NCBI RefSeq assembly: GCF_001619985.1
Contig: NW_017264194.1
Span: forward strand, 434,001-498,000
Source of the DNA: Xylona heveae TC161
Taxonomy: Eukaryota > Ascomycota > Xylonomycetes > Xylonales > Xylonaceae
Direction: 5' to 3'
DNA length: 64,000 nt
Within the stretch, counting starts at the first letter, position 1. Every line of letters begins with the position of its first letter. Position numbers and translations under genes: made by a program. Shown here in pieces: positions 1 to 64,000 of this stretch. The notes below the pieces were generated by a model, which did not search any database, was not told where the DNA came from, and saw nothing but the letters and a program-made list of their open reading frames with translations.

Positions 1-540
1 CCGGCGAAAGTTCTTGTCTACTTTGCGTGCTTCGTCGAATTCGCGCTCGTCGTCGCCTTCGATTCCGCCTTCAGCTTCGGCATCCGCTTCGGCGTCGGCA
101 TAGACCTCGGGATCTGCTTCGGTTTCTATTTCTGACGGGCCTTCACCTCCTTCTCGGCGGGCGTTTGCTTCGGCTTCGCGCTGTTGTCGTTTGGCCAGTT
201 GCAGAGCGAGTTGTCTACGTGCTCGTGAGGGAGGAATGTTGAGGTTTAACGAAAGATTGAGGTTCGGCGAAGGACCGAATGAGATGGAATCACTTATATT
301 GCCGTTTCCAGAATCTGTAGCCGTCGCGTTGGCGGGCACATCCTTTTTCGTAGGCGACGAGTAAAGTGATAAGGGGATGGCCTCGGAATTCTTGTCATCG
401 TCATCATCGTCTCGCGAGTTGGAGTTGTCCTTGTTAGAGCTGGAAGAGAATAATGAAGGTAACAGTGAAGCGTAAGTTGCTGCGGATTTGTACTTGTTTT
501 TGGAAGCGGATGGCGTCGACTCGCTTTCATCCCTTTCAGA
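1..540 (-). CDS. Unrecognised protein, partial (runs off the left edge)
   Basis: A single minus-strand frame stays open for 180 codons from base 540 down to base 1 with no Met start, so it is an internal or 3' exon whose C-terminal part lies outside the window. The peptide is hydrophilic: a Ser-rich stretch, an acidic run of six Asp, a Ser/Asn/Leu stretch (GPSPNLNLSLNLN), a basic segment (PPSRARRQLALQLAKRQQRE) that could form a helix or coiled coil, then an acidic Ala/Glu/Asp region. The upstream limit near 540 could be an acceptor: a GCTAAC branch-like site lies about 25 bases before it and a stop in the same frame lies just beyond. I do not recognise the family. Coding is judged from the long open frame and the consistent composition, not from homology. 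Confidence 0.5.
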
Positions 541-1266
541 CTTTGAGCACCACAATCGTTAGCAGGGTCTTGCTCAGTGCAGGTGCAGGTTTGATTATAC
601 GGGCCATTAAGCAAATAAAAAGGCGCGAGGGTTATTGAAGGCAAGAGAGATTTAGCCGATAAAAGGGAAGATTCGGACCAAGTACAAATGATGCAATTAT
701 ACATGTAATAAACGATATCCTCGTCGAGGTTCGGAGCACACTACAAATTGATACTTGATCGGTTGAAGATAGTTGGGGGATGAGAAGGGAGGGCCTCGAC
801 AAAGGACGGCAGAGGTACACACTAGGGTTTCAATCGTGGGCGAGACGGTAGATATTCAAGCGTGAGTACAAATCAGAAGTGAGATCCGACACACGAGCAG
901 ATGCGTTGAACATGAAAAATAATGCCATGTAAATGCAGAGCAAAATCGTGCTCAAAGCAAACAAATGTGCAAAAGCAATGGTGTAAATCTTGTTAATGAT
1001 GCTGATGACGCCGAGCGTGCATAGAATGTATGCTTTGCTTCCACCGCTGCCGCTGAAGCTGCTGATGGTGTTGAAGATATGATACGATGCCACGGGTATG
1101 TCTCAAGTATGTTGTACAGATGCGGCAAAAGATAAGAAAAGAAAAATCAAAAGTCCGCAACGAAAAGAAATGGTGGGACCATGAAGGGAAAAAGAAGAAG
1201 CAAGTAAACACAAGAAAGAAAAGAAGGAAAAGGGCGTAACATGATCGTGACAATCATGCATGGTCA
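541..1266. other. Unresolved region between the left-edge gene and the SAPS gene
   Basis: This stretch should hold the 5' part or leader of the left-edge gene and the 3' UTR of the SAPS gene. Several short minus-strand frames are open here, but I could not join any of them to the left-edge exon with convincing splice sites. Confidence 0.4.
830..1093 (-). CDS. Possible small membrane protein or unplaced exon
   Basis: An ATG-started minus-strand frame of 87 codons. It encodes a Ser/Gly-rich start, a long hydrophobic stretch that could form two membrane helices (around GVISIINKIYTIAFAHLFAL and the next 20 residues), and a polar C-terminus ending RLNIYRLAHD. The hydrophobicity and lack of low-complexity sequence are compatible with coding. 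It may be a separate small protein or an upstream exon of the left-edge gene. No family is recognised and no splice junction could be assigned, so this is a weak call. Confidence 0.2.
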   Translation of the reverse strand: MASYHIFNTISSFSGSGGSKAYILCTLGVISIINKIYTIAFAHLFALSTILLCIYMALFFMFNASARVSDLTSDLYSRLNIYRLAHD

Positions 1267-4200
1267 TCATCTATAACCCATATCAACATCTTCAAAGGAA
1301 AGTTCACCCACATGATCAGAGCCGGGGGCGTTGGAGCCCCTGTGCGCACCATCATCTTCTTCGCCTTCCTCCATTTCTTCGTCTTCTTCGTCACTAGAGC
1401 TGCCAAATCCGCTAAGCAATGATCCACCGCTGATGCTAAACCCGCCGCTTGTTGTACTGCCATGATTGAGCTCCATGCTGTCAAGACCATTACCACCATT
1501 CAAACCAGCATTAGCCAGGGCTGAAGAACCCCCGAATCCTGCACTGACAGCGTTCATGACTGCTTGCCGAGAACCAACAGACATGTCAGGTCGGACACCG
1601 CCCAGAATGGCATTGTCGCGCTCCCGCGTTTCCGCAAGCGTCTGTTCGACATAAGTGATCCAGTCTTGGTGCATCACTTTGTCGAGCACGGATTGTGATA
1701 GCATCTCAGGCGGATGCCTCTCGGTGAACTTGACCACCTCCTCGGCAATGAGGGTCAAATGCCCCATGTATCCCAACCGGATACTGGTCTCGGCCTGAGC
1801 CTTGTCGCTCCGCCTTTGGCCTTCGACAATCTTTTCCGTTATCCGACCAGTATCAAAGAGGTCGAATGCAAGGTTTCGATTACGACCTCTGTTCATGGGG
1901 CCGTTGAAAACTTGTTGGACAACGTCGTACACGACATTATGGAGAAAGTTGTTCCATGGGAAGCGGAAAAAGAAATCCTGTTATTGGAGATATCAACACA
2001 GGCTGCCACACAGAAAATCATCTGATATAGCATCAGGGGGAATAACTTACAATAATTGTCGGCACGACTTTGTGCTGGATGAACATCATCTTCAAATAGT
2101 CGCCCACCACTGGCGATCCATCCTCCTCAAGCTCAATATGTAATTCAGTGCTCTCCGGACCGTATCGTGCCTCTTCTCCGCTCATAGAGCCCGATCTGAT
2201 GCTAGTGTCGCCTTCATGAGATGCAGCCCCAGCATAACCCTCGGCGACACCGTCGCCGCTCTCTTCCGGCGAAGCCTGCAAGTTCTCAGGCAGAGTCGCC
2301 CTGTTTGCAAACAACGGTGCAGGCCGGTCATCCGGTGCTCCCCCAATAATTTCTGGGTGTTCTTTTACCGGCGAGTTCGTCTGAACAGGTACAGGTACGG
2401 GTTTTGGTGCCGAGCCTGCTTGCTCTTCGTCCGCGGAGCCAGGGGGAGGGCTGGTCATCGTTGCGTCGTGCTGAAGGCCGAGCTCGCCTACCCGGCCAGT
2501 AATCCCAGCAGAGGTGGGAGAGAGGGGATCATGATCTGTCGGTTCAGGCGAAACTAGAGACGACAACTCGTCATCGGAGATCTTCAAACTAGCTCGGGGA
2601 TTCAATCGCGGAGAGGAAAGTGGTTCGTCGACAAAGTCGTTGGCATCATCGTCATCAGTTTCGCGATCGGCAAAAGGATCATCAGAGTCCCGAGAGTCAT
2701 GACCGGCCTCTGCTTTCTCATTGTCCTTGCTACCGTCCTCGTTGAGCACACCAGAGACGGCAACATCTTCAAAGCCGTCTTCTTCTCCCCCATTCTGGAC
2801 CTCCAGCTTTCGGATCTCCTCTGGTGATTCAGAGCTACGTCTCGACGGAGACGCACCGTTGGCATAGCTTGCATCATGTTCAAAATCGCCTCCTGGATGA
2901 TCCTCTCCAAAAAGATCTAACCTGCCGTCAGCCTTTAGCCGCTCCCGCTCAGCGTCTCTTGCCTTCATAAAGGCATCACTTCCACATTCGTTAAGTAACG
3001 CCATGTTACTACAGTGAAGGAGCTCGGCCATGAGCTCACAGGTCTTGAACCGATCAAAACCCAGCGGTTCGATCGAGCCGCCAAAAGCCACATTGAGCTG
3101 TCTCTTAGCCCCAGGCTTCGCCGGGTCGGCGCTTCCATCAGGGTTCAGGATGAGATTCATGAAATCTGGAACATGCTTGGCGAAAGCCCGCAATAGTGTC
3201 CCAAGGTAGATGGGGTCACGGCTCGACGGTATCGCATCCGGGCCCGTGCCAATCTCTGGGTCGTAATCAGAATTGTTCTTGCGAATGACTTCAATCACAA
3301 TTCCAACGCCAACAGTGAGCGAGTTACCGCCAGACAGCATATCAGAGATCAATTTCGAGATGCACGGCTCCGAAACCAGCTGGCGCGTCAAGTTATTGGG
3401 TCCGATGCACGATTGTTCGTTTTGAGAAGCGTTGGCGGAAATGGTAATAACAGCCTTGATGAAGTCGCCTGCAGAGGTTTGCGTGGAGGTGGAATTCCCC
3501 GGTGCAAGACAGGACAGCAGAATAGGCACAATATCTTGCGATTGGAGCCACTTGCAAACAAAGAGTCAATACTTTTCCAGAGATGACGCTGTGACGGTTC
3601 TTAAAGGTGAGAAACTTACGTTGACAATGCCTTGGCCACCTTCAGCCTTCTCAAGGCTGATGATCTTGAGCAAGAGATCCATGATCATGGGGCAATCGAC
3701 ATGTTTCAGCATGTCCGGGACAACGTTATCCACGGATTTGAAGAACTCCAGCATCTCCTCCGTCTTCTTATCAAGGAGAGTCTCATTGACTTTTGTGAAA
3801 TAGCCCGCTTGTAGAGGGTCTAGCGGAGCGGGACGCTTCAGATATGTCCAAAAGTCGCGCAGATGGTGTTGATATTCCATCAGCGCCTCGAGAATGGACC
3901 ATGTCTCAGACGATAAGATCTCACAAGCGACGTAAGCGTACTTGAGCCGTGTCTTTTCCTGCCGATCCCGCTCTTCGTCGGTCATACGTCGACGGGAGAC
4001 TTTGGCCTTCTCCTCTTTCAGGTGCCATTCTGGGTCTATAACGGGGTCCTGGTCTGTAGAATCATCAATTGCGGAGCCCTCGGTCGCATCTTCGTCGAGC
4101 TTTGGCGCGATAACATATTGTAGCAGGCGCCGAAGGATGTCTTCCTCGCGGAGATACTCAATGAGCTTGGAATTGTTCTGCTTGAGTTCCTGAATCAAAT

Positions 4201-4297
4201 CCGACTCGTCCAGGAGCTCTTCTAGAGACACATCCGGTTTATCGAGGATGGTGTCGATGGTTGAAATATTCGCATAACCGCCGAATCGCCAGAACAT
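1267..4297 (-). CDS. SIT4 phosphatase-associated (SAPS) family protein
   Basis: Three exons, 4297-3620, 3550-2051 and 1977-1267, give 962 residues. Both introns are short with GTAAGT donors and keep frame. The N-terminus (MFWRFGGYANISTIDTILDK) is the SAPS family start. Family blocks such as IVPILLSCLAPGNSTSTQTS and FFFRFPWNNFLHNVVYDVVQ lie across the two splice junctions, which supports the joins. An acidic, Ser-rich disordered region fills roughly residues 440-640 and the C-terminal tail is acidic. Yeast Sap155/Sap185/Sap190 and fission yeast Ekc1 bind the PP6-type phosphatase Sit4/Ppe1 and direct it in cell-cycle entry, TOR and tRNA-modification-linked control. I infer the same role, in cytoplasm and nucleus. 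The leader region upstream contains a long TG repeat. Confidence 0.93.
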
Positions 4298-5046
4298 GGT
4301 GGGCTAAATGGTTCGTTGGGGGGGGTTCCCGAGAAATGATGCTTGCCCTGCAGTAGAATAAAGGAAAGAATTGAAAAGAGATCTGCGTTGGGAAAACCAG
4401 CACCCAATTCGCACAAGGATGGGTATCAGGGGCTCTAACCGCCGGATGAAGTTGCGGTCAGCCCGTTTGACGGCGACTTGAATCACCGAACAGACGAAGG
4501 AAAAGGTGAGAGGAAAAGAGTCCAACCGGGGACGCAGGCCACGATGATCGAAGGCCGACCGGTCAAAGACTAACCAAGCAGGAACTATATTGGAGGAAAA
4601 AAGAAGATTTCAGTCAGCCACCTGGCATAAGATGCTTATATTGCGCTCCCTGCTGTATGACGAGGATCCTGGGAAGATTGCCCGTCATCTCTTCACGTGG
4701 AGTGACTTTGGGTGATCAGCCAGCGACCACGGCGAGCGATACTGTGACAGCGACAAAGACAAGCAGACAAAAGGGTCGCCGAAGTTGCCCACTCAATCCC
4801 AGGAAGCCTTTTGTAAAATGTGCCCAAAATAAAAAAAGAAAATCTGCCAGGGGCTCACCGTCAAGTCCAAGCTGGCCCGTAACCAGGACATGTATGTATT
4901 TCTGGGGCCTGAGGGTTCGGTCTGGAAGAGGTCGAATCAATGGGAGAGCAGGGAGGGTTGCCGTGGTAAGGTTCACGGTTGACAGTACTTGGGCCTTAGC
5001 CGGGAGCTATGTTTTGCGTGTGCGTAGTAGGAGTGAGTGGGTAGAG

Positions 5047-5047
<1 letters not shown>

Positions 5048-5081
<34 letters not shown>
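5048..5081. repeat. (TG)17 microsatellite
   Basis: Seventeen uninterrupted TG units about 750 bases upstream of the SAPS start codon. It is the longest perfect dinucleotide repeat I noticed in the window. Confidence 0.95.
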
Positions 5082-5083
<2 letters not shown>

Positions 5084-5330
5084 CGAGTAAGATTAATATC
5101 AGAACCACTTGACCCGCAGGAGTGCAAACCAATACTCCAATTAAGAAAAACCTCTTCTCAGAACCTTCATGCGTCATGAATAAGATCTGGCAGTAGATGA
5201 TGATTACTCAAACCCCAAAGATTACTGTACCTGGTGCCTCTTCATCTCCTTGTCCGTATCACTGCCTCCTATCAACGCAGAATTGATGCTCTGTGCGTTC
5301 GGCTGCAGTGGGGCAAACTGACCTCAAGAG

Positions 5331-5339
5331 TACTCCGTA
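5331..5339. repeat. TACTCCGTA nonamer
   Basis: Exact copy of a nine-base motif found at least eight times in the spaces between recognised genes of this window (also 5581, 10653, 18015, 31953, 37627, 49047, 58118). Function unknown. Confidence 0.8.
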
Positions 5340-6294
5340 GCACTCGTCTCCTTCTAGAAAACCTCCTCCGAAGGCTCCATCATCTCTAACATTATTCTCT
5401 AGTCGATTGACAAGAACTTTACCTTCCGAAGCGTACGACACAAAATATTAAACCACCATCATTTCACATGACCCTAGACTTACATAGGCCCATTACCCCC
5501 TTTCCCCCCCCAGAGCGGTGTCATGCTTCTCTTCAGCTGCCCTGGGTAGTATGATGATATCGCCCCAGTGGCCCCCTATCTACTCCGTATTGTAAGCAGA
5601 TCGCGAGCCCACCCTGAACCATGTCTGGTGACGTCTTATAGGTCATAAAAGCCGGTCATCAGCCTTTCTTGCAAAGCCTCCTCGCATAGATTCTCTCCCC
5701 AGTGACACTGTATCTAACAAACCACTATCTTTTCTTCACGCAAGGACTAACTAAACTTCTTTAAAAGTCTTGTTCTCTGGCACATATATTTCAGGGTTCG
5801 GGATCCACTCGTGCCTTTTTCATTGCCCTTTGAAGGGGGTGGGGGGACTGTCACATCACGTGCCATAAGCGTAATTACTTGGTCCGAGCGTCTTTTCCAG
5901 CTGGCTTTTCACACCAGAAATGCAGATCCAAATCTGATAAAATAATGATTCCATTTCGATAAGTCAAGACCTCGCGAGGCCAAATGTGGAGTAAACTGTA
6001 CCCGTAGGTAGGCAGCTTTCAGTCGTCAGGTCGTTCGTAGTAGTAGGATGCGTAGCTTCGGGGCCAACCTGCCGCCCAGACCCATTGCTTTACCCGCCAC
6101 CACCCTCACAAACAACAACAGCTCATTCAAATTTCATCCCCACACAGCTCCCTTGAGAGCATACTACGTACCTCTGTCGCAAAGCTCTCCAGTACTTTAT
6201 TCCCAATAGTAGTCACATCGCATATCCAACAACCTAATCATTTCACAAACCACTACCAATCCTTCCTCCATTCGCAATCTAACAAGCCCCCGCC

Positions 6295-7062
6295 ATGAAC
6301 CGTCTCTTTGGAGCCAAGAGCACGGCACCCAAGCCGACGCTCAACAGCGCCATAACTAATGTACGTTCTTTCCCTCTCTCTTCCCTCCCCTTCCTCATAC
6401 ATTTTTACCTACCAATCGCACTCACCACCGTATTCTCATGTAACACCGATATATTAACAAACAAACGCTTCTAGGTGGACACCCACGTGGAATCACTCGA
6501 CGTGAAGCTGGCCAAGCTGAACGCCGAGCTGACGGCCTACCAGCAACGGATGGCGAAGATGCGCGACGGGCCCGGGAAGACGGCGATCAAGCAAAAGGCG
6601 CTCAAAGTGCTACAGCGGCGCAAAATGTACGAAGGGCAGCGGGACCAGCTGCAGCAGCAGTCGTGGAACATGGAACAGGCAGGGATGATGCAAGATAATT
6701 TGAAAAACGTCATGACGACAGTGGACGCGATGAAGACGACGACCAAGGAGCTGAAGAAGCAATATGGAAAAGTGAATATCGACAAGATTGAAAAGATGCA
6801 GGATGAAATGGCGGACCTCATGGATATTGGCAATGATATTCAGGAGAGTATTTCTCGCAGTTACGACATTCCGGATGATGTGGATGAGGCTGAGCTCGAT
6901 GCCGAGCTGGAAGCGCTGGGTGAAGAGGCAGAATATGAAGGGCTCGGCGCAATCGGGGCGGAAGCGGAGGGGACGCCGAGCTTCATGGTCGATGAGGTCA
7001 AGGCGCCGGAGTTTATCGATGAGCCGCCAGAGGCGAATAAGGTCAAGGAGGCTGCTGGGTAG
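6295..7062 (+). CDS. vps60: ESCRT-III protein Vps60 (CHMP5-like)
   Basis: Two exons, 6295-6360 and 6475-7062, encode 217 residues. The first exon is only 22 codons (MNRLFGAKSTAPKPTLNSAI); a GTACGT donor and CTAG acceptor restore the frame. The N-terminal MNRLFG, the basic helical segment with KMRDGPGKTAIKQKALKVLQ, the following coiled coil and the acidic C-terminal tail (roughly residues 160-217) are those of Vps60/Mos10/CHMP5, not of Snf7 or Vps20. The usual length is 210-230 residues. It acts at the endosome membrane, where Vps60 with Vta1 stimulates the ATPase Vps4 during multivesicular-body sorting. The long poly-T stretch after 7205 is in the 3' UTR or beyond. Confidence 0.93.
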
Positions 7063-7569
7063 ACGTGTGGCACAAACGCGCCGGACATGATGGTCTTGTT
7101 GGTGTTTATTTTTCCTCCAATTCAGTACTACTTGCGATAGCTGGCATCTTTTTCTTTGGCAGCAGGACTGGTCAGTCGAATTTTGTTGTTTTTAATCGTT
7201 TATGGTTTTTTTTTTCTTATTTGAAGTATAACGTTTGGTATATACATTGATATCCTCAATATTTATTCCCCTTTTGCTCTTTAAAAAGAAAATATATACA
7301 ATGAAGATGCAATACAATAAGGTGTGAACGCTGATGATGCGCTGATGCAGATAATGCTAGATGCTAAAGGTTTTTAGGGCGACAAGTTAATATGAAATAA
7401 GCACATATATAGTTTCTGACATGAACGGCAGGGCGTGAGGAGCGGAATATGCAGAGGAAGCTTGACGAGTTGAGATGCAAAGGAAATCAGGTAACAAAGG
7501 GAAAATGGAAAATGGAAAATGGGTATATGCAAGCAAAGAGATGGAAAAGGCGAGCGAAATGGGGAAAGG
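7063..7569. other. Convergent 3' region, vps60 / NRAMP
   Basis: About 500 AT-rich bases between two convergent stop codons, with T runs (7208-7216) and A runs that could serve both polyadenylation regions. I see no gene. Confidence 0.6.
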
Positions 7570-9735
7570 CTATGCTTTGCCCATGCCAACGAGTACAAGC
7601 AATGCAACGTTCATAACGGCAATGACCAGCCAAATGAGAAATGCAATTATAGACGTTACCCAGTTATTTTGCAGGTGGACCGTCTGGGGCTGTGATTGTT
7701 CAGATTCATCCGTATACGCCAGCGCAGGCGGGCCAGTCGCAGGAGCGTCACGCGCATTCGAAACTACCGTACTATTACCAGCACCGTCGTCTATGCCAAG
7801 GGTCTGGTGTGCTTCATTTGGAGTTTCCACGCTTGATTCGACGGGCTGGCCATGGTCCAATTCGGCCCGTTCGTTGACAGCCACGGTCATGATATGTCCG
7901 CGGCACGTGAAGTAGATGAGCGGCGCAGTGACAAAGGGCAGGATGACACTGAGAGCAACCTGGCTGCCGTTCAAGGCAGCGGTGAGTCCTCTCCTGCCCA
8001 CTGCTGCGGCAATGACAATAGAAGGCAGGATGGATATTGTTCGTGTAATCAGCCGACGAAGCCAGGGTGCAATGGTCCAGTTTATAGCTCCCTCGCTGAC
8101 CATCTGACCTGCAATAGTACAGACAATGCCTGCCGAAGTACCGGAGAGGAGAAGTGCCAAAGCGAAAACGGTCCCCGCCCCGGGTGACACGTTTCTAGAA
8201 AGAATATCATGAATCTCAAAGAGATCTGCCTCATCGGCATTGGGAGTAGATGACAAGGAAGCTCCCGCCACGATCAAAATCGCACTGTTGACAAAAAGTG
8301 CAAAGGAGAAGAGCGCCATGACGAGCTCTGCAACCGAGTAAGATAGACAGGACCGAATCGCAGCGAGAGACGGCCGATATTTCCGAAGTTCGCCTTCAGC
8401 TTCTGAGGTCGATGGCTGTTGCGCAGGGTCCGGAAAGTTTCCAGCGCGAATGTCAAAGTCACGTAGCCGCGATTGAACCACGCCACTGCCCAAGTATAGA
8501 CTATGCGGCATCACGGTGGCACCGAGAATACCACAGCTTTGATAGAGCCTGTGCATATAAGCATTAGCAGAGTATCCCTACTGTCCAGCATGACGAGAAT
8601 TTCGAGGAGGCGCAAGTTAAAAAGTGAGATTTAATACATACCCCTGGGATTCAACAATTGCTTTCGACGGGAGATAGCCCTTGAGCACCTCGCCCACAGT
8701 AACGCCCTTGATGAGTGACAATTGTATGCAGAAGCATATCACCACTCCAATGACCAATGCGCAAACGAAAAACTCAAACGCGCGCAAGCGATTCATCGTT
8801 CCCTTGGGATTATAAAAGACCAGAATAAGGAGAACGTCGACCAGTGTGAGAGCGCACCCAGCCACCAAAGGGACTTTGATCAAAATGTTCAACGCAATTG
8901 CAGATCCGATGACCTAAATTAAAAACAATCAGCCAACCAGTCCGCGTGACAGTCCCCAATCGAATGCTCATGGATCAAAGAGTATAGAACCAACCTCTGC
9001 AATATCTGTCGCGATAATGGCCGCCTCGGCAAAAACATAGAGCGTAAGGTTCATCCATTTGGGTAAATGTATTCTGCAGTTTTCGGCCAGATCCATGCCC
9101 GTGATTGTTCCCAGCTTGATGCAGAGCGATTGCAAGAAAATGGCAAAGACATTAGACATTAAGATGATGAAGAGAAGACGGAATCTGTACGAAGCACCTG
9201 CGGCTGCATCGGTCGAATAGTTTCCCGGGTCGATATATGCCACCCTATTGCAATAGACGGTCAGCAATTCAATCACAATTGAGTCAATTCCGACCTCTGA
9301 TATTTCCAGTTGCCCCGCATTCTAACGTTGGACTGTCGGATACAGGGAAAAGACATACGACACCAAAAAGCCAGGACCCAGAAACTTTGCAAACTTGGCT
9401 ACCGATCGCAGTGTGCGTCTGCAAGCCCCTTTGAATCCACCAGGCGCATTATTTTCTTCTTCCTCTTCCGCTCCTCCGTTTCTCCGATGATTGTCTTCCT
9501 CTGCGATTGCTGTATTCCCCCGACTATTATTTTCCCCTCCTTGCAATTGTCCGTGCCTACTACTTTGCCCCAGACACCCCTCTCGTCGATTGATTCCATT
9601 ATTATTATTACCAGCCATATCCACCTCTTGTTCTTGTCCATTACAGTCTCTCGTCGACTGCTCCTGCTCCTGCGTCATAGATTGAGATTTCGTTGGGCGG
9701 ACGCGAGAGACGACACGGCTCTTCCAGCCGTCCAT
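7570..9735 (-). CDS. NRAMP-family divalent metal (Mn/Fe) transporter
   Basis: Four exons, 9735-9359, 9244-8995, 8913-8642 and 8548-7570, give 625 residues. The first ~110 residues are a polar Asn/Gln/Glu-rich cytoplasmic tail. The membrane core then begins with LGPGFLVS and, across intron 1, VAYIDPGNYSTD, which carries the TM1 metal-binding Asp and Asn (DPGN). Across intron 3 lies GATVMPHSLYLGS, the TM6 Met and His (MPHS). About eleven hydrophobic segments are visible, ending in a short hydrophobic C-terminus. The metal site is therefore complete. Yeast relatives Smf1/2/3 move Mn2+ and Fe2+ with protons at plasma membrane, vesicles or vacuole; which of these applies here cannot be told. Intron 2 uses an unusual GTTGGT donor, but the join gives the uninterrupted TDIAEVIGSAIALN. 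Confidence 0.93.
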
Positions 9736-10283
9736 TGTCGCAAGTATCGCCCGTATCGTCCGGATCGTCCCTCTCTTCTTCTATTATTTGGCGTGACTCC
9801 TTCTCTCACGGCCATTCGGACGTTGATACGTTGACACGTTTACAAGCGGTACCGGAGTAGAAAGATGTGTCGTGTGAAGTTTGTCGGGTATAAAGGCCCA
9901 CCTGGACCCGGACCCTCTCTCTCTCTGTGTGGATTAACAGGTTTAAGGTTAGTTAAGGAGTTAGTTCCAAATCTGCGTGTTTCGACGTTCCTGTGTTCAG
10001 GTCCGAGGGGTCCCGGGTCCCCCAGCAGGCGAGAACCACGATTCAGCCGAGCCGAGGTTGCGACGGGTTCGCCGGGCAGATACGGGTAACTAAGGTATCT
10101 CTGTACTTTACTACTGTTGTACTCCGTGCACCCCGTATACTCGCACGCTTTGTCCGGAAACATGGCCTGCGAGCCGAGGAGCTCCAGTGGACATGACATG
10201 TTACCGCTCGACCGTCCCTTCCGTAGCTACACCCGAGGGCAGCAACGCAGACATTATTCATTCATTTCTTTCCACAATTCAAC

Positions 10284-10402
10284 TACCTAGGTATCCGTGC
10301 AATTCTTCTTGAAGCAATCTAGACATTTAAAAGTACCTACATACATTCAATAAATTATACATTCATCACTACTACATACCTACCTGGTAGGTACCTACCT
10401 AA
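10284..10402. repeat. TACCTAGGTA palindrome and TACCTACC/GGTAGGTA inverted repeats
   Basis: The stretch contains a perfect ten-base palindrome, TACCTAGGTA, and about 90 bases on a mirrored run TACCTACCTGGTAGGTACCT. Similar TACCTAAGGTA palindromes appear near 42219-42270 and TAAGGTA near 38749. They may be fold-back structures or remnants of small inverted-repeat elements. Confidence 0.5.
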
Positions 10403-10911
10403 TAACCACCCTCAAAATACTACCATACTCCAACAACTTCAATACCCACATCCCCCTTCCCCTACTCCCTCTAACCACAAGGGTTCTCAATCCACATCAA
10501 ACTTACATTGCCCCCCTCCCCCTCTGTTATCCCTAAAATCAAGAAATTGCAATACAATGGCGAGGTTTTAAGCCAATGATAGAATGAACAGTTGTGCTTT
10601 ACCCATGTAAGATAGTCAAAGTGGGGACACGAAACTTTCTGAATCGCACGAGTACGGAGTACAATTATCAACCCAAAGGACACACAACCATATATCAACA
10701 ATGGAGTAAGAATATCTTTTCTTGCTAATCCAACTCACTGTAACGCGGCCCCAGCTCCGCTTCTGCTTTAAAGACTGGCCAATCCTCACTTCCTCACTCT
10801 CAAAAGCAGGGGGGCGGACAAAAAGTAGCCATCTTAAAAAAAAGCCATGTTTAAATACCACCTTGTAATATGTAACACGTAAAGAAAAGAAAAAGGAGAA
10901 AAAGTTCTTTC

Positions 10912-10939
10912 ACAATCCACAATCCACAATCCACAATCT
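10912..10939. repeat. Tandem ACAATCC repeat
   Basis: Four consecutive 7-base units of ACAATCC, the last ending in T, in the noncoding region left of the GBD/FH3 gene. Confidence 0.8.
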
Positions 10940-11884
10940 CCCTAATTTGCCAAAGTAGTCTCCCTCCATCATCAGAATAATAATAATAATCATGATAAAA
11001 TAATGTAAGTCGTAAGGGTCGTAAGAGCTTAAAAAGAGGGGGGATGGAGAAAAACTAAATGTGTGTATCGATCGACTGAAACAACAAACGAGTGTCATAA
11101 CGAAAACCCCCCGTCATGCGTCATGGCGGGGCGATGGGGAATGGTAGCAAAATAAGAAGGAGGAGGAGAAGAAGAAGAAGAAGAAGTAAATAAGTGCAAC
11201 ATGGCAAACCGAAGCACATGCGCTCGAATAGCAAGAAACCCTCAAAGACGAGGGAGGGGGTAAGATCTCGCAAGGACGACGCGGGATGTGACGCAAAAAG
11301 AATGTATCTGTAATCGGCAACTGTATCAAATCATCAATAGTAAAAAAGAACGCCAGTATGCGTGTGTGCAAATTCGAAAAGAATAACGAAAAAGAGCGAG
11401 AAACAGTCGGTGGCTCTCCTCAATCGCTCCAGGAGAAATAAGCAAGACCATTGCCAAATTGCCAGATTGCGTGTCAATCAAAACCTTGATTGCCTCGAGG
11501 ATAAAAAGTTGCAAATAAACACCCTAGTATCGACAAATTGTTAACATCAATAACGAATAAAACAATGAACCAGGCTCTCATCAACAAAAAATCCCAAATA
11601 CACCATAACACGCCTGCGAAGACGCGCATCTCTACTCCATTTGTGCAAAATGCGAACAGAACAGCCTAAAAGCCTAGCTAGACTTTGCAGTCCAATCTTT
11701 TGAAACCCCCTTTTTGTTAGTTGTTCTCTTTTTTTCTCTTTTTTATTTTTTCAAGATTCAAGAATGCATTCTCTTCCGTTTCCTTTTACCATGTCTCCGA
11801 TTGTAACCATTTTCATACTCTGGACTCGTTTCTTCCGGTACGCTGAACGCCAAAGGCAATGGACTTCGGATTCCATAGCCATAA

Positions 11885-14680
11885 TCAAACCCAGCCGTCG
11901 TCGAGACCTCTATCAAGTTTGATATCCAATTTCGGCAGATCCATTTTCGGCGCTTCGAGCTTTGGTAAATCAAGTTTCGGCGGAGCGTCGGCCTTCTTTC
12001 TAGGGCTGGACTTGAATTTGCGTTCATCGGCTGGTGGTCCCATTCTCACGTCTTTGACGTCCCAGCCATCTTCCAGAGCGGCGGCAATCCATGTCTTGAG
12101 ACCATCATGGACCGCTCCGTAAAACTTTTCTTTGCAAGTGCGAAGGCTGCCGCCCATGACTTTTTCAAATCCACTGGACTTCAAGTCTTGGCGGAGCTGG
12201 TTGCGTTCGGTGACTGTCGGGAGTGAGGCGATGACTGCATTCATAAGATCAAGGTGATTCGCAAGGTAGTTAGTAGCCTCCCATTCCACTCCGCCAATAT
12301 AGGGGGCAGCAGGGACTGGAGGGCGCTCTTTGGGGAAGTGCGCCTGCGTGTAGTTGTGGGCTTCCGCTGCATTTGCGCCTTGCGGGACTGGGACAACGTT
12401 CAGATGATGTAGGAATATCCAGAACACTTCCTTGGTGACGTTGGTAATCTCCTTGTTCCAGATGCGGTAAGGGCGTGGCTGATACATTGAGTCGATGAAA
12501 CCAAGAGGTTTGTTTTCCTCTGGCAGGGCCGGGTCACGGAGATATGACAGGACGGTCTTGGCACGGTCTGCTAGCTCTGCCTGCGGGGCATTTTCAAGAT
12601 AGGAGACTAAATGACACAGTCATGGATTAGTTCCGGCTCGGAGAAACCACAGGATATCACGACTTACAAAGCAGAGTTATGATGATCCCCCGAGTTGCAA
12701 ATTCGCTTGGGCCTTTTCTTTCTTCGTCAAAGAGCATGCGCAAAAGAGCGGGGAACAGCGACGCCTGCACGCTTGGCAATTCTTCAAGACCCAATTTGGC
12801 CGTGCACAGCGCTTTTAGACAGAGGAGTACTTCGTGTAATAATGTATCTTCGTGCTCCTCTCTGCGATCCAATTAGCAATTTTGGTATGAAAGAACCAAT
12901 CCTCTGCAGACTAACCTCCATTCGATTTTCATGATGCGGTGCAGAAGCTCGATTACCTCCATCATGCCGCCTTGCTGAATAAAGCTGTCCACCCAATTGA
13001 TTGTTTCGTTGCGAAGAAGCAGGCGGAGCTTGTGCATTTTTCCAACCTCGACCTTCTCCGGGTCCTGTTCCGTACGCAAATAGTCAACAAAATCTTCGGG
13101 AAGCGCGAGCGGCTGGGAGTTTGCGACAACGCTCTTTCCACTCGCCGTCCGAATGGAAGAAATGGATTTAGCTGAGCTGGATCGTGTGGTGTCAAAGGAC
13201 TTGGATCTTCGGTGGGTATTCGGGCCATCGGATTTCTGTTTCTTGGGCGAAACGCTCTCTCCCTTCCCGAGATTAAATGTCTTGCTGAGCGGTCTTGAGC
13301 GTTTCGAAGGACTGCTTTGGTCTTCTTCATCCACTACAACTTCAGCCTCATCCATTTGCGATGACGTTCGATCGTTACCCTCGGTATTCCATGGATATTT
13401 CGCCGGAGAGTAGCGTGGTGTCCGGGGTGTTTCTGCCTTGTCCTGCTTGACAAAGTCCGCCTTGATTCTGGTGTCAAGGCTCCTGAGCCTTTGTCGCAGG
13501 TTTTGTGGAACATTTCTCGACTCCTACCTCGAAATGTAAGCGTCTAAACAGTTGTACATAGCACAGTGCTCCAACTTACCAACACTGCTTCAAATTCCGC
13601 GTCAAGGTTTTGCGGTTTTTCAACTGCTTTTTCGCCCATTGCTTCTTTTGCTATGCCGTCAAACGCAGCTACAGCAGCCATAACTCTTGAGCCTCGTTTT
13701 GAAATGTGGAGGCTTTCTCTAGGGCTGTCAGCACTGTACTGACGGGTGGGAATGACAGGACGAGCACTGCTTTGCGATGGCCGCTCGGGAATAAAATATT
13801 CTCCCATGTCTTGCATTGCTGCTTGCCGCGCACACTGCGCCGTGGGCGTGAAAAAGGGATCGGCATCGGCGAAGGTTATCCCAAGTCCTTCTGCATTTGC
13901 CATCGCCGGAGGTGGGAAAATGAACGCGGACTGGGGACGAGGTTTCGATCGCGATCTTATCCTTCCCCTTGCTGTAGGGCCATTTTCAGAATTCTCGAGT
14001 GATTTTTTGATTGGGGAATAGCCATCTGAAACCAATTGCACGCTATCCGTGGAGTCTCGCCCGTCTCGCAAAGGGATAGTAGTCGTATGAGAAATCTCTT
14101 GGTACGGTTGAGAAGAATATTCTGCCCAGATCGGTGTAACCGCCTCTCGAGCCATGGTGGTTGGAGCCTGGTTTTCCTTGCCTTTTCCTTCCTTGTTGCG
14201 TATATTTGGCTTTGATGCTTTTGGACGAAGGAGCGCGACTAGGGACGTCTGGGATTTGGATTTCTTGACTTCTCGTTGACTTTCCTTGGCCTCACGTGTC
14301 TTTTGTTTTGATTCTTTATCCTTCTCCTTTGCCAGTGATTTGAGCGAGATTGTACTGAGCGCCCGTTTATGTAGTCCGCGCTTGGTTGGACTTTTTTCTT
14401 TACCGTCGCGAGACTTTTTAGGAGACGTCTGAGGTCGTTCTTGGTTTTGAGTCATTTCTCCGAGCACGCCGCGGTCAACATGCTGGATGGAAAGTCTTTC
14501 GTATTCATTTGTTCCGTTGATGTCGACATCGTCACTTCTGCGGGAGCGCGAGAGCACCGCTCCAGCTGAAGGGCTTCGCTTATGGCCTCGCGGCGTCATG
14601 ATGGAGCGAATAACGGACGAGGTATTCCGTCTATGCCTGCGCGACGGCGTGCCCGTTTCCGATGTTTCTGTTATAGCCAT
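11885..14680 (-). CDS. Diaphanous GBD/FH3-domain GTPase-binding protein
   Basis: Four exons, 14680-13580, 13523-12916, 12861-12668 and 12606-11885, give 874 residues. Residues 1 to about 350 are basic, Ser/Lys-rich and disordered. A formin-type GTPase-binding/FH3 armadillo region follows: FEAVLESRNVPQNLRQRLRS (spliced), then LPEDFVDYLRTE, MHKLRLLLRNETINWVDSFI and EWREEHEDTLLHEVLLCLKA (spliced), then helices to about residue 800. The C-terminus is a Lys/Pro/Leu repeat (KLDLPKLEAPKMDLPKLDIK). No FH1 or FH2 actin-assembly domain follows, so this is not a formin. It matches the stand-alone Drf_GBD proteins of ascomycetes (fission yeast Rid1 is annotated this way), expected to bind a Rho-type GTPase at polarity sites. 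The three introns fall within the conserved domain and the joins restore it. Confidence 0.85.
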
Positions 14681-15823
14681 TTTGTTCGCGACTTTGAAAC
14701 AAAATCCCTCGGAAAAGGTTCAGGTATGCAATTTCGTATGAATCCCCTTTACGGGATCGAGTTTTGGAAATGTCGTCCAAGCGTTGACGTGAAATTCGCT
14801 GCAGAGAGACGCGCGACGTCACTCCTCGACAAAGAGTGTGGAAACGAATGTCGAGAGGAACTAAGACCTCTTATTTCGATGGATTAAAATGCATTGTGGT
14901 GGCCGGTCAATAATGACGGAAAGACAGCAAGCAGGCGCCTGGATGGAAACGGATAATTCATGCATGGTCCTCGAGGGGGGTGGGTGTCAGGGTGTGAACA
15001 ACAATCGGGGTCGCCTGGGGCAACAATCGATTGCGGGAGGTTCAAGTTGCGTGGGGAGTCTTACGCCAACAGCGGGAGCGAGCGAGTGGGAGGAGCCATT
15101 CTAGCCTACGTTGCCTACCCCTGACGCCAACGGGAAAGACCTGCCGAGTTTCTCCTCACAACAAATAATCCTTTTCAATCACCATCATCGTTTTCCGTCA
15201 GAGTAACAGTCATAACGGTCCCTGCCGCGTGGCTTCCAGCCTCCTGCCTATCTGATCAACTGACACGTTTTTGGTCCCACCGTGGACTGCGCCTCCATGC
15301 GACCATGTTACTCTCGCCGCAATGCTTCGTTGGCACCAGTTGCCCGTTGTGATATGTTCTATTCACCTTCTCAACTTTGCCTTGTCAATTTTGCCCCGCC
15401 TTCCTGCAGCTCCGAGGAACAACAGCTGCCTTGAATTTGGAAATGCTTTGCACAGATGCGGGGTAAGTTTTACTTGAGAGCATTGCTATAAAATGCGTCT
15501 CTCCTGACGCTCTTTTACCTTTGTAATTACACACATTTGAGCGCTATTCATTTGTTCAAGACAAAGCATGTTGGCAAGGATGAAAGGAATGCTAAATCCG
15601 TTAGCCATATGGAAGGAGACATATATTAATCATGTAAAAGTTATTTATACAAATAGAAAGACCCCCAATATTTCTGGGATAAAGTAGTATTCTGTGAATG
15701 TGGTATCAACATGAATCTGGACTAGGAAAAAAAGAGAAATTCCCATTTCACCATGCTGTACAGCAGAGCACGGTAAAGATGAATAAAGGAAAAGGATAAA
15801 GATTACTGTCAACAAGTCTGACC
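14681..15823. other. Intergenic region upstream of the GBD/FH3 gene
   Basis: About 1.1 kb between a start codon and the stop of the next minus-strand gene. The left half is the likely promoter of the GBD/FH3 gene; the AT-rich right end (15600-15820) is the likely 3' UTR of the cyclodeaminase-like gene. I see no gene. Confidence 0.55.
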
Positions 15824-17329
15824 TCAAAAGTCATCTATGCAAGTTCCTACGCCTCTCTCATTGGCAATGTTGACGAGATCAGCGCCAACGACCAGGTCCA
15901 TCAATCCCATTCCAACGCTCTTGTAGATGACGTTGCCGTTGACGAGCCAGTTGAGCAAGCCACCATCGCTTGAACTTCGACCGTGATGCTTGTCCTTGGA
16001 TGAAGAAGACGGCGGATCATGTGGAGTAGGCTGAGTATCACGTTCAAGTTCCCTCATAGTCATTCGTTTGAGCATCACCAGTTCACCGACTTCAACGAGC
16101 TGTTCTGGACCAAGCTCTGCCTGGATGACCTCGCCAGCATCTCGGAGACATGCGTCCAAACTATCAACGACAATGACGCCTCCTTGCGAAGCATGCTTAT
16201 GGTGGTGGCGCGAGTGCGGCGGAGCAGTAGCTTGGCGAAGAATGTCAGGGTGCAATTCGCACATGTTAGGCTTGTAGCTTCCAATTGCACTGATGTATCG
16301 GCCCTTCTTGCGCCCTTCGGAGCTGGTAAGGTACTCTGGTGGAAATAACGGGTTGGTGGACGGCGTGCAGCAGAAAATAACATCGGCCTTGCGGACTTCT
16401 TCTTTGAGAAGGCGACCATACTCGCCGTATTCGGCCGAGAGGAGACTGAACTTTGTTCCTGATCGCCAGTCATGCTGGTCTGTTGAATAGAACTCGGTGA
16501 GGAGCGGTTGCGCGTGTTCGAATGACCGGGTGATGATGTTGACCCGCTTGATTTCACTCCCACGCAAAAGGAGAGACAGCCGAATATGCCAATATGCCTG
16601 GCGACCAGCGCCAAAAACTGTTAGGGTCTCAACGTGCCTCCTTCTGGTAAAAAGCATGGTAGCTGCCAATGCGGTGCGAAACGCTGTCAATTCTTCCGCA
16701 TTAATGATACCGACTGGTGCACCGGTGTTATCAAGAAGCGTGACGGAGCCTCGAGGCGAGGTTGCGCCCGTTCCAAAGGGAAGTTTGGAAGAGGTTGATG
16801 CTTTTCCCCGGCCACTAGCAGACTCTCCACTAGAAGCTTTGCGGATTGAGGACCCTGGAGAAGAGGAGCTGGTTCGCTTCGTGCTCGTAGTAGACACGGT
16901 GCTGCGAGAGTCAGAGGAAAAGGAGGCGGATGGCGACGAGTTCAGAGCAAAAGACACGGATGGAGACGATGACGACATAGAAGGAGATGACGAAGAATTG
17001 CTCTCGGAGGGGCGAAGGGGAAGAGAAGTAGACGGCGCTGCTTCGACGGCATCGGCATCGGCATGGCGATTACATTCGGCGAGTGTTACGATCTTCATGC
17101 CAGTAATATGCGAGGTAGTTGCAGGCATGAACAACGTTGTTGTGCCAGGCTTTAGACTGATCGAGGTTCGTGGGGGCTGATGCATCGCGCAGCAGCCATC
17201 TTCCTGGGTAGCTGTTGAATATGCATGTAATGCTTCCGCGAGGGAATGTTGCATCTGAGTAATATCATCGCGAGAGAGCGACCTCAGCAGCAAATTAACA
17301 TCGGGACCGGAGAGTACGGTGAGGGGCAT
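15824..17329 (-). CDS. Ornithine cyclodeaminase / mu-crystallin family protein
   Basis: A single uninterrupted frame of 501 residues. The N-terminal half has the family's substrate-side block (SISLKPGTTTLFMPA, ITGMKIVTL). After the conserved GSVTLLDNTGAPVGIINAEE and a helix with RTALAATMLFTRRR comes the Rossmann dinucleotide site TVFGAGRQAYWH at about residues 237-248, and a C-terminal block with GSYKPNMCEL. The family length is about 330-380; the extra is a Ser-rich low-complexity insertion at about residues 96-192. Members act as NAD(P)-dependent ornithine cyclodeaminases, imine reductases or related dehydrogenases in the cytosol; the substrate here cannot be read from sequence. It could equally be a ketimine reductase. 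Confidence 0.9.
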   Translation of the reverse strand: MPLTVLSGPDVNLLLRSLSRDDITQMQHSLAEALHAYSTATQEDGCCAMHQPPRTSISLKPGTTTLFMPATTSHITGMKIVTLAECNRHADADAVEAAPSTSLPLRPSESNSSSSPSMSSSSPSVSFALNSSPSASFSSDSRSTVSTTSTKRTSSSSPGSSIRKASSGESASGRGKASTSSKLPFGTGATSPRGSVTLLDNTGAPVGIINAEELTAFRTALAATMLFTRRRHVETLTVFGAGRQAYWHIRLSLLLRGSEIKRVNIITRSFEHAQPLLTEFYSTDQHDWRSGTKFSLLSAEYGEYGRLLKEEVRKADVIFCCTPSTNPLFPPEYLTSSEGRKKGRYISAIGSYKPNMCELHPDILRQATAPPHSRHHHKHASQGGVIVVDSLDACLRDAGEVIQAELGPEQLVEVGELVMLKRMTMRELERDTQPTPHDPPSSSSKDKHHGRSSSDGGLLNWLVNGNVIYKSVGMGLMDLVVGADLVNIANERGVGTCIDDF

Positions 17330-18968
17330 TTTGAAAGGATTAAATATTTGTCAAAAGAAAATATTATGTTTGAAGATATTCGGCTTGAGATATGATGATA
17401 GAAGTTCAGAAATGGTGGCGGCATTCAGGCTCCTGCTCTGAGGGAAGAATGTCGGATCATAAGCCAAGAAGCCAAGACGCGGCGTCGTCGGCCCAGACTC
17501 GCTTCAAATGTACGATACCGCCTTTGTGGTCCCTCTTTCAGACCTTGAGCTTCTTTCCTTATCTGGTTGAGCTGGGGTTCTTGTAGTTTCTTTGAAAACT
17601 TATATTATGCTGTATTCCTTCCTCGTAATGACTGACGGTGCAGTTCTTTCGATATGAACAATATCAATTGTTTAATCGGTAGACTTATAGCTGCAGAGGC
17701 TCGCCAAAACAAGTCTAAGTTATACTCCACTCATTTGATTAACGAGCCAACAGAGCAGCCATTTGAACCCGGTGAATACTTGCTATATAATATAACTTTC
17801 ATTGTCCTCTCAGATAGCTTCGGAAAAAATCTCAAGTGTATAATTCGTGGGAAATCCCTTAATATATGTAACTGAAGGACCACATTTGAAAACAGTAAGC
17901 AGTATTTCGTCATCCCATCGCCTTTTGGCTGGCTTACTTTATTTGATCAGCACTAGCCCCGGATCAGAGGGACCAGTTCCGGGGCTAATCGCAGTTTATG
18001 TCCGATAAAACTCATACTCCGTAGCGTTTGGATTCTTTCGAGCGAGTGGACGTTATGCAAGTATGACAGACAAATGCCCTTTTTCCCCTCACAGTTATCA
18101 ATAATCAACATTACTCATAATCGAACAAGGAAGTCCCAACGATCACTTGAAAAAATTGTGAGGATCTGAGCTCATTATATCACAGGTCGTGACATATGCA
18201 AGGAAATTCAAACTATATGTTTTCCAAGGCCTAAAAATAAATTTCAGACAACCTGACTTCGTTAATACATTCCTTTAGTAACTGAGTCCTATATCAGTGT
18301 CATTGATTCTATGTAATTTAATTTTTAATATACAGCCTGTTCTTGGCGAATTTTTCTCATTTTTTAAAACATTATTCACAACAGTACGAAGTAGACTGGA
18401 ATGGTAGGGTGGTGCCTTGATGGAATAGTTAGGTAATTACATGTAAGAGTTGACTAAATGCTCCCTTTTAAAAGATGAAATCTAGTGCCCAAATTATGTC
18501 AAGCATGAATATAAAGGACAAGAAAAGTTGAAAAAGACATCTCGCGGACTGCGTAAATAGATTACTGTCGGAGGAAAAAGTGCTACACAATGGGCTATAT
18601 GGTCAAACAGATAGCGATTACCACTTCGTAGAAAAAAGCCAAACCATGGAGCTTGCGGAGACTATAACCAGGACCCATCCTTGTGTGAGAACCTCACAAG
18701 ACGGTACTATCGTTGTGACCAGGGGGGACTTTTTTGGGAAGCCAAGGTTTTACATCGCAAAGTTCACTCACGGGCATCACAATGCATCACGAATTTACGT
18801 GCCATATAATTGCTTATCAAGAATCGGCGTCACAGTTGGCTTCTGACTTGGTCATGTAAGAAAGTGCCTTTTAGAGTACATCCCAAATTTTTCCCGCTCG
18901 ATTAAAACGGCATCCCAATGAAAGAAGCAACAACGCCGATTAGCCCGCCCATGGTATTAGAGACAAGC
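17330..18968. other. AT-rich intergenic region (cyclodeaminase promoter, rpl8 3' side)
   Basis: About 1.6 kb, clearly richer in A/T between roughly 17580 and 18570 than its surroundings. It contains TACTCCGTA at 18015. An 88-codon plus-strand frame at 18580-18846 shows no recognisable family and no splice partners. I see no transposon ends. Confidence 0.5.
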
Positions 18969-20207
18969 TTAGATCTTGATAGCAGACTCGAGAGCCTTTC
19001 TCTTCTTCTCCTGCTTCATGTTCGCCTTAGCGCCCATGATGCCACCACCCCAGTGGCGCTTGCTCTCCTCGTACTTGGCAGAGTAGCCCTCCTTGATGGC
19101 AGACACGAGCTTGGAGAGCTCAGCCTTGTCCTCAGAGCGGACCTCGGTGAGAGCGAGGACGGCAGCAGTCTATGAAATGTTAGAATTTGATTGAAATGTC
19201 ATATTTACAGCGAGACGACATACCTTCTTGTGGACGACAGTGCCGAGTCTGGCCTTGCCCTTGACAATGGCGTAGGGGATACCCATCTTGCGGCAGAGGG
19301 CGGGAAGGAAGATAACGAGCTCGATGGGGTCGACGTCGTTGGGGATCAGAACCAGACTGGCCTTCTTGTTCTCAATGAGGCCAACAACGTGGTTCAGACC
19401 GTACTTGACGGCGTAGGGCTTCTTGGAGACATCCTCCTTCTTCTTGCCCTCGGAGACAGCGGTGGCCTCCTTGTGGAGACGCTCCTTCTTCTCGACCTTG
19501 GTCTCAGGACGGTACTTGGCGAGGAGCTTGAACGCCTGAGCAGCGGTGTTGCGGTCAAGGACGTTCGAGAACTGAGCGATCGCAGGTGGGACCTTCAGAC
19601 GAAGGTTGAGGATCTTCTTCTGGCGCTGAAGACGGACATACTCGGGCCACTTGACCATGCGCGAGAGGTTGCGCTTGGGCTGGATGTCCTGGCCGATACC
19701 GAAGTTGCGCGAACGCTTCTCAATGAGAGGGTTCTGACGGAAGCATGTTAGGGATGGTCTTTCATATTGGAAAAAAACTTTCACTTCTAACATACCTTGG
19801 CCTGCTTCTTTGATGCTCCGGCCTTGCCCTGAGGGAAGGGCGCGGGGGCGGTCTTCTTTCCGGATTTGGGAGGCTGTCATTGAGAAAAGAAAACATCAGC
19901 GAAATGTTCACTAATAGTCTTCTTTTAACTCTAAAGAGAAGTGCAACGTTGAGCATTTCTGCTACAACGCGCAACAACTCAAGCCAAAGTCATCGCCAAT
20001 GTAATCCACCAAGCATTTTCAGCGAGGAGGACTACTCGACGGTAGATAATGATGCGCGCCTCAGACGGTCTGCATCGGTATCGGTGGTGCTCTCAAGGAC
20101 GCAGCTTTTGATGTCTCGATTCCGAGAAATCGTTGAGGGCGGCGCCACAATGGCTTTTTTCGAGTCTCAATCAGAAGAGAGAGATATCATATCGGTAATC
20201 TTACCAT
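18969..20207 (-). CDS. rpl8: 60S ribosomal protein L8 (eL8, L7Ae family)
   Basis: Four exons, 20207-20205, 19873-19796, 19733-19224 and 19169-18969, give 263 residues. The first coding exon is just the ATG, followed at once by a GTAAGA donor and a 331-base intron; exon 2 opens with [19 protein letters not shown], the expected second residue onward. The rest ([20 protein letters not shown], the L7Ae core with [20 protein letters not shown], and a Lys-rich end [15 protein letters not shown]) is a full-length eL8. It binds 25S/5.8S rRNA in the large subunit. The long first intron is usual for fungal ribosomal protein genes and often carries regulatory sequence. The start assignment rests on splice logic. 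Confidence 0.93.
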
Positions 20208-20572
20208 CTCGACAGGTTGTTGGGTTGTCGGAGCAATTGGCGATTGTCGACAATGAACGGGCTGAAGGGAAAAAAGGAAATCGCGAATATCGAGATATTC
20301 GTGCTCGCGAAATGTGTCCGGATTACCTAAGCGAGCCGTTTGTGTGTGCAAAAGGGCCTAGCCCTAGCCCTTCAAACGTCAGGCGCTGCTGTAGTCTGGA
20401 TTGGGACGCCACATACGGCCTACTTGGAACACCAACAACGCACTTCGGAAAGGGTTTCAAGGTAGGTATCGATAGGAAATTGTATTGTTATATGCTACCT
20501 GCGCTCTATGCAAAAAGAAACTCCAAAAATTTAGGGTATTGATCATAATATAGAATCGTGAAACCTTTGATC
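20208..20572. other. Intergenic region, rpl8 promoter
   Basis: About 365 bases between the rpl8 start and the ncs6 stop. It contains CCTAGCCCTAGCCC near 20357-20371, a CCCTA-like repeat of the kind bound by general factors at fungal ribosomal protein promoters; that role is an inference. Plus-strand frames across this area overlap rpl8 exon 1 and intron 1 and look spurious. Confidence 0.5.
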
Positions 20573-21916
20573 TTATGCTCCTGCCAATGCGATGCCCTCC
20601 ATTTGTCTCCGTAATGTAGAGCTGCCCTCTTCATCTTCCAATCCAATCTCGACCTGCATTTTCGGCCTATTCTTGTTGAGACCCTCAAGAAGAGTACAAG
20701 CTTTGCAAATGTCCTGGCTAGAAAGGTACCCACAGCGAGTACATTTTCGCATCGTCTGTTGGGGCAACTTCCTGGGCATACGTGCAGGACGAGCTTGTTG
20801 TGCATTCGAAGGCTGCTTTGACTGGCCATTGGACACAGTGCTTGATTTTGGCAGTGTAATTTCTGTTTCCCGTCCCTCAGCAGCCTCATTCTCAACTAGT
20901 CGCTTCTCCATGTGCGCCATTTCTCCTCCGCTTCCTCTGCCGTTGGCGCTTCCACAGCCTCCTGCTCCTTCTTCTGCTCCGTCGGCCGAGCTGACGGCCC
21001 CAGCTGATGCACAACTAGTTCCAGTAACCTCAGGTGGAACCAATTTTGCCATATCTTCTCCACTCTTTACAACGTCTAATATTGAGCTTGGTCGAATTCT
21101 CTCGAGGTTCTTGATCAATGTCCTTGCACTTCCGCGGAATGCTTCCGGTGAATAAATGCATTCAGTAGAAAAGTAGTCGAGCTTCTTGTGATGTGCATAT
21201 AGAACGATCTCTTTTTCATAGGCGTATTTCAGCGGTTTACTGCGCTTGATATCGGACGCCGCTGATGATGTGACGATACTTGTTGTTCGAGAAAGTCGGG
21301 GTAGGTCGCCTCGTAGTACTGTTTGTTGTTTAGGCGCTGCCAAACATTTTCTAGGAAAGCCAACAAAGCACTTACAGTTCATTAATACTGTTTCAGCAAC
21401 GTCGTCTGCATTGTGCCCTGTAACCACATGCGTGATCCCTAACCTGGCCGCGCCACGATCTAGGGCCTGCCTCCTGAAAACACCGCAGTAGGTGCAGTTT
21501 CCTTTTTTCCCTATTTGCTCAACGACTTGGTCCATAGTCCAACCATAGAGCTCACCGTAGCCGACAATTTCCAGTTTCATGTCATATTGGACTGCGTTGC
21601 GCTTGACTGTTTCCAGAGAGTCGTCTCTGTAGCCTTTGATACCCTCGTCAATAGACAAGAGCACAAGTTCGAGGCCATAGTCGTGGCGCTCATTGAGGGT
21701 TTTTAAAACGGAAGCAAGAACAGTGGAGTCTTTGCCACCTGAAGCGCCAATTGCGATGCGCTCTCCGCGTTGAAAGAGTGCATTGGAGATGATGGTCTCA
21801 TGTATCTCTGTCTCGAAGACGGTCAAAAAGCACGCTTTGCAGAGTTTCTCTTGATTCTTTGGGCGGATTATAAGCGCGCGAGAAGTATGGCATCTCGCAC
21901 ACGGTGTAGGCGGCAT
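20573..21916 (-). CDS. ncs6: Cytoplasmic tRNA 2-thiolation protein 1 (Ncs6/Ctu1)
   Basis: Exons 21916-21376 and 21318-20573 give 428 residues. The N-terminus has a zinc-ribbon ([11 protein letters not shown]...KACF). The P-loop ATPase (PP-loop) motif [14 protein letters not shown] follows at about residues 57-70, then [16 protein letters not shown] and [19 protein letters not shown]. The 57-base intron (GTAAGTG...CAG) is a multiple of three with no stop, so the unspliced frame is also open; splicing restores the family's [13 protein letters not shown]. The C-terminus carries a second Cys motif ([16 protein letters not shown]). With Ncs2 and the sulfur carrier Urm1 it thiolates U34 of tRNA-Lys, -Glu and -Gln in the cytoplasm. 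A low-complexity linker lies at about residues 290-370. Confidence 0.95.
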
Positions 21917-22479
21917 CTTTTAAAACAAAGTCTCTAATACAGCCTCAATCAAAGACAGCGCGACACGAAAAGTTGGCAGGTAGATGCGATACTCCCAACT
22001 CAATCGAAATTGCGGGAGGCAAATGGCAGAAAGTGACTCTCGCGCTAGTGTTATCGATAAAAATTACCCGGCTATATTTGTCCACAGAGATCCCACCTCG
22101 GCTAACCTTTCCACAACGAAGAGCCGCTTCGGCCCACGGTATAGCCAAGTTAACACAAGTCAAGCGGTTTTACCATCCACAAGTACCTAACAGGAGATAC
22201 TGGTCGTTAGGAATATTCATTTTACATACATTTATTCTGCTCATACGCACAGTCAGTGGCTCCAAACGAGTCCAATATGAAAATTATTCGCCGAATATAT
22301 GCATGAACTCAGAGCTTCGACATCCACTCCAATATTATACAACGAAGACCGTCTATTGCTCGAGGCCTTCTCGTAAACAAATAAAGATGTCCAATGAATA
22401 AACGCTTCGCATGAGGCAACAATGTAGTCGGTCAAAGAGTAACCAATTTCTAACAAGCTTCAATGGCGGCAGCCACCTT
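21917..22479. other. Intergenic region, ncs6 promoter / blm10 3' side
   Basis: About 560 bases between the ncs6 start and the blm10 stop, both on the minus strand. I see no further gene or repeat. Confidence 0.55.
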
Positions 22480-25400
22480 TTACGCAAAATAGCTCTTCCA
22501 GAGCACCCCTTCAAGGTCCTCGAGTTGTTCGGGGGAGAAGACCTGCAAACCGTTAGCACTGGGCACTGCGAAAAGCTGCTCCACCCAGAATACTCACCTT
22601 GACATCGACGTGCCAAGTGTCTTGTCTCGTTTTCTTGAAGTCGCTGAGTATAGACTTGACACTCTTTCCGACGGTCCCTGCATCTGCCGCGGCTTTGACA
22701 GCAATAGTTGCAAGTACCTCGGGTAGCCACGCAGGAGGGGGTGACATGTACGGGAAAGCCTGCACTAAAGCTCCCAAGCCCAAGACTGCCGCGTGACGGA
22801 AAAGCACAGCTTTGGTCTGCTCCGGAGTAGGAGTGCCGACACCGCTACGCTTGGGCGGCCGCGAGGACTGCAACATATTGGTAAACTTCTTTTTGAGTTG
22901 GTGGACAATCCTAGTCCGCAGATACACAGGGGAGCACCGGATCATGCCCGACAAAGTGGTGGAAGCACCCAAGCGAACTTCGAGCTGCGGATCCTCGAGC
23001 ATCGCAGACACGCAATCAAACAGGGCTTGTTGATCTGCAGGAGAAATCAAGAAGAGACGGCGGAAATAGACAACTTGCATATTTATCAGAACACGCAATC
23101 GCTGATGCCACAGAGGCGAAGTTGTGCCAATCCGGATCAACTCCTTAACGAAATCTGTATCTTCTCCCGAGCGATGAGGAATGTTTGGTAAGTGTCGAAA
23201 CACATGGTAGGCTAGGGATTGCAGTTCTGGGTCCTCCTTGATGTCCATCATGTGTAACAGCTGTTCAGTAAAGAGCGTTGGGAAGAACTGCAGCAGTTGG
23301 GTACACTCATGAGACGAAAGAGTTGCGTCAAGCCACAAGAGCACGGTTTTGCTGCCGGACGTATATGATGAGGGTGTCTGCTGCCCTGCTGGTCTCTCCT
23401 TTCTCCATTTTTCCAATCTCCCGAAGACTGCTTCCATTGTGTCCGTGAAATCCTTCGACGGCTGATATGGTCTACTACCAATAGAAGAGACGGCCTTTTC
23501 GTGCTGCATCAGCTCCTCGATAGTTCTATGTGACTCATGGTAGCGTGTCCTGTAGATACTAGCCAAGGTTTGACCCATGGCTTCTCGCACCCCTTTATAC
23601 GGATGGTCTAGGTGGGCTAAGAAATCCTCGAGAATTGGTTTTTCGAGCTGGAAATGCCACCCAGCATCAATGATGCATTGTTGAAGTAACTGGATCTTCG
23701 AGCTCTCCTTGAATGCTGCGTTGGAGTTCATATCCAGTCTAAAACTGGAGAGCCAGTCGACGATCGGCCAGGCTCGTCTGGGATCTCTGCCCTGTAGAAG
23801 CAAATGCAGAAATGTCGTCCAATATGAGGCGTTCTCCGGGGTGATGCCGTCTGTAAAGATCTTTCTCACAATAGGGAATGCATATTCCCAAACCTTTGTC
23901 CTCGTTTCAAGAGGGTGATCAGTGACAGAGGTGAGAAGTGCGCCAAGAATCTCAGCCGTTGCGCGATGCTGATGCTTATCAGATCCATCATCAAAAACTT
24001 CTTTGACCTCTTCTTGAATGTCCTCAAAGCTTGCAGCGGTGAGGTTATCGATTAACAAACCGAATGCGTAAAGAAGCATCATTGCGCTTGCCATGCGGAA
24101 ACGATCAGCACCAGAGTCTCGAGGTTCTTGCTTTAGATAGTTGAAGAATGTCTTGAACCAGTCACGGGTAAGAATCTTTCCCATTTGCGTCCGCACCTTC
24201 ATTTCTACTTGATCGTACTCCACCAGCTTCTTCGGGCTGGCTCTGTATGCGGGCATAGATTTGTCCCAGACCAACCAACCAGGATAGTCATGGTCCACAT
24301 AGAATTGTGCGTTGGGTTGAGCAAATCCTGCTAGGTATTCCTTGGTCCAATTAAGATCGTCGCGCCGAGTAGGAATCTCCACTTTGGAAGGTATCTCGTG
24401 CTCCTCAAGCAAATACTTCTCGTAGCTATGATTGCACAAAGCCCGCATTTCCACCAAGGAAAATAACTACGACATTGGTCAGCACCTGCCTAGGGTATGA
24501 ATTGATTGAGAGAACATACAGCAACAAGTGCTCCAGAATAGAGACCGCGAAGTCCTGGATGTGAGTCTATCGTTCCTCGGGTTACTAGATCCACCATATC
24601 TTCTGAAGCGATGGTATCAAATCGGAGACCTAAGTTAATAATAATTGCTGCAGTCCGACTGGCTTTCTTCCAATGCGACTCTCTGGCGAGCTTAGTGAGT
24701 TCACCGGCAAGCTCAGCTTTCTTAGCCTCCACTCTGCCTCGTCGAGTCTCCACAAACTTTTTCTTCTTCGCAATTTTGGGCGCAAGGCTTTCGTAGGAAG
24801 GTGGCGCTATGGCCTTCACAATAGCCTCGTCAAGAATGACCATACGCTCACTTGGCCTTCCGAACTCCATGACCTGGTAGGTTGCACCAGCCGAGAGCTT
24901 TTGAATAGATGGTTTGTCTACGGAGCTGATAGCTATAAAGGACCTGATAAGAGATGGTGTGAATCTCCAGTCCCTGCTCACAGTTCTTGCAAGACTTCCA
25001 AAAAGGAGAGAATAGATGGCCCCCTTAATACGGGGGAAGTCATTCTTCTCGACTGCCTCCTCCAAAGCACTTAGCAGGGGCGGAATGACCAAAGGACGGG
25101 CCCCAATTAGCACTTTGACGGCCGACTCCCCTGCACTTTGGGCGTTTCTTCTGATATCCGTGTAGAGTGATACGCTTGATTCCGCAAGGTCAAGTAACAA
25201 TACTTTATCGAGCTCCGACTTTGGTCTGGGAGAAGCATTGTGCCGTAGACGCTGCAGATGATACACATTTGCTCTTCTTAAGAGTAGCGGCCTTGGGTAT
25301 TCCTTGCGAAGGCCACTAACCTTGTATGGATGTATATCTGCGGCAAGAAGTCTAGTCACTCGATCGAGTACGTGAGCGGACCGCTCGATGCCAACATCGA

Positions 25401-28400
25401 TAAACCAGGAGCGATAGGCAGTATATAACGCAGTGAAGCATGAAACATCGTCTTCTTGTTTCTCACAGAGGAATCTATGGACGCTGTGGAGAAGGCGACC
25501 GGTTCTCTCCCGCAAGTCGTGAATAACAGAGTGTAGAGGGTCGTCGTCATGTAGAGGATATCCAGCGGGATACTGGAAGGTGGGTTTGACAACCTCATCG
25601 TCATCACCCAAGACCACTTCCTCCTCGTCCAAATCCTGATTATCGTCCTCGGCGGTGGCGAGTGCGTCTGCGCCACCATTTACAAGAGGGCTTTCCTCTT
25701 TGCCGTATCTGGACGCTGCTTTGTGATCAAAAAGCATGGAAATACCAGAAAGAATTAATCGAAGCAGAACTAAATTCCTCGACACTTCGTCGGACCACTC
25801 TTTACCAGTCCCATCCCGCTTGATTGGAGAGTCGTCGCTAGTCAAAGAACTTAGATGGTAAAGAGCACTCTCCGCTTGTGATTGGAATAGCTCTACGGCA
25901 AATTCTAGTTCCTCCCTATTTGGTACATGCCAGCTTATGGTCAGTTCGTCTGGTTTCGGACTTTGACCCCAATCGTCGATGCACAATCCTCTGGACAATA
26001 CATCCGGCTCATAAAGCGAGTAGTCCAGGGTATAGGTGACAGTCAAATTGAGAAGTAAATGATGGATGTAGTTCGACACATGTACCGTAGGGATGCCCTT
26101 GCACTTGCTTTGCATGTACAAAGCAATGTCGAAAAGCTGTTTCTTGTGGTCGAGCACGGCATCTCCAACATGCACAACGCACATGCTCAACATGCTAACA
26201 TGCCATACGAGTCCTCGATCTCTAGGGAGCACATCTGAGCCAGTGTTTCTCGTAGATGCGGCTCCATTTTCATCAATTTCAGAACGTATTGCCTGCACTA
26301 GCACAGGAACCAGACGCTTTAGCGCCTTTTTCGGGTTGACCTTGCACAGCGCATTGCAAATAAACGCCATGGCATCGCGCGCCTGATGAATAACGTGGTT
26401 GGCAACAAAATCGGCAATCTTGCCCAAGGCGAGGTCGTACAACTCTGGAGACAAAGACGCAAGCAGTGGCGTAAACGTTGCCGGTAAAGTGTTTACGACG
26501 TTCTCCTCCGGTGATCCACTTCGAACGCGCGAGGCATCTGGGAGATTTTCTAACAGGGTGAAAACCCTTCCAAGGAACGATATTAAAAATTCTCCGAAGC
26601 CGGCCGTCGAAGACCGCAGAATCATAGCTTCATCTTCGTCACTCAACGCATTCTCATAGTCCATTTGAACATTAACCCCTTCTATCTCCATCCTTTCGAC
26701 CTCTGACGTGATCCACTGGACAGCTAGGGCACTCCCATTAATCTCATCGTCGTCTTTGGTCATGTCACAGAAAGGAATGTTGTAACAGACAGACTGAACA
26801 AATGAAAGAGTGTGCAAAGTCTTCTCTAAATCATTTGCATCGATACCGGGGAGTGCCAATCCAAGCAAGGTCGTTATATGACATCGGAATCCTTTTGTAC
26901 GAACCATGATTTTGGACAAGATCTGAAGAGATCGGAGCGAGGATGTCGTCCGATGCACTTCGACCAGTCCCTGAATGGAAGGGTAAATGCGTTGCAAGGC
27001 ACCCGGAAGGATCAGATTTGGCTCGAGAAATGCCAAACTTTGCAGTGTTGAGAGTGAAAAGTTCATCGCAGTGCCGCTCTTTGCATATATTCCCATAAAG
27101 ATAACATCTCTCAGGCAAAGCACGAATCTCCTCTTGAGAGGCTCATTGAGCCGTCTCTCTTCCGGGAGTTCCGTTTCACCCGAAGTCTCGCGATTCCAAC
27201 GCATGACGAAAAAGTCGGCGAGGTAATAAACCAGTTGGGCGAGGGTCTTTGTCCACACGCCAGAATTTGATGGATGGAAAAATGTCTCTACTGCTTCGAT
27301 GAGACCCTCAAGACATGAAAGTACTGAGTGCTCCTGCTCTAAGCACTTTGGCGATAACGACATGACGATCCACCGGGCAATATGGTGTGCAATTGGATGC
27401 TTCCGTTGATCCCTGTCTAACATCAAAGCCAGCCCTGCGGAGAGATCGACCACTGCGCTGTAAGGTGACGTTGACTGTCCAACCGGGATTTCTAACAATC
27501 TCAAAATAGCTGTAAAAATAAGAGTCGATTGCTCTTTGGTAAATATGCCATATTCCGAAAATGGGATATGTTTAGCGGGTAGAGAATCTCGCGCCAGCCG
27601 AGATAGAATATCGAGAAAATTAATGTCGAAGGTTCTTGAACGGTTTACCAGCGACCAAAGATGGAAGAATGTTGGCAGATAATTCTGCGGCTGCAACTTT
27701 TCGTCCTCCGCAGGAGCAGGCGTCGTGGGCATCAATAAATTGAGCAGTCCAACCACAACGTATCCTCCTTCCGGGAACGAGGTCGTAAAGTATGGCAAGA
27801 ATTCTTCGAGCATTGCAGGGATCTCGCGAGGGTCGAAGTAGAGTTGAGAGAATGCACAGAGTTTGGTTAGAGTCCGAATGCTTCGCTTGATTGTTGTTGT
27901 GTGAACCATGCCGGACTGAGAAGGGAGCACAAATACTTTAAGCTCCTTATACAATGGTCGCCAGTCCAATTTCAGGTCAACGCCGGGTCTCAGGTAGTGC
28001 TTTCTCCTGTTCTTGTGTCAGAGAATGATAATGGGAGGGAAGGCCGATCAAAACCCACTTCGTCAAGATCATAAACATGCTGGCAAACCTCTCTACAACA
28101 TTCGGATCGATACCAGGAGCCAGGGCAAGCTCATAGTAGAGCCTGACGAGCTTGATACGAGTGGAACGCCGAGGATCAAACTTCAATCCAAGCCAACTCC
28201 GAAGCTCCCTTGTCCAATGCACAGCTCCAGGGGAGAAGTCCCCTGCTTCAACAGCCATGAAAAGTTGTTTGATGATTTCATCAAGGGTTGCTTCTCGTTC
28301 CGCATCGTCCTCGACTGCGTAAGGTAGATATCGAAAATAAGGGAAGGTACGAGGTCGGCTTCGCGCCACTTTGTCAGGTTCGTAGCCATTTGCGCCATTT

Positions 28401-28501
28401 CCTTCCCTCCAGCCAGCTCCAGGAGATGTCGCACGAGAGATGTCGTTTGTCATAGCTGCGCTATGCGCAGAGATTAAATCAGCAACCCTGCCGGCCTCCA
28501 T
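22480..28501 (-). CDS. blm10: Proteasome activator Blm10 (PA200/PSME4)
   Basis: Four exons, 28501-28059, 28006-24520, 24466-22598 and 22542-22480, give 1,953 residues. Intron 1 is 52 bases (GTGGGT donor, CTGAC branch) and its removal gives ILTKRKHYLRPGVDLKLDWR, a Blm10 family block. The HEAT-like helical repeats fill nearly the whole length. The last exon is only 20 codons and supplies FSPEQLEDLEGVLWKSYFA, the C-terminal tail that docks on the 20S core. An acidic linker (DDNQDLDEEEVVLGDDDE) lies near residue 930. Blm10 caps the 20S proteasome in nucleus and cytoplasm, opening the gate for peptides and unfolded or acetylated proteins. The penultimate residue is Phe where the canonical docking motif has Tyr. 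It is the largest gene of the window. Confidence 0.95.
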
Positions 28502-29844
28502 GGTGACGAAGGTTCACACCAAAACCCCGTCAGCCGGGAGCGCGTGAGGAGTATCTGTCAACGCTTGTGCGTTAGCCAAGAGATATCTGCGACGTTGCTT
28601 CAACCCAGGTGCACAGAGAAATGTTAGAAGATATGATGAGCGGATTCAGCTTCTTCGTGCCGTTCCTGATTGTTCAAAAGCTAGGAGCTGCTGTGCAGAC
28701 AAAACTGCCGGCGGTAATCATAGCTTCTTGTGTAACCCAGTGAGAAAGCACCCACCTCGCTTTTACACGCTCTATCCTTCAAAGGACGTTGACTAGGAGA
28801 GCGCGATAGAATCGATCCAAGTCATATGAAAGAAGCTCCTAGCTTCTCAAGAAACGAATCTGGAAGGGAAATTTTCAGTGTGCATAAAGCTTGCAATTAT
28901 GACGGAGATCAGTCTTGTGCGCGGAGGTTCCTCGTTGCTTTGTCGGCTTAACCAGGCTGCAAGCGACCTCGCGTTCACCCCATGCGACTGGGTTGGAGCT
29001 TGGGCCTTCCCCCGCTGAACCTCATGCATCATAGGGTCTTTGATTACGTGACCCGGTCGAGTACCGATCGCTGTCTCACCCCAGGAATTAGATCAATAAT
29101 TGGTCTCAATTCAACTGATCAGCGAAGCCTACCTAGCTACAATAGATTGTAGCAAAGTAAAGATTTTATTTGAGATATGGTTTGACTTCTGCATTCTTTT
29201 GCGCTTTTTCGGTCAGCTCTCTTTCAGGAAGCTGCCTATCTTATCCGAATTTAAGATTATATCAAGTTGTAAAATAAAAAAGTCCTGGTAAAAGATAACG
29301 TTGAAAAGGATATTGAAAAAATAAAATTAAATAAACAATTTTTAAAAAAAAAAAATAAACCGCTATAGTGGGAAACCGCCTTTGCCTGAAAGCTGAAGAA
29401 TAACCACTAATATTTGAAAAGGTCATTGCGATTCATAACACTCTACTTTGAATTTCCTAAGAATTGCTATTACACTCCTCCAGCTATTTGTATTAAGTGC
29501 TTCAAGCGCTATGACTGCGTGTTTAATTTGCATTCGATATCTCTCAACGCCTTCGTGAGCTATTTGCGAGCACCAAATGTTGTATAAAATAGAGCGAAAC
29601 AAAAAATGTGAACAATTGCGCCGAATATGCAAAAAGTCCGTCTATGTCGATAATCCAACAAGCATCGACGGCTGCTAGAAATTACCAAAGCCAACGCGTC
29701 CTGGCGGACTCCTGCAGAAGATGTACCTTATGTCTACTAGCAATTTTGAGGTGTAGAAAAATCAAATAAAATAAATAAAAGGCCTGACATTGCAAAAATT
29801 TGTCGACGTAGAACAGCCAGTTCATCCTTGTGTCATTGACACGT
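28502..29844. other. Intergenic region, blm10 promoter / gpi18 3' side
   Basis: About 1.3 kb. The half next to blm10 has ordinary base composition; 29090-29420 is strongly AT-rich with long A runs (29340-29360). No gene, terminal repeats or target duplications are visible. Confidence 0.5.
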
Positions 29845-31409
29845 CTATGCTGGTGGAAGAAAGCTTGCGAAGAGGCCGCCTTGAATGATAGCATATACCA
29901 CCATCCATCGAACAATAGACTCGGTAGGCACGAGCTTATCTCCACTGGCCGGTGCCAACTCACCTGAGAGCTTCAGAGCGACCCATATGTACCAGACAAC
30001 GTAACCCGAAGAGATGCGAGAGATAATTTGCACGTGGTAATTTGTAAATGCCAAAATTGCCAAGAGGAGTTGGATAATGGCAAGAGGCGTGATGCAGCGA
30101 GCAAAAATTGGAGATGTCAAGATGAGAGAGCGCTCTGCATGTGAAGCCTTAGCCGAATCATCCTTTGATTTCGGCCTCTGCATCATCAGGGCCCATATAG
30201 CTGACGAGCTTAGAATATACAGCATCGGCGCTGCAAGAAGGAATAGTGGCAAGTTTGAGACAGTCCAATACCGCAGAAAGCCAACGTCCCTGGGGGATGA
30301 TTAGCAACATATATAACTAGACCAGACCGAAGTTTCTGATAACATACCAATAGGCGCTTTGTACGTAGGCATATATACTTGGTAGCCGCTCCTGGCACCA
30401 AGGTCGTAGGTCTGCCTGGCTCTCACCGAGCGTACAGAAAGACTGGTAGGCAAGATACTGGGGATAAACAATGCCTGCCGCGACAAAAAGACCGCTCAGA
30501 GCTAGGATCAATCCCCTTCGGATGTGTGCAACGGTTAGATTGCGATTTGTAAGTACATCTTGAAGCAGAGCCACAAGATCATAGAGGTATAGTATCCCAT
30601 TGAGCAGACCGTTGCTGCGGACAGTTGAGGCCAAACCAAAAAAGATACCAGAGAAGAGAGTACAAAGATCTCGAGGACCTCGACGGGCCCGAAGATCATA
30701 GACGTGACTCAGCACGAACAAATAGAGTCCGGAGAAACTGAAGAATGAGAACACGCTCTCCGTACAGGGACCCGAAAGGAATAAGCCAGCGGGGGTAACA
30801 ATATGCAGGAATGCAATAATAAAAGCAAGAGGCGCTCTTGATTGTATTGGAAGTAACAGGCTAGCTAAATGATGCAAGATAATAACAGAGAAGAAATGAG
30901 AAGAATGAGCAAGAAAAATGCCCACTATGGCCTCAGCGGTCACCGTGGGCGGTGTGGTTATTAGGCCCAAGCTCGCCAAAGCTGGCTAATTGTTAGATTT
31001 GGCACGTTGCTTCACAGAATATTGAGATAGTAATGTCAGACTTACTCTGAGTGAGCTGGGAAATGAGTTGGGTGAAGCCCCAGCCAAAAGCCCACTCTTG
31101 CTCAAACGCGTACCCACGTTCGGCGATCTGGGTGAAATAAATGGCATCCCATCTAACAAGTTTAGAAGCAACGTGGGTCATCAACCGCATCAAAATATTA
31201 TTTTGAGTGGCATTTTCTGGGCTTGTGTTAACATTTCCGGAAAGCTGGCCTAATCTCCCCAAGAGCAAGGCAGTCGAGGTGTCGTAGCCAGGACCTGGAG
31301 CCAAGCAAGCGATGATGAACAGAATGATTTTCCAAGATACGAAACAGAGGCACAACGCGGTCAAGGGCCGGTCCAGAGGACGTAATGTCGAAGAACTCCG
31401 AAGGGCCAT
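29845..31409 (-). CDS. gpi18: GPI mannosyltransferase 2 (Gpi18, PIG-V family)
   Basis: Three exons, 31409-31046, 30981-30348 and 30289-29845, give 480 residues. Key blocks are a first membrane helix followed by LAPGPGYDTSTALLL, the lumenal RWDAIYFTQIAERGYAFEQE with the family's catalytic-type Asp, and, across intron 2, QSAYWDVGFLRYWTVSNLPL. About ten hydrophobic segments fit a multi-pass ER protein. Gpi18 adds the second mannose to the GPI precursor. I chose the start at 31409 because the peptide from there matches the family's usual short N-terminus; an in-frame ATG at 31562 would add 51 basic, non-conserved residues that look like leader. Confidence 0.93.
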
Positions 31410-33024
31410 GATGCAGTAATCATGTCGTTTTTCTTGAGTCGTTCGTTTCCCGTACCGTCGCGTCTGCCTAGACGCAGCAACGTTCAGGGTGGACACGGTT
31501 GTCGTCTCGCGTTGTCTTGTGTTTGTGTGGGACTTTTCGGCTCGGGTAGGATGATCCGTCATAGATTGCTAGAGATTAGATTGAACTACAGGACGAGCAA
31601 AACCAGCGTAGCGGCATCTTCGCGTATCGTAAGGGTCTAGACCACTGCCCCAAGGACGCCCCGTTGCCCCTTTACTTGCCTGGCTGACTTGGCGAAGGCT
31701 AAATGGCAAATTAAAAGATCACAGTTAGGAAGAATCCATCAAGAGCGTCTTGATTTGTGGTAATGAGGGTACACCCAGATCATGTGAAGTATTTTATTTT
31801 CATGTGCCTGTAAACGTTCGATATCTTATGACGTGGGAGCTGGAGGAGGCTATTTATGGAGCTACTACGGCAGGGACCCCATGCATTATGCAAAACGGCC
31901 AAGTAGCCTCGACCACTACTTTATCATTCATTCTCTTATGATATCGATTATATACGGAGTACGATGGAAGGGAAGAGAAGTAAACCCTTTCTTTGCGGAT
32001 TTTGAATCAGCTTCAGGTCCCGGGGACTTACGGATCAGCTAGCAGATGATTGACTGATGGGGGACCAGCTCTGACTGGCTGAGATGTGCAGGCACGGCAG
32101 GAAGCGAGGGCGGAAGGTTTGTTTCAGCGTGATAAAGACTGCCACTCTCCCCTGCTCGTTGGGTGGTTACCAAGTCAAACGTAACAGTTTATGGAAAGGT
32201 CTCGCGGCCAAAACACGCGAAAATTCCAGGCGGGTTCCTGACTAGCTGGAATCAGCAATTCTCTTTTTTTAAGAATGGTAACTTAGCTCGTCGATGGGAA
32301 AACTCCACTCTCGGTTTCTCGGTCTTCTCTCGTTTCCCTTTCTTCCAAATTTCGCTTTTGATAGACCCCCACAGACGCCGATCAGTCTGCTCGAAAGAGA
32401 AATGCGCTGGTCGGTGCGCTTCCTGAATCGGTCAGTATACTCGAGTAGATTACTATCTGGGAGTAGTGTGGCAATGAACTGGTGTCATGTCGCTAGGACC
32501 AACGGCCTTTTGACACCAAAAAAATACGATGAGATTACAGTCCGCTTCCCGCGGTGGGTAAACTTCTACCTAGAATACGGGGACTTCAGCCCCAAGGTAG
32601 AGCCGACGCCTCTCTTTTACCCGTGTTTGATTACTACCGTACCTATTCTAACTGTTACGGCTGTACAGTATAATGCAGCACATTACTCTCAGTATCATGA
32701 TCATCGTATCCAAGACCCGCTAGCTTCCCCTCGTGTCTTTCTTATGCTAAGTTCGCCCAACACCTTTTTTTAAAACTGGCTCGTACTCTGTGGAAGCCTT
32801 ACGAGAGACACCCACTGTGCTGCTAAAACAAAATCTCTTATATACCCCCTTGTCTGCCCACCCTCGTCCCACTCTCCCCACTCGACTTTGTTTTATTATC
32901 TTGTTGTCGTCCTGTGTGCTCTGTATTTCTCTTTACATCCTTTTTCTTTGAGACTTCCCCACCGATAGTCAGTCGCTACAGAAGTTTCGAATTCAATTTC
33001 ACAATCCTCAAATAAAACTCCACC
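31410..33024. other. Divergent intergenic region, gpi18 / GPI wall protein promoters
   Basis: About 1.6 kb with TACGGAGTA at 31953 and, near the wall-protein gene, a TATA-like TTATATACC followed by a pyrimidine-rich stretch. A 159-codon plus-strand frame at 32294-32773 has no recognisable family and I do not call it. Confidence 0.5.
32838..32846 (+). promoter_or_regulatory. TATA-like box of the GPI wall-protein gene
   Basis: TTATATACC about 180 bases upstream of the ATG, followed by C/T-rich sequence from 32850 to 32940, a common layout for well-expressed fungal genes. Confidence 0.45.
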
Positions 33025-34046
33025 ATGCGCGCCTCAGCAGTCCTTCTTTACCTCGCCGCCTCTGGCGCCTCAGCGACCCATCTTCTTGCTGCCCGAATCC
33101 CCCAGACCCTCGCTCAACGTGATACCGTCGGCGGATGGAGCTTGCAGACCGATACTTGCCCGTCCAACACGCAGCAGTGTACTCATGGATGCTGTCCCTC
33201 GTCCACGACCTGCCAGGACCCTGGCACGGACCAGGTCTCTATCTGCTGCCCTAGCTGTACGTACACACCACAATGGCAACGTTTGGATTCTCCCTCCAAA
33301 ATAGTTTCTCTTAGGACCAAGACTGACAGGGAGAAATAAAAATGCTAATTTTCGTCTTTTCAACTAAACAGCTTCCGTTTGCCAGGGCCAATTCCAGGCC
33401 TCTCCCAAATGCGCCGACTCGAGCTGGAACCTGTGGAAGGGATTGAACGGCAACCCGTTTTGCTGCGAGCCCGGCAAGATTGGCACGTACCACTACGAGG
33501 ACGGTGTCGCCGGTAGCTGTGTCGACAAAGACACCAATGTCCCGTACTCGGCTTCTGCTGTCCAGGTAAGAGTTACAAATTTACACTCACAGAATACCGG
33601 CCACTGCCAACGTTCCCAATCGTTCGGAACTCAGGCTTACATGAATATAAATTTTCTAGATTGGCACCGGTGTAGGCGGCACCACGTCAACCGCTAGCAG
33701 CTCTTCAGCTTCCACCTCGGCGCCCGCTTCGACCACAACCTCCAGTTCTTCCGCGTCTGCTACTGCTGCTAGCTCGACATCTGCCGCTGCGGCCTCGACT
33801 GAATCTTCTTCAGCTTCTTCGACCTCGGGTTCCTCGTCTAGCAAATCGACCGGTAGCTCCACTCACTCTCACACCAGCTCTGGTACGCCGTCTTCTACTT
33901 CTTCGAAAACCTCGGCTACCTCTACCGGCAACAGCACTGGTTCTGCTCCGGAGTCCAAGCCGACCAATGGTTCCGGCCGTCTTCCCATGTTCAGCACTGC
34001 TGCTCTGAGCGTAATGATTGTCGGCGTCGCTGCCGCTTTGCTCTAA
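33025..34046 (+). CDS. Ser-rich GPI-anchored cell-wall protein
   Basis: Three exons, 33025-33256, 33372-33565 and 33660-34046, give 270 residues. A signal peptide (MRASAVLLYLAASGASATHL) leads to a secreted Cys-rich part with paired Cys motifs (CTHGCCPSSTTC, ICCPSSVCQGQF, PFCCEPGKIG), about 140 residues. A Ser/Thr/Ala-rich stalk of about 100 residues, likely heavily O-glycosylated, follows. The end (NGSGRLPMFSTAALSVMIVG then hydrophobic residues) fits a GPI-attachment signal with a Gly/Ser/Asn omega region. The expected place is plasma membrane or cell wall. The family is a common fungal GPI protein set of unknown biochemical role. It is divergent from gpi18, which helps make the anchor; that pairing may be chance. 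Confidence 0.88.
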
Positions 34047-34308
34047 GTTTGAGAATCCTTTCGAGAAGATATCTTTTTCAGGTCGAAAAATTACTGATAA
34101 ATAACCGTTCCATTTCTTTTCCCCCTTCGCGGACGGTCTATAAACACGCACTCCTTCTAAATTTCTCATAATAGACGAGCTAAGATAGATAATTTATGTT
34201 TAATTATGGGTGTAGAATTTGCCTTCTGTTTGTATTCGCGGCAGATTAGGGATTCTATATAAGTACTACTAGAGATACGAGAATTGAATACATGGTTTTA
34301 CGTTTGCA

Positions 34309-36213
34309 TCAAGACCCTCGATGCTTGTGCAGCCGATGGCGTGGTTCCAAAAAGGTGGTGAATATCATAGCGTGGTCTTGAATTTGGAAACAGTCCTTGT
34401 AAACTTCCTCGACCTTGATGAAATTTTTCAAACAGCGTGTAATTGCTCCGGCCATCTGTTCTCGAGCGGTGTTCCCCCCAAGTTCCTGAGGAAGCCAAAT
34501 ACCGAACCCTGGCGTGGACTTTCCGGCCAATGGCAACGTGTCGATCTTCAATGACCGTACTCGGTGAGGTGAGAATGTTGCTTTGACGTTCAACTTGCCA
34601 AAGAATTTCATGAATCTGATTAAGTCGAACATCTCTTTGTATGGAAACAGTCGAGAGCCGCCGCGAACCATCATCACGGCAAGCCAGAGGGTTGGCGGGC
34701 TATGTCTCGCCGCAGCGGCGCATGAAACGTGAAAATATCTCTTGACGATGCTTTTGTATCTGTTCAAAAGACATGAGCACATTCCAGACAGTTCCAACAT
34801 CCTTTGAAGTCTTGTCGAAGTTGACAGGGAGTTGAAGACTCTCGTATCGTAGAAAGCCCTTTTCGCAAAGAATGATGAAGAGATCCAGTATCGCAGACTG
34901 TTCGTGGCACCTCAGATATGAAGTTTTGAGTGTCTCGGGATCTCTCAGGTCAGAACATTCCAAGCTTCCTAGAAAGGAACCGTCGGCATAGTTCAAAACA
35001 TATATGATCGCAAGCCGCTGCTGCGTCCCGGACCAATTCATGAGCGCGTGCTGAACGGCCGTGGAAGTCGTTCACAACATACTTTTCACGATAATTTTCT
35101 GATTCCGGTGTAGAGATAAATCCATAGTTGGAAATTCATTCCGGCGTCGACGATAAGTCCAGTCTCGATCGTAATTGACGTCGACGTAGTCCATCAATAT
35201 CAGCCTTTCAATTAGTGAAATAGCGTATGATTGCTCCGGAGACAAATAGGAGGCTGTGGGAGGTGTGGGCGCTGAAGTACCCCCCACACTTCGCAATATG
35301 GCTTCTGATATAAATTCGTCATGATTTTCCTCGGTCACCGGTGGAAGAACCTGTTGGGGTATTCCAGGTAGTTGCACTCTGGCCAGAGATTGCACAAAAG
35401 GTTGGCCGAACTGGAAATACCTGATCCTGTTGCTCCATGAATTAACGGTTCCCCACCAATGCGTGTCATCTGGTCCTGTGCCTGCAAACAGATTTTTGCC
35501 GCGTTGCTTCGTAGAGACAACAGCGCCCACTAAACACCCCGAGTAGCAGTGCCTGCCAACTGCATTCACCTGTACGTCTGCTCTAAAGAGTTGCAGTACC
35601 TCCGCGAAATCCTGTGTTGAAAAAACCCTAGTTCCCACCTCAAGGTCATGTTCATGTGTCCCTTGACACGCAAAAAACATATTCACGACATCATCTCTTT
35701 CGATGCACCGTGCTTTCTCCAACATCCATAAAAATACTCGGGCCAGTAATTCCTCTTTATCTACTTCCTCGAACCACTTGTCTTGACGTAGGGCCCATTG
35801 GTTTTTTGAGTAGGTGTACAGAGGCTTGTTGTCTGGTCCGGAACACCCAAAATAGGTATCTGTAATTGGAGGTTTACGTTGCTCCAAGACATCAAAGTGT
35901 TTGTCAAGTGGAAAGCAGGATAAAAATGTTCCCTGTATGTCGGGATGAAGATTCCGCAAGGCCATGGAAATTCCCATGAAATCGGAGAACAACTCAGCGT
36001 GTGCTGGGTTTTCTGCATCAGTTGCGCCGCAAACAACAAGATTATGCATTACTCGAAAAGGCCTCTTTTTTTCCTCGGTCGAGCTGATACAGGGTATAGA
36101 CTCCCCTTTCCCTTTCAAAGGCGTTAGCCTAAATGTACCGGGAGCAGGCTCAGAGAATACTAACCAGCAGAGCTCGAGGGTTCGGAGTCCACGAGATTCT
36201 TTCGATCTTCCAT
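34309..36213 (-). CDS. Caspase-fold-like protein of unknown function (3' structure unresolved)
   Basis: Exon 1 (36213-36165, starting MEDRKNLVDSEPSSS) joins to a long exon from 36111 through a GTTAGT intron with a CTAAC branch. The exon 2 product runs HNLVVCGATDAENPAHAELF, then DDVVNMFFACQGTH (about residue 157-170) and VNAVGRHCYSG (about residue 199-209). The spacing and the C-x-S-G motif resemble the His-Gly and Cys sites of caspase-like peptidases, but Gln stands where His is expected. The long exon ends near 35081 at a GTATGT donor. Two further coding-looking segments, about 34975-34720 and 34735-34309, follow in other frames. My best guess for the first join is the acceptor before 34972, but the second join is not convincing. 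The gene may have poorly matched introns or be decaying. Confidence 0.55.
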
Positions 36214-37194
36214 TGTCTTAGACTCCAGGGTTTGCAAGGGGTCGAAAACACCGTGTAGTATTCTTCAACGAGAAAAAGTTGAATTTAATGTTTGATGCTG
36301 ATGGAGGAATCGGCCTCTAATTTATACGTGTGTGATGCCGTTTGGAGTGACTAGGCCCAGATAATATTTCGATTTTACCGTGGTGAATTGCTCACAGAAC
36401 TAGAACCGCTTCTGCTGAACTTGGATCCATAATCCGCATGATTTTTGCCTAGTTCTATTTCAACGAGTGAATTGCCATTAGTAGAATTTTGAAGCCAACT
36501 CATTAACACCTGGCACTTATTGTGAAGTTAGCCAACCGATAGCAATTAGAAGAGTTACCATTGATTGGCTCAAGGTCGTGTGAATTTGTCCTAGACTATC
36601 TTCACTGAGAGTCAAACCAGACTTCTTCCAGAGTTCATTGCTATCAAGGTAGTGAAGCTGCTTCGCTTATTTCGACTGTTTGCCGTCAACAGTTTTGACA
36701 CAATCTGTCCTTTTCGTCTGCCCGTGGTACGCATTGAAAATGCTAGGCCCAAAGACATTAGAACAACGGAACCGTCTACTTCATAGAGATGGATCAAGTG
36801 TTACAAAAAGCAAGGCTAATAAAAAGACACGAGATGAAACCAGATATATTGTTTGCAAACGAGGTAAAGAAGACCCTAACAAAAAAGAGATAAATTTCGG
36901 AACTGTCACATCGCTGCTCAGATATAATTAAAAGACAACAAGAGCATCGCAACAAGCTTTAAATAACAGAGACGCGGTAAGAAGTAAAGATCCCCGAAAA
37001 TAAATTTGCTCGATGAAAGAGATCAATTCGACCTCGGTTTCGGTTCAACACGAGGAGAATGTATTCCTGGCTAAATGGTCAGTGAGCGCGTCGTTTCCAT
37101 CGTTATGCCCATCATAAGACGGTGATATGCAATGGTATGACTAGCAAGAAGTCTTGACTGGAAAACTCGTTTATGCAAGATCCTTTTTCAGGCG
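36214..37194. other. Intergenic region upstream of the caspase-like gene
   Basis: About 1 kb of AT-rich sequence with no convincing frame. It should contain the promoter of the minus-strand caspase-like gene. Confidence 0.45.
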
Positions 37195-37682
37195 ATGATC
37201 CTGGGCTTGATGGATGGTTTGCTTGAAGGTGGAGAACGAATCGAGCTTCAGGCCACACTTGCGACGACAAAACCACGGGACGAGCTTCGCACGATGCCGA
37301 GGTTTTCAACGGCTTTCAGAAGCTGCTTGGTAGACCTTCGGACGGAGCATCGTCGGCTCCGACGCATTTTGTACGCCGCGAAGTGGGTGAGGGGGCAGAT
37401 TGAGAAAGAGATGAAGCGAATCAAGGTAATTACGAGGGCCAAGACAGTACCTCCGTACAAACACTTTGCTACAATGATATTGGAACTTACGTGGGTCGAA
37501 AGACCGCTTTTTTTTCCTCTCTCTCTTTTACCTAGGCAGAAGTTTTTCCGCCACAATCTTGTCAGGCAATGTGGGAACCGCCAAGAAATGCCCACGTCAG
37601 TACTGGTACCGCATCGCCTAGTACATTACGGAGTACAGAATTGTGCCGAGCGAAGAGTGCGCTCCGCAGAATGTTTTCATGA
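37195..37682 (+). CDS. Candidate small two-exon protein, 125 residues
   Basis: Exon 37195-37425 (77 codons) ends at AAG|GTAATT. A strong polypyrimidine tract with CCTAG lies at 37510-37535, and exon 37536-37682 continues in frame to a stop. The product has a charged, probably helical middle (VDLRTEHRRLRRILYAAKWV then RGQIEKEMKRIK) and a Ser/Thr/Arg-rich end. Without splicing the frame reads on for 204 codons. An ATG at 37135-37137 followed directly by GTATGA, with acceptor at 37192, could give an alternative one-codon first exon, as in rpl8. No family is recognised. Against it, one TACGGAGTA copy, otherwise noncoding in this window, falls inside exon 2. Confidence 0.3.
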
Positions 37683-39542
37683 GCGGAACCATCTGTCCCC
37701 CGACAGTCATACGGCCGAGAGCAACCGGAGGTCTGTAGATTTTCTGGGCCGGGGAAATTCAATTCCCTTCAACTGTATTCTTAGTGTACAAAGGGAGCTA
37801 ACCAAGTAGCGGCTTCGGGAACGATTTCTTCCGAGTGCCTCTATCGGTATTGCCGGCTTGATATTCTATGACTAACGAAACAGACAGGATTCACAGCAGT
37901 ACCCTCGTTATGCGAGATCATCATCATTATGATTGTATGATGAAGACCAGCCACGTGAGGTCTGGACTCAACTGAAGCAGGTCGAACAGAGGGTCACCCT
38001 GTAAATATCGATCATCTCGTTTCCAAGGGTAAGACGGTCTCAAACTAACTCTCTCACAGCACAATAAGTACCTAAGAAAGAAAGTGATATTGATCTTCCC
38101 CGAGGATGAGATTTATGACTCTTTTGCAGTGCCTATGTGCTGCACAGTAATATAAGATCTTGGGACAGCACATGGACGAAGCTAGAAGAAGAAAAAATTA
38201 CCTTTAGAAAGGTTGTTACTGGATCTCTTAGCCTAGAGTACAGTTTGCGAGGTCCAAGTTCCTGCTGGATGACACATGGCGTGACGCTAGAGCGCGTATC
38301 GCTACCCGCACCACGGGGAGGAGAAATGGTCCATCGCAAAATGCCTCTCTTTCTGGTTTACCCCGGCAGGGCGGTGTGTTCACCGCGCTAAGAGGAACCA
38401 AACGTCTAGTGGATAGGGCAATGCTGATCAACGTGTAGTTTTGCACCGCCGAAATAATGGGGCCTTTCTTTACAATCATACCTAATGGTAAAAGGATGAG
38501 GCTGTACTGTATTTGTATCGGAGTACTTTGACAATCCTGTCAGATCTACATGGTGTCTAACGCCGCGTTGTCTTTTGGCTTCGTTGAGCAGATTCAAATG
38601 CAGTCGTCGCGATTGTTCACAGGCGGGCTCATCAGGAGTAAGTTTACGGGCTGGTGCAAACCCTGACCATCCCTTCCATGGACTGGTTGTCTCGTAGTCA
38701 GCGGCGTGTCGTCGGCATGTCAGCATCCGGATCCTGGATGGATGCCTAAGGTACTTTTACTTAGGGCAGCGTAGAGGTAAAAGTAACCAACTAATCATCC
38801 CAAAGCCTCGCACGCCCTGCAACACCCCTCACTCCTCGCTCCCTTGGCTCGCCGAGCCTCACAGGACACCCACACCCATACCCGCGTAACTCACATCCAT
38901 CTTCTAAAAAACCCCCCGGCTTCGCGCAATCCATACCTTATTATTCACACCATGTGAAAAACCCTGTCGGAGGCGGTCAAGTTCTTACCCGCCCCTCCTT
39001 GACCTCATGCCCCATCCTTCGAGCTTCTAGTGGCCATCTGTTGCAGGGTAGACCTCTCGTCCCAAAACCCAGCTGCCTTCAAGCTCCGTCCGATCTTGTG
39101 CACGGCGTGCTCGTTTCAGCATCATGCCCCGAGCAATGCCTCGGACCGTAAGAGCGGATACTCCGTCATCTGTCTGACAAGATTTTCTCACTTCTGGCGC
39201 GCATAATTTTGTCCTCCATCCTCATCACCTTACTCTCCTCTCTTCATTAGGATGACCAGGCTCAGTCCCGGCTCTAGGAACCTTGAACGTCCACGGTCCC
39301 CAGATGAACCCATAATTTCCCCTCTTGCGCAAAGAGAAGAATCGTGTTGTAGTTTATCCTATCGTTCCACTTTTGTGGCAGTGTCTCGTTGCTTCTCGTC
39401 GGCATTGAGGCAGTTTCCTGCTCACAGAGTTCTGGTCCCGTTCTGCACAATCCGAAAACAACGAGGCCTGCATGTGGAGTCCCTCACTTCACGTTTACTA
39501 TCTGTTTATTATTCTTTCCTGCGCCTGTCCATCCTCGTTATA
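37683..39542. other. Intergenic region upstream of the Ser/Pro-rich gene
   Basis: About 1.9 kb with short frames only. It has a near-copy of the nonamer (CGGAGTA near 38519), TAAGGTACTTTTACTTAGG near 38749, and C/T-rich sequence from 38800 to 39250 that is probably the promoter and leader of the next gene. The frame of the next gene is also open from an ATG at 39252. Confidence 0.5.
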
Positions 39543-41537
39543 ATGTTCTTGACTCTGGGCATGACGGCCGATGCTGCCGCTGCTCACCGCCATGAATTTT
39601 CTTCGCCTCTTGACCCCTCCTCCCCGTCCTCACCCCCCAGTGCTTTTCGATCCTCACCCTCTCAGCCAGCTGCATTGCGGCCACCCTTACCTAAACTTTC
39701 TCCTTCTCCTTCACCGGCTCCAATTTCATCTCTGAGATCTTCACCGGTGCCGCATCCCATCCGACGAGGGGCCTCTCCGGTCTGTGTCAGTGCGGCGGAC
39801 GCGTCTCCGGCCATGACGCCAGAAAGCGAGACCGACATTCGCAGCGTCGACAGCGTATCCGTGACAGACTCGGTGAATAGTCTGCATACCTTGAGCGGCA
39901 AGAAGAAAAAGTCTTCGCCAAAACCCAAGACCTCCTTTCATCTCGCCCATCCGCCTCCTCCAGTCAAGCATAAACAACGTCTCCATATTCGACCGAGAGT
40001 ATTGTTGCAACTTCAGCGCATCTCTGCAACATCTCGACCCGTACCTTTCTACGATGTGCTTCCTTCCACGGTCTTTGCCCCGCGCTTGGCTCGCAATTTC
40101 CCTCGCGTATTCAAGGGCAAAGACGGTTTAGGCGCCAACGACATTGTCATCGTGGGCAGCGAAGAGTACGACAATGACCCGGTGCACAGCAAGGATGAGC
40201 ATTTGGATGCCGCTGCTTGGGAGGATCGAAGAGTCGTTGCTGCAATCTGCCAGTTGCACGGTGAAGGTGCCAGAGGGAAAGCAGAAGTCTGTTTGAATCA
40301 CGGGCCGCGATGGGAGGCGATTCCTTTGGCCAACGGGAGCTACGAGTTCATCTCCGTCGACGACCACGGCCTCAGAACGGTAGCACGATGGGTGCCGCGC
40401 AGCCAGTCAATTAGTCGGCGAAATACTTTCCAGTCCTCACCATCGCCCGTTGCTCCGGATCAGGGGAAAAGATTTATTTTTAGTATCCTTAATCCCCACA
40501 CTCGCCGACATCCAGTCATTGCTTCGATGACCAGCAATTCTATTGACATAATGGACCAATACTCGACTCCGAATTCCTCGACCGTCGCCTCTCCTGTATC
40601 GCCCATCCGTCCTGCCTCAGTCCTCTCAAACGAATCCTCCTTTTTTGACATTCCCTTGGCTCAGGAGCGCCCGTCCTTCAAAACGGATGAATCGCTGCGA
40701 GCTTTGATCCTGGTTACAGGCATCTGGGTCGCTTTCCGAGAAAACTGGTCACAAAGCTTCAAATATGAAGATCGCCCTCTTTGTACTTCCGCCACATCCC
40801 CCTCCCAGCCTCCGCAGCCTCAGCCGCGCAATCGTCCCATGTCTGTGGCTGCCCCTGGTGACTGGAAGCGCGAAGGCATCCCACCGGCCGCATCGGTTCA
40901 TCGCAGCGGCTCTCATCATGGCCTTACCGGCAAACTCTTCCGACATGGCCCGCCGCTTCTGCGCCACGGCTCAACCGCATCGATGCAAAGCATCTGTCAT
41001 GAATTGAAACACGACGCCCCTCGCTCCTGTTCTTCCCAGACGCGCCGCACAAACTCAACTGGAGAAGCATTCATGGAACGCGCGTCGAACCGCAGCCAAT
41101 CTCTCACCCAGAGCTCGACACGCAAAATTCCAAGAGCTAGCATCTCGCGGCAAGGCAGCGAAGGTCTCTTTCCAACTAGGGCTGAGACAGCTGATTCCTT
41201 TGACTCAAATGGCAACCAGACACGTTCTGGACGACCTGGAATTGGTAGTCAACGCTCATCCAAATCTCTCCCTCGCGTGCAGACCACTGGTTATGTTTCC
41301 TTTGACGATTCTAAGGATCGTGGTACGGATTCTGCCAAAGCTCATGGAAGCGATAATTCCGCGAGCGGCAACTTCTCTGGCAGTATGGACAGCAGTGGAT
41401 TGAGGAGCATGTATACATCTTCTACAATGTCAAATTCCGTGCCAGATGCAAAGGAAGTCACAAAGGACGAAAAGCGCAGATGGTCAAGGTTCAAAGGCTT
41501 CGTCAGCCTTGTTCGGCGTGGCAGCCATCACGAATAG
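39543..41537 (+). CDS. Ser/Pro-rich conserved-looking protein of unknown function
   Basis: An intronless frame. From the ATG at 39543 (MFLTLGMTADAAAAHRHEFS) it encodes 664 residues; an in-frame ATG at 39252 would add 97 residues whose composition differs and which I take as leader. The N-terminal third is Ser/Pro-rich and disordered with a Lys cluster (SGKKKKSSPKPK). The middle looks folded: RPRVLLQLQRISATSRPVPF, DVLPSTVFAPRLARNFPRVF, a block with VCLNHGPRWEAIPLANGSYE, and later ALILVTGIWVAFRENWSQSF. The C-terminal part is again Ser-rich and ends RWSRFKGFVSLVRRGSHHE, a basic amphipathic tail that might touch membranes. I do not recognise a named family or function. Confidence 0.8.
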   Translation: MFLTLGMTADAAAAHRHEFSSPLDPSSPSSPPSAFRSSPSQPAALRPPLPKLSPSPSPAPISSLRSSPVPHPIRRGASPVCVSAADASPAMTPESETDIRSVDSVSVTDSVNSLHTLSGKKKKSSPKPKTSFHLAHPPPPVKHKQRLHIRPRVLLQLQRISATSRPVPFYDVLPSTVFAPRLARNFPRVFKGKDGLGANDIVIVGSEEYDNDPVHSKDEHLDAAAWEDRRVVAAICQLHGEGARGKAEVCLNHGPRWEAIPLANGSYEFISVDDHGLRTVARWVPRSQSISRRNTFQSSPSPVAPDQGKRFIFSILNPHTRRHPVIASMTSNSIDIMDQYSTPNSSTVASPVSPIRPASVLSNESSFFDIPLAQERPSFKTDESLRALILVTGIWVAFRENWSQSFKYEDRPLCTSATSPSQPPQPQPRNRPMSVAAPGDWKREGIPPAASVHRSGSHHGLTGKLFRHGPPLLRHGSTASMQSICHELKHDAPRSCSSQTRRTNSTGEAFMERASNRSQSLTQSSTRKIPRASISRQGSEGLFPTRAETADSFDSNGNQTRSGRPGIGSQRSSKSLPRVQTTGYVSFDDSKDRGTDSAKAHGSDNSASGNFSGSMDSSGLRSMYTSSTMSNSVPDAKEVTKDEKRRWSRFKGFVSLVRRGSHHE

Positions 41538-42559
41538 GAATGACGAAACGGAAATGGCGAACATTTGAGTTTAATTATTTTTATTATTTTTGCATTCCCC
41601 CGATTGCGCTAGCATTACCAAGCTTGAGATTTTTCCAACAATTATAGGGCAAGCCTGCATCACAACTCCCTGCTCATTCGTACTGGTCCATCAAATCTGG
41701 TCGTCTTTGATGAGCCTACTTTTAACAAATCTTCTTAGAAATCAAAGAATATGAATTCGTAAACCTAAATTGGAGCTAGAACCTCTGGACAAATTTTGCT
41801 TCATTATGTACATTTGCGGGTTTTTTTTACCCCGCCCGATGATAAGCTTTTGTGATTGTATTTCTTGATTAGGTTAGTTCTTGAAGGGAGAGTTTGACGA
41901 GGCGAAGAGGGAACATAGTACTTTCAGGCGATGACGGTGTGGGTGTAAGGTTTCATCCTCACACGGTCTGTGTATTTCATGCGGTTACTTGAAGAGACCA
42001 AAGAGTACGTATCTGAACCTTATCAAGGACACCCTGCAGAAAATCGTGATGGTGTTGCCTCATAATTATTTGATTAAGGCCTAGCAGTAGGAAGCAATTT
42101 TATGTGTACATACGTTCCGAAGGGTTATATAAGTTTGCAGGTTGTAAAACCATATCTGAATTAGCTTGCACCAATTCTGCCTTCATCAGCGCAGCATGTT
42201 ATTCGATATTCACAAAGCTACCTAAGGTACCCAAGCTAAGGTACTGAAGGAGAGGCTACCTGAGGTATCTAAGGTTGTACAGGATCTTTCGGGGCCTGTG
42301 AGTTTGTGACTCTGTGGCCTCACACGGCCTCTAGTACCCCTTGTACCCCACACCATACCTCACCGCCCTCGCGTAAGGCAACTTTAGCGTGTCGTAATGC
42401 ATGCTCTTCCGCCAATGATTAACTTCATCTACAGCTATCATTTGATTGGAGCTTTCTCCTTTTCCGGCAAGCTCTGATCTGACAAAATATCCTCAATTAA
42501 TGGAATAACCACATAAGGCGAAATTGATTCGAGATGAAAGACTCACATAAAGTTACGAC
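41538..42559. other. Intergenic region, tfc4 promoter
   Basis: About 1 kb between two plus-strand genes. The first 350 bases are AT-rich 3' UTR-like sequence. Near 42219-42275 lie several TACCTAAGGTA-like palindromes. Confidence 0.55.
42219..42275. repeat. Clustered TACCTAAGGTA-like palindromes
   Basis: A perfect 11-base palindrome-like unit TACCTAAGGTA at 42219-42229 is followed by CTAAGGTAC, CTACCTGAGGTA and CTAAGG within 50 bases, about 290 bases upstream of the tfc4 start. Function unknown. Confidence 0.6.
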
Positions 42560-45500
42560 ATGACGGAGCGCTTCGAAGAAAGCACTTCATACCCGGAGGT
42601 GGACTATGTTCCACGATTCCCGTGGGTGGGCTCCAACAAGCCTGGTCACGAGCCATCGAGTAGTCATGATGTTACGATGCAAGATGCAGACCCGTTCACT
42701 GAAGATATTTCCAGACAAGATGGGGGTTTCAATGGGTCTGGATTCAATGAAGGCCCCAGTTCGATAGGCCAAAGTCTTTCTCAGGTTACAAATCTCGGCG
42801 CGGATTTTATGCTCGATCCGTCGCTTCTTGGAGATGCTGCTGATGACGATGATGAAGCCAATGATTCTGATATGGACGACTTGGGGGACGAAGATCTGTA
42901 AGGCAATATGTGTATATTTTGAGACATCTGAATTAACTAATATTTCCGATCAGTCTAGCCGGGGGATCTGATGGCGAACTCAGTGGGTTCTCGAATGATG
43001 AAGATGGCGCTCGGCCTGCCCGCAGACAGCGCCAACGGGGCCGTGGCAAGCAAGCAGCGCGTGGTCGCAAAGGCAAAAGAGGTCCACAGAAGCCAGTAGA
43101 GCCCAGCCAAGAGTTCAAGTTGATGCAATCGAAGGCTACCAGTGCTTTCATCGACAATGATTTCGAGAGGGCCAAAGAGTATGCTTTGCGTGCCATTCAT
43201 ATCAATGACGAAATGTTTGCTCCATACTCACTGCTGTCTGAAATCCACTTGGCGCAAGGTGAAAAGCAAGCTAGCTTGACTGTCCTGATGACGGGTGCCT
43301 ACACCAAGCCCAAGGACGTGGCTCTCTGGTGGAAAATTGTGCGAATGACATTGGAGCGCTGTGGAGACGACCGAGTTTTGTATCGGGAGCAGCTTCTCGA
43401 ATGCTATGGAGCAATTCTGAGGGTCGATAAAGACGATGTCGAAGCAAGATATGGACGAGCCGAGATCAACAGAGAATTAGGGAACAGAGGCCGAGCTGCC
43501 CACGACTATGAGCGAATTTTAAAAATCTCCCCTCATGATATGAATGCATTACGTATGCTGGCCGAGGTTTACATTGACATGGGGCATCCTGATAGAGCAC
43601 TGACGCACTACCGCGAGAGCCTCGCATACTATCGGTCATTCGACGTACAAGTAGAAGAAGGTTTCTCTTGGTCGGATGCGAATATCTATGTTGAACTCTT
43701 TGGGTATCTCGAAAAATATACAGAAGGCATCTCCGAGCTCAAGTCTGTCTGCCGATGGCTCTTGGGGCGAGAGTCAGAGACCTACTGGGACAGTGTGCAG
43801 GATGACGACCGAGAATGGGACAGAGATGATGCTCCCCGAAGGCTGGAGATTGAAGATTTTGAGCCACGGCTATATGAGCTCGATACATATGGATCTGGCC
43901 TTCCACTTGAGCTTCGGATCAAAATGGGAGTCTATCGACTTCGTTTGGGCGAACGCTTTGTCAAGGAAGCTTTGGTAGGTGAAATGGACCGAGGTGGGGG
44001 AATATAGAAGTTGACAATATTTGTCTTTGATAGGAACACTTTTCGTGGCTGGAGCCAGAGGGGCCCAACCGCGACGATATGGTGGCGGATTACCCGGATC
44101 TGTACAAGGACGTTGCAGATGCGCTCTACGCAGAAGAGAAATATGTAGAAGCTCTACGATTTTATGAACTTTTGCAGCAAGTCGATGGTTATGGTGATAC
44201 GCCATACTGGATGGCACTGGGGCATTGTTACCGGGTTGCCGGACTCAACTCGGAGGCAGAACAGTGTTATCAGGTAGTTGTTGAGGATGAACCTGAAAAC
44301 ATCGATGCACGAGTTCAGCTAGCGAAGATGTTTGAAGAGCTTGGCATGTCTGAGCAAGCAATGATTTATGTCAACCAAGTCATCACGCTGGGACGAAAAG
44401 ATATGGAGCGGCGCAAGGACCACGGGCTCGATCAAGGACAACCTCTGTACACTATGGGGTCTCTCATTTCCAAATTTCCAACACAGCGCCCTGCCACCCC
44501 CGCGAAGAAGTCTACCCCAAGCACAAGTGCTGCACAACGCCAGGAGCGAGAAAAGGTACGCGAGGCGAACGTTAAACATTGGTTCCATATTCTGCAATCG
44601 CATGAGGTGGCCATGCGCGAAGGTGACGAGGACGCATTGCGTGAGTGGATGATTGCAGCAAACCGTCTGGTGCAAGACTTTCGATCGTGCAAGGTCTTCT
44701 ATCCGTGGGACAAATATGTCAAATTTTTCGGATATTCTGTTGATGCACGGAAGAAGGCGCTGCGGCCAAGAACCAATGAAGCAATGGAAGAGGTTGAGGC
44801 TATGGCAGGCAGGTTACAAGCTTCCTTGGGTAAGGGCGGAGGAGAGATTTCTTAAACGTCTTCTTATATACAATGCTAACAATGGTGCAGAAAAAGAAGG
44901 TAAGGGCGACGATGCCGTTCTGGCATCCGTCCCCCAAGATTACCGCGGTATTGATTTCGATCGATGGCTGGATATCTTCCTCGAGTACGCATTAAATCTT
45001 GCCAAAGAGGGCGATGCTGAGAAGGCATATGAGGTGGTGACTGCAGCGGCCGATGCAAATGTGTTTTATCATTCGGCTCAATCCAAGATGCTTATCCACG
45101 TAGCTTGGTTCTGTACGTTTTGCATTTACCCCAAACCCCATGGAAGTGCATTGCTTCGACGTGTTTTGAGACTGATCTTGCATATATTAGCTTGTGCCTT
45201 GATTGGCCATGATGAAGAAACAATCTGCAGCGTTTCCCGCTGGTTTATGCGAGAATACCAATTCACTACAGACGCCTACCGATTATATGCTGCTCTCAAC
45301 CGCATGTGTCATGGCTCTATTTCTTGGTACAACTCCGGCCCGTCACAGAAATTCGTGTTGCGGCAGATTAAAGCCATGGACTACTCGCTTATTGGAGAAG
45401 AGTCGCGCCGATCGTGGTTTCAGGAGAAGGCGTCATACACCACAAGAGATCAAGAAGGCAACCCAGTCATGGCGAAAGAGATGGATGTGGCTCTCCTAAT

Positions 45501-46037
45501 GCTTTACGGGCACATGCTCTTGGTCGGAACCAGCTACTCAACTTCCCTAAGTAAGCCTGGACTTTCATAATGTGGATTTCGTTCTGATGCTAATGTAATA
45601 AAACAGATTATTTCTATCGGGCCTATGCTCTGGACCCGAAAAATCCGCTCATCAATCTATCCATGGCGTTAGGCTACATACATTATGGCCTTAAACGACA
45701 GTCGGAAAATCGTCAATATCTCATTATGCAAGGCCTTTCATTTCTCTTCGCGTATCATGACATCCGCATGGCTTCGTCACATCCCTCCGAGCGCCAAGAG
45801 GCAGAGTTCAACGTTGGCAATGCTTTTCATCTCCTCGGTCTTAACCATATTGCCATTCCTTACTATGAGCGCTGTTTAACCATAGGAGAGGAAATGGTAG
45901 CTGCTGGCGTGCAAATTGATGAGCATCATCAGGAAAACTTCTCTCGTGAGGCTGCCTTTTCGTTGCAAGGCATCTATGCCTCGGCCGGTGAATTGAGAAT
46001 GGCTGCAGCGGTAACAGAAAAATATCTCATTCTGTAA
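42560..46037 (+). CDS. tfc4: TFIIIC subunit tau131 / Tfc4 (TPR protein)
   Basis: Six exons, 42560-42897, 42954-43974, 44034-44829, 44891-45112, 45191-45550 and 45607-46037, give 1,055 residues. The N-terminal ~110 residues are acidic and end DDLGDEDL; a basic patch (ARRQRQRGRGKQAARGRKGK) follows. TPR helices then begin (QSKATSAFIDNDFERAKEYA, YDYERILKISP-type units, LAEVYIDMGHPDRALTHYRE), with a second TPR array from EHFSWLEPEG across intron 2 and a third in the C-terminal exons (NYFYRAYALDPKNPLINLSM). Length and order match Tfc4/Sfc4. In TFIIIC it bridges tau-A to TFIIIB at tRNA and 5S genes in the nucleus. It runs convergent with the F-box gene; the stop codons are only 100 bases apart. Confidence 0.94.
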
Positions 46038-46136
46038 TTGCTCAAGTTCGGCGACATTTCAAACGTTCAAGCTGAAGCAATCGGATCATCCCGACAAGGT
46101 TATTTTACCCATGTCATTTTCGGGGTTTTCGTCGGC

Positions 46137-47121
46137 TTATGCATATTCCGGATCTACCTCGATAAACCGTGCATTCGGAATGTACGAGCGGCAAGGCGCA
46201 ATGAGGTCTGGAATATGCCAGATTGTATCATTCATACTTCTCAAGTCGTCACAATCTATATTTGGGCAGTCGTACAGGGAAAGGGTCTGCCCCACAGAAA
46301 ATTAGGCCCCTTTTCGGTTCATCAAGTGAGCTGGGTTCTAGAGCACATACCTTTAGGCTCGCCAACCTTGTTATATACGGATAAATTCTCTCATCAATCT
46401 CTTCCTTCCAACTTCTCGTGAACATGAGGGTTTCCAACTTTTTGCCAATTTCTAGGGCAGCCAGATACTCGAAAAACTCCTCACCAAGTCCCAGGCACTT
46501 TTGTACCTGAAGATGGCGGAAACGTCGGGACGGCTCAATCATTCGCATCAGCTGATAATCGGTGATTCCGCAACGCTCTAGATTGAGGCTCTCCAGGACA
46601 GCGAATTTCCCAGCCAAATGATTCCACATTCTTGACGGTGGGGCAACGTCCCAGAAACCTTTTTCGAGATCTGCGTGCCGCACGTGAGAGTGATCAAGTT
46701 TCAGGCTCAGCCGTCGCAGATACGTCATCTGCGACAAAATTTTGACCGTGGCCGAGCTCAGGTCCCAGAGCGTCAGTTCCAGATCCCGCAGAGTCTGCGT
46801 ATACGGCGATATGGCCTGGCACGCGATCTTATTTTGAGCTAAAATGGTCGAGCTTGCTGTGCGCGTTTTGGATGGTCGCAGAATCACGGACAACTTGTGT
46901 CTGTCAGTAGCTGAAGTCTGCTGGGGTAGTTGGTCCAAAATATAGGCTATCCGGCTGTTTATTTTACTATGGAAGACGCCTAGGTGGAGTGTGGTGAAAA
47001 AGGTCCGGTGGATTGCCCGATTCTGTTTCGATGTCTCTCCGAAGCAAAGCAGCGATGGGATCTCCAGGTAAGATAAGATCTCGTAGGTAATTTCCAACGG
47101 CAGATTGTCTAGTCGAGCCAT
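46137..47121 (-). CDS. F-box protein with leucine-rich-like repeats
   Basis: Exons 47121-46351 and 46286-46137 give 306 residues. The start MARLDNLPLEITYEILSYLE is an F-box (LPxEI...I.SYL, then FGETSKQNRAIHR). Leucine-rich-repeat-like segments follow (LRDLELTLWDLSSATVKILS, LESLNLERCGITDYQLMRMI, RHLQVQKCLGLGEEFFEYLA). The second exon, joined through a GTATGT donor and GGGGCAG acceptor, adds LASLKTLSLYDCPNIDCDDL and ends EVDPEYA; without splicing the frame runs into unrelated sequence. F-box proteins join SCF ubiquitin ligases as substrate receptors; the target is unknown. An ATG at 47151 would add ten residues ahead of the F-box and is less likely. Confidence 0.82.
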
Positions 47122-50100
47122 CCTGAACAGCTTTGAGACAAGTTTTCGCAACTGCTTTGCAGTTCCGAGAAACGGTCGAGTCTCAGAGGGAGGCGTCGAT
47201 ATCTCTAACCCAAACTCGGAATCTCTATGGGTCCTTTTGATGTTTAGGAGTCGCTAGGCAAGTTTAACTCTTTTTGTGTAATTTATAATAGCAAACAAAG
47301 GAATTGTACAAAAGTAAATATGCCCGTGGCTGGCTACCATGACGGCGGCGGCGGCGCCCCAGGGTTTTATAAAACAAAAGCTTCTATCCCGTGTCATCTG
47401 AAACTGGAAGCCTAGTAGGTAGTCAAAACCAAGGAAAATAAAAAATGACCATTCAAAGACACATTAGGTAGAACACCCCTCTCAAACGCCCTCCCCCAGC
47501 CCTTTCCGCGGCCGGGCGCCAACCAGAACCCCCCAACCCATCATCGTCATCATTGTGATCATCAGCTGCTGTTTCTGTCGCCTCTCTTTCTACTCTCTTT
47601 CTCTCTCTCTCACTCTCCCTTTCTCTTTGGTCCACCCCCCCCGGCCGCTCTGCGCCATGTTTGTGTGCCGTTGTGTTGCTTTGGGTTTTGGGTTTTGGCT
47701 CTGACTTCCAACGTCCCGAGTGTTTGGGTCCTGGTCCTATGGTCTGTGGTCCGCGGTATGGGTTCCGCTTTCTCCCCACACATTTTTCGTGACCCACGCG
47801 TGGTTTTGTCACCCCTCTCGCTTTCCAGCCCACCCATGTCTATTTTCCCTTGTCCTTTCGGGTCAATAGTTTCATTTGTGTCTTTCGCCTCAATTATTGA
47901 ATCACGAATCATGATGATCTACGATATACAGGGGCGGGTGGCTGCCTTGTAGGCGGCTATGTATTGTGATCAACGACCTTGACCTTGGCCCTGATCCTGA
48001 CCTTGATTCTGACTCGACCGTGGCTGTGGACTATTGACTGTGATCCATGACTTATGATTCATGCCCATGTCCATGCCCATGACCATGAGTAAGGTAAGTG
48101 ACGGTGACTACTCTATACATCTGCTTCTGACGGAGTATTTGACCCCTCAGTTGTAGGAACCATATGTACCCCTGCATTGCTGCGGTGCTGCGGTGCTGTA
48201 CAGATGAAGTCGCTGTGCCGCCAACCCGCCTGCTTCCAGCTTCCAGCTTCCAGTAACTTGCCCTCCCTGCCAGTCGATGAGAAAGAGAATAAAAACGCGC
48301 AATTAAAGGTTATTTACCAGACCTTACTGTGGATACTACTTCCTTGCCCTGTCGAATTGCCGCCTCGTCGGGTCGTCGCGCTTTCGCATTGTCGCGCTTC
48401 TCGCCAAATCTGTCATTTCCTTTTTAACTTTTTGTGAATTTGTGAAAGGAACTTCATCGTGCATTGCATTGCATTACAACTTGCATTTGCGTCGCATTGT
48501 CACATTGTCACGTTATGTGCGTATGCGGCGCGGTGCCAGGGGGTAGGTAATAAATGAGCAAAGGAAGCATAGGAGACGCGGAGATTTTGACAAGTATACC
48601 GAGTAGCCACAATGCGACCTGAGCGTTCTGTGCATTAGTTCTTTTTACTTTGCTACGATCGGCAGAGTACGTAGAGTATGTACAGAGTAGAACGCGATTA
48701 AATAACGCGTGGTTGGACGACAGGGATCTAGGGAGTATGGAAGAGGGATATACAAGGGGAGTATGCGATGAGGAGAACAGAAGAGATTACGGATCTCACG
48801 GGGTCGCGGGATCATGGAATTTCAGGATTATATTGATTGAACGTTGGTTGTTTTTTTGGCGGTTGTTGGTTGGTTGGTTAGTTGGTTGGTTTGTTGTCTT
48901 TGGTAGGACAGTTGGTTGTTTGTTACAGATGTGGTCATGAGAAGGAGACACAAGGACTGACTGACGATGCAGATGAGTAAGATGAGAAACACACTGCCGA
49001 GAACATGTGCGAGACAAACAGGCAGGGCAGCCAGCGAGCTGCTACCTACGGAGTAGATGGCTCGACAAGGAACAAGGAAACAGAATAATCACAATTGTCG
49101 CGTGGTATGCGCTCCCATTTGTCCGTGGATGCGATATACACATCGTGGTACCTTCGTGCTCTGTAACGAGATAACGGAGTACGTACAGTACGTCAGCCCA
49201 TGCCGGGATAAACCCTCGACCGATCAAAAGTCTAAAGTTTACCGTTTGGTATCCTCAGCTGGTCGTAGCCAACGCAGCCTAAGAAGAGTTTCTCTCGATA
49301 GGCTTTTTTTTTTTTTACGCAGTTTCATGTCTACCTACCAAGTTGCTGTGCCTTCATATTGCATGGGTAAGGTAATACGCTTCTCGTATTTGATTTCCTT
49401 CAAGGATAACATGCCTCGGCTTGTTCTCAACTCTTTGCATTCCGGCATTTCCATCTCGCTACGCGTGACAAGTACCATCTGAACACCGATGAGTTCATGA
49501 TCATCAACCCATCGTGTTGTCTTGGAGCAAGTGCTAAGCGAAATAGGCAGGCGGCCTGTGGCCTGCAACAGGTACCTAGTTAACTTTACTCGCAGTTCTT
49601 GACCCCATGTTGCCATGTATTGTAATATCCTGATAGACCAACACGCCAGCGTTACCAACGTGCAAATATGTTTTTTATCGTCATACGAGATGGATTTTCA
49701 TCTGGTTCCGTGGGGGGCCAAGAAAGAAAGTTGGAAAGAACAAAAAAAGGCGGCAGCAGGGGAAAACGATCGTCACCGTCGTCATCATTATCATCGTCAT
49801 CTGCAGTCTTCATCCCGCGTCCTACATTCCCCAAAGGTCATTTAAGACAAAAGTCTATAGATTAGTTCTGCCCGAATGGACGGAGAGAGTAGGCGCCAAA
49901 TAAGACCGTGTGGGTGTCCGCTGGACCCATGACCACTGTGTTGGGTTTGAGATCAACCTTGGCGGGCGCTCGTGCTCTCTGGTGGGTGTGGGATGCTACC
50001 ACATGGCGCGCATCCAAGATGCCGAACAGTGTCAGTGCTTGATATTAGATGAAGAACTAAATCAGCGCTGGAAGGGAATATCGCTAACGATTAGTGGAGT

Positions 50101-50299
50101 TTAGGTGGCTTTTTCGCTACAAAGTAGTGTCTGTCAAAGGAAAATCTCACTGGAATATGGAAAAAGGTACTGTTCTTCATGTCACATTGGTGGGAAAGAT
50201 ATCGCTAAGGTACATATTATAGTATAATGAGGAAAAGAAGATGCGTACTATTTTAGCGACATGTCTATACTAGACTTGCTCTGAAGTTTCTGCGGTTTA
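47122..50299. other. Long gene-poor region
   Basis: About 3.2 kb without a supportable gene. Features seen: a GGC triplet run near 47343-47356, a C/T-rich block with CTCTTT units (47575-47630), GGTTTTGGGTTTTGG near 47681-47698, CCATG repeats near 48063-48087, TACGGAGTA at 49047 with ACGGAGTA at 48130 and 49174, and a TTGG run near 48861-48893. It probably contains the F-box gene promoter and the 3' side of the dioxygenase gene. Confidence 0.5.
48861..48893. repeat. Degenerate (TTGG)n repeat
   Basis: Repeated GTTGGTTGG units on the plus strand over about 33 bases, in noncoding sequence. Confidence 0.7.
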
Positions 50300-51328
50300 T
50301 TACTGCATTACCTTTGCCCAAATACCCTCCAAATCCTCATGAGGACTGATGTTCTCAACAATACCCAGCGCCGACGTGGGCTTGGTATAGCCCAGCAGCT
50401 CCAACATCTTTGGACTCATCTTCATCACCTTGCTGCGCGGGATGGCAAGGAACTGGTTTTCCTCCGTCCGGAGTGTTCCTCGTACGAAAAACAGACTGTG
50501 CATGGTCCGGACAGAGTTTGGCACGGAATTATGACCTCCCCCATGGAAGGCAGATGCCAGAAAGATCAGGGCTGAGCCGGCAGACATTTCTAGCACACGA
50601 TTAACACTCATAGCTTGCACAGCAACAAATGCAGATGATTAATTACCTGCAAAGCAGACATCGTCTTCCTGTGGGGTCGCCCATCGCTGATCGTCCCATT
50701 TATGACTTCCAGGCACGAACATGGTCGCTCCATTTTCTCGAGTCACATCACAGCCGGCAATTAAGCAACCAAATTGACTTGCGTGTTTGAAGCTCCAGTC
50801 CTCGGGCTTGGGGTGCCGAATGCCGTGAACATTGTCATCTCGATGCAGCCGTTGCCGGGGAGCGCCATATCCAATGTTCATTGACACACTTAGACTGAGC
50901 AGTGGGTTGATTGTGTTGGGGTCTGCCCAGTCCTCACGATATACATTAAATTTGTCCTGCAGAATGTGCTGTCGCAGCTGCTCCAGAACGGGATGCTCGC
51001 AGATTGACGCAATAGTATCGGATTTACCAACCAAGCCCGGGACGAGGACCGTCTGTCGAGGAATGGTGTAAAATGCGTCCCCATTCAATTTTGCCGTTTC
51101 GTCTGCGTGGCGACGCTGCCTGTCACTCCACGGTCGGAGTTCCTGGTCGATGGAAGCCAGCTCTTCTGCTGAGACGAGGTCTTTGAGAATAACACCTCCA
51201 TCGCGTGCAATAATGGATAAAATGTATTCTACCGGAGCTGTTGCTGGGGCAGTGATGATAGACTTCTTAGGCCGGTATGAAGGGTCGATGGGGGCGGGTG
51301 CAGCCGGGGCTAAGAAAGTTTCAGGCAT
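50300..51328 (-). CDS. Phytanoyl-CoA dioxygenase-like (FtmOx1-type) Fe(II)/2OG enzyme
   Basis: Exons 51328-50647 and 50589-50300 give 323 residues. Family blocks are VILKDLVSAEELASIDQELR, ETAKLNGDAFYTIPRQTVLV and MNIGYGAPRQRLHRDDNVHG. The last holds the iron-binding His-x-Asp (HRD); the distal His lies in FHGGGHNSVPNSVRTMHSLF, which also supplies a 2-oxoglutarate-binding Arg. This subfamily includes verruculogen synthase and other fungal hydroxylases, so it most likely hydroxylates or otherwise oxidises a small molecule with O2 and 2-oxoglutarate in the cytosol. It shares a 623-base divergent promoter with the permease; that promoter holds a GATCGG-N7-CCG site. I place it in a five-gene cluster. 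Confidence 0.9.
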
Positions 51329-51571
51329 AATGGCTAAATCAAATAGAACCTCCTAATGTCGATGTTCACAAACTCTGAATATTCTTGTCGTAAGACTTTC
51401 TCTAATTATTATTTATTTTTTTTTTCAATCGCAATACACCTAACAGGTATACACAAAATCCTGTAGACGATGAGTGTGATAAGATCGGAAGAGCAAAGTG
51501 ATGTCTCATCCAGACACAATACACCGTTGATAGAGCGATCCGAAGCGATGATCAGCACCCGTTCTTATCTT

Positions 51572-51584
51572 CGGGTTCGATCCG
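51572..51584 (-). promoter_or_regulatory. Candidate Zn2Cys6 site A, CGG-N7-CCG
   Basis: On the minus strand it reads GATCGGATCGAACCCG: CGG, seven bases, CCG, preceded by GAT. Sites B (54111) and C (57852) share GATCGG-N7-CCG. The nearby cluster gene at 58749 encodes a Zn2Cys6 regulator, a class that binds CGG triplets. Confidence 0.55.
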
Positions 51585-51874
51585 ATCACCACAGATAGGC
51601 AGTACGGTAACTGGCATGTTGTGCACAACTCAGACCTGGTTTTAAAAAGGGTATTCTAATGCTGATCTCGAGCTATCTTCCAAATTGGGAATATTTCTCC
51701 CCGGAAACTCTGTGACCCTTTGATTGGAGGGATATTTGGGCGAAGTCGTTGATATCTTGATTCTTGTGTATCATGGAAGGTTTAAACAATTCAAACCAAT
51801 GGGACCAATATTAGTTTTACAATTGCTAACCAGATACGATTATCCAATCATAGTCTGTTATGAAAGAGCATTTG

Positions 51875-51880
51875 TATATA
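51875..51880 (+). promoter_or_regulatory. TATA box of the permease gene
   Basis: TGTATATAGG about 72 bases before the permease ATG, a normal position for a fungal TATA element. Confidence 0.55.
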
Positions 51881-51951
51881 GGCTCTAGATCAGCCCTGTA
51901 AACCAATCCAGAAAGTAAAGTAAAAAGGTTTTTTTTTGCTCCAAATTCAAC

Positions 51952-53860
51952 ATGGCGACTCCATTGAAAAAGTCAGATCCGACAAAAAAAGACGAAACGG
52001 TAACTGAAGAGAACAATGCTGATTCGATTGATTTTGCAAACGGCGAGATTATTCAGAGCTCAGATGCCCTGCAACGCCATCTCAGCAGTCGCCAGATCCA
52101 ACTCATTGCTATAGGAGGTTCCATAGGAGCGGCCTTGTTTGTTAGCATTGGCTATGGCCTGATGCAAGGAGCCGGTAGTCTCCTTATAGCATTTTCCATC
52201 TACTCATGTATTCTGGCCCTTGTGAACAACTCAATGGCTGAAATGTGTATCTTTATGCCTGTGAGCGCTTCCTTTGTGCAGCATGGCAGTGTCTGGGTTG
52301 ACAGTGCATGGGGTTTTATGGCCGGATGGAATTTCTTCCTCTTTGAAGCATTGCTCGTGCCATTTGAAATCACGGCTTTGGATTTGATCTTGACTTTCTG
52401 GCGAGATGATATCCCGGCCGCCGCTGTCATCTCTGCATGCATCTTCTTTTATGCGTTAGTTCTTCGACCCCTGAAAAGAATTGGATCGTGGCTATACTAA
52501 ACTAGGACTGTTCAGAATCACCAATGTGCTCGCAATCAATTATTTTGGCGAAGCCGAATTCTGGCTGGCGGGAGGAAAGCTTTTGCTCATCATCATTTTG
52601 TTTCTCTTCACTTTTATCACCATGGTTGGAGGGAATCCACAGCGTCATGCATATGGATTTCGAAATTGGTCGAAACCAGTATAGTCTCATATTTTCGTTT
52701 TTTTTTTCCTTTTCATATGGCACAGGCTAACATTGTCCCCTTTCCAGAGTCCATTTGTCGAGTACTTGGCTACAGGAGACCTCGGTCGCTTTGAAGGATT
52801 TCTGGCTGCGTTGTGGCAGGCCTGTTTCACCATTGTGGGGCCCGAGTATCTGGCCACTGTTGCAGGTGAAGCACAACAGCCGCGAAAGACATTGAAAAAG
52901 GCATTCAAATCTGTCTACTGGCGGTTTGGTGTCTTCTTCATTGGAGTCGCGCTCTGCGTCGGCATTGTTCTCCCAGCGAATGACCCAACTCTGAGTTCAG
53001 TGTTGAGCGGCGGTAAGGGCAGTGGCACCGGCGGCGCATCACCATTTGTAATTGCCATGGTCAATATGAAGATTGAAGTTTTGCCGCATATCGTCAACGC
53101 TCTCCTGTGTACCAGCACCTACTCGGCGGGAAATGCCTATGTATACTGCGCGACGCGGAGTCTTTATAGCCTTGCTCAAACCGGACAAGCTCCCAAATTT
53201 CTTCGAAAAACGTCCAAGAACGGCATCCCGATATACTGCTTGGCTATTGTGTTGGGATTTGCCTGTCTGGCTTATTTGAAACTCAGCAGTGGCTCTGTAA
53301 AGGTTCTGACAATGTAAGAATGCCTCTTTCAATCATTTTCTATATTTGCGATTTTTTTCCCCCGCCGCACGGGTTGCTGATTCCATACAAACAGGCTCAC
53401 CGATCTGGTAACTGGCGGCGAGCTGGTGACTTATATTGTCATGTGTGTCAACTACCTCTTCTTCTATCGGGCACTGAAAGCACAAGGTTTCGACCGCCGT
53501 GAATTGCCGTACCGGGGATATTTCCAACCTTACGGGACCTGGATAGCTGTGATTTTCCTTGCTCTTGTAGAAATTTTCTACGGATACTCGGTCTTTTTCA
53601 AAGGACACTGGGATATTGGCACCTTTTTCAGCTACTATACGATGGTTTTCCTTGCAATCTGCACTTTCAGCTGTTGGAAGATTATCAAACGGACTCGATT
53701 TGTCAGTCCAGATAAGGCAGATCTGGTTTGGGAACGCCCGGTCATTGACAGATACGAGGCCATGATGCTGCACGATGACGTGGGAATGCGGAGAAAGTTT
53801 ATGCAGAAGTTGGGGTTGTATTCACAACGTATTCGTTGGTCACGGAGCTCGCAGGCGTAA
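51952..53860 (+). CDS. Amino-acid permease (YAT/APC family)
   Basis: Four exons, 51952-52454, 52516-52678, 52748-53313 and 53395-53860, give 565 residues. The N-terminal polar tail ends at LQRHLSSRQIQLIAIGGSIG, the family start of TM1 with the GGSIG substrate-backbone loop. Then come GFMAGWNFFLFEALLVPFEI, the spliced INYFGEAEFWLAGGK and ITMVGGNPQRHAYGFRNW, GPEYLATVAGEAQQPRKTLK and NALLCTSTYSAGNAYVYCAT. About twelve membrane helices are present, and the C-terminal tail is polar. The family imports amino acids with protons at the plasma membrane; the exact substrate cannot be read. It is divergent from the dioxygenase and is probably the uptake step of the cluster. Confidence 0.93.
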
Positions 53861-54382
53861 TGTGTAGCATTTCGACGTCATGTATCAAGATTAGACTTAT
53901 ATCTAGAATGAATGGTTATAGAGCAACGCAATATAAAGTGCAATTTATTTTCGAATCTCTAGGTTTTATTGCACCTTTCTTGGTAGAGTCGAAGAAATTT
54001 TTCAATGCAGCAAGCAGACGAAAACGAGTAAAGACAGACAATGGAGAGAATACGATTTGGAAACAAAGCTCCCCATAGACAAATAATCAATTTCATGACG
54101 CACCTAAGATCGGATAGCTTCCGGTCCTGATAAGAGGAAGCCCGGAGGCTGGAGGCTGGATGCTGGAGCTATTTCTCAGCTTTTAATGCAACACTGCAGC
54201 AGTTTACCAGCCGTGGGCCCGTCGCCCATGAATTCATGATGCCTAGTACTACCAGTAGTCCAGCCCAGCTATAAATCATCAATTTTCTTTTTCTCTATTT
54301 CAACCTCAGCTACCAAGACACGAACGGCATATTGAAGCAAGTTGCAACCAACCACACCCCCCTTGTCATACAATCCTACGTC
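53861..54382. promoter_or_regulatory. Dehydrogenase promoter region
   Basis: About 520 bases between the permease stop and the dehydrogenase ATG. It holds the site-B inverted repeat about 260 bases upstream of the ATG and a GGAGGCTGGAGGCTGGATGCTGGAG repeat near 54142-54166. Confidence 0.5.
54111..54123 (+). promoter_or_regulatory. Candidate Zn2Cys6 site B, CGG-N7-CCG
   Basis: GATCGGATAGCTTCCGGTC: CGG, seven bases, CCG. The symmetry extends further (GATCGGA... and ...TCCGGTC), making it the most palindromic of the three cluster sites. Confidence 0.6.
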
Positions 54383-55710
54383 ATGGAGGAAGAACACATC
54401 ATCGCCCCAGATGTGTGCTATCACGAAATGCCTGCATTCGCCATCCCGCACCGTCTGACGACCTACTCCAATCTCGCGGACGAGTGTAAGGACGCCCACG
54501 AAATCAGCAACCGTCTCAAAGACGCCACCATCATCGTAACGTCCTCCGTGCCCATCTCCGCATCGACGATTGCCCGCTGTCCGCATCTCAAGCTCATTGT
54601 GCTCTCGTCCGTCGGCTACGACCATGTCGACATCGAGGCCTGCCGCAGCCGAGGAATCCGCGTATGCAACACGCCGTCCGCATACACAGATGCCGTGGCC
54701 GAGCACTGCATCGCGCTGTATTTTAGCGTCAAGAGACGCATTCCGCTGATGCATCAGTGGACGCTCGATGGCAATTGGGTCAAGGATCCGACGGGCTGCG
54801 GGCCGTTTGAGGGGTACGTGCCCCGGGCGTGTAGACAGGAGGTTTTGGGGGTTGTGGGATATGGCGGGATAGGTACTCTGATTTTCCCTTCTATTTCTTT
54901 ATTTCTTTTTTTTTTGTTTTGTTTTTAGTCCTGACACTTTTACTTTTTGTATTTTTTCTTTTGATACAAACCCTGGCGAGTCACGAGTCACGAGTCACGA
55001 CTGGGCATGTAGCATGTTACATGTTTCCTCTACATTGGTAACCTGTCAGGCTGTCACCTGTGGATTCCACACATGAAGACGGTAATTCTTTGCCAAATTG
55101 AAGTCTACTGTCTGGCTAATTCAGATTGCGAATTGCGGAGTATATAGGTAAAGCCATTGCCAGAATAGCCACTTCGCTGGGCATGACCACTCTCATTGCA
55201 GAAAGACGCGAACCCCCTCATAATCATTCTTCGCATTCGCAATCACAACAAACGCCATCCTCCGGCAATTCAAAACAACCCCGCGCAGGACGTGTTGCAT
55301 TTGAAGAAGTCCTGAAAACATGTACCGTGCTTGCATTGGCATGTCCGTTGGACGACTCCACGCGGAACACGCTGACCGAACGGGAACTATCAATGATGCA
55401 GCCTCATGCAATCATCATCAACGTTGCGCGCGGCGGGGTCGTTAATGAGGCCGATATTGCAAAGGCGTTGCAGATGAGGAGAATTGCGGGGTATGCAACG
55501 GATGTGTTTTCCAAGGAGCCGGCGTCGTCGTCGTCAGAGGATCCCAATCCGCTCTTGGCGGGGACAGCAGGGACAGCAGGGACGGTGCCCAATATAGTCC
55601 TCTCGCCGCATGTGGCGTGGTATAGTCAGAGTAGCGTCAAGAATATGCGCGCCACGATAAAAGCGAATGTGGAGGCGTTTGTAGCGGGGAGTCCGATTAA
55701 TGTTGTGTAA
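54383..55710 (+). CDS. D-isomer-specific 2-hydroxyacid dehydrogenase
   Basis: Exons 54383-54872 and 55148-55710 give 350 residues. The first exon carries the substrate-domain block (LKLIVLSSVGYDHVDIEACR, NTPSAYTDAVAEHCIALYFS) and the start of the nucleotide site; splicing completes GVVGYGGIGKAIARIATSLG (GxGxxG). The second exon has TVLALACPLDDSTRNTLTER, then INVARGGVVNEADIAKAL (catalytic Arg), a catalytic Glu in the SKEPA segment, and LSPHVAWYS (catalytic His). The triad is complete. Relatives interconvert 2-oxo and D-2-hydroxy acids, such as glyoxylate/hydroxypyruvate, with NAD(P)H. The 275-base intron is unusually long for this genome and contains three tandem CGAGTCA units. A non-ATG upstream frame from 54332 is leader. 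The site-B motif lies in its promoter. Confidence 0.92.
54977..54997 (+). repeat. Triplicated CGAGTCA in the dehydrogenase intron
   Basis: Three perfect tandem 7-base units followed by CGA, inside the intron at 54873-55147. Confidence 0.85.
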
Positions 55711-56270
55711 TTATAAGTACGTGAAGTTTAGGTAGCCGTGGATGTGTGATTTGTATAGTCTTGGGCCTTTGGCTATGTCATACATACCTTATATACATAC
55801 ATATAAATGTATATAAACAAAATCAATAGATAACGATCATAAATACAGGAGAGGCATCTGTGGAGACTGGCCTATAGAAGAACTGGAATTTATGTAACAG
55901 GTGTAGTTAGATCCGTATGACATCTTGAAAAGCAGTGACTAGTACTGAGTAGAGATTGTCTCAATAATTATTATGTCTGCTTGTCATGGTATGGTGAATC
56001 AATGTTGAATTGTAATTTTATGGACTATGTAGTTTATGGACAGCTTTTCCGACATTTGCAGTGTTCAGGCACTGATGTGGATTATCTCCTTACTTTACCA
56101 AACCATATAAAGATATTTTCGCTATCTCACTAGAGGAATGAAGACTTCATATTTGGCAAAACACGCTACATTCAATGTTTTTGCACAGATCATAACTTGA
56201 ATTCAATAGAAAGGCTGAACGCAAAGACTACTTAGAAAGATAGTATAGGTGAAAATGAACCCAGATACCC
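55711..56270. other. Convergent 3' region, dehydrogenase / oxygenase 2
   Basis: About 560 AT-rich bases between convergent stop codons, with TATATACATACATATAAATG near 55790-55815. I see no gene. Confidence 0.55.
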
Positions 56271-57490
56271 TCAATTCAGTTCGCCACGGATCTCAAGCCC
56301 GTTGTGAACCTTGCCCGAAAGGACTTGTTCGATAGGAACGATCTGATCTTTGGTCACGCCCAAATGCTTGATCTGTTGGTCGATAAAAGAATTGCACAGC
56401 GCCACGTCGAACTCCTTCCCTGCCTCCTGGCCTGAAGACAACTCCTGCCGTGCTCTTCGAATTCGCTCCTCGAGGATTTCCAAGCGATAATCCGCCCATT
56501 GATAATACAACTCGGACGGCTGGGCAATACGTGTGATATATTTGAGGTGAGAATCGTCGACAATCATGGGATTCTTGGGCCTGAACGCCGTCACCATCGA
56601 AATGCGTTCTCTGCCACCCTGTGCAGCAAGTGCTTGGTGGTTAATGTATCTTCCTTGCATCACGGCAGCACATCCCTATTTGATTTTAGTATATGTTGTT
56701 AGCCTTTTATATCATTTTTTTTTTTTTGAAAAGCACATCGCAAGTGGGTGAATTACCATCTGTGGGCCTCGAATTTTGTGAACTTCTCCCTCAGCAGTCT
56801 TGATCGCAGTCTCGCCACCAGCCATATTGGACACATCACTCAGCATGACCACGCAGACAAATGGGTAATGGTCAAAATGCCAGTTTGTCACCTTGCCAGC
56901 GGCTCCATCGGCTTTTCCATGCGCTCGACGCCCCGCAAGAGCTGATTCTTCTGTTGAAGCAATTAGAATATTACCAAGTTCAAAGTCCATGACTGGAACA
57001 AGCTCGATGCCTGCAATGTCCGAGATGATTTTGAGGGTCTCGGGACTAGTCAGCGCAGCATTCATGAATGGCGTATATCTACAAGCAAGAAGGTGTTAGT
57101 TCTGATGGCGCGGGTGAGCCAAGTTTCTGAAAGCGGTCAAACTTACTTGGGACAGTGTCCTCTGATGCTGAGGGCAGTAGAGTTTCCAGCAATATAGCAA
57201 CAGTTCTTCCAGACCTCATCGGAGAAAATCTCCTCTCTCATGATGCCAATTGCTTCCTTGCTGAACAATGAGAAGCCCTCAGATACAGCCACTGGAGAGA
57301 TTCCTGTGTCTTCTGGATAACCAACATCTTTCATTTGGTAGATATGCTCGGGTGCTGCATAGTTGAGATGCTTCTTGGGGTCGAAGGTGACCTGAGCTTT
57401 GGTTTCATTCTGTTTATGGTTGATGATTGGCCGATAGTGAACAGGTCCTCCATAAAGAGGGCGCTGCGGTGTAAAAACTTGGGCTGCCAT
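56271..57490 (-). CDS. Second Fe(II)/2-oxoglutarate oxygenase (PhyH-like)
   Basis: Exons 57490-57147, 57078-56757 and 56675-56271 give 356 residues. The middle exon has the iron site NWHFDHYPFVCVVMLSDV (His-x-Asp) and MAGGETAIKTAEGE. The last exon, joined after RGPQM, gives GCAAVMQGRYINHQALAA with the distal His and a partner Arg. A C-terminal helical part (YYQWADYRLEILEERIRRAR) follows. It is clearly different in sequence from the dioxygenase at 50300, so the two enzymes are not a recent duplicate. The chemistry should be O2- and 2-oxoglutarate-dependent oxidation of a small molecule; substrate unknown. It is divergent from the Zn2Cys6 gene, and a site-C motif lies in the shared promoter about 360 bases upstream. 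Confidence 0.85.
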
Positions 57491-58748
57491 GATGACGGAT
57501 TTGTTGAATTATTCCGAATGCGAATTGAATGAATGTTGCTCTCAGTAAATAAATACTGTTTTATATGCAGACCTTACCATGTGAGAGACTCGGGCGGATA
57601 ACAAGTATATTCGCTGAGATGAATCCTTATCTCCATGTTGGGTGAGATAGTCCATGTACATGACAATCGCATAGCGACTCGAAAGTATCGTCACGGATCA
57701 TCTGCATAGGAATTGTCACGTTGCATCTGCGGCTATATGGTCGATAAGATATGAGATAGGGAGGAAACTCTCCGAGAGGTTCTGAACCAATGATATACCA
57801 CTAGGGCTTCCGATCTTCTACCGCACCTGTCGCTGATTCAACCATTTTGATCGGAAGCCATCCGTATTGCCGCATATCTATTTGTTTGATTGATCGGATA
57901 CAAAATTCCCCTGTACCCCTCCTTTTGATGTGATATTAAACGAGGTATATTTCCAGAATTTTTCTTCATTGTCTATGAAGCAACATTAGAAATTAGAATC
58001 TCCCAGCACTTGACGACATTGTTTATATGGAGGTGCAGAAACGAAACACTTATAAAATCTCCGACGACAGATAATGTCGGGCCAACTTCTCCTGGCTTTT
58101 AGGACATCTCATGAGAATACTCCGTAGAGGACGCCAGCGGTTGTTGTGAAGCGGAGACAAAGTACGGGGTTACAGGTTGTTCGACAGAGGAGAAGTTGGA
58201 TCCTGATACCCAACCCCTCAAACGGACCCCTAATTCGGTTATCTTTAGCGACAGCCAATAAGCCCAAGCTCGCGGCGGGAGCTGCTTGCAGGTAGGATTT
58301 GACGGAACTGAATCCCCGTTTGAGCAGTAGATCTCCTGTGAACGATTTCCAACTTCTCTCTCGAACAGGTATAGTCAATAAATATGATAATTTGGGGTGT
58401 AATTGCCCGTTGCGTCTTCAAGAAGTGTGGATGGTTGAAGAGTCGTTCAGGTGTTATGCTGCTTAGACGGAAATTTATGCCACTTGTGCATAATATATAT
58501 GCACGGACAAGTCTCCACCAACCCGCCCGCCCTTATCGTGAACTTATCTACTACGTAAGGTTAAGGTATATACACTGCCCACAATAGAGTAAAGACGTTC
58601 CATATGGCTTGAAAGAATCGCTTCTCTGAGAGCAATTGCATGATTTCTTCTACTATTCAAATTGCACACGGCAGAGAGGATACGGGGACTTGTCCCCTGA
58701 CTGCCGTCTCCTTATCATCTATCCTATCCCTATCACCAGGCGGCAGAT
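57491..58748. promoter_or_regulatory. Divergent promoter, oxygenase 2 / Zn2Cys6 regulator
   Basis: About 1.26 kb. A minus-strand TATAAA lies at 57559-57567, about 70 bases before the oxygenase ATG. The site-C inverted repeat, a matching half-site at 57805-57815 and TACTCCGTA at 58118 also fall here. The presence of a site in front of the regulator gene would allow self-control. Confidence 0.55.
57852..57864 (+). promoter_or_regulatory. Candidate Zn2Cys6 site C, CGG-N7-CCG
   Basis: GATCGGAAGCCATCCG: CGG, seven bases, CCG, preceded by GAT as in sites A and B. A reverse-strand half-site GATCGGAAGCC at 57815-57805 makes an 11-base inverted repeat with it across 33 bases. Confidence 0.55.
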
Positions 58749-61501
58749 ATGCAAGCCGAAGCCCGCAAATTAAGAAGAACTCCTAACGCGTAAGGAAACC
58801 CTCCTAATATTTCTTCCTGGAGCATTGAACAATGCATTTGACATATGTTGCTTGGATCTTTTTAGATGTATTCCATGCCGTCAGAGCAAAGTGAAATGCT
58901 CTGGCAATGAACCATGTACCAGCTGCCAACGGCGGCTTGTGAAGTGCCGGTTTGCAGAGGAAGGCAACAAATTGTTGGTATCGGAGAGGTTTGTGACTTG
59001 AATATCCTATGAGATTCATGGATGAGAACGGGACTTATAGAGGTCTCAGGTATATCCAAGAGCTACAGAACCAGGCGAAAAATCAGCATTGCGGAACTGG
59101 AACGAAACGCTCCCATGACACAGCTATGGGATCCGGCGATGAAATTGATAGTGAGCAACACTTTGATCAGATCTTTATTTAGCTGTATTGTTCTCAAGAC
59201 TAAGCCCTTGTCAGAGGTAACAGACGGCCAATCTAGAGAACTGCAACCTTCCAGCTGGAGCAACAATGAGCACAGCATATGGAGAAACCCATTTACATTC
59301 CCCTCTATGACTATAAAAAATCCCTATAAAGACAACCGTACCTGGAGTAAGTCTCTAAGCTAGACTCAGTCTAATATTCTAATTACTGACATCTTGGAAT
59401 TAGTTTGGCTAGCTCCTTCATCAGTATGGTCGTTCACTAGGCGGCTCACAACCATGATAACCGAGAAGCTTGACCTTGAAGATTCTTACAGTAGCCCTTT
59501 ATTCAAAGATGGAGATATTTACCAATTAAGTTGGAAACTATCCTCTGATGATAGCCTTCCTGATATCAGTGGTATCCCACCGATTGATTATGCGCTGTAT
59601 CTCTTCAATACCGTCAAATTCCATCTCGGCCAGAACTATCGATTCTTCGATGAAGAGGCGTTCATTACCCATATGCAGGAATTCTACTACGGGTCGGCTA
59701 TTAAAAAAGCTACAGAATCTCGGCTTTGGTTTGTCCAGTTCCTCTTGGTCCTTTCATTTGGAAAAGCTTTTCTGTCGCGATCAAGGAACCCTAGGGATCC
59801 ACCCGGCTCAAAGTTCTTTGTTCGTGCCATGTCCCTCATGCCTGCGCATAGTTCTCTGTTTAAGGATAGTCTGCTGGCAATTGAGGTTCTGGCTCTTGCT
59901 GGATTATATTTCTATTCAATTGATCAAAGAGAGTCGGCGCATTTATACGTAAGCGAACCTTTCATCATTACACTAGGGACTTTTGCTAATATATCTACCT
60001 TTTTTGGAATTGAATTTAGGTAGGTCAAGCAATACGCATAGCGCAGTTGGAAGGAATGCACACCGAGCTGCCTGAAGAGGAACTTGGCGCGGCAACCCTG
60101 ACCCGGTGTCGCAACCTCTGGTGGACTTTATACATCATGGATCGACATTTTTCGTCATCGGTAGGGCTTCCAATGAGCACACAAGATAGCGATATTGCTA
60201 CTTTAATCAATCCGCCGGGTATATCTTCACAACGAGATACGACTCTCAGTCTACAAGTGAAGTTGTCACGCTTACTGGCCTTTATCCTGACTAGTATGTT
60301 CTACAAACCTGTCACCCTCCACACCTTTCCCCTTTTTGTCGTTTGCAGAGTTTTATGTCTCATTTATCTTTCAATATAGCTGTATACAAATCAGTGAAAA
60401 GTCCAATGAAGACGTTTCTCGAGACCACGCAATCTATAGTGAATACTATTGCTGGACATGCGGAAGAAATCGAGAAGATAATCCACGTCAAATTCCAGAG
60501 CTCGGTAGATTCAATGCCCAAGGGGACGCGCCATATAACTCTATTATATCACCAGGTTCGTTGAAATAAAAATCCTCTTTTTTTGCATACCTTTAATTCC
60601 CTAAACTATTTTATTTACTGCAGTGTGTCATTGTGGCAACGCGGCCTCTTCTTCTTTCAGTGCTCAATGAAAGACTAGAAAAGTTAGATGACGGCGGAGC
60701 GGACTGGCAAAATTTCTTGCCCCGTACGAAGTCGTTAATCTCCACCGGTATCAACTCAGCTATAAAGACACTTGAGATATTGTCTGCATTAGTCGAGGAC
60801 AGTCTTCTTGGTAAGTCCGAGTTCTCCATATCTATTATGATACGAGACATTGTTATCATCTGAGAAGGAACTACGAGCTAAATTTGATCTCTTTAGAGGG
60901 TTTCCTGCCATTTGACCTTGAATTTACATACGGATCTGCCGTGCATCTGATAATGGCAAACACACTCTTCCCCAACATGATCGACGGACAGAATACCTAT
61001 AGCCAAGACGCACATTCGATTCTGGACGAAATCATCTGCAAGGGAAACAGAGTTGCCGAAGTGCGGAAACAAGAATTAATTTATCTCGAGGGCTTGTTTC
61101 AGCAGCTTGCCACGCGTGTAGACCGGCGGGGAGATTTCCAAAGCTCTTTTACGCCATCTGTCCTTGACAATAATGTGCAGATAATCGAGCCAAAAGATAA
61201 AAGTTCTTGTGAAAAGGAGGACGAGCAGCAGCAGCAGCAGCAACAACAAGAACTCCCACAACAACCACAACCACAGCAGAAAGCATCTAGGACATCTCCT
61301 GAAACACCAACAACTGCCACTCCTCAATCAGTCACAGCCGCCTCCGGAGACCCTCATCAATTATCTCCCGCTTCGCTAAACCTACAAATGTCGTCAACTA
61401 ATATCGAATATCTCAACAATATTCGAATCTCTTCGTGTGAGATTCTCTCGATCATGGACCAGATTGGCAATCATGAACAAGACTGGGAGGCAGGCGTTTA
61501 A
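58749..61501 (+). CDS. Zn2Cys6 transcription factor with fungal_trans domain
   Basis: Nine exons (58749-58789, 58866-58988, 59050-59150, 59215-59346, 59404-59948, 60020-60293, 60380-60555, 60624-60810, 60897-61501) give 727 residues. The zinc cluster is formed by exons 1 and 2: ACIPCRQSKVKCSGNEPCTS then CQRRLVKC, i.e. CX2CX6CX5CX2CX6C with all six Cys. A linker and coiled-coil start (SERYIQELQNQ) follow. The middle-homology region includes IWLAPSSVWSFTRRLT, YVGQAIRIAQLEGMHTELPE and RCRNLWWTLYIMDRHFSSSV. The last exon ends with an acidic, Gln-rich run and a Ser/Thr-rich tail that could activate transcription. It is probably the regulator of the neighbouring oxygenases, permease and dehydrogenase. 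The many short introns make single junctions less certain, though every join keeps frame. Confidence 0.87.
61225..61248 (+). repeat. CAG/CAA run coding for polyglutamine
   Basis: About eight consecutive Gln codons, mostly CAG then CAA, within the C-terminal exon of the Zn2Cys6 gene; a length-variable site in many fungal regulators. Confidence 0.85.
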
Positions 61502-61724
61502 CAGATACTTGTTTCATTCATTAACATTACATGAACATGGCATTGCTTAGCTCAGTAGCCAAACGAAAGACATGAGTAGTGCAGTCACACAAGTAAGAAG
61601 TGAATATTTCCAGTGTTGCAGTTGCTAGTAAAAGTTTGCCAGATTCGTGGCTCACTATTAGTGTGCAAGACATTGGATAGATCCTTTGGTACATGTAATA
61701 CAATAGTGCATTGCTTCACAACAA

Positions 61725-61834
61725 TCCGTGATGGTGTAGCGGTAACATCGGTCGCTCTCAAGCGATAACCTCAGGCTTAGCCTGAAGTCCATCTCGTGTC
61801 CCGACCAGCCCGGGGTTCGACTCCCCGTCACGGA
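61725..61834 (+). tRNA. tE(CUC): tRNA-Glu (CTC) with a 40-base intron
   Basis: The acceptor stem pairs TCCGTGA with TCACGGA. The D arm is GTG-loop-CAT. The anticodon stem pairs GGTCG (61750-61754) with CGACC (61802-61806); the loop is CTCTCA plus C38, giving anticodon CTC at 61757-61759. The T arm is CGGGG TTCGACT CCCCG. The intron, 61761-61800, begins one base after the anticodon, the canonical place. It contains a perfect TCAGGC-TTA-GCCTGA hairpin. The mature length is 70 bases before CCA addition. Confidence 0.93.
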
Positions 61835-61835
61835 A

Positions 61836-61842
61836 TTTTTTT
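61836..61842 (+). terminator. RNA polymerase III terminator
   Basis: Seven consecutive T starting two bases after the tRNA-Glu acceptor stem. Confidence 0.85.
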
Positions 61843-62329
61843 GCCTTTTTATCTTGATCAGCCCCTGCTGTCAATTAGAAATTTTTTACTTTCCCACATG
61901 TATGGAAAAGATTTGAAATATTCTCAGTGTACACCAGTAAATCTTATTCCAGTGAACATACTCATAACTCGGTAATGATAATACTCATGTTTCGCATCAT
62001 TTAGAACTTCTCAGTCACTGAACATAGCACGACATATCAATGCTGGACGAAGAATGGAAAAAAGGAAGGAAACAAAGCATTAAAAAAGTAATCGCCGGCC
62101 CAGCCCTCCAAAATACCCAGTTATGCCCCGTTCCCGTATTATCCAAGAAAGAGCCTGCTATCCTTCGCCTAAACGCACTGATCATATAAAAAAGGCAACA
62201 TCTCATGTCCAGGCAGCCGTAAAACGATCCGACCATAAAAGAAAGGGAAAAAAAAAAAAAGAACAGAAGGGAAAAGTTGAAGAAGAGATTGCAGTTCCCC
62301 ACACGCAGTACCCCGGTGGCAGCTACACC
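61843..62329. other. Region between tRNA-Glu and the Sha1-like gene
   Basis: About 490 bases, the 3' side of the minus-strand Sha1-like gene; an A run lies at 62250-62261. I see no gene. Confidence 0.5.
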
Positions 62330-64000
62330 TCAAAAAGCCCTCCTCTGCCTTCGGGCTTGTTGCTTCTCCGCCTTTTTCCTCGCAATCCACCCACGCGCAA
62401 GGGCCTGGGTGAGGGTTACCGACTTGACAAGCTGGTCAATTTTCTTTGCGAGGCAGGCTCGCCAGGCGCGCTGCAGGACGGTTGCAGCATTAATGACGCG
62501 ATCTCTGGTCAGCACGACGGATTGGCAATCATGCGCGAGCTTCATGAGCGTGACTCGCTGATGAATGGTTCGGCGGACAAGCATGTGCCGGTATGCGCGC
62601 TGGATTGTAGACGTGGCGCGGACTTTAACAGCGGCTGGAACGAGCCGGGAGCAGAGGAAGGCAAGACTGGCGAGGACAAAGTCCCGATCGAAGACGCGGC
62701 CGGTGTGGATTGAGCTGCCGAAGAGAGATGCTGGGTGATGTTAGCAATTTAATTGAACATGTGAACATTATTGGAGAGAGATGGTGAATGAAATGGAGTT
62801 GGGATATAGTGGGGAATAAAAAGACAGGGGAAGGAAAAAAACTCAAAACTTACCAAAGTGATGGCTGCAGCCCAAGTTTCGGAGCTTGGAATCCAAGCCC
62901 TGGCTCTGAGTTGGGTTTGTGGGATCGTCTTCTGGAGAATGTTCGGAGTTGGAGATGATGTGTGGAAAGTAGACTTCGTATTCCTGGACAATCTTGGCAA
63001 AGACTTGGCCATTTGCAAATGACGTGGTAAGATTGGAGACTTTGAGGCCGTGAAGCCGGCCAATGCTGCGCGCCCATAATTTCAGCAAATAGGTATAGCG
63101 CTCTAGTCCGTCGAGGAACTCCAGCTCTTCGTAATCTTCGTCGATGCAGTCCTCGTCAGCCTGATCGGGGTGCATTTCCGCGAATTTGCGTTTGAAAGTT
63201 CGGATTTCTGGCAAAAGCATCTTTTCTTCGACGAGTGCGCTCAGGCCCCATTTGCCTACTAGAGCCCATAATAGGCCAAGGGTCTTTTCTCTGTATCCGT
63301 CCACAACATCTTCCGGCTTGATTGTCTTGAGTACGCCGTCCATGCCCTTGACTCCATGAAGAGCGGCCAGGGCAATCTGCACGTTGTACATTCTTTGTGC
63401 CTTTGCTTGGCAAGGCAGTTTGAGGAATTGCGACAGAACCCAAGGATTTCCGTCTCTCTCTTGCTGCATAAGATCCAGAATTTCACCGGTTGGCATCGTA
63501 ATAGTCGTATTCGTCGCATTCTCCTGATGAAGATTCAATGAAGGTGGCGGGAAAAGTAGCAGCTCCACGAGATGAGTAAGGTAGACTCCGTCGCGTAGGT
63601 CAGTCGCTAGGTTGTTGATCTTGTATGTGCGTTCTTCGAGCGGATATTGGATATGATGGATGTGGTAGTTGAGATGACCCAGTGCTTTGGGCAAGTCTCC
63701 CAGCGACGGGAGTAGTATTTGGCTCAATGCAGTCAAAACTTCTTTTGTCGATTTGTATAGCGAATTGGGCAAGAATAGACAATCTGTGATATTTTCGGAG
63801 ACCCTGGCCTTGTCGAGAAGCAAAATTAGCATCAGGCTTCGTAGAGTAGTTCGTCTGATACACCACTCTGGTGATCCGCTCAAGGAGTCTCGGTCATCGT
63901 TGGATCCATGAGTAGCGTCAGAATTGCGAACAAGGAAGATGTTGAGATATTCCTCCAAGATTCGTCTTTCAGGCTTTGAAATTTCTTTCCTTTCGCCGGT
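62330..64000 (-). CDS. ASPM/Sha1-type calmodulin-binding protein, partial (runs off the right edge)
   Basis: Exon 64000-62854 is open to the window edge, so the N-terminal part lies outside; exon 62730-62330 ends the protein, for about 515 visible residues. The visible part has a calponin-homology-like region (INNLATDLRDGVYLTHLVEL, MYNVQIALAALHGVKGMDGV, DGYREKTLGLLWALVGKWGL), then WARSIGRLHGLKVSNLTTSF. Across the intron comes CSHHFGASLFGSSIHTGRVF. The C-terminus has IQ-type helices (TIQRAYRHMLVRRTIHQR, NAATVLQRAWRACLAKKI, ALARGWIARKKAEKQQAR). That order, CH domain then IQ motifs, is that of ASPM/Asp, annotated as Sha1 in moulds, which binds calmodulin and works at spindle poles or in septation. 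The Met at 63958 is internal, since the same frame continues upstream. Confidence 0.85.

What the first reader, a model, noticed from the sequence alone, without database searches (positions are those of the whole stretch)
51572..57864. Shared GATCGG-N7-CCG site in three promoters of the cluster
CGG-N7-CCG occurs at 51572-51584, 54111-54123 and 57852-57864, once in each of the three upstream regions that serve the five cluster genes, and each copy has GAT directly before the CGG. CGG-N7-CCG alone is expected roughly once per 4 kb, but with GAT on either side only about once per 130 kb. Zn2Cys6 proteins bind inverted CGG triplets with a fixed spacing, and the cluster encodes one.
Basis: partly seen in the sequence, partly recalled or inferred. 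Interest (0 to 1): 0.75.

Follow-up and report, generated by a model that had tools for sequence, protein, structure and literature searches.

The report
Shared regulator-binding site in fungal cluster
Three neighbouring control regions in a fungal gene cluster share a short DNA word far more often than chance, which looks like the docking site of the cluster's own regulator: real, but an ordinary kind of gene switch with a slightly unusual layout.

Summary
GATCGG-N7-CCG lies at all three stated places (the first on the minus strand) and is above chance, but a fourth copy at 29054-29069 was missed, and the genome (24.28 Mb) has 107. The organism is Xylona heveae TC161. The sharper signal is a longer half-site, WGATCGGAW: six copies in the three promoters against 0.069 expected. 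GATCGGA ranks first of all 7-mers there (E about 5e-4 to 0.002 on whole-sequence backgrounds). Three of the six carry CCG at N7 (Monte Carlo P = 0.0015); CGG-N7-CCG alone is weak. Best reading: sites for the cluster's Zn2Cys6 regulator, co-ordinating an amino-acid permease, two Fe/2OG oxygenases and a D-2-hydroxyacid dehydrogenase, as in the prn cluster. Against certainty: the regulator's DNA-binding domain and linker align without gaps to PUT3, whose spacing is N10 (recalled), so N7 may not be the true dimer site. No relatives' DNA was available, so promoter conservation is untested; binding is unshown. New member of a known kind.

The parts
51329..51951 (.). P1: divergent promoter between the PhyH-type dioxygenase gene and the amino-acid permease gene
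   Evidence: gene models; two WGATCGGAW
51482..51490 (+). half-site WGATCGGAW, no CCG at N7
51572..51588 (-). TGATCGGATCGAACCCG: half-site plus CCG at N7; 244-259 bp upstream of the PhyH start codon, 365-380 bp upstream of the permease start codon
53861..54382 (+). P2: promoter of the D-2-hydroxyacid dehydrogenase gene
   Evidence: gene models
54107..54123 (+). AGATCGGATAGCTTCCG: half-site plus CCG at N7; 260-275 bp upstream of the start codon
57491..58748 (.). P3: divergent promoter between the second oxygenase gene and the regulator gene
   Evidence: gene models; three WGATCGGAW
57808..57816 (-). half-site; with 57849 it forms a perfect 11-bp inverted repeat GGCTTCCGATC / GATCGGAAGCC, 33 bp apart
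57848..57864 (+). TGATCGGAAGCCATCCG: half-site plus CCG at N7; about 360 bp upstream of the second oxygenase gene, about 890 bp upstream of the regulator gene
57891..57899 (+). half-site WGATCGGAW, no CCG at N7
50300..51328 (-). PhyH-type Fe(II)/2OG dioxygenase gene, 323 aa, two exons; closest solved relatives SwnH1 and SwnH2
51952..53860 (+). amino-acid permease gene (APC superfamily), 565 aa, four exons
   Evidence: TIGR00913 best, below its cut-off
54383..55710 (+). D-isomer 2-hydroxyacid dehydrogenase gene, 350 aa, two exons
56271..57490 (-). predicted Fe(II)/2OG oxygenase gene without a Pfam family, 356 aa, three exons; H182, D184, H235 and R246 invariant in 24 homologues
58749..61501 (+). 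Zn2Cys6 regulator gene, 727 aa, nine exons

Best explanation
WGATCGGAW is the core half-site of the cluster-specific Zn2Cys6 activator at 58749-61501. It is present two, one and three times in the three promoters and, in each promoter, once paired with an inverted CCG at N7. The activator would bind there when its inducer is present and switch on the permease, both oxygenases and the dehydrogenase together, with GATA-factor (nitrogen) input as in the proline cluster of Aspergillus. Shown: the sites, their enrichment, the genes and their families. Inferred: that this regulator binds them, activation, the inducer (an amino acid or imino acid), and nitrogen control.
For: GATCGGA is the top 7-mer of the three promoters: 6 against 0.19 expected, E = 5e-4, on a 249.5 kb background; 6 against 0.24 from the genome-wide rate, E = 0.0017 over 8192 7-mers; 6 against 0.07 on 73.4 kb of ORF-masked background, E = 8.5e-7, and 1 of 1000 random non-coding triples did as well. 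Of 7 WGATCGGAW in the window 6 are in the three promoters; the seventh (42944) overlaps a TPR-protein ORF. CCG at the same offset in 3 of 6 half-sites: P = 0.0015. Perfect 11-bp inverted repeat of the half-site in P3; GATCGGAAGCC occurs 8 times in the genome and two of these make that repeat. Regulator: Zn_clus and Fungal_trans domains; invariant basic arm R6, R10, T11, N13, A14 in 20 of 20 aligned homologues. Cluster genes stay linked elsewhere: by shared contig or neighbouring locus tags, regulator + PhyH in 5 other species, regulator + second oxygenase in 2, PhyH + second oxygenase in 14 (read by eye from the 120 listed rows each). HGATAR 17 against 7.7 expected, uncorrected P = 0.0025.
Against: No binding or expression data. 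No orthologous promoter could be read. 3 of 6 half-sites have no CCG at N7, and CGG-N7-CCG as a dyad ranks only 303 (p = 0.008). N7 is not favoured genome-wide: 12 copies against 11 for N8. The linker aligns without gap to PUT3, which uses N10 (recalled); one CGG-N10-CCG is in P3 (58303), none in P1 or P2. The W and AW extensions were chosen after seeing the sites. The GATA excess does not survive correction on non-coding background (GATAAG E = 0.23), and P2 is below background (1.9 against 3.2 per kb). The genome has a second related regulator gene on contig C8 (44% over residues 78-315) that could be the binder.
Confidence: 0.6

Rival explanations
1. The shared half-site is real but is read by another factor, for example the related Zn2Cys6 protein encoded on contig C8 or a wider-acting regulator, and the linked regulator uses a different site.
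For: The half-site lies close to the four enzyme and transporter genes rather than the regulator; a paralogue exists on C8; WGATCGGAW occurs 698 times genome-wide, about twice its reversed control of 332; the PUT3-like linker predicts N10, not N7 (and recall).
Against: Six sites confined to three promoters of one cluster that itself encodes a Zn2Cys6 protein is the pattern of pathway-specific control; no other place found by the pair searches has three half-sites within 100 bp (which cover two of the possible arrangements).
Confidence: 0.2
2. A chance cluster, singled out after the fact by a reader scanning 64 kb for patterns.
Against: The unbiased 7-mer count puts GATCGGA first with E of 0.002 or below; the N7 partner adds P = 0.0015; the 11-bp inverted repeat adds more.
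Confidence: 0.15
3. A sequence artefact: one half-site (51482-51494, AGATCGGAAGAGC) equals the start of the common Illumina adapter (recalled).
For: Exact 13-base identity at one of six sites.
Against: Only 2 copies in 24.28 Mb, about what chance gives; the flank does not look like an adapter remnant at a contig end; the other five half-sites do not match it in full.
Confidence: 0.01

Closest known systems
PrnA and the proline (prn) cluster of Aspergillus nidulans (PMC5983819, passages seen)
   Same: Zn2Cys6 activator encoded in a cluster with an amino-acid permease; several activator sites in intergenic regions; GATA sites beside them.
   Different: [quoted passage not shown] here WGATCGGAW, in three cases with inverted CCG at N7. 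The enzymes differ (two Fe/2OG oxygenases, a D-2-hydroxyacid dehydrogenase).
PUT3 of Saccharomyces cerevisiae (PDB 1ajy, 1zme)
   Same: Closest solved DNA-binding domain (E about 5e-9); Zn cluster, linker and start of the coiled coil align without gaps.
   Different: PUT3 sites are CGG-N10-CCG (recalled); the shared sites here are N7 or single half-sites.
AcuK/AcuM, CCGN7CCG (PMC12719309, one passage seen; PMC11373862, listing only)
   Same: CGG triplets of Zn2Cys6 proteins separated by seven bases.
   Different: Direct repeat for a gluconeogenic heterodimeric pair; here inverted, in an amino-acid-type cluster.
Swainsonine (SWN) cluster dioxygenases SwnH1 and SwnH2 (PDB 9osa, 9otb; PMC5473758, passages seen)
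   Same: The PhyH protein is their homologue (E 6e-95 and 3e-85).
   Different: No swnK-like NRPS-PKS, swnN or swnR was seen among the ORFs and families looked at in the window; permease and dehydrogenase families differ.

Membership tests
Zn2Cys6 (C6 zinc cluster) regulator | CX2CX6CX5CX2CX6C | tested here: met
   C15, C18, C25, C31, C34, C41 all invariant in 20 of 20 aligned homologues; Zn_clus E 1.3e-7
Zn2Cys6 (C6 zinc cluster) regulator | Fungal_trans middle homology region | tested here: met
   PF04082 E 3.6e-14
Inverted CGG-Nx-CCG site of a Zn2Cys6 dimer | two inverted CGG triplets at a fixed spacing in each target promoter | tested here: met
   one CGG-N7-CCG in each of 3 promoters; but 3 of 6 half-sites are unpaired at N7
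Inverted CGG-Nx-CCG site of a Zn2Cys6 dimer | bound by the regulator | not testable with these tools
   needs gel shift or DAP-seq
Inverted CGG-Nx-CCG site of a Zn2Cys6 dimer | conserved in orthologous promoters | not testable with these tools
   no fungal relatives in viral contigs or genome contigs; metagenome scans not available
PUT3-type site | CGG-N10-CCG in each promoter | tested here: not met
   one in P3 (58303), none in P1 or P2
[quoted passage not shown]
   the enumeration of CGG/CCG pairs shows none of these in the three promoters
AcuK/AcuM site | CCG-N7-CCG direct repeat | tested here: not met
   no direct repeat at N7 in the three promoters
SWN cluster | swnK NRPS-PKS linked to swnH1/H2, swnN, swnR | tested here: inconclusive
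   not seen among ORFs of 300 aa or more (1-46000), of 90 aa or more (46000-64000) or the Pfam-scanned ones; not searched beyond the window

The most novel reading that the evidence does not exclude
A widespread but uncharacterised family of PUT3-like regulators reads an extended half-site GATCGGA, its invariant basic N-terminal arm contacting the GAT, and tolerates single half-sites, divergent pairs and a CGG-N7-CCG dyad, so that linker length does not set the spacing as in PUT3; it controls an undescribed amino-acid oxidation cluster built on a SwnH-like dioxygenase and a BesD/HalB-fold-like oxygenase.
Probability: 0.2. Interest if true: 0.45.

Novelty: new member of a known kind. Interest (0 to 1): 0.3.

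Why it matters
If true it gives a testable binding site for a regulator family found across Aspergillus, Colletotrichum, Fusarium and others whose hits carry no characterised name in the listing (one carries an automatic thi1 label), and a way to list its targets. It would also test whether a PUT3-like linker can go with N7 spacing.

Tried and rejected
CGG-N7-CCG as the main signal: rejected, weak by itself. A genome-wide N7 regulon: of the 9 other WGATCGGAW-N5-CCG sites, 6 lie inside ORFs of 197 aa or more (L020, L024, L026, L028, L029, L030) and 3 (L025, L027, L031) do not lie in the five longest ORFs shown; no regulon claimed. The first version of that pattern had a spacing one too long (N8) and serves only as a control. 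Adapter artefact: rejected. PUT3-type N10 as the shared site: not shared. Strong GATA claim: dropped, since GATAAG has E = 0.017 on whole background but 0.23 on non-coding background. Orthologous promoters: none reachable. Literature: 0 papers for 'CGG-N7-CCG' and 'CGGN7CCG' (word-start), 'CGGNNNNNNNCCG' and 'N7-CCG' (anywhere), 'PUT3' with 'CGGN10CCG', and the cluster gene names together; this is one open-access library and the spellings tried, so it is no proof of absence. The Xylona heveae search was seen as a listing only. Cluster function from the second oxygenase's model is weak: mean pLDDT 75, best Foldseek TM 0.3-0.4.
Full report
What is there. The window lies at C2:434001-498000 of a 24.28 Mb, 17-contig genome. 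Three gene models are identical to database proteins of Xylona heveae TC161, an ascomycete of the class Xylonomycetes. The cluster has five genes: a PhyH-type dioxygenase (50300-51328, minus), an amino-acid permease (51952-53860, plus), a D-2-hydroxyacid dehydrogenase (54383-55710, plus), a predicted Fe/2OG oxygenase without a Pfam family (56271-57490, minus) and a Zn2Cys6 regulator (58749-61501, plus). It is flanked by ORFs with F-box and IQ motifs.

The motif as reported. All three coordinates are right. The pattern occurs four times in the window, the fourth at 29054-29069 outside the cluster, against a shuffle mean of 0.47, and 107 times in the genome against 77 for the reversed control.

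The motif as it really is. An unbiased count of all 7-mers in the three promoters (2400 bp) against 249.5 kb (20 stretches of 10 kb plus window 1-49500) puts GATCGGA first: 6 against 0.19, E = 5e-4. With the genome-wide count of 2397 the expectation is 0.24 and E = 0.0017. On 73.4 kb of ORF-masked background (117 segments) it is 6 against 0.07, E = 8.5e-7; in 1000 random non-coding triples 1 had a 7-mer as extreme. All six copies extend to WGATCGGAW; this form occurs 698 times in the genome (reversed control 332). The copies are two in P1, one in P2, three in P3. In P3 two of them form a perfect 11-bp inverted repeat, 33 bp apart; GATCGGAAGCC occurs 8 times in the genome. The P3 group is the only place where the divergent-pair hits (3 places) and tandem-pair hits (7 places) overlap.

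The N7 partner. Three of the six half-sites, one per promoter, have CCG at N7. Six random promoter flanks share a CCG or CGG at one offset in three or more cases with P = 0.0015. The dyad CGG-N7-CCG alone ranks 303 among dyads. WGATCGGAW-N5-CCG (N7) has 12 copies in the genome, 3 of them here, and the N8 form has 11, none here; hence N7 is not favoured outside the cluster. Of the 9 others, 6 are inside longer ORFs.

The regulator. It has homologues at 60% identity and below across Aspergillus, Purpureocillium, Colletotrichum, Fusarium and others (325 hits, 120 listed). In 20 aligned members the Zn cluster is invariant at all six cysteines, and a basic arm before it (R6, R10, T11, N13, A14) is invariant too; the linker is only 45% identical on average. 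That arm could contact the GAT 5' of CGG (inference; PrnA's amino-terminal tail is reported to matter for recognition, PMC5983819). The closest solved domain is PUT3 (E about 5e-9), aligned without gaps through the linker. PUT3 uses N10 (recalled), which speaks against a simple N7 dimer; but no N10 pair is shared by the promoters. A related regulator gene lies on C8.

The pathway. The PhyH protein is a homologue of SwnH1 and SwnH2, which are proposed to act on a pipecolate-derived indolizidine (PMC5473758, passages). The second oxygenase has invariant H182, D184, H235 and R246 in 24 homologues; its model (mean pLDDT 75) matches, weakly, free-amino-acid halogenases and hydroxylases of the HalD/HalB/BesD group and prolyl and lysyl hydroxylases (TM 0.2-0.4 on the query); D184 argues for a hydroxylase rather than a halogenase (recalled rule). 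With the permease and the dehydrogenase this suggests uptake and oxidation of an amino or imino acid (inference). By shared contig length or neighbouring locus tags in the 120 listed rows of each search, regulator and PhyH co-occur in 5 other species, regulator and second oxygenase in 2 Colletotrichum species, and PhyH and second oxygenase in 14 species, 9 of these with consecutive tags. No species in the listings showed all three apart from X. heveae, which may be due to the lists being capped.

Nitrogen control. HGATAR is at 8.0, 1.9 and 8.7 per kb in P1, P2 and P3 against 3.2 in non-coding background, overall P = 0.0025 uncorrected; P2 is below background and GATAAG does not survive correction (E = 0.23). 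It is suggestive only.

Verdict. A real, probably functional shared element, best described as a GATCGGA half-site, most likely read by the linked regulator. It is an instance of a known kind of control, with an open and testable question over the spacing.

Noticed in passing
window 29054-29069: Fourth GATCGG-N7-CCG of the window, outside the cluster, in no listed ORF of 100 aa or more; it lacks the A after CGG that all six cluster half-sites have.
   Followed up: partly
window 58082-58093, 58188-58199, 58348-58358: CCAACTTCTC(CT) occurs as inverted and direct copies in the regulator-proximal part of P3; unexplained.
   Followed up: no
window 51482-51494: AGATCGGAAGAGC equals the start of the common Illumina adapter (recalled); only 2 in the genome, so taken as chance.
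   Followed up: yes
window 56271-57490: The second oxygenase belongs to a widespread ascomycete family with no Pfam model and no solved relative by sequence; X. heveae has a longer paralogue (P0188, 46% identity).
   Followed up: partly
G000:C8:1041651-1043942: Second gene related to the regulator (44% over residues 78-315).
   Followed up: no
window 54960-55000: Short tandem GTCACGA repeats inside the 275-bp intron of the dehydrogenase gene.
   Followed up: no
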